This document shows, one piece after another, positions 1 to 30,961 of a stretch of DNA of 30,961 bases (within the stretch, counting starts at the first letter, position 1; each line of letters starts with the position of its first letter). The DNA is from a virus: positions 1 to 30,961 of the IMG/VR virus record IMGVR_UViG_3300028299_000131. One strand, given 5' to 3'. Below the pieces are notes generated by a model. The model was not told the DNA's origin and did no database searches. It worked only from the letters and a program-made list of their open reading frames with translations. Made by a program: the position numbers and the translations under genes.

Positions 1-1
1 A

Positions 2-199
2 GAATTCATAAGTAGTGGCCAGGGAGAATTCATCAGTAGTGGCCTGGGGGAATTCATCAGTAGTGGCCAGGGAGAATTCATCAGTAGTGGCCTGGGAGAA
101 TTCATCAGTAGTGGCCTGGGGGAATTCATCAGTAGTGGCCAGGGAGAATTCATCAGTAGTGGCCTGGGAGAATTCATCAGTAGTGGCCTGGGGGAATTC
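2..199 (+). repeat. 24-bp tandem repeat, eight units plus a partial ninth
   Basis: Eight direct 24-bp units begin at 2, 26, 50, 74, 98, 122, 146 and 170. Each begins with GAATTC (an EcoRI site), and a ninth GAATTC follows at 194. Units differ mainly at their last bases (CCAGGGA, CCTGGGA, CCTGGGG). These variants form a 72-bp higher-order period: 50-121 and 122-193 are identical. Unit 1 has one substitution (ATAAGT instead of ATCAGT). Two forward frames stay open through units 2-8. One reads N-S-S-V-V-A-x-x and the other E-F-I-S-S-G-x-G. The window begins inside the array, so its true copy number is unknown. Confidence 0.97.
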
Positions 200-347
200 T
201 CAAATTTTAATTCCTTATAATTGGTCAGATAATGTAAAGATAAAAAATATCCAAGATTTAGCATCTGTGAAAGATTTAAGAGTGAATAAAATTTTTGTTA
301 GTGATAAGAAATTAAAGTTGGCGCAATTCAAACTGCCAAAGAAGTAG
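15..347 (+). CDS. 8-residue-repeat protein, 5' end interrupted or missing
   Basis: The frame reads about seven copies of an octapeptide N-S-S-V-V-A-(R/W)-(E/G), followed by a unique tail of roughly 50 residues rich in Lys, Val and Leu that ends in KLPKK. Regular short repeats with alternating small polar and Val residues suggest a beta-solenoid-like structure; that is inference. The only starts available inside the window are GTG codons within the repeat, with no ribosome binding site, so this is probably the 3' part of a larger gene. A TAA at 9-11 in unit 1 closes the same frame just upstream, which means either a real nonsense mutation, an assembly error at the array edge, or that upstream units are read in another frame. 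Eight bases separate its stop from the next start. Function unknown. Confidence 0.5.
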   Translation: MARENSSVVAWGNSSVVARENSSVVAWENSSVVAWGNSSVVARENSSVVAWENSSVVAWGNSQILIPYNWSDNVKIKNIQDLASVKDLRVNKIFVSDKKLKLAQFKLPKK

Positions 348-355
348 GAGGATAA

Positions 356-634
356 ATGAGCCAGAAAACCACCCAACATAAAGACATTATCGAGTATTTA
401 GGGGCAGGGCATACCCTTACCGGGCTTGAGGCTTTAAGGCTAATGGGAACAATGAAACTGGCAAGCCGCGTCAGTGAATTAAAGCGTATGGGGTATCCTA
501 TCAAGTCAGAGATGGTGCGCGGAGATAACGGAAAGCATTTTTGCCGATATTGGCTTGAAAAAACACAGCAAGAACAGGCATTATCAGACAATCACCTTAA
601 AAGCGAAACGCAGGCAAACTTGGCAGCGGTGTAG
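356..634 (+). CDS. Small helix-turn-helix phage protein
   Basis: The product has 92 residues. Residues about 8-55 (KDIIEYL, then TGLEALRLMG, then LASRVSELKRMGYPI) match the pattern of the phage HTH_39-type winged helix-turn-helix domain: a helix that sets the domain, a helix with T-G-x-E-A, a recognition helix with S-R-V-S-E-L, and a short wing. It is probably a DNA-binding protein; the target and role are not visible. The start is set by TAGGAGGATAAATG, an excellent ribosome binding site. It lies 8 nt downstream of the repeat ORF and 8 nt upstream of the replication gene, so all three are probably cotranscribed. The C-terminal 30 residues are polar and may be disordered. Confidence 0.8.
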   Translation: MSQKTTQHKDIIEYLGAGHTLTGLEALRLMGTMKLASRVSELKRMGYPIKSEMVRGDNGKHFCRYWLEKTQQEQALSDNHLKSETQANLAAV

Positions 635-642
635 GAGGCGGG

Positions 643-1422
643 ATGGCTCGGATCAGATACCTAAAACCTGATTTCTTTAAGGATGAGGATTTAGCAGAAC
701 ATCCTTATTGGATAAGATTATTATTTGCCGGATTATGGAATATCGCAGATAAAGACGGCCGGTTAGAAGATCGGATTAAGCGAATAAAGGTTGATGTCTT
801 TCCTTACGACAATATAGACATAGAGAAAGGGTTGCAAGAACTCGCTAAACCTAAGAACGGCAGCCGAAAACCCTTTATCCAGCGCTACGACATAAACGGC
901 GATAAGTTTATTCAGATAGTCAACTGGCATAAACACCAAAAGCCGCACCACACAGAGAAAGACAGCACCATCCCCCCTGCACCCCCCTTAAATCTAAAGG
1001 GAATGGAGAAGGGAATGGAAAACCAGCACGAAGGGAGTGCTGGGTTAAATAACGGTGAAATAACCGTTAAACTTCATAAACCCTTAAAAACCTTGTATTT
1101 AGACTTTGTCTTACTAACCCCGGAAGAATATAGTAAGTTGGTGGCGCAGTTTGGCGCACAAGGGGCAGAGGATCGGATTGCCCGGCTTAATGAGTATGCT
1201 CATCAGAAGCCTAAGAAGTTTAAGGAATACGGAAGCCATTATCACACGATTTTGGTCTGGGCCAGAAAGGAAGTTTCAGATCAAGGAAGTAACCTAACTA
1301 AACAACAGAGGGGTAACTTACAAGGATTAAACAAACTGATGAAGGAGATAAGAAATGACGAGCGAATCATTCCAGCAGGGATATGTGGCCCTGACAGCAG
1401 CGTTTCCGGGCCTGCAATTTAA
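643..1422 (+). CDS. Phage replisome organizer / replication initiation-like protein
   Basis: The product has 259 residues. The N-terminus (ARIRYLKPDFFKDEDLAE, then LFAGLWNIADKDGRLED and IKVDVFPYD) is the hallmark of the phage replisome-organizer N-terminal domain, a winged-helix origin-binding fold. A Pro-rich, polar linker (residues about 105-140) follows. The C-terminal part (LTPEEYSKLVAQFG ... YGSHYHTILVWARK) matches the conserved tail motif seen in many such proteins. The expected role is origin recognition and recruitment of the host helicase through a loader. The start has TAGGAGGCGGGATG. The next gene begins inside its 3' end in another frame, a typical initiator-loader pairing. The family call is from pattern recognition; the exact origin is not identified. 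Confidence 0.82.
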   Translation: MARIRYLKPDFFKDEDLAEHPYWIRLLFAGLWNIADKDGRLEDRIKRIKVDVFPYDNIDIEKGLQELAKPKNGSRKPFIQRYDINGDKFIQIVNWHKHQKPHHTEKDSTIPPAPPLNLKGMEKGMENQHEGSAGLNNGEITVKLHKPLKTLYLDFVLLTPEEYSKLVAQFGAQGAEDRIARLNEYAHQKPKKFKEYGSHYHTILVWARKEVSDQGSNLTKQQRGNLQGLNKLMKEIRNDERIIPAGICGPDSSVSGPAI

Positions 1423-1705
1423 CAGCAACCTACTCTGGCGCACTCTTAGCGACCTTGACGGAGAGTTTTTCCTTATGGCGGTTATTGATGTTATTAAGAC
1501 TACTAAGGAACTTTACCCCGGCTCAAACATTATAGCCATATTACGAACCCGCGCCGAAGAATTAAAACTGGAAGTGTTAAAGAACAGCACTTTGAAATTA
1601 GAAGCCGAAAGCGAAAAGGATCGGATAGAGCGCTGGCGCAAAGAAGCCGTGCCTATGCCGGAAGATTGCCGGGTGGCGCTTGAAAATTTGAAGAAAGCAT
1701 TGTGA
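1355..1705 (+). CDS. Probable helicase loader-like protein (G39P-type)
   Basis: The product has 116 residues and starts at ATG 1355 with AAGGAGATAAGA upstream, overlapping the replisome-organizer gene by 68 nt. The N-terminal 70 residues form predicted helices of the form FQQGYVALTAAFPG ... LLWRTLSDLDGEFFLMAVIDVIKT, ending in a helix with I-A-I-L-R-T-R-A-E-E. This resembles the helical N-terminal domain of phage G39P-like helicase loaders/inhibitors, where position relative to the initiator gene is conserved. The C-terminus is charged and probably flexible, as in G39P, whose tail contacts the helicase. Sequence support is moderate; genomic position adds to it. No ATPase motif is present, so it is not a DnaC-type AAA+ loader. 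Confidence 0.6.
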   Translation: MTSESFQQGYVALTAAFPGLQFNSNLLWRTLSDLDGEFFLMAVIDVIKTTKELYPGSNIIAILRTRAEELKLEVLKNSTLKLEAESEKDRIERWRKEAVPMPEDCRVALENLKKAL

Positions 1706-1709
1706 ACAT

Positions 1710-1888
1710 CCTGTCTGGGCTTGATGCTTTCCTAATGGCTATGGGAAAATCAATGCCCAGTGTGAAACCTCGTAATTAGGCGAGGGATTATCACCAAGCC
1801 CAGCAGGTCAAATTAAGTTCGGGTAGCTCCCGAATGAACTCTGGAAATAATGGCGGGCAACCCAGAGAGAGATTGACAAAACGCCCGC
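1710..1888 (+). ncRNA. Candidate structured RNA with a pseudoknot
   Basis: No reasonable ORF covers this stretch, but complementary segments are dense. Outer stem: 1710-1722 with 1796-1807 (12 pairs, one bulged T at 1714). Inside it, TGAT/TTTCC (1722-1731) pairs with GGAAA/ATCA (1744-1752), and GTGA...CCTCG (1762-1772) pairs with CGAGG...TCAC (1781-1794). Next, TTCGGG (1818-1823) pairs with CCCGAA (1829-1834) around a 5-nt loop. Finally CTCTGG (1839-1844) pairs with CCAGAG (1862-1867) while GCGGGC (1853-1858) pairs with GCCCGC (1883-1888), an H-type pseudoknot. CTGGGC (1715-1720) can alternatively pair with GCCCAG (1755-1760), so a switch is possible. I do not recognise a known family. The + strand is assumed from the neighbouring genes. 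Confidence 0.55.
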
Positions 1889-1890
1889 AC

Positions 1891-1917
1891 AATCTAACCT
1901 GAGATGAAGGAGGGGGA
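1891..1917 (+). repeat. Linker type B, copy 1 (stops in three frames plus RBS)
   Basis: This reads AATCTAACCTGAGATGAAGG and then AGGGGGA just before GTGATG. It recurs with one base change at 2459-2484. After TAA, the other two frames also close within a few codons (TGA in each). The purine-rich end GGAGGGGGA supplies the ribosome binding site of the 1921 gene. The AATCTAACC start is shared with the type A linker at 4639. Confidence 0.8.
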
Positions 1918-1920
1918 GTG

Positions 1921-2091
1921 ATGAAGGATAAATATAGGGAATTTGAGGAAATTAAAATATATTTCCGCATTCCTTTTACTATGTATTGGCTTGGTAGAAT
2001 TCAGGGCGAATGTCGGCACGAATGGAGTAAGCTTTATTTATTTGTTAAAGAATTTGATTGTGAAAACTGGTATTTTAAGATAGTTCACTAA
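1921..2091 (+). CDS. Small hypothetical protein, cassette gene 1
   Basis: The product has 56 residues (begins MKDKYREFEEIKIYFRIPF, ends FDCENWYFKIVH). It is rich in aromatic residues (Tyr, Phe, Trp) with two Cys residues spaced far apart; no domain is recognised. Translation is credible because the start is GTGATG directly after GAAGGAGGGGGA, the same arrangement used by other genes in this array. Its TAA stop is the first codon of the repeated 20-nt type A linker at 2089. The pairing of a linker on both sides suggests an exchangeable cassette; that is inference. Confidence 0.65.
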   Translation: MKDKYREFEEIKIYFRIPFTMYWLGRIQGECRHEWSKLYLFVKEFDCENWYFKIVH

Positions 2092-2108
2092 CCCCACAGC
2101 TTGAATAG
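2089..2108 (+). repeat. Linker type A, copy 1
   Basis: Exact 20-nt element TAACCCCACAGCTTGAATAG. It contains TAA in frame 1, TGA in frame 2 and TAG in frame 3, so any upstream reading frame ends here. It is followed by GAGGGGAGGG and the start of the 2123 gene. Five other identical copies lie at 3273, 3473, 4268, 4639 and 5399. Confidence 0.95.
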
Positions 2109-2122
2109 GAGGGGAGGGATGA

Positions 2123-2281
2123 ATGTTTGAATTGAAAAATCCACCAAGAATGAAATGGTATCATTGGCTTTTATATCCTTGGGCAAAAAGGTTTAGTTGT
2201 TTGGACGAGAACACATACCTGAAGGGATTTAGAATTTTCGGGAAAGTATATATTACAAAAATGACCAGCGTGGCTAATTAA
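2123..2281 (+). CDS. Small hypothetical protein, cassette gene 2
   Basis: The product has 52 residues, basic and aromatic-rich (MFELKNPPRMKWYHWLLYPW at the N-terminus, ending in TKMTSVAN). The start is ATG 2123; an ATG at 2119 gives only three codons, so it is rejected. A strong purine run GGAGGGGAGGG lies directly upstream, contributed by the linker. The stop TAA overlaps the AGGAGG of the next gene. A short hydrophobic/aromatic stretch (WYHWLLYPW) may associate with membrane but is too short for a confident transmembrane segment. No family recognised. Confidence 0.6.
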   Translation: MFELKNPPRMKWYHWLLYPWAKRFSCLDENTYLKGFRIFGKVYITKMTSVAN

Positions 2282-2292
2282 GGAGGATGAAG

Positions 2293-2448
2293 ATGAAATT
2301 AGAAGTTGATAGTTTTGATTACAGAGAGGCGATAAAAAAGGTAGAGAGTATGTTGGAAAATATTACTTGCAAATGCGGTGATAGCAATTTACAAGATATG
2401 CCTTCTGCTACTGAAATAGTGGATGTTGTAATTGATACGATTATATAA
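2293..2448 (+). CDS. Small acidic hypothetical protein with a CxC pair
   Basis: The product has 51 residues, starting MKLEVDSFDYREAIKKVESM and ending VVIDTII. ATG 2293 is preferred over ATG 2287 because TAAGGAGG sits 6-8 nt upstream of it. A Cys-Lys-Cys-Gly motif at residues 26-29 could bind a metal, but only two Cys residues are present, so this is weak. The first half looks helical and amphipathic. It has no linker upstream: the preceding stop TAA at 2279 runs straight into its ribosome binding site. Function unknown. Confidence 0.6.
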   Translation: MKLEVDSFDYREAIKKVESMLENITCKCGDSNLQDMPSATEIVDVVIDTII

Positions 2449-2458
2449 TCACACACCA

Positions 2459-2484
2459 ATCTAACCTGATATGAAGGAGGGGGA
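2459..2484 (+). repeat. Linker type B, copy 2
   Basis: It repeats the element at 1891-1917 with one base change (CTGATATG instead of CTGAGATG), and CACA/CACC precedes both. It provides stops in all three frames and the GAAGGAGGGGGA ribosome binding site used by the GTG start at 2485. Confidence 0.8.
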
Positions 2485-2655
2485 GTGAATAAATTCTTAG
2501 TAATAGCAGGTATGTGGTGTCTGACTGACGGTTGGTTTTCTATGTCGTTATATTGGGGCTGTAAGGCAGGGGAACGACAACAGACTTTCTGGCGTGACCA
2601 TTATATCAGGGTAATCAGGATTTTAATAGGGATAGGATTGATATGGGTAGCATAG
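2485..2655 (+). CDS. Small membrane-associated protein upstream of methyltransferase 1
   Basis: The product has 56 residues with a GTG start fixed by the linker-derived GAAGGAGGGGGA. The pattern is G-M-W-x-x-x-D-x-x-F-S near the N-terminus, Y-W in the middle, a basic segment WRDHYIRVIR, and a hydrophobic C-terminal helix ILIGIGLIWVA. A divergent relative lies at 3501 with the same motif order, and each of the two overlaps the start of a methyltransferase gene (here by 13 nt). Two hydrophobic segments flanking a polar middle suggest a membrane hairpin or monotopic protein. The constant pairing suggests translational coupling with the methyltransferase. Function unknown. Confidence 0.65.
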   Translation: MNKFLVIAGMWCLTDGWFSMSLYWGCKAGERQQTFWRDHYIRVIRILIGIGLIWVA

Positions 2656-3275
2656 ATTTAAGATTAGGCGACTGCCTTGAAATTATGAAGTCTATACCTG
2701 ACAAGTCAATAGACCTTGTGTTGACTGACCCGCCGTATGGTGTTGGTTTTAAATATGATAGTTTTGTAGATACACCTGAAAACTTAAAAACACTTATTGA
2801 TAGTTTTCTCCCAGAATGTTTGAGATTAAGTGAATTAGTGGCAGTTATGTGTGGAGTTAAAAATATGTGGTTATATCCCCAAGCTAATTGGTGTATTCCT
2901 TGGGTTTGTCCGGCTGGTTCAGGAAGTGGGCCCTTTGGTTTTAATTGTTGGACTCCGGTATTGATTTATGGCAAAGACCCATATTTAAAAAATAGACTTG
3001 GTTCAAGACCAGATGTTTTTATTACCAATAAAGCTAATCGTGAGGGCATAGCCAGTGAACATCCTTGTGCTAAACCCTTACCACCTTTGAAATGGTTAGT
3101 TGAAAGACTTACTATTAAAAAAGGTTTAAGTGTTTTAGACCCCTTTATGGGTTCAGGAACGACTGGCGTTGCTTGTAAGGAACTTGGCAGAAACTTCATC
3201 GGCATAGAAATATCAGAAAAGTATTTCAAAATCGCCGAAAGAAGAATAAACAATACTATGGAGAACTTACTTTAA
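2643..3275 (+). CDS. DNA methyltransferase 1, beta-type (N6-adenine or N4-cytosine)
   Basis: The product has 210 residues and modifies bases in duplex DNA using S-adenosylmethionine. The catalytic motif IV DPPYG is at residues 29-33 and the SAM-binding motif I, DPFMGSGTTG, starts at residue 166. Catalytic motif first, recognition region in the middle and SAM motif last is the beta-class order. HPCAKPLPPL before motif I fits the usual HPxxKP element. DPPY favours N6-adenine, though this is not decisive. The first ~33 and last 45 residues are nearly identical to methyltransferase 2 (3632), while the centre is unrelated. It starts inside the 2485 gene with only a weak AGGGATAGG upstream, so it is probably translationally coupled. 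No restriction endonuclease lies nearby, so an orphan protective or regulatory role is likely. Confidence 0.9.
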   Translation: MGSIDLRLGDCLEIMKSIPDKSIDLVLTDPPYGVGFKYDSFVDTPENLKTLIDSFLPECLRLSELVAVMCGVKNMWLYPQANWCIPWVCPAGSGSGPFGFNCWTPVLIYGKDPYLKNRLGSRPDVFITNKANREGIASEHPCAKPLPPLKWLVERLTIKKGLSVLDPFMGSGTTGVACKELGRNFIGIEISEKYFKIAERRINNTMENLL

Positions 3276-3292
3276 CCCCACAGCTTGAATAG
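3273..3292 (+). repeat. Linker type A, copy 2
   Basis: Exact 20-nt element; its TAA is the stop codon of methyltransferase 1. It is extended by TGGGTAAGAGGGAGGGGGA to the next start. CCCAC within it can pair with the downstream GTGGG as a 5-bp hairpin. The extended form is identical to copy 4. Confidence 0.95.
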
Positions 3293-3314
3293 TGGGTAAG
3301 AGGGAGGGGGAGTG

Positions 3315-3488
3315 ATGGACGAATTTGATATAGGTTTAATGTTTGTTCCTGTTTTGCGCTGGTGTCAAAAACACGAAATAAGATTTGTGGATTATGAACC
3401 GTCTTTCGTGCCTCAATGCCCCAAATGCAGGGAAGAATTTTTCAATAAACTTTCGCCGAAAGATAACCTTACTAACCCCACAGCTTGA
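3315..3488 (+). CDS. Small protein with CxxC motif, ending inside a linker
   Basis: The product has 57 residues, with GTGATG start after GAGGGAGGGGGA (ATG 3315; GTG 3312 is possible). A single CPKC zinc-knuckle-like pair lies at residues about 35-38, with one further Cys at 17 and a His at 20. One zinc ribbon half is not enough to call a domain. The last residues T-N-P-T-A are encoded by the linker element itself, and the stop is the TGA of its second frame at 3486. The 4310 gene ends the same way. This indicates that the linker was joined to the 3' end without regard to frame. Function unknown. Confidence 0.6.
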   Translation: MDEFDIGLMFVPVLRWCQKHEIRFVDYEPSFVPQCPKCREEFFNKLSPKDNLTNPTA

Positions 3489-3492
3489 ATAG
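3473..3492 (+). repeat. Linker type A, copy 3
   Basis: Exact 20-nt element. Here it is entered in frame 2, so it encodes N-P-T-A and its TGA is the stop. It is followed by a short GAGATGAA ribosome binding site and GTG 3501. Confidence 0.95.
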
Positions 3493-3500
3493 GAGATGAA

Positions 3501-3641
3501 GTGATTAAGTTAATCGGTATGTGGCTATTCTGCGATAGCATATTCTCCCTGCGGACTTACTGGGACAAAGAGGATTGGTTCGCACAAGGGATAAGGTGGA
3601 CAAGACTCGTATGTAGTTTGGCGGTGATGATATGGGGATAG
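3501..3641 (+). CDS. Small membrane-associated protein upstream of methyltransferase 2
   Basis: The product has 46 residues, GTG start, AGGAGATGAA upstream. It is a divergent, shorter relative of the 2485 product: G-M-W-x-F-x-D-x-x-F-S, then Y-W, a basic GIRWTR segment and a hydrophobic end LVCSLAVMIWG. It overlaps methyltransferase 2 by 10 nt, mirroring the 2485/2643 pair. Its first 14 nt (GTGATTAAGTTAAT) are identical to the first 14 nt of methyltransferase 3 at 4682, although the rest of the two genes is unrelated. That suggests a cassette junction running a few codons into the gene. Function unknown. Confidence 0.65.
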   Translation: MIKLIGMWLFCDSIFSLRTYWDKEDWFAQGIRWTRLVCSLAVMIWG

Positions 3642-4270
3642 ATTTACGATTAGGCGATTGCCTTGAGATTATGAAGTCTATCCCCGACAAGTCAATAGAC
3701 CTTGTGCTGACTGATCCTCCTTATGGGATAAATGTATGTAAAAACGGAACAGTGGGGGGGGGAAATCTTGCGAAAGTTAAGGACTATGGAAAATGTGAGT
3801 GGGATAGTAAAATACCAAGTAGAGATTATTTTAAGGAAATGATTAGAATTAGCCATAATCAAATAATCTTTGGGGGAAACTATTTTCTTGAATATCTTAC
3901 TAATACACCTTGCTTCATAGTATGGGATAAAAATAATACAGGAAACTTTGCTGATTGTGAATTAGCTTGGACTTCTTTTAAGACAGCTACAAGACAAATA
4001 AAATATACTTGGAATGGGTTTATACAGGGAAATATGAAAGAAAAAGATTATCGCCAACACCCTACACAAAAGCCCCTGTCGGTAATGAGATGGATATTAG
4101 AAAAATATAGTGAAAATAACCAAACTATCCTTGACCCCTTCATGGGTTCAGGAACTACTGGCGTAGCTTGTAAAGAACTCGGCAGGAACTTCATCGGCAT
4201 AGAAATATCCGAGAAATATTTCAAAATCGCCGAAAGAAGAATAAACAATACTATGGAGAACTTACTTTAA
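3632..4270 (+). CDS. DNA methyltransferase 2, beta-type, with internal poly-G tract
   Basis: The product has 212 residues. Motif IV DPPYG starts at residue 28, HPTQKPLSVM lies before motif I, and the SAM-binding DPFMGSGTTG starts at residue 168: beta-class order. Its ends match methyltransferase 1 closely in protein and DNA: 96 nt (4217-4312) spanning its 3' end and linker are identical to 3222-3317. The centre (residues about 33-165) is different, so target specificity is expected to differ. Nine consecutive G (3754-3762) lie just after motif IV in frame as V-G-G-G-N; slippage by one base would abolish the protein. The centre resembles adenine methyltransferases with an F-G-G-N-Y-F segment. 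The start overlaps the small 3501 gene, suggesting translational coupling. Confidence 0.92.
   Translation: MGIDLRLGDCLEIMKSIPDKSIDLVLTDPPYGINVCKNGTVGGGNLAKVKDYGKCEWDSKIPSRDYFKEMIRISHNQIIFGGNYFLEYLTNTPCFIVWDKNNTGNFADCELAWTSFKTATRQIKYTWNGFIQGNMKEKDYRQHPTQKPLSVMRWILEKYSENNQTILDPFMGSGTTGVACKELGRNFIGIEISEKYFKIAERRINNTMENLL
3754..3762 (+). repeat. Poly-G tract, 9 nt, in methyltransferase 2
   Basis: Nine consecutive G, ending before AAATC, at codons 41-44 of the gene. Tracts of this length are prone to slipped-strand mispairing, the known basis of phase variation in several bacterial methyltransferase genes. Confidence 0.9.
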
Positions 4271-4287
4271 CCCCACAGCTTGAATAG
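4268..4287 (+). repeat. Linker type A, copy 4
   Basis: Exact 20-nt element; its TAA stops methyltransferase 2. The following TGGGTAAGAGGGAGGGGGA is identical to copy 2, so the whole gene-end-plus-leader has been duplicated. Confidence 0.95.
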
Positions 4288-4309
4288 TGGGTAAGAGGGA
4301 GGGGGAGTG

Positions 4310-4654
4310 ATGTATTACGGTTTCCACGATGAGGATTACAGAGAGGGAAAAAGAGATTATGAGTATAACGGTAGAGAAGATTCATTTGAAAGAGATAGAC
4401 ATTTCGGCGGTGAACGAGATGAAGCATACTTCCAGGGCTTTGATGAAGCAAAAAGAGATGAGGAAAGACGCCAAGAAGAAAGACGGGAAGAAGAAAGAGA
4501 ACAAGAACGGCGTTATCACGATGAGCAAGAACGCAGAAGGTCAATTGAAATGCAAGAAGCAGAGGAAAATGATAGGCAAGCCCAAGAAGATTATAATAGG
4601 CAGCAAGAGGCAGAACATCTCCAGCAGGAAGAAGAATCTAACCCCACAGCTTGA
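4310..4654 (+). CDS. Highly charged coiled-coil protein, ending inside a linker
   Basis: The product has 114 residues from ATG 4310 (or 115 from the adjacent GTG 4307), preceded by GAGGGAGGGGGA. The N-terminus is Tyr/Asp/Gly-rich (MYYGFHDEDYREGKRDYEY). From residue about 40 on it is almost entirely Glu, Arg, Gln and Lys (for example RRQEERREEEREQERR), which predicts a long single helix or coiled coil. The last residues S-N-P-T-A come from the linker, with the stop at its frame-2 TGA. A second long frame (4329-4658) is also open over the same stretch, but it lacks a ribosome binding site and is best seen as a by-product of purine-rich codons. Function unknown. Confidence 0.65.
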   Translation: MYYGFHDEDYREGKRDYEYNGREDSFERDRHFGGERDEAYFQGFDEAKRDEERRQEERREEEREQERRYHDEQERRRSIEMQEAEENDRQAQEDYNRQQEAEHLQQEEESNPTA

Positions 4655-4658
4655 ATAG
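4639..4658 (+). repeat. Linker type A, copy 5
   Basis: Exact 20-nt element, preceded by AATC as in type B linkers. It is followed by TGGGCTAACTTGAGGGAGGG and GGA, a leader longer than in the other copies. It encodes the N-P-T-A end of the 4310 product and supplies the ribosome binding site of methyltransferase 3. Confidence 0.95.
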
Positions 4659-4681
4659 TGGGCTAACTTGAGGGAGGGGGA

Positions 4682-5401
4682 GTGATTAAGTTAATTCTGG
4701 GCGATTGTTTAGAGAAGATGAAGGAGATACCAGATAAGAGCGTGGATTTAGTATTGACTTCGCCGCCTTATAATATGGGGGGGGTGGCATTAGGTTATCA
4801 ACCTCTTTCAACTGTGGGGCAAAAGCACTATGGAGATTATGAGGATAAAAGAACTGAAAAAGAATATGTGGATTGGTGTATGGTAGTAATTAGGGAATGT
4901 TTGCGAGTTTCCAGATATGTATTTTGGAATGTGCAGTTTGTGAGAAGCACTCGGGAAATGATTTTTACCTTACAAAATGTTTTTAGGGATAATCTGAAAG
5001 ATATATTTATTTGGCAAAAACAAGCAGTAGCAAACATAACAGCAAAAGATGGTGGTATGGCAAAGGGATGGGAGTATGTATTTATGTTAGGGCAGGATAA
5101 TAAGTCAACCTTTGAATATAATAATTTCCCCAAGAATAGGTATGTTCCTAATATAAAAACTTGGTATAAGAAAGAAACCTTTAAGGAACATCACGCTACT
5201 TTTACAAGGGAAATGGCTTTTTACTTTATAGATAATTTTACTAAAGAAGGCGATACAGTTTTAGACCCTTTTTCTGGCACAGGAACAACTTTAGTCGCCG
5301 CAAAAGAATTAAAAAGAAAATCAATCGGGATAGATATAGACCCAAATTATAATAAAATCGCCGAGAGAAGAATAAACCAGACTATGGAGAATTTACTTTA
5401 A
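4682..5401 (+). CDS. DNA methyltransferase 3, beta-type (N4-cytosine or N6-adenine)
   Basis: The product has 239 residues, GTG start with GAGGGAGGGGGA from the linker. Motif IV is SPPY (residues 27-30), typical of N4-cytosine enzymes but found in some adenine enzymes, and motif I is DPFSGTGTT, starting at residue 195. The order is beta-class. The N-terminus (LGDCLEKMKEIPDKSVDLVL) and the last 45 residues, ending INQTMENLL, resemble methyltransferases 1 and 2, but more distantly than those two resemble each other. The centre is again different. Eight consecutive G (4777-4784) follow motif IV as M-G-G-V, the same relative place as the G tract of methyltransferase 2. The stop is the TAA of linker copy 6. 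Confidence 0.92.
   Translation: MIKLILGDCLEKMKEIPDKSVDLVLTSPPYNMGGVALGYQPLSTVGQKHYGDYEDKRTEKEYVDWCMVVIRECLRVSRYVFWNVQFVRSTREMIFTLQNVFRDNLKDIFIWQKQAVANITAKDGGMAKGWEYVFMLGQDNKSTFEYNNFPKNRYVPNIKTWYKKETFKEHHATFTREMAFYFIDNFTKEGDTVLDPFSGTGTTLVAAKELKRKSIGIDIDPNYNKIAERRINQTMENLL
4777..4784 (+). repeat. Poly-G tract, 8 nt, in methyltransferase 3
   Basis: Eight consecutive G at codons 32-35, directly after the catalytic SPPY motif. Its position matches that of the 9-nt tract of methyltransferase 2, although the surrounding protein sequence differs. Confidence 0.9.
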
Positions 5402-5418
5402 CCCCACAGCTTGAATAG
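5399..5418 (+). repeat. Linker type A, copy 6
   Basis: Exact 20-nt element; its TAA ends methyltransferase 3. It is followed by GAGGAAGGG and ATG 5428. This is the last copy; no further one is seen in the window. Confidence 0.95.
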
Positions 5419-5427
5419 GAGGAAGGG

Positions 5428-5583
5428 ATGAAAGAAAATGAATTTATTAGTAAAGTATTTACTCCTGATAATAGAATAGAATATGTGCCAAATGAAATAG
5501 CATTGGTTAGATATTCTTTGCGATATACAAAATTACTATCTTACAAGGAAATTTTTGGCAGAAGAAAGCGAGGGATAAAATGA
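5428..5583 (+). CDS. Small basic hypothetical protein, last cassette gene
   Basis: The product has 51 residues, start ATG 5428 with AGGAGGAAGGG directly upstream. It begins MKENEFISKVFTPDNRIEYV and ends in a basic cluster FGRRKRGIK. Its TGA overlaps the ATG of the next gene as ATGA, so the two are probably translated together. No domain is recognised. It is the final gene preceded by a type A linker. Confidence 0.6.
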   Translation: MKENEFISKVFTPDNRIEYVPNEIALVRYSLRYTKLLSYKEIFGRRKRGIK

Positions 5584-5849
5584 CCGACCAAACTCGTGAG
5601 ATGATTGAGATAGCGAAGAATGTTATAAGAGGAATAAATCAGGGGCATCACGATTTAACTGATATAGATAAGAGAGCCTTAATCCACCTCATCTCAATCG
5701 CAGAGAGAGCTACGGATGTGGAAGAATTAAAAAGCGTAATTTTGGCAAGTAAAGCTATATCTATGAATGAAGAAACGGGAGAATGGGTTGTAGATGACAT
5801 AAGAGATTTAGCCCACGCCATCGTAAAATTTATAGGGGAGGGGAGATGA
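5580..5849 (+). CDS. Hypothetical helical protein
   Basis: The product has 89 residues, start ATG 5580 overlapping the previous stop, with GCGAGGGATAAA upstream. Composition and pattern predict three or four helices (EMIEIAKNVIRGI, DIDKRALIHLISIAERA, VEELKSVILASKAI, IRDLAHAIVKFIGEG) with a short turn containing NEETGEW. It is acidic and lacks Cys. Its stop overlaps another ATG at 5846, which opens only 19 codons. No family is recognised. Confidence 0.65.
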   Translation: MTDQTREMIEIAKNVIRGINQGHHDLTDIDKRALIHLISIAERATDVEELKSVILASKAISMNEETGEWVVDDIRDLAHAIVKFIGEGR

Positions 5850-5960
5850 TATCGCACATTGATAAACTTTACTGGATTTATATTGAGGGATTTCCTTCGA
5901 CATAATTTTAGTGAAGGAGAAAATCAACGAAATTATCCGCTTTTTGCGGGAAAGGGAGAA

Positions 5961-6059
5961 ATGAGATTATTCTGTAAAGCGTTTCAGATTACCTTCGGCA
6001 TACTCTTAGGTGTATTTGCTATGGGGCTGGTGTATAAGTTTGTGATGGTGAGTCCATAA
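5961..6059 (+). CDS. Small single-span membrane protein
   Basis: The product has 32 residues from ATG 5961, with GGGAAAGGGAGAA upstream. The hydrophobic stretch ITFGILLGVFAMGLVYKFVMV (about 20 residues) predicts one transmembrane helix preceded by basic residues. The frame is open back to TTG 5859, but that region has no ribosome binding site for such a start, so the short form is preferred. Between 5850 and 5960 there are only very short frames: 19 codons from ATG 5846 with a good ribosome binding site, and 17 codons from GTG 5911. A CCGC-TTTTT-GCGG hairpin lies at 5937-5949. A role in membrane association or lysis is possible but unsupported. Confidence 0.45.
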   Translation: MRLFCKAFQITFGILLGVFAMGLVYKFVMVSP

Positions 6060-6206
6060 ATGGAAGATAAGCAAGAGCAGATTATTAGGGAGTTAAAGCG
6101 CCGGGCCGGGGAGATTAACTTCGGCACGCTTACAGTTGAGTTTAAGGTGTCGGAAGGTAAAATTATGGCGGGAGATATAATCCAAAAGAGAGAAAAATTA
6201 GGCTAA
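6060..6206 (+). CDS. Small DUF2292 (YezD)-like protein
   Basis: The product has 48 residues, ATG 6060 immediately after the previous TAA. The pattern IIRELKRRAGEINFGTLTVE, then F-K-V-S-E-G-K-I, matches small DUF2292/YezD-type proteins: a first helix, then a G-T/S-L/V-T-V strand, and a second strand G-K-I. The function of that family is not established. No strong ribosome binding site is visible, but translational coupling with the preceding gene is plausible (adjacent stop and start). It is the last gene before the terminator at 6235. Confidence 0.6.
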   Translation: MEDKQEQIIRELKRRAGEINFGTLTVEFKVSEGKIMAGDIIQKREKLG

Positions 6207-6234
6207 ATTAGGCTGACACGAATAGGCGTGAGGT

Positions 6235-6272
6235 CCTTATTCCAATAGTGATATTGGGATAGGGGCTTTTTT
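6235..6272 (+). terminator. Intrinsic terminator between accessory and late regions
   Basis: The left arm 6235-6247 (CCTTATTCCAATA) pairs with 6252-6264 (TATTGGGATAGGG) over 13 positions including two G-T pairs, with loop GTGA. Then G, C and six T (6267-6272). This is a textbook Rho-independent structure. A smaller CACG/CGTG hairpin lies just upstream (6217-6230). The terminator ends only 7 nt before the next likely start codon. Confidence 0.9.
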
Positions 6273-6279
6273 GTTTATT

Positions 6280-6534
6280 ATGTCTAAAAAATTAAACAAT
6301 GAATTTTACCTTCAAAATTGGATAGAATTTGTGCAAATTTTAAGATATTTTCGGGCGCGCAGGTTGACTATCTTGGAGTGTAAGTTAATCCTTTGGCATT
6401 ACTATAACAAGCTGCCTTATCGTCGATTAGCACATATGGAAGGCAAGCATTGGTCGAAACAGTATTGCGAGCAAGTTATCAAGAAAGGATTAGCTAAAAT
6501 AAAAATTACCTTACTTTTAAGAAATCATAAGTAA
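6280..6534 (+). CDS. Sigma region 4-like / late transcription regulator candidate
   Basis: The product has 84 residues from ATG 6280 (TTG 6271 lies within the terminator U-tract and is less likely). Residues about 32-80 read LTILECKLILWHYYNKLPYRRLAHMEG ... WSKQYCEQVIKKGLAKIK, matching the helix-turn-helix of sigma-70 region 4 (ERxVLxLRYYxxxxYxxIA ... SxxxVxxxxxxAxxKL). Small proteins of this kind near terminase genes often control late genes (RinA/ArpU-like); that role is inferred. No ribosome binding site is seen between the terminator and the ATG, so it may be read from terminator readthrough or from an internal start. Confidence 0.65.
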   Translation: MSKKLNNEFYLQNWIEFVQILRYFRARRLTILECKLILWHYYNKLPYRRLAHMEGKHWSKQYCEQVIKKGLAKIKITLLLRNHK

Positions 6535-6539
6535 ACTTT

Positions 6540-6610
6540 AAGTAGAGGGCGCAAGGAGCACAAGCCAGATAAACGCTATTAAGCAAAAAGACTTCTCATG
6601 CGCCCTACTT
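6540..6610 (+). other. Imperfect inverted repeat upstream of the terminase genes
   Basis: AAGTA(GA)GGGCGCA at 6540-6553 is complementary to TGCGCCCTACTT at 6599-6610, twelve pairs with a two-base bulge, enclosing 45 nt without an ORF. The intergenic gap is 85 nt. Possibilities are an RNA hairpin in the 5' leader of the terminase operon or a DNA site such as a packaging site. The position beside the terminase genes favours the latter only weakly. Confidence 0.5.
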
Positions 6611-6619
6611 CTTAAAATT

Positions 6620-6814
6620 ATGGAACAGATAGTTTTTAATGCAGCGTTTGAACAATTACGCAAAGACAGGGAGGGTGAGGTAAAGATTACCTTTACCGTT
6701 CCTTTAAGCGATGAACAGATAGCGCGGACAGTGCCAATACAGACTCCACTAAAGGTGGCGATTTTATATGAAGAATTATCAAGTGCCAATACCAATCATA
6801 AAGCAGATTTGTAA
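6620..6814 (+). CDS. Small hypothetical protein before terminase
   Basis: The product has 64 residues: MEQIVFNAAFEQLRKDREGE, then VKITFTVPLSDEQIARTVPI, QTPLKVAILYEE. Alternating hydrophobic residues in VKITFTVP and PLKVAILY predict beta strands. It begins at ATG 6620 with no clear ribosome binding site, only the right arm of the inverted repeat upstream. It overlaps the next gene by 47 nt. Its compact alpha/beta look and the collinear overlap make it probably real. No family can be named with confidence. Confidence 0.55.
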   Translation: MEQIVFNAAFEQLRKDREGEVKITFTVPLSDEQIARTVPIQTPLKVAILYEELSSANTNHKADL

Positions 6815-7199
6815 TAAATTCGTAAGGGAAAATATGTCCTCTTATGATATTGCTGATTGGCTTATTTCTTCCGGAAAGTATGAGGGGAGGGGGAAACCCG
6901 AAAATGTGGCAAGCTTAGTAAGGAAAATACTTTATCGCTACCGGCATTCCCTAAGAATAGATAAAGAATTTGAGAAGATAAAACAAGTAAATCGTATTAA
7001 AAGGAAAATTGATAAATCCCCGGAAAGTAAAAAAGATGTTTACGACTGGGAAAATTTATTGAGGGAGTGCATTGAAGAGAAAGTTCCTTTAGTAGACCAA
7101 TCGCAACACAGCCACTATACGGTTGTATGGGAAAAAAAAGATGCCGAGAATAGCGATAGAGTATCAACCTCAGAATTATCAACAAGAGATTCACGATAA
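6768..7199 (+). CDS. Terminase small subunit candidate / HTH protein
   Basis: The product has 143 residues, ATG 6768 with AAAGGTGGCG upstream. The N-terminal 75 residues are helical and contain an HTH-like arrangement (ICNKFVRENMSSYDIADWLI, then NVASLVRKILYRYR). A basic middle (KIKQVNRIKRKIDKS) and a Ser/Asp-rich tail follow. The position directly before and overlapping the large terminase (by 59 nt) is the usual place of the DNA-recognising small subunit, and an N-terminal HTH fits that role. There is no recognisable small-terminase signature, so the call relies mostly on position. Confidence 0.5.
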   Translation: MKNYQVPIPIIKQICNKFVRENMSSYDIADWLISSGKYEGRGKPENVASLVRKILYRYRHSLRIDKEFEKIKQVNRIKRKIDKSPESKKDVYDWENLLRECIEEKVPLVDQSQHSHYTVVWEKKDAENSDRVSTSELSTRDSR

Positions 7200-8454
7200 C
7201 CCTTCACGTTATCGGGTTGTGGTAATCGGCAGGCGTGGGGGAAAGACGGAGCTTCTGCTTCAAGAACAAATCAAGAAAGCATATCTTAACCCTGGGCTAC
7301 ACTGGATAATCGCTCCTTCTTACCGGCAAGTCAAGGCGATATGCTGGCGCAGGTTAAAAATGATTTTAACTCCTGACCCGGACTGGAAATATAACGAACA
7401 GGAATTATCAGCCGAACATTCTAAGATAGGGACAAGATTAGAACTTAAAGGGGCTGATAATGAGGAAAGTTTAAAGGGTATGGGATTAAAAAGCGCTGGC
7501 CTTGACGAGTGCGCGATTATGAAACCAAATGTCTGGCCTGAAGTAATACGGCCTATGCTTGCTGACTTTCAAGGCCCGGCAACGTTTATCTCAACGCCGA
7601 GAGCAAAGAATTGGTTTTACGATTTATATATGAAGGGCTTGAATAAAGAAAAAGATTGGATGAGCTGGCGATATCCGACTTCGGTCAATCAATATATCGT
7701 TAAAGACGAGATTGAGCAGATGAAGAAGGATATGTCAGAGCGTTTATTCAGGCAGGAAGTATTAGCTGAGTTTTTAGAAGACGAGGCGGGGGTATTCCAA
7801 AGAATCAGGTCTTGTGTGGTAGGGAATTTGCAGGGGCCTATTGTCGGCAGGTTTTATGTCATGGGAGTTGATTTAGCAAAGACGCAGGATTTCACTGTCC
7901 TTACAGTGATAGACACAAGCACCCGCGAAGTCGTGGCGTTTGAGAGGTTCTCTGATGTAAGTTGGACAGAACAGAAACTTCGCATACAAAGGCTGGCCCA
8001 TAAATATAACAACGCCCTTACAGTGATAGATTCAAACGGCGTGGGCGATCCGATTGTCGAGGACTTGCAGACCGCCAATATCAGCCTTTATTACGAGGGG
8101 GATAAGCCGGGCTTTAAATTTACAAATGATTCTAAGGCAAGGTTGATTGACCAGCTCGCATTAGCGATTGAGCAGCGGCTTATTACATTTCCCAATATCG
8201 AAGTCTTGCTTGAGGAGTTGAGGCAATTCAGTTACAGCATTTCACAAGGCGGAAGGATAATCTACGGCGCACCAGAGGGAAAATATGATGACTGCGTTAT
8301 TTCTCTCGCCCTGGCTAACTGGGGAATAAGGACATACTTACATTCGGCACAAGTTTTACAGGACTCTAATAAAGAAGTTCGTGATATTCAGGGGCGCGGA
8401 GAATTAGTCGGAGTTGACCAGAGTAGAATAGACCGGCCCTGGCGTAACCAGTAA
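7141..8454 (+). CDS. Terminase large subunit
   Basis: The product has 437 residues from ATG 7141 (a TTG at 7123 would add six). It packages DNA into the prohead as ATPase and cuts it as nuclease. Walker A is GRRGGKTE (residues 30-37, Lys35), Walker B is SAGLDECAIM with Asp122-Glu123, and the coupling motif is FISTPR (149-154). The C-terminal RuvC-like nuclease carries Asp244 in MGVDLAKTQD, Asp297 in VIDSNG and Asp383/384 in KYDDC. All expected catalytic acidic residues are present and the length is normal. The ribosome binding site is weak (GGGAAAAAAAAG), consistent with coupling to the overlapping upstream gene. The next gene, portal, follows after 11 nt. Confidence 0.95.
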   Translation: MPRIAIEYQPQNYQQEIHDNPSRYRVVVIGRRGGKTELLLQEQIKKAYLNPGLHWIIAPSYRQVKAICWRRLKMILTPDPDWKYNEQELSAEHSKIGTRLELKGADNEESLKGMGLKSAGLDECAIMKPNVWPEVIRPMLADFQGPATFISTPRAKNWFYDLYMKGLNKEKDWMSWRYPTSVNQYIVKDEIEQMKKDMSERLFRQEVLAEFLEDEAGVFQRIRSCVVGNLQGPIVGRFYVMGVDLAKTQDFTVLTVIDTSTREVVAFERFSDVSWTEQKLRIQRLAHKYNNALTVIDSNGVGDPIVEDLQTANISLYYEGDKPGFKFTNDSKARLIDQLALAIEQRLITFPNIEVLLEELRQFSYSISQGGRIIYGAPEGKYDDCVISLALANWGIRTYLHSAQVLQDSNKEVRDIQGRGELVGVDQSRIDRPWRNQ

Positions 8455-8465
8455 GGGGATAAATT

Positions 8466-10448
8466 ATGCGAGAGACCACTCATCCAGAAGGAGTAAAAGA
8501 AAAAAACGCGGTTGAGATTACCCAGGAGATAACCGACTTCATCATATCTACCGCCAAAGATATTGAGGCGGAAAAAAGTAACCGCAGCACTTGGGAAAGT
8601 AAAATAGACGAACTAATAGACTTGCGCTATGGATATAGACAGAAGAAGAACCATCCCTGGCCTGATGCAGCTAACTACTCAATCCCCCTCATAGACGCGC
8701 ATATAAATAAAGCTAAGCCTTCTTATGTCAACCTTGCGCTTGGGATATCCCCAGTCTGCACCTTTGAACCCTTCGGCGCGGAGGATATCGAACCGGCGAA
8801 GAAGAGAGAAGTTTTATTTGACTGGCGGATGCGGACGAAGGTTAAGTTTGCCCAGCCTTATTGTATAGGCGTTGATAAGGGATTGGAACAAGGCTCGGTA
8901 GTGTTTAAGATTGTCTGGAATTATACTACGCGTAATTATCAAGATGAACTCGACTTAGAGGATTTAGATGAGAAGACTTTAGCAGTCTTGCAAGACCCAC
9001 GCACTACTGACAATATCCTTGCTACTATAATCCAAGAAGAGTTATTTGTTGATGTAGACTTTGAGGAAAATATCGAGGAGATTAAAAAAGCAGTTATAAA
9101 ATTTAGAGAAGGTAAGACGAAGTTTAAATTTAATTTCCTTGAAGTTGAGAATAACGAACCGGAAATAACCGCCTGTAGTGTAAGAGATGATATCATCGTT
9201 CCTATTGACACGACCGACATCCAATTTGCCCGCTTCATTGACCAGCCGTTCTGGAGGACGACCACGCAGTTGAAGAAGGCAATGCGCGATGAGAAATACA
9301 AAGAGTATCCTGATGAGGATATCAATGCCTGGGGAAGCAAGGAAACTAAAAAAACATCCTCTTCAGGTAGGCAAGACGAGATAATCCTGCTCCACGAAAC
9401 CTGCGTCTGGTATGACATAAACGAAGATGGCATCAAGGAACGCTGTATTTCTACTTGGCCGGATAATGCTCCCGCCAGTGTCTTGAGGTTTATCGAAGTT
9501 CCTTATGAACACGGATTGTTCCCTTATGTCCAGGTTAGGCGTGAATTAAATGATGCAGGTTTTTATACCTCAAGAGGTATTCCCGCGCTTGATGAGGATT
9601 ATCAGAAAGGAATATCATCGGCAGTAAATCAAGCAGAAAACAATGGGGTTCTTGCCAATCCTGTAATAGTAATGCGGCGTAATACAGTTAGCAATATCAA
9701 GAATCGAAGATATATTCCCAATGAAACCGTGGAAACCAATGGCGACCCCAGCGATTATCAAACAAGGCAATTTCAAAATGTCTCCCAACCAGTATTATTC
9801 CAGTTAGCGCAGTATTTAAAGAGTTGGGCTGACCAGAGAATTGGTAATATCAGCTCAGGGTTAAGCGAGGTTAATAATCTTCCAGGTGCAGGGCCAGGAG
9901 GTAAAAAGACAAAGGCGGAAATAGACTTAATTTCTTCCTTACAAGGTGAAGTCCAGTCGCTCGACTTGATTGTTTGGCAGATGCAGATGGCGGATGTCTA
10001 TTACCAGATTGACGCTTTATATAACCAATACGGCGATGAGGAAGAGGAAATTATTATCACAGGCCAACCACCGCAGAAAATAAGCCGGCGAGAAATACAG
10101 GGGCAATGGAATATCATCCCTAACGGCAGGCTTGACAATACCAATCCGGTCTTAAAGGCAAACAAGGCGTTTAACTTGATGAAGATATTTGTAGGTGATC
10201 CGGAAATAAACCAGTATGAGCTTAAAAAATTATTCCTTACTGATTATGACCATCGTGTTGCCAATAAGATTTTATATAAAGAAGAAGATTTGCAAAGAAG
10301 GCAAATGCAGATGCAACAGATGACAGAAATGATGAAGAAGAAGGCAATCCAGGAAGGCGTAGATTTAAAACAGATAGAGATATTGCTTGAGGTCTATCGG
10401 GCAACTTTGTTGACTCCGATTCAAGGCAAACAATTTGCGCCCGATTAA
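8466..10448 (+). CDS. Portal protein
   Basis: The product has 660 residues, start ATG 8466 with AGGGGATAAATT upstream. It forms the ring at the capsid vertex through which DNA passes. Features typical of P22/podovirus-type portals are the N-terminal segment HPWPDAANYSIPLIDAHINK (residues about 64-82), a long wing/stem region with an acidic insertion, the central GFYTSRGIPALDEDYQKG, and a C-terminal charged helical barrel rich in Gln/Met (RRQMQMQQMTEMMKKK). Length, position after the terminase and absence of a fused protease fit. The portal is not followed by a separate head protease gene; scaffold and capsid come next after two small genes. Confidence 0.92.
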   Translation: MRETTHPEGVKEKNAVEITQEITDFIISTAKDIEAEKSNRSTWESKIDELIDLRYGYRQKKNHPWPDAANYSIPLIDAHINKAKPSYVNLALGISPVCTFEPFGAEDIEPAKKREVLFDWRMRTKVKFAQPYCIGVDKGLEQGSVVFKIVWNYTTRNYQDELDLEDLDEKTLAVLQDPRTTDNILATIIQEELFVDVDFEENIEEIKKAVIKFREGKTKFKFNFLEVENNEPEITACSVRDDIIVPIDTTDIQFARFIDQPFWRTTTQLKKAMRDEKYKEYPDEDINAWGSKETKKTSSSGRQDEIILLHETCVWYDINEDGIKERCISTWPDNAPASVLRFIEVPYEHGLFPYVQVRRELNDAGFYTSRGIPALDEDYQKGISSAVNQAENNGVLANPVIVMRRNTVSNIKNRRYIPNETVETNGDPSDYQTRQFQNVSQPVLFQLAQYLKSWADQRIGNISSGLSEVNNLPGAGPGGKKTKAEIDLISSLQGEVQSLDLIVWQMQMADVYYQIDALYNQYGDEEEEIIITGQPPQKISRREIQGQWNIIPNGRLDNTNPVLKANKAFNLMKIFVGDPEINQYELKKLFLTDYDHRVANKILYKEEDLQRRQMQMQQMTEMMKKKAIQEGVDLKQIEILLEVYRATLLTPIQGKQFAPD

Positions 10449-10457
10449 AAGGAGGAT

Positions 10458-10742
10458 ATGATGGATGTAGGAGTAAGTTCAAAAAAGTTATATGGAACGG
10501 CGTCTCCTGTCGAGGAAAAGAATCGGATTATTTATCCTTCATTGCGTATCGAGAAGGATATAGGCGATTTTGAAATCGAACAAAAAGTAAATTTATCCTG
10601 CGTTGCCGTGGTTACTTCTTTAAGAAAAGAGAAGGATAGAACGACGGTAGAATTTGAAATACATGAACTATCTATCGGCAAATCTTCAAGAAAAGAGTTA
10701 GGAGAAAAGGTCGCCGAGGAATTTTTAGCAAAGGAGGGATAA
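10458..10742 (+). CDS. Small beta-rich protein between portal and scaffold
   Basis: The product has 94 residues from ATG 10458, or 93 from ATG 10461, with AAAGGAGGAT upstream. It contains RIIYPSLRIEKDIGDFEIEQ followed by alternating strands VNLSCVAVVTSLRKE and TTVEFEIHELSIG, then a charged helix. An xYPSLxI strand followed by an extended beta barrel-like pattern recurs in small capsid-associated proteins of related phages, by my recollection; a capsid-decorating or stapling role is therefore possible but is inference. It has a strong ribosome binding site, and the next gene starts 1 nt after its stop, so it belongs to the head operon. Confidence 0.6.
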   Translation: MMDVGVSSKKLYGTASPVEEKNRIIYPSLRIEKDIGDFEIEQKVNLSCVAVVTSLRKEKDRTTVEFEIHELSIGKSSRKELGEKVAEEFLAKEG

Positions 10743-10743
10743 T

Positions 10744-11067
10744 ATGACCTTTGAGGAAAAGTTAAGACGCAATGATGTTTCCGACCAGATTGAGATAGGG
10801 CAGATAGTTGATACCGCCCTGCAAGGAAATTTCGGGGTTTTATTACGTTGTATAATCAACGGCATCGTGGCCGAACAGTTAGAGAAATCAAGGCGTAATC
10901 CGCAGATTATTACTTCGGACAGGGCTTTGGGAAGGATTGAGTCGTTAGACCAACTGACTGAAAGGTTAGACCAAATTGTGGACATAAAAAATCAACTTTT
11001 TGCCGAGAAGAAGGCAGAAGAAGAGGTAAAACCGAGCGACCAATCGCCGCCCGTTGGCGTAAAATGA
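10744..11067 (+). CDS. Hypothetical helical head-module protein
   Basis: The product has 107 residues, ATG 10744 with AAGGAGGGATA upstream. It is mostly helical: DQIEIGQIVDTALQGNFGVL, then LLRCIINGIVAEQLEKSRRN, and a coiled-coil stretch ESLDQLTERLDQIVDIKNQL, ending in a disordered Pro/Ser tail. No domain is recognised. Its place between portal and scaffold suggests an assembly or minor head protein. The hairpin at 11081 follows its stop. Confidence 0.65.
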   Translation: MTFEEKLRRNDVSDQIEIGQIVDTALQGNFGVLLRCIINGIVAEQLEKSRRNPQIITSDRALGRIESLDQLTERLDQIVDIKNQLFAEKKAEEEVKPSDQSPPVGVK

Positions 11068-11080
11068 GAGTAATGCTCGG

Positions 11081-11100
11081 AGTGGTCTCCCAAGACCACT
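11081..11100 (+). promoter_or_regulatory. Perfect 8-bp hairpin before the scaffold gene
   Basis: AGTGGTCT pairs exactly with AGACCACT around a CCCA loop, followed by TAAAAATAAA rather than a T-run, so it is not a standard terminator. It lies 35 nt before the scaffold start. It could stabilise the scaffold-capsid mRNA or be an RNA processing site. Confidence 0.6.
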
Positions 11101-11134
11101 TAAAAATAAATGCGTGATAAAAGGAGGAGTAAAG

Positions 11135-12220
11135 ATGGGAAAGGTAACAGACAAAACAAACAGTCCAGAAGCTAAGGCGGACTTAAACCAGGAGATAAAA
11201 GAAACCGAGGATAAGAAGCGCAACGCGGTGAATGCTTTATTATCCACTCTTGATTTGCCGGTAGATAAAAAAACGCCAGGGGAAATCAAAGCTAAGGAAA
11301 CCCCCGAAGAAGTTAAGGAAGAACCAGAGAAAAAGGGAACGCCAGAGAAGAAAGAACCTGAGGTTGAGGAGTTTGAGTCAGATAAGACTGATGAAGAAAT
11401 CCTCGCAGCTGATGACAAAGACTTAAACGATAAAGAGAAGGAATATAAAAAACAACTCCAAGCGGCAGAGAATGATGAAGAGTTAATTCCTAAGTCTAAA
11501 GTCGAAAAGAGATTTAAACAGCTGACAGAGGAAATCAGGAAACTTAAATCTGTTCAGAAGCCGGAGGAGACAACCGATACCGACATGGCTCGGCTTGAAA
11601 ATATGTCTCCTGAAAAACTGGCTGATCTCAGGCAAAAGATACGCCACGAAATCAGGGAAGGCAACAGAGGTATTGCCAAAGGTGAAGAGATAGACGAAAA
11701 GCGTCTTGACGAACTGGATGTTCTCGCGGACAAGGTAGACGAAGCGATAAGGACAGCTCCGGTAAGATTTCAAAAGACGCAGGTTGCTTTGTATAACAAG
11801 GCGGCTGAAGAAATAACAGGCGAACTTTCTGAAAGCCTTTCCGAAGAAGAGATGGAAAAGGCTTGCCCGGAAATAAAAGATATTGCTGAGGGGATATACT
11901 CGAATTATCCCAAGTTACAGCAATCGGAAGAAGGGCAGGCATTGGCGTTGAAACTGGCAAGCGATCACTGGAAGGCGAAGAGGGAGTTTTCATTAGGCAA
12001 ATCAGAGGCGGATAGACTGAAGCAGACACACCGGAAACTGCTCCGCAAGGTAACTTTAGATTCTAACGTCATTAAGGGCGATAAAGGCCGCAAAGACTTA
12101 GATGATTTAAAGACTAGGGCGGGCAGGGGTGGGACTGACGAAGACAGAAGAATATTCGTCAAGGCACACCCAATGTTCAACGTTGACGCGCTTATCCCTG
12201 AGGAGTTTAAAGGGAGGTAA
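11135..12220 (+). CDS. Scaffolding protein
   Basis: The product has 361 residues from ATG 11135, chosen because AAAGGAGGAGTAAAG precedes it (an in-frame GTG at 11114 has none). It is extremely charged with almost no aromatic residues in the first half. Glu/Lys-rich segments of low complexity (about residues 45-90), helical coiled coils (KSKVEKRFKQLTEEIRKLKS), and a compact basic C-terminus are the usual signature of tailed-phage scaffolds that direct capsid assembly and then leave. It sits directly upstream of the capsid gene with a 4-nt gap. Scaffolds diverge strongly, so the call rests on composition and position. Confidence 0.82.
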   Translation: MGKVTDKTNSPEAKADLNQEIKETEDKKRNAVNALLSTLDLPVDKKTPGEIKAKETPEEVKEEPEKKGTPEKKEPEVEEFESDKTDEEILAADDKDLNDKEKEYKKQLQAAENDEELIPKSKVEKRFKQLTEEIRKLKSVQKPEETTDTDMARLENMSPEKLADLRQKIRHEIREGNRGIAKGEEIDEKRLDELDVLADKVDEAIRTAPVRFQKTQVALYNKAAEEITGELSESLSEEEMEKACPEIKDIAEGIYSNYPKLQQSEEGQALALKLASDHWKAKREFSLGKSEADRLKQTHRKLLRKVTLDSNVIKGDKGRKDLDDLKTRAGRGGTDEDRRIFVKAHPMFNVDALIPEEFKGR

Positions 12221-12224
12221 CAAA

Positions 12225-13157
12225 ATGGGAGTGCTTTACGGAACAACTTACAAAACGACAGGTAATCGCGAGGGCTTGACTGATGTAATCGCTGATTTAT
12301 TCATGGATGATACGCCATTGTTTTCCATGAGCGAAAAAGTCAACGCTATATCAACCAAGCACGAATGGCAGGAAGATGCACTCGCTACGGCAAGCCGAAC
12401 TGGTATTGTTGAAGGAGCTGACTTAACTTACGCGCAGACTACGGCAAGGACGAGGCTCTACAATTATACTCAAATCAGGCTTCGCAACTGGGCTGTATCT
12501 TTTACCCAGATGGCAGTAACGACTGCCGGCATCAAAGACGATGTTGCCCGTGAACTGATGAAGGCAATGAAAGCAATCGCAACAGACTACGAGACACAGT
12601 TATTGACAACTGGTGATAGGACAGTCGGGACAACCGGAGTCGCAAGAGAATCAAGAGGGTTACTAAAGGCAATCGTAAGTAACACCGGCTATGGTTCAGG
12701 TGGAGCTTCCGGAGACGCGGCAACGAGCCAGCTTACAGAAGATGTAATTAACGCTCGCTTACAGGAGATTTGGGATGCGGGCGGCAATCCGAGAGCCTTA
12801 ATATGCGGCGGGTATCAGAAGAGAGTAATCTCCAAGAAATTCTCTGCAAAGACAGGGTTCACTTTCAACATCGAAGCCTCAACACGCCAAGCGATAGCTA
12901 ATATTAACAAATACGAAGGGTCGTTTGGAACTATTGATATTATTCCAGACAAGTTTTTTGCCCAGACAAAACGCCTCGCGATTATCACTCCTGAGATGAT
13001 TAAGATAGCTGTCCTTAGAGACATCAAGCAATATAAGGGCGCACCGACAGCTTCTACGATCAAGGGATGGGTTGAAGGCGAGATGTGTCTACAATGGGGT
13101 AATGAGAAGGCACACGCTGAACAGTATAGTTTACAAAATAGTGGAGCGATAGCTTAA
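12225..13157 (+). CDS. Major capsid protein (SU10-type, DUF5309-like)
   Basis: The product has 310 residues from ATG 12225, preceded by AAAGGGAGGTAACAAA; an in-frame upstream start at 12129 lies inside the scaffold gene and is rejected. The N-terminal pattern (REGLTDVIADLFMDDTPLFS, then KHEWQEDAL) and mid region (NWAVSFTQMAVTTAGIKDD ... AMKAIATDYETQLL) match the SU10/DUF5309 group of HK97-fold capsid proteins; a Gly/Ser-rich loop follows. The C-terminus (LQWGNEKAHAEQYSLQN) also fits. It assembles the icosahedral shell together with the upstream scaffold. A strong terminator follows its stop. Confidence 0.9.
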   Translation: MGVLYGTTYKTTGNREGLTDVIADLFMDDTPLFSMSEKVNAISTKHEWQEDALATASRTGIVEGADLTYAQTTARTRLYNYTQIRLRNWAVSFTQMAVTTAGIKDDVARELMKAMKAIATDYETQLLTTGDRTVGTTGVARESRGLLKAIVSNTGYGSGGASGDAATSQLTEDVINARLQEIWDAGGNPRALICGGYQKRVISKKFSAKTGFTFNIEASTRQAIANINKYEGSFGTIDIIPDKFFAQTKRLAIITPEMIKIAVLRDIKQYKGAPTASTIKGWVEGEMCLQWGNEKAHAEQYSLQNSGAIA

Positions 13158-13164
13158 ACACAAT

Positions 13165-13194
13165 GGGGCCGGAGGAAACTTCGGCCCCCTTTTT
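13165..13194 (+). terminator. Intrinsic terminator after the capsid gene
   Basis: GGGGCCG (13165-13171) pairs with CGGCCCC (13182-13188), 10-nt loop, then C and five T (13190-13194). It probably reduces transcription of the carbohydrate module relative to the capsid gene. Confidence 0.88.
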
Positions 13195-13198
13195 AACT

Positions 13199-13366
13199 AT
13201 GACTTCAGGTTGTGAGTGGATGGCTAAAAGTTTCAAAGTTCCTATGCACGAAAAGCATAGAGAGAACCCGTGCCTTGACTGCATAAACAATAAATATCGC
13301 GGCGGCGATATAGAGAAGTGCGATAACTGCGAAGGATACAATCATCATGAAACTAAGCGGGAATAG
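13199..13366 (+). CDS. Small zinc-binding-like protein
   Basis: The product has 55 residues from ATG 13199 (an upstream in-frame ATG at 13163 precedes the terminator stem and is unlikely; ATG 13220, with GAGTGG before it, would give a shorter form). C-L-D-C at 25-28 and C-D-N-C at 41-44 form a CxxC-x12-CxxC pattern, probably a zinc knuckle or ribbon. The final residues GYNHHETKRE are polar. No ribosome binding site is clear at 13199. It overlaps the next small gene by 20 nt. DNA- or RNA-binding is plausible, but no family is named. Confidence 0.6.
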   Translation: MTSGCEWMAKSFKVPMHEKHRENPCLDCINNKYRGGDIEKCDNCEGYNHHETKRE

Positions 13367-13505
13367 ATTAGAGATGTCATCAGGTGAAATCCGTCATTTT
13401 GCCTCAGCAGGAAAACGGGATAGATTCGAGCGTGCCGCGGCATTTTTTAAGGCGCATCCATTGAAAGCAAAAAAAGTTTACGGTAAGAAATCATTAAAGA
13501 AATGA
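13347..13505 (+). CDS. Small basic hypothetical protein
   Basis: The product has 52 residues, ATG 13347, with GAAGGA about 10 nt upstream. It begins MKLSGNRLEMSSGEIRHFAS, includes KRDRFERAAAFFKAHP and ends Lys-rich (KAKKVYGKKSLKK). Short basic proteins with an F-E-R-A-A-x-x-F/Y segment occur in many phages; function unknown. Its TGA overlaps ATG 13502 of the methyltransferase as ATGA. The overlap on both sides and a good ribosome binding site support it as real. Confidence 0.6.
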   Translation: MKLSGNRLEMSSGEIRHFASAGKRDRFERAAAFFKAHPLKAKKVYGKKSLKK

Positions 13506-14020
13506 TAGGCGGAGAATACATTAAACATTATAAGCAAACGATATATTATCCGGTATGGCAACATATCTTGAAATACATAAGGCAGATACCAGAACCAAAG
13601 ATTTTAGAGATAGGTTGCGGCGCGGGGCAGTTAGCGCACTTTTTATACGATGAAGGGTTTAAGGATTACAAGGGCTTTGATATCAACGCAGAAATGCTTG
13701 CGATAGCAAGGAAGAATTCGCCTCAAGATTTTGCGTTGGCGGATATAAGAAGCAAGGAAAGTTATCCGGCAGATTATAACATAGTGATAGCGACTGAGGT
13801 ATTAGAACACCTGGAAAACGATTTGGAGATATTCAAGAATTTAAAGAAGGGCGTTAATTTTTTATTCAGTCTACCGACTTTTAAGTGCGATGGTCATTTA
13901 AGATGGTTTGATAATGGCCCGGCAATCACCAACTATTATTTTGACTGCCTTTATATTAAAAACCTGATGTGGATGCGTAAATCGGGAAAATGGTATATAG
14001 GTTGGGGGATCGCTAGATGA
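13502..14020 (+). CDS. Class I SAM-dependent methyltransferase
   Basis: The product has 172 residues. Motif I ILEIGCGAGQLA (residues about 34-45) binds SAM, an acidic turn F-D-I-N binds the ribose, ADIRS is motif II, and VIATEVLEHLEN is motif post-I of UbiE/methyltransf_11-type enzymes. The C-terminus (LFSLPTF ... RWFDNGPAITNYY) resembles small-molecule or sugar methyltransferases. It is not a DNA methyltransferase: there is no DPPY motif. As first gene of the carbohydrate module it may methylate a sugar or another surface compound; that is inferred from context only. It starts with ATGA overlap and the next gene overlaps its stop. Confidence 0.85.
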   Translation: MIGGEYIKHYKQTIYYPVWQHILKYIRQIPEPKILEIGCGAGQLAHFLYDEGFKDYKGFDINAEMLAIARKNSPQDFALADIRSKESYPADYNIVIATEVLEHLENDLEIFKNLKKGVNFLFSLPTFKCDGHLRWFDNGPAITNYYFDCLYIKNLMWMRKSGKWYIGWGIAR

Positions 14021-14433
14021 GTGAAGGGGCAAGGATAGATGCCATAAACGAGGTAAGCAAGAGCACGAGGGCGCTTGATAATCTTGATGAGTTCGTCAAA
14101 AAGGTCGCCAAAAAGTATGTGGAAAATAAACTTTGGAATTTCCCTCAACTTTGCCTTGAAGCCCGCAGGGTCAATTATTTAAAGAAACAGGAACTTGAAA
14201 AATTGGGAAACCCTGGAGGTTGGTCTGAGAAAAGAGATTTCAAATATGATTATATCATCCCCACGGAACTTTATATGTTTATGACTAATATGATTTATCG
14301 CAACTTTTGGGCTAAAGAGAACGAGAGGGTCTGGCGGTCATTCATGCGTGGGATTATGCGCGGGACTGATCCGATGGAGTTATTAAAGAAGGTGAGAATT
14401 TATTATGGGTCGCTCGCTAACCAAGTTAACTAA
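14017..14433 (+). CDS. Hypothetical protein
   Basis: The product has 138 residues, ATG 14017 overlapping the previous stop. It appears largely helical, basic and aromatic: LDEFVKKVAKKYVENKLWNF, then LCLEARRVNYLKKQELEKLG, and a C-terminal segment ELYMFMTNMIYRNFWAKENE. No signal peptide, transmembrane span or catalytic motif is visible. Collinear overlap with neighbours indicates that it is expressed with the methyltransferase. Function unknown. Confidence 0.65.
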   Translation: MSEGARIDAINEVSKSTRALDNLDEFVKKVAKKYVENKLWNFPQLCLEARRVNYLKKQELEKLGNPGGWSEKRDFKYDYIIPTELYMFMTNMIYRNFWAKENERVWRSFMRGIMRGTDPMELLKKVRIYYGSLANQVN

Positions 14434-14884
14434 ACGGGAAATACCGAATAAGGCGATCTTTGACTCTCGCTTCGTAGTCGAGGTCTGTGAGAAGATGCAT
14501 CTTCATTATCGCAACCTACGCATTCTTTTAAGCCTGCCCGATTTCCTTGAATTAGCCAGGGGATTTATTGCGGCTATGGAAAGATGGGAGAAATTAAGTC
14601 AACCAGAGCCTAAAGAGGGGCAGCATATCGAATTATGCCGCAGAAAGGTGGCTACGGAGGCCTACAATGAGCAAATACAGGTTAATCTTAACCAGAATCT
14701 ATACAATGCCAATAAGGACAAGATTTATGCCGCCGGCGCAGAATTTGAGGAAGAGAAATATATCCATCTAAAGGTGAGGGATTTAAGAATAGAGTTAAGT
14801 TTGAAGGAATTTGGGGAGTTTGCGGATGCCGTTGCCGAAGCCAAAAGAGGACTTGAAAACAGCAATATTAGTCCCCTGTTATAA
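14405..14884 (+). CDS. Hypothetical protein with internally duplicated module
   Basis: The product has 159 residues, ATG 14405 with AAGGTGAG upstream. Two segments are alike: residues 29-57 (EKMHLHYRNLRILLSLPDFL...) and 118-146 (EKYIHLKVRDLRIELSLKEF...). Both read H-L-x-x-R-(N/D)-L-R-I-x-L-S-L-x-x-F-x-E-x-A, so the protein is probably a tandem duplication of a small alpha/beta unit separated by a polar linker. I do not recognise the domain. It overlaps the preceding gene by 29 nt and the following glycosyltransferase by 59 nt, suggesting coordinated translation. Function unknown; a role in glycan transfer is suggested only by its neighbours. Confidence 0.65.
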   Translation: MGRSLTKLTKREIPNKAIFDSRFVVEVCEKMHLHYRNLRILLSLPDFLELARGFIAAMERWEKLSQPEPKEGQHIELCRRKVATEAYNEQIQVNLNQNLYNANKDKIYAAGAEFEEEKYIHLKVRDLRIELSLKEFGEFADAVAEAKRGLENSNISPLL

Positions 14885-15557
14885 GCGCCCCGAATACACC
14901 GCAAAGTGTATCAAGGCCTTAGAGGAAGCGCAGGAATATCCGAATGTAACATTTTTTCTTGTTGATGATGGTTCGGAAGATACGACAGCGGATATTCTAA
15001 GACACGCGAATTTTCCTAAAGAGGTTATTGTTCATTCGGTGAACAAGGGGCTTCGCAACACCTTGATAGATTATATCGAATGGGCGAGAGGAAACGATTT
15101 CGACATAATGGGTGTAGTCGGAAACGATTGCCTCATGCCTAAAAACTGGCTGAATAATTTGCTTATGATCTTTGAAAAATCAGATGTGCAAGTGCTTTCT
15201 CCGAATGTCTTTCCATCTAACGCGGCTTATAGGTATGGTAAGAAAGTAGAAGGTCTGCCTTATATGCCTTCGCAGATAGTCGGCGGTTTATGGTTTATGT
15301 ATGTTGACTTAGTTAAAGGAATGGAGTTTGTAAGACACGATGTAGGGGGAATTAAAGCAGCGTTTAATATCCTGAAACAAATTCTCATTGAGAAAGACCC
15401 TAAAGTCGGGTGGGCGGATGAGATCACAGTGCAAGACTTGGGCCACTGGTCGGGGATGCATCCAGAGTATATAAAGAGCGAAGAACACATGAAATATTAC
15501 CAGGAGATAGGAAGGAATACCGATATGAAAAAACTATTCTGGTATCCTTTATTTTAA
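14826..15557 (+). CDS. Family 2-type glycosyltransferase
   Basis: The product has 243 residues from ATG 14826, with TTTGGGGAGTTTGCGG upstream; a start at 14811 has no site. The GT-A fold is shown by TAILVPCYKRPEYTAKCI (residues about 12-29) and the nucleotide-sugar-binding FLVDDGSEDTT (44-54), then NKGLRNTLIDYIEWA. VVGNDCLMP (about 94-102) occupies the place of the metal-binding DxD region. It has no transmembrane segment, so it is a soluble transferase. It probably adds a sugar made by the downstream dehydratase pathway to a phage or host acceptor; donor and acceptor are unknown. Confidence 0.88.
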   Translation: MPLPKPKEDLKTAILVPCYKRPEYTAKCIKALEEAQEYPNVTFFLVDDGSEDTTADILRHANFPKEVIVHSVNKGLRNTLIDYIEWARGNDFDIMGVVGNDCLMPKNWLNNLLMIFEKSDVQVLSPNVFPSNAAYRYGKKVEGLPYMPSQIVGGLWFMYVDLVKGMEFVRHDVGGIKAAFNILKQILIEKDPKVGWADEITVQDLGHWSGMHPEYIKSEEHMKYYQEIGRNTDMKKLFWYPLF

Positions 15558-15565
15558 AGGTAAAA

Positions 15566-16201
15566 ATGGGAATAGACAAAAAAAGAATTTTAATCCTGGC
15601 CCCACATACTGACGATGGAGAGTTTGGTTGCGGGGGAACAATCGCCAAGTTTACGAGAGAGAAGAAAGAAGTATATTATGTGGCTTTCTCGTCTTGTGAA
15701 AAATCCGTTCCGCCTGAATTTCCACAGAATATATTGAAAAAGGAGATAAGGAACGCCGTCAAGGTTTTAGGCATCAAAGAAGAAGACCTTATACTTTTAG
15801 ATTATCCGGTGAGGGACTTTCCGAAATACAGGCAGGAAATTCTTGACGAGATGATCTGTTTAAAAAAGACACTTCAGCCGGACTTGGTATTACTCCCGTC
15901 TACTTTTGACACGCATCAAGATCATCAGGTGATATCGCAAGAAGGACACAGGGCGTTTAAAGATTTATCCTTAATCGGATATGAGATGCCCCATAACAAT
16001 TTACAATTCCATACTAACTTATTCATGGGCTTAACAGCCGAGGACTTATCTCTAAAGATAGCAGCACTTGAATGTTATAAATCTCAGTATCATCGTCCTT
16101 ACGCGCAAAAGGCATACATCGAATCATTGGCAAGGGTAAGGGGTGGTCAAATAGGTATTCCTTATGCCGAGGCTTTTGAAATTATAAGATGGGTAAATTA
16201 A
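15566..16201 (+). CDS. PIG-L / LmbE-type N-acetyl sugar deacetylase
   Basis: The product has 211 residues, ATG 15566 with AAAGGTAAAA upstream. The family fold is shown by LILAPHTDDGEFGCGGT (residues 9-25, zinc ligands His14 and Asp17) and THQDH (zinc ligands/catalysis near His117 and His120). These metal-dependent enzymes remove acetyl groups from N-acetylglucosamine-type sugars. AALECYKSQYHRPY near the C-terminus is also typical. It lies 8 nt after the glycosyltransferase, so it probably acts on the same glycan, for example exposing an amino group for further acylation. Family length is usual. Confidence 0.9.
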   Translation: MGIDKKRILILAPHTDDGEFGCGGTIAKFTREKKEVYYVAFSSCEKSVPPEFPQNILKKEIRNAVKVLGIKEEDLILLDYPVRDFPKYRQEILDEMICLKKTLQPDLVLLPSTFDTHQDHQVISQEGHRAFKDLSLIGYEMPHNNLQFHTNLFMGLTAEDLSLKIAALECYKSQYHRPYAQKAYIESLARVRGGQIGIPYAEAFEIIRWVN

Positions 16202-16329
16202 GGATAAGCGATATTACTAAAGCCGCGGAGAGAAATACGGATTACGAGATAGTGCTTAAAAGTTTATTTAAGGAAGTAAAGCCGATATATACAGGTTTTA
16301 TGGGAAGGATAATTTATAAATGCGAGTAA
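16189..16329 (+). CDS. Small hypothetical protein
   Basis: The product has 46 residues from ATG 16189 overlapping the deacetylase stop by 13 nt. It begins MGKLRISDITKAAERNTDYE and ends GFMGRIIYKCE. GACEGACE-like features are absent; no domain is recognised. The site upstream is weak (TATAAGATG), but the tiling by overlapping short frames (16189, 16320, 16469) with no gaps suggests translation. It could equally be a remnant of a larger gene. Confidence 0.4.
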   Translation: MGKLRISDITKAAERNTDYEIVLKSLFKEVKPIYTGFMGRIIYKCE

Positions 16330-16472
16330 AAGCAATGCCTAAAAATGCAATAATTGCTTTACGAAAATGGCAAAGAAAGTTTAAGAAAAATTATATTATT
16401 CCCGAAAAATTTATTTGCAATAAATGTGGAATTGTAAAATCAGCTCAGTATTTGCAAGAGGTAATCAAATGA
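16320..16472 (+). CDS. Small basic protein with CxxC
   Basis: The product has 50 residues: MRVKAMPKNAIIALRKWQRK, then a basic helix, then FICNKCGIVKSAQYL. A single C-N-K-C-G knuckle at residues about 37-41 might bind zinc together with another subunit. It starts inside the preceding small frame and its TGA overlaps ATG 16469 as ATGA. The ribosome binding site is poor. Function unknown. Confidence 0.4.
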   Translation: MRVKAMPKNAIIALRKWQRKFKKNYIIPEKFICNKCGIVKSAQYLQEVIK

Positions 16473-17035
16473 AGTGTGCAATCCACCAACCGAATTTTTG
16501 TCCCTGGCTCCCCTTTTTCCAAAAATTGCACCAAGCGGATATATTCGTGGTCTTAAAGGAAGTGCAGTTTCCTAAGAATAGTTGGACTAACCGTTGCCAG
16601 GTAAACGGTAAGTGGTGGACTAACCCTGTTGAACACGGTCTCGTGCCGATTAAGGATAAGAAATACGCCACAGGACAGTCGGTGTTTGAGATAAATATGT
16701 TATGGATTTTAGCCATAGCGAAACTCTTGAACATAGACACAGGCAAGATAAAACTTGATTTTCCGACGGAGAGCAAAGGAACGGAACGGATAGTAGAGAT
16801 ATGTAAACATTATGGAGCTGATGAATATTTGGCTAATCCGGAAGCAACTCTGAATTACCTTGATGAGAAAATGCTCAAGGATAACAAGATAAAACTTGTG
16901 CCTTTTGTGAGTCATCACAAGAAGCACGTCTTTGAGTATTTCAACGAGATAGGAATTGAGAAAACAAGGAGCTTATTGAATGAGTATAATAATGAATCCG
17001 CCGCCGTTAAGCAGGCGGCAGGAAAAACGGCTTAG
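16469..17035 (+). CDS. WbqC-family protein, short form
   Basis: The product has 188 residues from ATG 16469 with CAAGAGGTAATCAA upstream. The N-terminus is diagnostic: C-A-I-H-Q-P-N-F-C-P-W-L-P-F-F-x-K, then ADIFVVLKEVQFPKNSWTNR, followed by a W-W-T-N-P-V strand, as in WbqC proteins of O-antigen and other polysaccharide clusters. A later part (ERIVEICKHYGADEYLANPEA) also matches. Family members are usually about 220-240 residues, so this one seems shortened in the middle. Members have been tied to amino-acid or acyl decoration of amino sugars, but the reaction is not settled. It fits with a 4,6-dehydratase, deacetylase and acyltransferase nearby. Confidence 0.85.
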   Translation: MKCAIHQPNFCPWLPFFQKLHQADIFVVLKEVQFPKNSWTNRCQVNGKWWTNPVEHGLVPIKDKKYATGQSVFEINMLWILAIAKLLNIDTGKIKLDFPTESKGTERIVEICKHYGADEYLANPEATLNYLDEKMLKDNKIKLVPFVSHHKKHVFEYFNEIGIEKTRSLLNEYNNESAAVKQAAGKTA

Positions 17036-17156
17036 GCGGATAGTCAAGGAAGAAACCCGGAAGGAATCGCTAAGTTATATGAATAACCTACTAAGAAATA
17101 AGAATTTTTGGGGCAGGTTGCAAATTGCGTGGGGGATAATGAAATGCAAGATTTAA
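16980..17156 (+). CDS. Small basic phage protein
   Basis: The product has 58 residues from ATG 16980 with AGGAG eight nt upstream. It has a strongly basic first half (SRRQEKRLRRIVKEETRKES) and a C-terminal segment NFWGRLQIAWGIMKCKI of amphipathic/aromatic character that recurs in small phage membrane-associated proteins by my recollection. It overlaps WbqC by 56 nt and the next gene by 13 nt. Function unknown. Confidence 0.55.
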   Translation: MSIIMNPPPLSRRQEKRLRRIVKEETRKESLSYMNNLLRNKNFWGRLQIAWGIMKCKI

Positions 17157-18139
17157 AACAATTTTTCTCTTTTATGAATGATATAAACTTCCCCTATATC
17201 GTATTGCGAAACTGGGATGGACTTCCTTTCTCTGCCGAGTTAGGGGAACATTCAGATTTAGACCTGCTTGTCTATGATTTAGAACACTGGAAGGAAATCT
17301 ATCCTGAAGCTAAACAGGTTTATCCAGACCCGCGCGTGCAATTCAAGGTTCCGGTGAACGGAAGTTTTGTTCAGGTTGATGTAAGGCATACCGGAGACGG
17401 TTATTACCCTACTCGTTTTGAAAAACTATTACTTGATACAAGAGAGCAACATCCTAGCGGGTTTTTTATCCCTTCCTTTCCGCTTTTCCGTATTGCCCTT
17501 GCCTATCATTGTGTTCACCATAAGAATGAGAATAAATATGCCCGCTGGCTGGGCGAGATAAAGATTGAAGAACTCCTTTCCGCACTAAAAGAATCTGACA
17601 TCGGCTGGGTTGAGCCGAAAGACCCAAGCGTAGGCAGGTTTAACCAATACCTTAAAGGCGCGACCGCAATCATAGAAAAACAGGATGGGAAAGTCATCAA
17701 ACAGCAAACGAATTACCTGGATTATGACTTACTTAAAAATGAAGTCCGTATTTTATCTAAATGCGATTCACGGCATTTTCCTAAGATTATTAAAGCAGAT
17801 GAAAACTCGATAGAGTTAGAGGATTGTGGAAGCGACTTAACTGTTGACAATCTACCAGATAACTGGAAAGAGCAACTGGTAGAGATCATAAAGGATTTAA
17901 GGACTTGCAATATAGAACACCGCGACATCAAGCCCGACAACTTGATGGTCAAGAATGGCATCATAAAACTGATAGACTTCGGCTGGGCAAGGTTTAAAGA
18001 TGATCCACCCGATAATCCGCCATCCTGTTTAGGGTATCCTTATAAGCCTACTTATGGCTGGGATGATAACTTCAGTATGGCAAAGGTAATCAAGGAGTTT
18101 GATTATAAGAAGGAGAATAATGAAAATCCTGGGCTTTGA
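17144..18139 (+). CDS. Nucleotidyltransferase-like domain fused to a protein kinase-like domain
   Basis: The product has 331 residues from ATG 17144 (GGGGGATAATGAA upstream). Residues about 1-160 resemble a nucleotidyltransferase-fold protein: YIVLRNWDGLP, then H-S-D-L-D-L-L-V (36-43), where the Asp pair matches metal-binding residues, and FVQVDVRHTG. Residues about 172-310 form a compact kinase: VIK with Lys186, LLKNE with Glu200, catalytic loop HRDIKPDN (259-266), and IDFG (277-280). All key kinase residues are present, but the domain is short. The substrate is unknown; in polysaccharide clusters such kinases often act on sugars or lipids. It overlaps the GT4 gene by 20 nt. Confidence 0.78.
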   Translation: MQDLKQFFSFMNDINFPYIVLRNWDGLPFSAELGEHSDLDLLVYDLEHWKEIYPEAKQVYPDPRVQFKVPVNGSFVQVDVRHTGDGYYPTRFEKLLLDTREQHPSGFFIPSFPLFRIALAYHCVHHKNENKYARWLGEIKIEELLSALKESDIGWVEPKDPSVGRFNQYLKGATAIIEKQDGKVIKQQTNYLDYDLLKNEVRILSKCDSRHFPKIIKADENSIELEDCGSDLTVDNLPDNWKEQLVEIIKDLRTCNIEHRDIKPDNLMVKNGIIKLIDFGWARFKDDPPDNPPSCLGYPYKPTYGWDDNFSMAKVIKEFDYKKENNENPGL

Positions 18140-19250
18140 AAGAGGGACTTCGGCGTGCAACCATTATCGCGTCCTGCAACCACTGTATAAATTGCATCAA
18201 CATAAAATGGCGGATATTTTAACTATCCACCAGGGAAACGGCGCTGACCTGGGATTCGTAACCCAGAAGATTATGGAAGCCGATATTATTATGTTTCAAC
18301 GCCCGCAAGATGACAGGTGGTTTGATTTTATCAAGATAGCGCAGAAGTGCGGTAAGATTATGGTAGTAGATTATGACGATCATCCGTTTATAGTATCCCC
18401 CTTAAATCCCGCATACCGGCATTACGGGACAAAGGAAGTGCATTTTGAATGGCCCGATGGCAATATTACCGCGCTCTGGAAGGATAGGGAAAATGGGTTT
18501 TTTATAGAAGAGAATATTACCCGGCAGGACTATTTCATAGCGGCATTTAAGAGGGCGGATATGGTAAGCACTACTACGCCTATTTTGCAGGAGATATTCT
18601 TGAAGTTGAATAAGAATAGTATTGTGCTGCCGAACTTGATAGATTTTGACCTTTTCCCCCAGCTTGAATGCGTAAAGAAGGAGATCAGGATAGGGTGGCA
18701 GGGCGGAGCCTCGCATTATGAAGATTTGTATATGATAGTTCCCGCAATCAAAAAGATTCTGGAAAAATACGATAATGTAAAGTTTATCTTTTTAGGGGAT
18801 TCGCGCTTTCATGGGCTATTTAAGGGCATCCCTCAGGAGAGGCTTGAGTGGCACAACTGGGTCAAGCATGAAGCCTATCCTTTGAAATTGATTACCTTGA
18901 ATTTGGATATCGGACTATGTCCATTAATTGATAATGAATTCAACAGGAATAAGTCCGCGATAAAATTCTTTGAATATTCGGCTGTCAAGATACCTACGAT
19001 TGCCTCGGATATACCGCCTTATTCTCCCGTGATGACCCACGGTAAAGACGGTTTGCTGATAGACGATAACAACTGGTTTGAGGCAATGGAAGAGTTAATC
19101 CTGGATGCAGATAAAAGAAAGCGTTTAGCCGGTAATGCCTATGATAACGTATTTGAAAATCATAACGCGGATAAGAAGGCGCATCTCTGGCGAGATGCCT
19201 TCGAGGGGTTGTTAAAAAAAGATGTGGCATCATTACTTGAGGTTGCATAG
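18120..19250 (+). CDS. Family 4-type glycosyltransferase
   Basis: The product has 376 residues from ATG 18120 with AGAAGGAGAATA upstream. It has two Rossmann-like halves of the GT-B fold. The N-terminal half has MKILGFERGTSACNHYRVLQ and DIIMFQRPQD; the C-terminal half has IRIGWQGGASHYEDL (about residues 200-215) and the donor-binding KFFEYSAVKIPTIASDIPPY (in place of the E-x7-E motif), then GKDGLLIDDN. A C-terminal helix closes the fold. There is no signal peptide, so it acts in the cytoplasm. It presumably transfers a nucleotide sugar produced by the downstream genes; specificity cannot be read from the sequence. Confidence 0.9.
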   Translation: MKILGFERGTSACNHYRVLQPLYKLHQHKMADILTIHQGNGADLGFVTQKIMEADIIMFQRPQDDRWFDFIKIAQKCGKIMVVDYDDHPFIVSPLNPAYRHYGTKEVHFEWPDGNITALWKDRENGFFIEENITRQDYFIAAFKRADMVSTTTPILQEIFLKLNKNSIVLPNLIDFDLFPQLECVKKEIRIGWQGGASHYEDLYMIVPAIKKILEKYDNVKFIFLGDSRFHGLFKGIPQERLEWHNWVKHEAYPLKLITLNLDIGLCPLIDNEFNRNKSAIKFFEYSAVKIPTIASDIPPYSPVMTHGKDGLLIDDNNWFEAMEELILDADKRKRLAGNAYDNVFENHNADKKAHLWRDAFEGLLKKDVASLLEVA

Positions 19251-20248
19251 TGAAGATATTGATTACAGGAGGAGCAGGTTTTATCGGTCATCATTTTGTT
19301 GAGCATTTTATCAAGAATACCGATTGGGAAATAGTGATCTTTGATAAATTAAATTATGCCTCTAACGGTTTTGATAGGCTAAGGGATATAAGTGTCTTCG
19401 ATGACAAGAGGATTCGCATATTCCCCATAGATATAAGTCAACCTATCAGCTACGGGATAAATCAGGAAATAGGGGAAGTGGATTATATCGTAAACCTTGC
19501 TTCCGAGAGCCATGTTGATAACTCAATAACTAACCCGGTTGAGTTTATATTAAACAACGTGAAACTTATGCTCTGCTTATTGGAATGGGCGAGGGGATTA
19601 AAAACTCTAAGGAAATTTATCCAATTTTCTACAGATGAAGTATATGGGACAGCCCCGGAGGGATTAAACTATAAGGAAGGCTCAAGGCATAACCCAGGCA
19701 ATCCTTATTCCGCAAGCAAGGCGGCGCAAGAGGATATCTGCCGGGCCTATGCTAATTCTTATGGGTTGCCGATTATCATCGCAAATACCATGAATGTAAT
19801 AGGGGAAAGGCAACACCCTGAAAAGTTTGTTCCTATGTGCATCAGGAGAATATTGGAAGGCGAGAAAGTTATAATTCACTCTAATAAAGAAAAGACAAAG
19901 GCAGGGACAAGATTTTATATCCACGCCAGAAATGTGGCTAAGGCAGTCCATTTTTTATTAGATGCGGAAGAAAAGTTAGACAAGATAGATGCGCAGGCAG
20001 GACAGTTTAACATAGTAGGGGAAAAAGAGATTGATAATCTAGAATTAGCCCAGCTTATCGCTAAAGTGTTAGGGAAACCTTTAAGCTATGAAATGGTAGA
20101 TTTTCACAGCAGCCGTCCAGGACACGACTTGCGTTATGCCTTAGACGGGGAAAAACTAAAAAAACTCGGTTTCGAGTTTTCAGTTAATCTTGAGCAATCA
20201 TTAGAAAAAACGGTTAAATGGACTGAGGAGAATAAAAAATGGCTATGA
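19250..20248 (+). CDS. dTDP-glucose 4,6-dehydratase-like SDR (RmlB type)
   Basis: The product has 332 residues with a GTG start sharing one base with the previous stop and TTGAGG upstream. It converts an NDP-hexose, typically dTDP-glucose, to the 4-keto-6-deoxy sugar using NAD. Evidence: GGAGFIG (residues 7-13), the dehydratase triad region STDEVYG (127-133) with Asp-Glu, catalytic YSASK (153-157), and RPGHDLRYALD near the C-terminus, all RmlB hallmarks. Family length is normal (about 320-360). No RmlA, RmlC or RmlD lies in the window, so the substrate may come from the host pool and the product probably feeds aminotransfer or acylation. Confidence 0.9.
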   Translation: MKILITGGAGFIGHHFVEHFIKNTDWEIVIFDKLNYASNGFDRLRDISVFDDKRIRIFPIDISQPISYGINQEIGEVDYIVNLASESHVDNSITNPVEFILNNVKLMLCLLEWARGLKTLRKFIQFSTDEVYGTAPEGLNYKEGSRHNPGNPYSASKAAQEDICRAYANSYGLPIIIANTMNVIGERQHPEKFVPMCIRRILEGEKVIIHSNKEKTKAGTRFYIHARNVAKAVHFLLDAEEKLDKIDAQAGQFNIVGEKEIDNLELAQLIAKVLGKPLSYEMVDFHSSRPGHDLRYALDGEKLKKLGFEFSVNLEQSLEKTVKWTEENKKWL

Positions 20249-21405
20249 GAAGTTTAGTCATAGGGATGGGTGAAGTAGGGCAGGCGTTATTCAATGTGTT
20301 AAAGTCTGCCTATCCCGATATCCAGTCATATGACAAAAAGCAAGAGAAGAGGGAAATTGCTATACCAATAGATATTATCCATATCTGTATTCCATATACC
20401 GATGATTTTATAAAAATAGTAAGTGAATATATGGTGGCTTTCAATCCTTTATACCTGGTTATTCATTCGACTGTTCCTGTAGGAACAACGGCAAAGATAG
20501 CCGAGGGTGCTGAATGCAAAGTTTTCTATTCTCCTGTCCGGGGGCAACACGAGAACATGGAAGAGGGGCTCAAGACTTATGTTAAATATCTTTCATCTAA
20601 TACCCAGATAGCCGATGCCATGAGTAAGTATTTTGAGGACGCAGGGATAAGAATTGAAATGATGTTCGATACTGGAGCAGCCGAGTTGATGAAGTTATTA
20701 GAACTTTATCGGTATGGTTTATATATAGCTGGGGCAAAGGAACAAGAAAATATCTGTAAGCATTTTGGAAAAAACTACGATTTAGTAGTAACTAAACCCG
20801 AAGAAACACGCAATGAGGGGATGATTAAACTCGGCAAACCTGACAAATGCCAACCTATCTTATGGCCATTTGAGAATTATGTAGGGGGGCATTGCACGGT
20901 TGAAGATATGGATATATTGCTTAAACAGGTAGAAATGCCCTTATTAAAAGAAGCATATAAAATTGATAGGGGAACAATCATCTGGTCCAATTGCAATATT
21001 TACCCTGGAGCTAAGATTGGCAAAGGTTGCTCGGTAGGTCAATTCTGCGAAATAGATGATGGCGTTGTAATAGGCAATAATGTCAGGATAGGGGCTTTTA
21101 CTTTTATACCGGCAGGAGTAACTATCGAGGATAATTGTTTTATTGCTCCCCGTGTAACTTTTAGTAATGACAAGCATCCGCCTTCTAGTAAACAATGTTG
21201 GGGGAAAATACTGATTAAAAAAGGCGCGGTATTAGGCATGGGGTCAGTGATATTACCTGATGTTACGGTAGGAGAAAACGCCGTTATCGGCGCGGGTTCG
21301 GTAGTAACTAAAGACGTACCTAACGGCGAGGTATGGTATGGCACGGCAGCATATAAGCATAACATAAAAGAAGAAGTCTATGAGGATAGTATTAACAAGA
21401 TGTAG
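20239..21405 (+). CDS. Nucleotide-sugar dehydrogenase-like domain fused to hexapeptide-repeat acyltransferase
   Basis: The product has 388 residues from ATG 20239 with GAGGAGAATAAAA upstream. Residues about 1-235 resemble UDP-glucose/GDP-mannose dehydrogenases: Rossmann start SLVIGMGEVGQA, HSTVPVGTT (76-84), AAELMKLLEL, and GGHC (216-219) at the position of the catalytic Cys. The usual C-terminal UDP-binding domain is absent. Residues about 240-375 are a left-handed beta-helix acyltransferase with repeated IGKGCSVGQFCEI, IGNNVRIGAF, V-I-G-A-G-S-V-V-T-K-D-V-P. The active-site His of acetyltransferases may be in FSNDKHP (His313). It probably makes an acylated sugar. It overlaps the dehydratase gene by 10 nt. 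Confidence 0.85.
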   Translation: MAMRSLVIGMGEVGQALFNVLKSAYPDIQSYDKKQEKREIAIPIDIIHICIPYTDDFIKIVSEYMVAFNPLYLVIHSTVPVGTTAKIAEGAECKVFYSPVRGQHENMEEGLKTYVKYLSSNTQIADAMSKYFEDAGIRIEMMFDTGAAELMKLLELYRYGLYIAGAKEQENICKHFGKNYDLVVTKPEETRNEGMIKLGKPDKCQPILWPFENYVGGHCTVEDMDILLKQVEMPLLKEAYKIDRGTIIWSNCNIYPGAKIGKGCSVGQFCEIDDGVVIGNNVRIGAFTFIPAGVTIEDNCFIAPRVTFSNDKHPPSSKQCWGKILIKKGAVLGMGSVILPDVTVGENAVIGAGSVVTKDVPNGEVWYGTAAYKHNIKEEVYEDSINKM

Positions 21406-21414
21406 GAGGGGAAT

Positions 21415-22092
21415 ATGGATTTTCTAGAACAACAGACATTATTGTCGGAATGCTTAGGAGACCCGAACACAAGCACTGATGACCAGTGGCCTCTCGCAAG
21501 GCGCAAAGCAGCGCTTAATAGGGGTGATATCCAATTCTGCAAGGATAGCCATTGCGTAAGAGAATATGCTACCGGGGTAATCGCCAGCAACGAATTGGCA
21601 ATTCCAAGCGGATGGCTTGAGACCTTTTGCCTTATTATTGACGATGAGGTGATAGATAACGCTAAGGAAATAGACTTGCACGAATGGGAGAAATATCACT
21701 CGCACGGTTCGGATGACCCTTACTATTATATCTGGGAATATAGTGGGACAAGAAAAATGAAATTCCTTGCTGGAAGCGGAGTAAACGGAAAAACTTACGA
21801 ACTATATTATTTCAAAACACAAACTACCGCTTTAAGTGGCGATACCGATGAGTCAATAATCCCCGATGAATACAGAGAAGCCCCGGTTTATTACGCGGCA
21901 AATTGGCTTTTGAAACAGGCGGGATTGACCGAGTTGGCGGCGCAAAACCGGGCTGAATACGATAGGCTCGTGATAGAGGCGACATTAAAGACAGAGAAAG
22001 AATATAAAAAGGAAAATAGACCCTTTCCTGACTTGGGCGATGATGCAGGTGGTGGTGGCTATGCCCAGGGGGATGGGGGACATTTTGATTAA
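21415..22092 (+). CDS. Head-tail connector / adaptor candidate
   Basis: The product has 225 residues, ATG 21415 after GATGTAGGAGGGGAAT. The N-terminal helices (QWPLARRKAALNRGDIQFCK) are followed by a long beta-rich middle with Trp and Tyr. A C-terminal helical section (EYREAPVYYAANWLLKQAG ... EYDRLVIEATLKTEKEY) resembles the connector proteins that dock under podoviral portals; the last 20 residues are Gly/Asp-rich and flexible. Location, between the carbohydrate genes and the tail hub, supports it. Sequence similarity alone is modest. Confidence 0.6.
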   Translation: MDFLEQQTLLSECLGDPNTSTDDQWPLARRKAALNRGDIQFCKDSHCVREYATGVIASNELAIPSGWLETFCLIIDDEVIDNAKEIDLHEWEKYHSHGSDDPYYYIWEYSGTRKMKFLAGSGVNGKTYELYYFKTQTTALSGDTDESIIPDEYREAPVYYAANWLLKQAGLTELAAQNRAEYDRLVIEATLKTEKEYKKENRPFPDLGDDAGGGGYAQGDGGHFD

Positions 22093-22094
22093 AT

Positions 22095-23675
22095 ATGCCT
22101 AAATTTAAGACTGATAGAGATGTATTAGATCGCGCCAAGCCGATTGAACTTGTATTGGAGTTATTATCCTTTTCAGGGGGAGAGAATACTACCGGAGAGG
22201 ATGTGGTATTAAAAAACAATGAAGCGCGCTTGATTGAGAATTGGGATGCTTTATCAATCGGCGGGATGATCCGTTCTAAGGGATTTAACGAAGTAGCAGA
22301 CGGAGGGGTAGGATATACCGATGCCCCGGATTTATTGGCCCATCATAAAGAAGGCACAAATTCCACAAGATTATATGCCATTGTTGAAGGAGATTTAGTT
22401 TATAAAGATAGTGCAGATTTGACATTAGCCGATGCCGCCGGATTTACCTCCGGGCAATTAAGCCATGCGGTATCTGCCGGGGAAAAATTATGGATTACTA
22501 ACGCTCTCGATAACCTTAAATATAAAACTATCGCAGGAGCGTTGACTGTTCCCGCAAGTCAACCTGGAGCGGCCAGGGAACGCATACATTTTCATCAATT
22601 CAGATTACTTGCGGAGGGCGGCGGAAAGACTGTCTATGGTTCAAGAGCAGCTTCGGGCAACTGGACAGCCGCAGATGCCTGGTCTTTAGCTAACGATGCC
22701 TGGAGTATTGATATGCCGGATTTGACTTATGGCGGAGTTTCGGGTTTTCCTTCTGGGCCTTATTTCACTATATTCACCTACTTTAAGGCGTATCTATTGT
22801 CCAATTTTCCTGATATCAAATATGATACTCTTCCTAATTCTCATGGATGTTGTGCTCCTTTATCAATCGCAAAGGGCGATGAAGGGATTTACTTTTTATC
22901 AAATCATCCTACGCTTGGGGTATTCCTCTGGGATGGGGTGAATTGGATAAACCTTACCGAAAATAATGATTTCGTCGAGGATATAGATTTGGCTAAAAGG
23001 ATATATGGATTTTATAGGGATAGTAAATATTATATCAATTATTGCGAGTCCGGTTCTGGTGTCGCATATCCTAATAGACAAAAAATATATGACGCTTCTT
23101 TAGGGCGTTGGATGACAAGGCCAATCAATGCGACTTTGTCGGATAATTTCGGTTATCCTTGTCTATTAAAATATGACAATAATGAATTGTATTGCGCTTC
23201 TTCGCAGAAAGATAAGATATACGAACTTGAAACCGAAGATAACTCTGATGAGGAACAGAATACCGAAGCAAATTATTTGACAAAGGATTTCAGTTCGTCC
23301 GATTTTTCTTTATCTAAAGGAGACAGGTTTCCCATAAGCAATGTCAGGTTTAAACTGATAAAGATGATTTTGACTTATTACGGGAATACAGGAAGTATTG
23401 TAGTCAAATGGAATATGGATAGAGGCGCAAGAACAGGGCAACAGACTGTTACCATAACTACTACCCAGATAGGCGCTAAACTCAATGATGATTTTACCGT
23501 GAATACATCTTATATCATTGAGGCAACAGATTTACCAGATAAAACAGTAGTAAGGTCTTTCAATAATTCGGCGGTAGGCAGGTTTGTTAATTTTCAGATA
23601 TTGAATAGTGCGACGGGCGAAAGACCAAAAATAAAAAGTCTAAAAATTCACGCAGTTTGTTTTGAAGAATTATAA
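22095..23675 (+). CDS. Podoviral tail hub / stabilisation protein (P22 gp10-like)
   Basis: The product has 526 residues, start ATG 22095 two bases after the previous stop. It is a beta-rich protein with repeated blades: GGENTTGEDVVLKNNEARLI at the N-terminus, several W-x-x-x-D and Y-G-x-R-x-x-x-G-N-W units, FWxDGVNWINL-like motifs, and a C-terminal beta domain containing ITTTQIGAKLNDDFTVNTSY. The N-terminus with x-N-E-A-x-x-I-E-N-W-D is common in phage tail-hub (gp10/beta-propeller) proteins that plug the tail and hold fibres. The family call is from pattern and position. No transmembrane segment. Confidence 0.7.
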   Translation: MPKFKTDRDVLDRAKPIELVLELLSFSGGENTTGEDVVLKNNEARLIENWDALSIGGMIRSKGFNEVADGGVGYTDAPDLLAHHKEGTNSTRLYAIVEGDLVYKDSADLTLADAAGFTSGQLSHAVSAGEKLWITNALDNLKYKTIAGALTVPASQPGAARERIHFHQFRLLAEGGGKTVYGSRAASGNWTAADAWSLANDAWSIDMPDLTYGGVSGFPSGPYFTIFTYFKAYLLSNFPDIKYDTLPNSHGCCAPLSIAKGDEGIYFLSNHPTLGVFLWDGVNWINLTENNDFVEDIDLAKRIYGFYRDSKYYINYCESGSGVAYPNRQKIYDASLGRWMTRPINATLSDNFGYPCLLKYDNNELYCASSQKDKIYELETEDNSDEEQNTEANYLTKDFSSSDFSLSKGDRFPISNVRFKLIKMILTYYGNTGSIVVKWNMDRGARTGQQTVTITTTQIGAKLNDDFTVNTSYIIEATDLPDKTVVRSFNNSAVGRFVNFQILNSATGERPKIKSLKIHAVCFEEL

Positions 23676-23686
23676 GGAGGAATTAA

Positions 23687-24589
23687 ATGGCATATCCAAA
23701 TGATCTTGTAAGGACGAAAAATTGGGGTTCAGAAATTTTAACGGACGCCGACCTTGAGGCGCAATTGGACTTAATAATCAATTGGGTTATGGCGGCGTTA
23801 AATTCAACTACCGGACACGCCCATACCGCAGTGGCGAACAAATCTCCAAAAATCAATGTAGCAGACGGCTTGACTGTAACAAGCCAAGCGCAAGGGGATG
23901 TTTTATATGCCTCTTCAGCGGCGGCTTTTGCAAGGCTTGGCGCAGGCACAAAAGGAAAGTGCTTTACTACGGGTGGCGCTGCAGCCAATCCTACCTGGGA
24001 AGGAATGACTACAGAAGGAGACATCGAATATCACGATGGGACGAGTAGAGCAAGATTGGCGAAAGGAACAGCTGGACAGATAATACAAATGAATACCGGA
24101 GCTACTGCTCCTGAATGGGTAGCAGGCGGAAGAATGGTTCAGGTAGTCAATGTTATGTCGAGCGCGGTTGCAACGGGAAATACAACTATGCCTTTTGATG
24201 ATACTATTCCCCAAAAAACCGAAGGGGTAGAGTGGATGACTTTAGCAATTACCCCGACATCAGCTACCAATAAATTATTGATAGAGGTTATCGCTAATTT
24301 TTCCTGGGCGACATCTGTTGCGGGTTTTTCTGCGGCTCTTTTCCAAGATGCAACGGCTGGTGCTTTGGCGGCAGTCCCTATGGAGAATATCTATGCGGTT
24401 GACCGTCCTTTCCAGGTAATATTGAAACACTATATGGTAACAGGAACGACATCGGCGACAACCTTCAAATTTAGGGCAGGCCCTCATACTACTTCAGTAA
24501 TTACTTTTAACGGAGTAGCAAGCGGAAGATTATATGGCGGGGTAATGGCGTCGAGTATAACGATAACCGAAATCGCAGCAGATGTATAA
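23687..24589 (+). CDS. Tail fibre / receptor-binding protein candidate
   Basis: The product has 300 residues, ATG 23687 with ATAAGGAGGAATTAA upstream. Characteristic fibre segments include GDVLYASSAAAFARLGAGTK, then G-K-C-F-T-T-G-G, and GDIEYHDGTSRARLAKGTAG, a motif that in fibres precedes a trimeric shaft. The C-terminal half is a beta-rich domain (about 150 residues) with alternating Ala/Thr/Ile that may be the receptor-binding head. The first 30 residues (ILTDADLEAQLDLIINWVMA) are helical and could attach to the tail. No enzymatic motif is seen. Confidence 0.7.
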   Translation: MAYPNDLVRTKNWGSEILTDADLEAQLDLIINWVMAALNSTTGHAHTAVANKSPKINVADGLTVTSQAQGDVLYASSAAAFARLGAGTKGKCFTTGGAAANPTWEGMTTEGDIEYHDGTSRARLAKGTAGQIIQMNTGATAPEWVAGGRMVQVVNVMSSAVATGNTTMPFDDTIPQKTEGVEWMTLAITPTSATNKLLIEVIANFSWATSVAGFSAALFQDATAGALAAVPMENIYAVDRPFQVILKHYMVTGTTSATTFKFRAGPHTTSVITFNGVASGRLYGGVMASSITITEIAADV

Positions 24590-24599
24590 AGGAGATAAT

Positions 24600-25256
24600 A
24601 TGGACACTCAAATCGTGCAGGAAGCAGAAAAGATAGCTAACGATAAAACTCCTGAACAGAATACCTGGGCGAAGTTATCCAAGCCGATTATCTATGGCAA
24701 GAAAACGATAATGTTCGAGATGACACCTGCCGACCTCCAGCATTTTGCGCGCCTGCACCGCGAGGATAAGAACGGTTATATGCAACAATACTCCTTAAAA
24801 AAGATGACAGAGGAAGAAGCGGTTAAATTCTGCGCCGTGATGTTTGCGACGGGGCAGTTAAAATGCTGGTCGGTATATTTAAAGCAAACATCCCTAAAAG
24901 ACTTACAGAATGAACGGCGGGCAGGATTTATATATTTGCATTGCTTTACTGATTTCTCCTGCGCCTATTCGGGGATTATGGATACGGCGGTGATGAAGGG
25001 ATTGCTTAAACATATCCGGCATGGGGATACGACTTTTGCCGAGGATGCCGTGCGGACTATCTTAAAACATTGTTTTGACTGCGGTTTATCGCGTATAGAA
25101 ACAACCGTCTTAGAAAACAACCGCAGGGCTTTAGCGTTAGATAAAAAATGCGGTCTAATAGAGGAAGGGCGTTTTAGAAAAGCATTTCATATGGATAACA
25201 TCTTTATTGATGTTATACAATTAGCTATTCTTCGAGAGGATTTACAAAATGTCTAA
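24600..25256 (+). CDS. GNAT-family acetyltransferase-like protein
   Basis: The product has 218 residues from ATG 24600 with AAAGGAGATAAT upstream (an ATG at 24582 lacks it). The C-terminal half reads FAEDAVRTILKHCFDCGLSR, IETTVLENNRRALALDKKCG, then EEGRFRKAFHMDNIFIDVIQ, matching the last two thirds of a RimJ/RimL-like acetyltransferase: the N-N-R-R-A-L-A-L-x-K-K-C-G-x-x-E-E-G helix-turn is diagnostic. The acetyl-CoA loop is less clear. The N-terminus (TPADLQHFARLHREDKNGYM) is unlike the family and may be a virion-association domain. Such proteins in tail regions occur in other phages; the acceptor is unknown. Confidence 0.7.
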   Translation: MDTQIVQEAEKIANDKTPEQNTWAKLSKPIIYGKKTIMFEMTPADLQHFARLHREDKNGYMQQYSLKKMTEEEAVKFCAVMFATGQLKCWSVYLKQTSLKDLQNERRAGFIYLHCFTDFSCAYSGIMDTAVMKGLLKHIRHGDTTFAEDAVRTILKHCFDCGLSRIETTVLENNRRALALDKKCGLIEEGRFRKAFHMDNIFIDVIQLAILREDLQNV

Positions 25257-26163
25257 AGACAAACAAGGCAGTTGGAGTTTGCCGACGGGCGGACAGACTT
25301 TTTCAAATCCATACGGGACGGGTTCTTATAGTAATAATAATTTCGGATTTAACATGAACGCCGGAACGCAGGATTACTATAACCAACTCGATGCCATGCG
25401 CAAGGCTATTTATTCTGGTTTAGGTTATACCTCTGCGGCAAGGGAAAATTCCTTGAACCAATGGCAGGATACCTTTACCAAAGAAGCCCTGCGGACTTCT
25501 CAACCGCAATTAGAACAATCCTTGTTTGATCGCGGACTTGGCGGGTCTAAATATTATTCCGATTCGCTTACCGATTTATTAAGTAAAGTCGGGACACAGG
25601 GAGTATTGAATAGGGAACAGTTATCTAACCAAGACCAGCAGATGAATCTTTCCTATCTTGCTTCGATAAATCCGGAGATACAGAATATATTGAATCAGGG
25701 AAATTCCTTGACCGGCGCGGCAGCAAGCCAGTGGAATAGTATGCTTCCCTATACCGCTACCTGGAATCAGAAACCAAGCACATTAGATACTGTAATGAAT
25801 TGGCCTTTTGAGGCAGGCACATTACAAAGTCTTTTTGGTGGTAAAGCATCAAATGCCGCTCCGACTATAAATAGTGGAAGTGGTGGTGGATTAAATTTAA
25901 GTTCTCTGGTAAATTTATTGATGAATCCATACGGGCAAGGTGCAAGTTGGCTTACTGGTTACGGTTCAAATACTCCCCTAAATAGTGGAAGTGGTGGTGG
26001 GAATAATCAGGATAGTGGTGGTGGATTAAATTTAAGTTCTCTGGTAAATTTATTGATGAATCCATACGGGCAAGGTGCAAGTTGGCTTACTGGTTACGGT
26101 TCAAATACTCCCCTGGGAGTTCAGAATACGGGAAGTTATACAAAGTTGCCTACGACTTTTTAG
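25249..26163 (+). CDS. Probable internal virion / ejection protein with tandem repeat
   Basis: The product has 304 residues, ATG 25249 overlapping the previous stop by 8 nt, with CGAGAGGATTTACAA upstream. It is rich in Gln, Asn, Ser and Gly with a helical middle (YYNQLDAMRKAIYSGLGYTS and LEQSLFDRGLGGSKYYSDSL). This composition and the helical Leu/Ala segments are common in podoviral proteins ejected with DNA. Near the end, two almost adjacent copies of a segment (LNLSSLVNLLMNPYGQGASW...) repeat exactly at DNA level, see 25879-26114. The function is inferred from composition and the cluster of three such genes. Confidence 0.5.
   Translation: MSKDKQGSWSLPTGGQTFSNPYGTGSYSNNNFGFNMNAGTQDYYNQLDAMRKAIYSGLGYTSAARENSLNQWQDTFTKEALRTSQPQLEQSLFDRGLGGSKYYSDSLTDLLSKVGTQGVLNREQLSNQDQQMNLSYLASINPEIQNILNQGNSLTGAAASQWNSMLPYTATWNQKPSTLDTVMNWPFEAGTLQSLFGGKASNAAPTINSGSGGGLNLSSLVNLLMNPYGQGASWLTGYGSNTPLNSGSGGGNNQDSGGGLNLSSLVNLLMNPYGQGASWLTGYGSNTPLGVQNTGSYTKLPTTF
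25879..26114 (+). repeat. 101-bp exact direct repeat within the 25249 gene
   Basis: 25879-25979 and 26014-26114 are identical at DNA level, offset 135 bp (45 codons, frame kept). A 22-bp piece (25868-25889) also recurs at 25979-26000, at the end of the first copy. Perfect identity of over 100 bp in coding DNA indicates a recent duplication. Confidence 0.95.
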
Positions 26164-26171
26164 GGGGATAA

Positions 26172-27383
26172 ATGATAGACCTTAATTCATTATTAAATAA
26201 TCAAGGGACAGACACAAGCGGGCAGACCGGAGTTATGCCGATAAATACCGCCCCACAGAATAACCGCCTCGCAGACTTGGCGCAGTTATTCCTGGCAGGG
26301 CAACAGGCAAATCCCCCGCAGGATACCGGCCCGAAGATGATTATGGCGGGGGGCAGGGCGTTGGGCCGCGATGTAAGTCAACCTTCCAGATTTCAGAACG
26401 CTATGGGAGGATTGTCGGGATTGGCAACAGGATATCTTCAGGCACAACAGATGCAGAAAAGGAATCAATTCTTTAAATCCGTCAATGATATTATGGGTTC
26501 TAATTCTCCGACGGAGGATAAGAAAAATAATATCCTGCAACTGATTATGCAACACGGCGGGCAGGATTATGGATTAGGGATTAAGGATGTATTGGTAAAG
26601 GAATTAGGACAACCGAAGATGCCGGTGTATAAGACTGATGCTAATGGAAACTTAGTGCAGGTGGGAACGGTAGAAAAAGGATCGAAAATATTACCTCAAG
26701 GTTCAGAAATGTTAAGTAAATTTAAACAGGATGAACAAGGAAATTATATTGTTCCTGAAGGTATGGAAGTAATGGGTTTTGACCAAAAAGGTCAACCAAT
26801 GATTAGAAAAAAACAATCAACCCCGCAAGAAAGAGAAACTGCAAAAGCAGAAGGTCAAGTAATGGCTCAAACTTTAAAACAAAAAGCACAAGCAAAAAGT
26901 GATTTTATAGTTGCAAAGAATAAATTAAGAACGACTATGGCGGCATTTAAGGCGATGGGTGAAACAGGGGGGACTGGTCGTATTGGTGGTATGTTAAATG
27001 TCGTTGGTGGGGTAACAGGATTAAATCCCTATACTCAAGCATATAAAGGTCAATTAGTAGAAGCGGCTGCGGCTTTAGCTAAATTAGCTGCACCTTCAGC
27101 AAGAATAGGACAAGAGATTATAGCTATGTTTAAACAAACGCTTCCTTCCGTAGTTGCGACTACTCCCGAAGCAATCAACCAAATTAGATTCTCATTACAA
27201 AACGCTTTTGCAACTGCATTAGGTAGGGCAGGTCAAGAATACACTTCAGAGATTGATGATATGATTACACAGATGGTTTCTGATATTGTTGATGTAAAAC
27301 CAATGAGAACAGAAGATTTAAAAAGATTTCCTCCTTCACAAACATCTCAAAATAAGGTAGGCAAATATACTTTAATTCAATGA
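26172..27383 (+). CDS. Probable internal virion protein
   Basis: The product has 403 residues, ATG 26172 after TTAGGGGGATAA. The N-terminal 100 residues are Asn/Gln/Gly-rich; GLSGLATGYLQAQQMQKRNQ is a helix of the kind seen in phage ejection proteins. The centre has a repeated charged module (YKTDANGNLVQVGTVEKGSK, FKQDEQGNYIVPEGMEVMGF) and the C-terminal 150 residues are helical with Ala/Leu-rich segments (VEAAAALAKLAAPSARIGQE). From about 26700 to the end AT content is higher than in the first part. No enzymatic motif. It lies between two similar proteins; role inferred from context. Confidence 0.55.
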   Translation: MIDLNSLLNNQGTDTSGQTGVMPINTAPQNNRLADLAQLFLAGQQANPPQDTGPKMIMAGGRALGRDVSQPSRFQNAMGGLSGLATGYLQAQQMQKRNQFFKSVNDIMGSNSPTEDKKNNILQLIMQHGGQDYGLGIKDVLVKELGQPKMPVYKTDANGNLVQVGTVEKGSKILPQGSEMLSKFKQDEQGNYIVPEGMEVMGFDQKGQPMIRKKQSTPQERETAKAEGQVMAQTLKQKAQAKSDFIVAKNKLRTTMAAFKAMGETGGTGRIGGMLNVVGGVTGLNPYTQAYKGQLVEAAAALAKLAAPSARIGQEIIAMFKQTLPSVVATTPEAINQIRFSLQNAFATALGRAGQEYTSEIDDMITQMVSDIVDVKPMRTEDLKRFPPSQTSQNKVGKYTLIQ

Positions 27384-27390
27384 GGATAAT

Positions 27391-28818
27391 ATGCCTCCAC
27401 TAAAATTTCAATCACTAGAAGGGCAAGTAATTACGATAGACTCTCCTGACGGTTCTATGCCAACAGAACAGGAATTGGATCAACTGTTTACTATGGCAAA
27501 AACCAATCAACCTGGAGTGAATCAACCCGAACCTATCAAAACTTCAATTCTTTCTCAATTAAAAGAAAGTTTCCAAAAAACAGGAACTGGATTAGTAAGG
27601 GGAATAGCAGAACCGATTATAAAAAATGTTATTGGTCGGCCCATGCTGGCTTTGGAATCTTTAATCAGTAGGCAACCGCCAGTAGCTTTTAATTATCCTT
27701 TCCCTAAATCTTTGGGAGGCGATATTCCTATAACGCCTATACAATCTTTATCACAAGCAGTCGGGGCAGGTGCGCAAACTGCGGCATTAGCTTTATCTCC
27801 AGGATTAGGGGGTTTATTATACGGTGGGGGTGGTGCTATGGAAGAGGGTAAATCTCCGGGAGAAATAACCCTTTCTGCGCTTTTAATGGGCAGTTTGGGC
27901 AAGGTAGGCGGTATGGCAATAGGTGGAGAACCCTTATTAACAGGGAAAATCGGAAAACTGGCTAAAACAAAAATAGCTCCGATACTGAAAGAAAGTGCAA
28001 CAAGAAGTTATCGTAAGGTTTTAGGGAAAACTACCACCAAAACAGAAAAAATAACTGCCGAAAAACTGACATCACAACTTGTTAATCGCAAACCTTTTGT
28101 TTGGACAAGGAGTGGATTGAAGGATGTTGCCGAAGTAAAATCAGATATTTATGGCAATCAGATTGATGATGCCTGGTCTAAATTATCCCCTAACCAGAAA
28201 GTATCAATTAAACCTATCGTAAAATCCATCAATGATGCGCAGAAAGAACTTGAGGTTAATGGAATTATTATCCGACAGAACGAAATAGAACATCAAGCAT
28301 TACAAAAAATGAAGATGGATTTAGTCAACATAGCTGAAAATCCCAATAAAATATTCCCCCAGACATTGAGGACTTATCGCCAGCAATTAGATAAATTCAC
28401 GGCCGCGAGGAAAAAAGGATTTAGTGTTTCTGATGCCGATAGTGCTGTCTTGGCAGCTACTAAGACTATGGCTAATTCCGTGCGTTCTGAAATAGCCAAA
28501 CAATATCCTGATATAGCAAAATTAAATAAGGAGTTTAATTTTTGGAATGATATGTACGGGCTTTTAAACAATACCATACAGAAACAAAAATCCATTCTGC
28601 CTAAAGGCCATATATTTATGACTGAACATTTGGGAAGGATACCTTATATAGGGATATTCATCCGAAATTTGGGAAGTTTAGTTTCCGACAATGTGGCTTG
28701 GAATAGTTTATCGGGTTCGATGAAATTAAGATTATCAAATTTTCTCTCAAAAGGAGATATAAAAGGTGCTAATTTAACCATTATGGGGATTATGAAGCAA
28801 TTAGGAAAAACACAATGA
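27391..28818 (+). CDS. Probable internal virion / DNA ejection protein
   Basis: The product has 475 residues, ATG 27391 with TGAGGATAAT upstream. It starts with a short folded segment: FQSLEGQVITIDSPDGSMPT, EQELDQLF, a pattern found at the N-terminus of several phage virion proteins. Next is a Gly/Ala-rich hydrophobic stretch (AVGAGAQTAALALSPGLGGL and a following glycine-rich segment, residues about 125-175), which could insert into or cross the host membrane. The C-terminal half has long helical segments typical of ejected channel proteins. No lytic enzyme motif is visible. The next small gene overlaps its stop by ATGA. Confidence 0.55.
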   Translation: MPPLKFQSLEGQVITIDSPDGSMPTEQELDQLFTMAKTNQPGVNQPEPIKTSILSQLKESFQKTGTGLVRGIAEPIIKNVIGRPMLALESLISRQPPVAFNYPFPKSLGGDIPITPIQSLSQAVGAGAQTAALALSPGLGGLLYGGGGAMEEGKSPGEITLSALLMGSLGKVGGMAIGGEPLLTGKIGKLAKTKIAPILKESATRSYRKVLGKTTTKTEKITAEKLTSQLVNRKPFVWTRSGLKDVAEVKSDIYGNQIDDAWSKLSPNQKVSIKPIVKSINDAQKELEVNGIIIRQNEIEHQALQKMKMDLVNIAENPNKIFPQTLRTYRQQLDKFTAARKKGFSVSDADSAVLAATKTMANSVRSEIAKQYPDIAKLNKEFNFWNDMYGLLNNTIQKQKSILPKGHIFMTEHLGRIPYIGIFIRNLGSLVSDNVAWNSLSGSMKLRLSNFLSKGDIKGANLTIMGIMKQLGKTQ

Positions 28819-28877
28819 CATTAACGAATATTTTATTGATAATTATAATTATACTTTTATTATTTCGTCCGGTATAA
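28815..28877 (+). CDS. 20-residue single-span membrane peptide
   Basis: ATG 28815 overlaps the previous stop (ATGA) and encodes MTLTNILLIIIIILLLFRPV: one hydrophobic helix with a short polar N-terminus and an Arg near the C-terminus. Such minute single-span proteins are found near lysis or tail genes of phages and may be holin-like, but this cannot be shown. TTAGGAAAAACACA upstream is a plausible ribosome binding site. Low length makes chance occurrence possible, although a purely hydrophobic frame starting exactly at the stop is suggestive. Confidence 0.5.
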   Translation: MTLTNILLIIIIILLLFRPV

Positions 28878-28906
28878 AATATACTTACTCTAATGGAGGA
28901 AAGTCA

Positions 28907-30340
28907 ATGAAATATAATAGGAAATTTTTTAAGTATCTTTTAACAGGATTACTGGTTTTATCCTTCCCAGTCCTTCTTCACGCGGCCACGACCTATGTTC
29001 CCTCTACGGCTTCGGAAATTGAAACTGATGTTTCTAATTTTGACAATAATCTTAACGCTACCGATACCGATGTGCAGAAGGCTTTAGATACCCTTGATAA
29101 TATGACTTCCGGCGGCATCCCTGGAGGTTCTAATACCTCTATCCAATATAACAACTCTGGTGCTTTCGGCGGCGATGCTAACCTTACCTGGACGCCAGCA
29201 ACAGGATTATCTAATCTCAAACACTCTGCCTTTGGTGCTAACTCTACGATAGACGAAGATATTACCACTTACTATGGTGCTGGAAATTCAGATGTAATCT
29301 TGGGTGTTCACGAAATAGTAACTGCTCCCAACTTGGTGAATATCGGTATCGGAAGTCTTATAGACTTTAATCCTGCGGATAATCATTCTGACCAAGTATA
29401 TAATTTATATACAGGGATAAAAGTTCCTGCAGGTAACACTAAAGACATAGGTTACTTAGAATGTTATTATGCCGAAGCTATAATGGAAGGTTCTGGCGAT
29501 GTAGGAAATATGGAGGCAGGAGATTTTGTAGTTAATCACGCCGGAAGCGGAACGATGGATGAAGCATATACTAATTATGCTAATTTAGCCAATACAGCTG
29601 CAGGAACAATCACGGCAGGTTATGGTGCTCAATACTCTATCGTTAATACAGGCGCTGGAGAAATTACTATCGCTAAAGTCCTTGATGCTGAAGCTCCTAA
29701 AAATACGGGTGCCGGAACGATAGGAACAGGTTATGGATTATTTATAAGTAGTGCTACTAATTCAGGTGGTGGAACATTTACCAATAATTATGGGGCTTAT
29801 ATCAGCGACCAATCCGCAGTCGGTTCAACCTTATCTTACAATCTCTACTCCGCAGGTGCGACAGCGAAGAATTTATTTGAAGGCCCTTGTTCTATACTAA
29901 GTTTATATAATCTTACCTCTGATGGTTTTATTAAAACTTCTGGTGGAACTGGCGTATTAGGGGTAGACACCACAACCTATCTTCCCACATCTGGCGGGGC
30001 ACTCTCCGGTCAATATGCTTCTGCGGAAATTATTGATACTATTGGTGGCGGCACAGTTACAGTAGATTGGGATGCAGGGAATGTGCATTATATGGTTTTG
30101 GATGCGGGAGCGAATACAATCACCTTAACCAATCCCTTATCAGGCGGCAGGTATATCTTGAATCTACAACAAGCTGCGGCAGGGGCGGCAAGCACAGTAA
30201 CCTTTGACCCCGTTCCATATTGGGCGGGCGGCACTCCCCCGACGCTTACAGCTACAAACGACGCGATAGATGTGATTACTTTTGAATACTCTTCGGCAAT
30301 CGGAAAATATATAGGTAGCGTATTATTGGATGTGAAATGA
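28907..30340 (+). CDS. Fibre-like repeat protein with N-terminal signal peptide
   Basis: The product has 477 residues, ATG 28907 with ATGGAGGAAAGTCA upstream. Residues 1-26 form a standard secretion signal: basic KYNRKFFK, hydrophobic LLTGLLVLSFPVLL, then H-A with likely cleavage before A-T-T. GGSNTSIQYNNSGAFGGD is a fibre-type adhesin motif. The middle (residues about 220-315) has three or four beta-helix-type repeats with N-x-G-x-G-x-I/F and Y-G-x-x-I/Y-S-x (AAGTITAGYGAQYSI, GAGTIGTGYGLFISS, GGGTFTNNYGAYISD). The C-terminus is a beta sandwich-like domain. The position suggests a tail or surface adhesin. Export of a phage fibre is unusual; see the findings. Confidence 0.75.
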   Translation: MKYNRKFFKYLLTGLLVLSFPVLLHAATTYVPSTASEIETDVSNFDNNLNATDTDVQKALDTLDNMTSGGIPGGSNTSIQYNNSGAFGGDANLTWTPATGLSNLKHSAFGANSTIDEDITTYYGAGNSDVILGVHEIVTAPNLVNIGIGSLIDFNPADNHSDQVYNLYTGIKVPAGNTKDIGYLECYYAEAIMEGSGDVGNMEAGDFVVNHAGSGTMDEAYTNYANLANTAAGTITAGYGAQYSIVNTGAGEITIAKVLDAEAPKNTGAGTIGTGYGLFISSATNSGGGTFTNNYGAYISDQSAVGSTLSYNLYSAGATAKNLFEGPCSILSLYNLTSDGFIKTSGGTGVLGVDTTTYLPTSGGALSGQYASAEIIDTIGGGTVTVDWDAGNVHYMVLDAGANTITLTNPLSGGRYILNLQQAAAGAASTVTFDPVPYWAGGTPPTLTATNDAIDVITFEYSSAIGKYIGSVLLDVK

Positions 30341-30961
30341 TGAAAAAACTATTTTTAGCCTTAGCGTTTTTCATATTATTGGTTACTTCCTGTTTTGCTG
30401 CTACTTGGACAGCCGCTGCTGGGGGCGGCAACTGGAACAGTAATGATACTTGGGAAGAAGGTGGTGGGTATCCTGTAGCGGGAGATACTGCTATCTTCGA
30501 TTCAGGTAGTGGTAACGTTACTTGTGCCGCTAATTCTGCCTGTGCCGTTCTCAATATGACTGGCTACACGAATACACTGACTATCGGAACTAAGAACTTG
30601 GTTGTCAGTGGAAATGCAACTGTAGCGGGATATGTCTTAATGGGCATTACCAGCAGCACAGGATGGTCAATAGGGGGAGATTTATTATTATTATCTGGTG
30701 GAGATGTTACCTGTGTTAACTATTCTAAAATAGTTTGTTCTGGTTCTTTAGACTTTAGTGCGGGAACATATCACGGTGCATCTTTGGCTGTTATTACATT
30801 TAATGCCACATCCTCTGGAAAAACGATAACCAGCGGTAGTGCCTCTTTTAACAAAGTATACTTTAATGGCGTTGGTGCTGTATGGACATTGGGAGATAAC
30901 TTTACTGCTACTTGGAGTCCTGTAGCTTTTACGGCAGGCACATTGATTCTTGATGGTCGTG
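30340..30961 (+). CDS. Secreted or lipoprotein-type beta-rich protein, 3' partial
   Basis: The gene starts at ATG 30340 (ATG 30337 also possible) just at the previous stop and runs open to the window edge (207 codons). The first residues MKKLFLALAFFILLVTSCFA form an export signal. V-T-S-C fits a lipobox (Cys19), while S-C-F-A before A could equally be a signal peptidase I site. Then the chain is Gly/Ser/Thr/Asn-rich with repeated short strands (NLVVSGNATVAGYVLMG, SIGGDLLLLSGGDVTCVNYS, FNKVYFNG), typical of a beta-helix adhesin. The ribosome binding site is weak, so coupling to the upstream gene is likely. The C-terminus is beyond the window. Confidence 0.7.
   Translation, partial: MKKLFLALAFFILLVTSCFAATWTAAAGGGNWNSNDTWEEGGGYPVAGDTAIFDSGSGNVTCAANSACAVLNMTGYTNTLTIGTKNLVVSGNATVAGYVLMGITSSTGWSIGGDLLLLSGGDVTCVNYSKIVCSGSLDFSAGTYHGASLAVITFNATSSGKTITSGSASFNKVYFNGVGAVWTLGDNFTATWSPVAFTAGTLILDGR

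Follow-up and report, generated by a model that had tools for sequence, protein, structure and literature searches.

A stretch of approximately 180 bases between two genes of an environmental phage very probably folds as RNA, and we put at about even odds, a probability near 0.5, the reading that it is a cis-acting intercistronic RNA, placed where the replication module borders on the accessory genes and acting on its own mRNA. The grounds are a fold in excess of chance, a conserved outer stem and a tie to the upstream gene instead of the downstream one. The element lies in an IMG/VR virus record of 30,961 bases, termed the window in its full length, which carries terminase and portal genes. 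A covariance-model search finds no Rfam 15 family in the window at gathering scores, with GOLLD, ROOL, riboswitches and ribozymes included, in agreement with a preliminary description that could match the sequence to no known RNA. The element is an uncatalogued, two-member orphan RNA for which we infer a function. For a group of environmental phages about which little is known, it is an additional conserved RNA that offers a concrete stem to test; broader importance hinges on further members.

The structured element occupies positions 1706-1888 of the + strand, on which all the features of the element are placed, and this non-coding gap separates the upstream gene from the first accessory cassette as originally described. 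The upstream gene (1355-1705, + strand, 116 amino acids) is itself preceded by a replication-initiation gene. It had been called helicase-loader-like, a name based on position only that no library confirms; the match obtained is to phrog_30578, for which the function is unassigned. The structured domain begins four bases past the stop codon of this gene. At the other end, the last pseudoknot stem finishes at 1888 and the first linker (1890-1921, + strand), which is repeated at 2457-2488 and contains the next gene's ribosome-binding site, starts at 1890, so the element does abut the linker as proposed. Further 3′ come several small genes in succession, along with three DNA methyltransferases that are related to one another, with repeated linkers between. 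Gene order and strand suggest that the mRNA carrying the element is early and polycistronic.

Comparison with shuffled sequence, the check that had been advised, bears out the fold. The segment 1706-1888 folds at -63 kcal/mol with a z-score of -3.3, and none of 200 shuffles reaches so low an energy; a z-score this low occurs in eight of 412 windows of the virus (2%), 1706-1888 included. Domain 1 alone (1706-1812) gives a z-score of -4.1, the nested part only of domain 2 gives -1.2. An H-type pseudoknot as strong as that of domain 2 arises in 0.6% of shuffles, and the arrangement in which one strand is shared by two partners in 0.15%, the features of these more specific tests, domain 1 included, having been picked after the preliminary description had named them. 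Across the 31 kb, all virus windows that reach the same pseudoknot strength overlap the 1839-1888 site.

Enumeration of the stems in 1706-1888 recovered all those previously named. Domain 1 is closed and multi-branched, an outer stem enclosing two inner hairpins. The outer stem, first given as 12 bp, consists of 13 pairs, 1710-1713 with 1804-1807 and 1715-1723 with 1795-1803, such that the 5′ arm extends over 1710-1723 with U1714 bulged and the 3′ arm over 1795-1807. The apical hairpin (1728-1748) pairs UUUCC with GGAAA (1728-1732 and 1744-1748) at a probability of 0.47, whilst the second inner hairpin (1760-1794) combines GUG...CAC with CCUCGU/GCGAGG (1768-1773 and 1780-1785), the core pair probability being 0.999. 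Domain 2 comprises a 7-bp hairpin at 1817-1835 (1817-1823 with 1829-1835, pair probability 0.91) and the pseudoknot, formed by stem S1 (1839-1867, pairing 1839-1844 with 1862-1867) and stem S2 (1853-1888, pairing 1853-1858 with 1883-1888).

One homologue, in record L110, was located by synteny through alignment of the upstream protein with the L004 orthologue. The L110 orthologue of the 1355-1705 gene is 79% identical in protein and 75% in DNA sequence, and directly after its stop codon, at 3355-3459, CCCUCUGGGCUGGUG...CAUCAGCCCAGGGG form a stem of 14 uninterrupted pairs around two inner hairpins, like domain 1 of the window. The two outer stems match, CUGGGCU...AGCCCAG, with the bulged U kept. 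Compensatory changes, which the preliminary description had advised seeking in homologues, are present: in a stem alignment that was fitted to the covariance model, eight of the 13 outer-stem pairs are unchanged, four differ in both partners and one is opposite a gap, giving four of 12 comparable pairs with paired changes and none broken. Two apparently changed pairs of helix 6 were discounted because the positions lie in L110 coding sequence. A covariance model derived only from the window sequence places L110 in register with an E-value of 0.0015 when only the gap is searched, and over 35.6 kb the L110 element is the only other match, at 0.18, both values being rough since the calibration was shortened. 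In shuffles of the L110 gap, a test chosen after the match had been seen, a 14-bp stem appears in three of 20,000 and the CTGGGCT...AGCCCAG arms in one of 20,000.

The gap that follows the orthologue is 125 bases in L110 as against 212 in the window, and although the upstream gene is common to both the downstream genes are unrelated. No such element follows the orthologue in L004, where the upstream protein is 66% identical, which weighs against the intercistronic reading. Judged from two members, one phage each, the element travels with the upstream replication gene and not with the downstream genes, which points to division of an operon at the mRNA level rather than to a metabolite switch.

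Conservation does not extend to all parts of the structure. Both stems of the H-type pseudoknot are found in the window as first described, but the domain of hairpin plus pseudoknot is absent from L110. Similarly, the proposal that strand 1715-1720 can pair with either 1755-1760 or 1798-1803 holds for the predicted folds of the window, where both pairings occur, but the 1755-1760 partner is absent from L110 and a second GCCCAG for the switch was not found in the L110 gap. The comparison therefore supports neither the pseudoknot domain nor the switch partner. The inner hairpins of the two elements could not be aligned with confidence.

The alternative hairpin of the window, CUGGGCUUGAU...AUCAAUGCCCAG (1715-1760, + strand), competes with the outer stem and is not kept in L110. 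The two are near balance in full context, with pair probabilities of 0.53 for the outer stem and 0.43 for the hairpin. When the chain is folded as it grows, the hairpin (-20.8 kcal/mol at chain end 1762) is the minimum free energy structure for chain ends from about 1762 to 1801, whereas from 1803 onwards it is the outer stem. On the basis of energy alone a refolding path during transcription is therefore predicted.

If the element is indeed an intercistronic cis-acting RNA, then it would be contained within an early polycistronic phage mRNA, right after a gene of the replication module. The transcript would fold into a closed multi-branched domain, after which the window phage adds a hairpin and an H-type pseudoknot. 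In the cell the strong local hairpin at 1715-1760 would form first, to be displaced once the 3′ arm at 1795-1807 emerges. Most likely the element might govern processing or stability, as a barrier comparable to the RNase III sites between phage genes; an RNA that modifies the elongating RNA polymerase would be a less likely role. A bold extension, and a distinctly unlikely one, is that the two members are the first of a new class of phage RNA, one that accompanies a replication gene and refolds during transcription from the hairpin to the multi-branched domain and pseudoknot, thereby setting when replication genes give way to accessory genes.

The early mRNA of phage T7 carries intergenic RNase III processing sites, which are irregular stems between genes of one transcript. 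The present element would likewise place irregular stems between genes that are transcribed together early on, but its stem encloses a branched domain with a pseudoknot after it, and cleavage is a proposal. The put RNA of phage HK022 consists of two stem-loops, approximately 70 nt in all, downstream of early promoters; it is phage-encoded and cis-acting and causes antitermination by binding RNA polymerase, with no need of a partner protein (PMC9378689). The element resembles put as a compact, phage-encoded, cis-acting candidate in early genes. However the window and L110 structures are each a closed multi-branch domain, about 100 nt long, rather than two stem-loops of about 70 nt, and no promoter was found near the element. 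Inverted repeats with a variable spacer also characterize the extended start-associated sequences of cluster K mycobacteriophages, which conform to one consensus upstream of the starts of many genes per genome (PMC3203893), whereas the stem described here is found once per genome, the window having a single full copy. GOLLD and ROOL, cited in the preliminary description as phage RNAs, are likewise structured but both are much larger.

Several other explanations merit consideration. Two mutually exclusive and nearly isoenergetic folds, placed ahead of a gene that has its own ribosome-binding site, would suit a sensing leader, riboswitch- or protein-responsive, that acts on the accessory cassettes as 1715-1720 switches partners. 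However neither form of riboswitch expression platform, terminator or occluded ribosome-binding site, was found at the element: there is no intrinsic terminator on the + strand, and opening of the ribosome-binding site requires 3.41 kcal/mol with the element and 3.65 kcal/mol without it. The switch partner is missing in L110, and in the two members compared there is no conserved aptamer upstream of related genes, the downstream genes being unrelated and the inner part not conserved. The lack of a terminator, the exposed ribosome-binding site and the unrelated downstream genes argue against a classical riboswitch over the cassettes and tell equally against the original suggestion that the element might control the whole cassette array. 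We consider a sensing leader unlikely.

Both strands of 1706-1888 fold equally well, so that the segment on its own cannot distinguish RNA from DNA, and its perfect inverted repeats adjoin replication genes, as might be expected of an origin or primosome assembly site in which single-stranded DNA folds. The L110 element is informative here. Its stem includes two G-U pairs on the + strand which cannot form on the other strand, leaving the stem continuous only as + RNA, and it folds at -44.7 kcal/mol on the + strand compared with -35.1 kcal/mol on the - strand, a difference of 9.6 kcal/mol. These properties favour RNA of the + strand. There is also no change in GC skew at the site, and a DNA-level replication element appears unlikely as well.

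A compact folded domain with no tie to the downstream gene might represent a separate small phage RNA that acts in trans, but 1300-2300 contains no sigma-70-like promoter, with the caveat that the consensus may not fit the host, and no + strand terminator; we regard this as improbable. That inverted repeats cluster here by chance, or survive as a functionless relic in decay, draws on the 2% of virus windows that attain a z-score of -3.3 and on there being two members only, but is very improbable given that the same stem recurs at the same place in L110 with paired changes. The frame 1702-1902, with a GTG start overlapping the upstream stop, is open save one TAG and ends just before the next ribosome-binding site, but a short gene here is extremely improbable: TAG terminates other genes of the virus and so is not reassigned, the codon score is -0.03 per codon where virus genes average 0.19, there is no protein relative in viral contigs and the L110 gap differs in length and sequence.

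Searches for other relatives gave nothing credible. At E-values up to 5 there are just two Rfam matches, both to snoRNAs and at chance level, as are the Rfam matches of L110, and when phages and plasmids were searched with the region by blastn only short chance matches came back. Exact patterns in viral contigs gave 26 matches for the outer stem, with no further similarity, and 13 for the pseudoknot loop, among which a model search picked out one at chance level (L082, E-value 6.5). A covariance model run over related records produced nothing credible. Model R1 was run over 384 genomes from the phylum to which an Omnitrophica MAG belongs, and its matches had E-values down to 3e-5; in the four neighbourhoods that were read (L102, L103, L106 and L107) these lie inside open reading frames resembling real genes and were therefore called chance. 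No copy of the 1355-1705 gene turned up in 952 genomes from four phyla, in phages or in plasmids. Long inverted repeats in related phages occur mostly at chance frequency, the expectation having been estimated by hand.

Other features of these genomes were observed. The linkers between cassettes in 1890-5421 of the window are near-exact repeats, TAACCCCACAGCTTGAATAG in several copies and CAATCTAACCTGA.ATGAAGGAGGGGGAGTGA in two. The near-identical record L032 is without window positions 3509-5398, the gap falling exactly between two linker copies, and cassettes look as if they are lost or gained through recombination at the linkers. The three N6/N4 DNA methyltransferase genes stand in a row at 2643-5401 and their 3′ ends are similar over 180 nt. 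The strongest fold of the virus, z-score -6.8, is at 6151-6334, two hairpins ending in a T run that by eye resemble a terminator. A long hairpin, AAGTAGAGGGCGCA...TGCGCCCTACTT, occupies 6541-6608 in a fold window of z-score -4.0, and falls within a stretch that is 90% identical in L032. In positions 1-200, at the very end of the contig, a unit of about 24 bases (gaattcatcagtagtggcc..ggg) is repeated in tandem. In L004 a long H-type pseudoknot at 8663-8793, with a 12-bp stem (8663-8674 and 8765-8776) and a 17-bp stem (8700-8716 and 8777-8793), buries a GGAGG before the next gene, a frame that by eye is like a CHAP-type lysis enzyme; its best and second-best stems were matched in none of 4000 shuffles.
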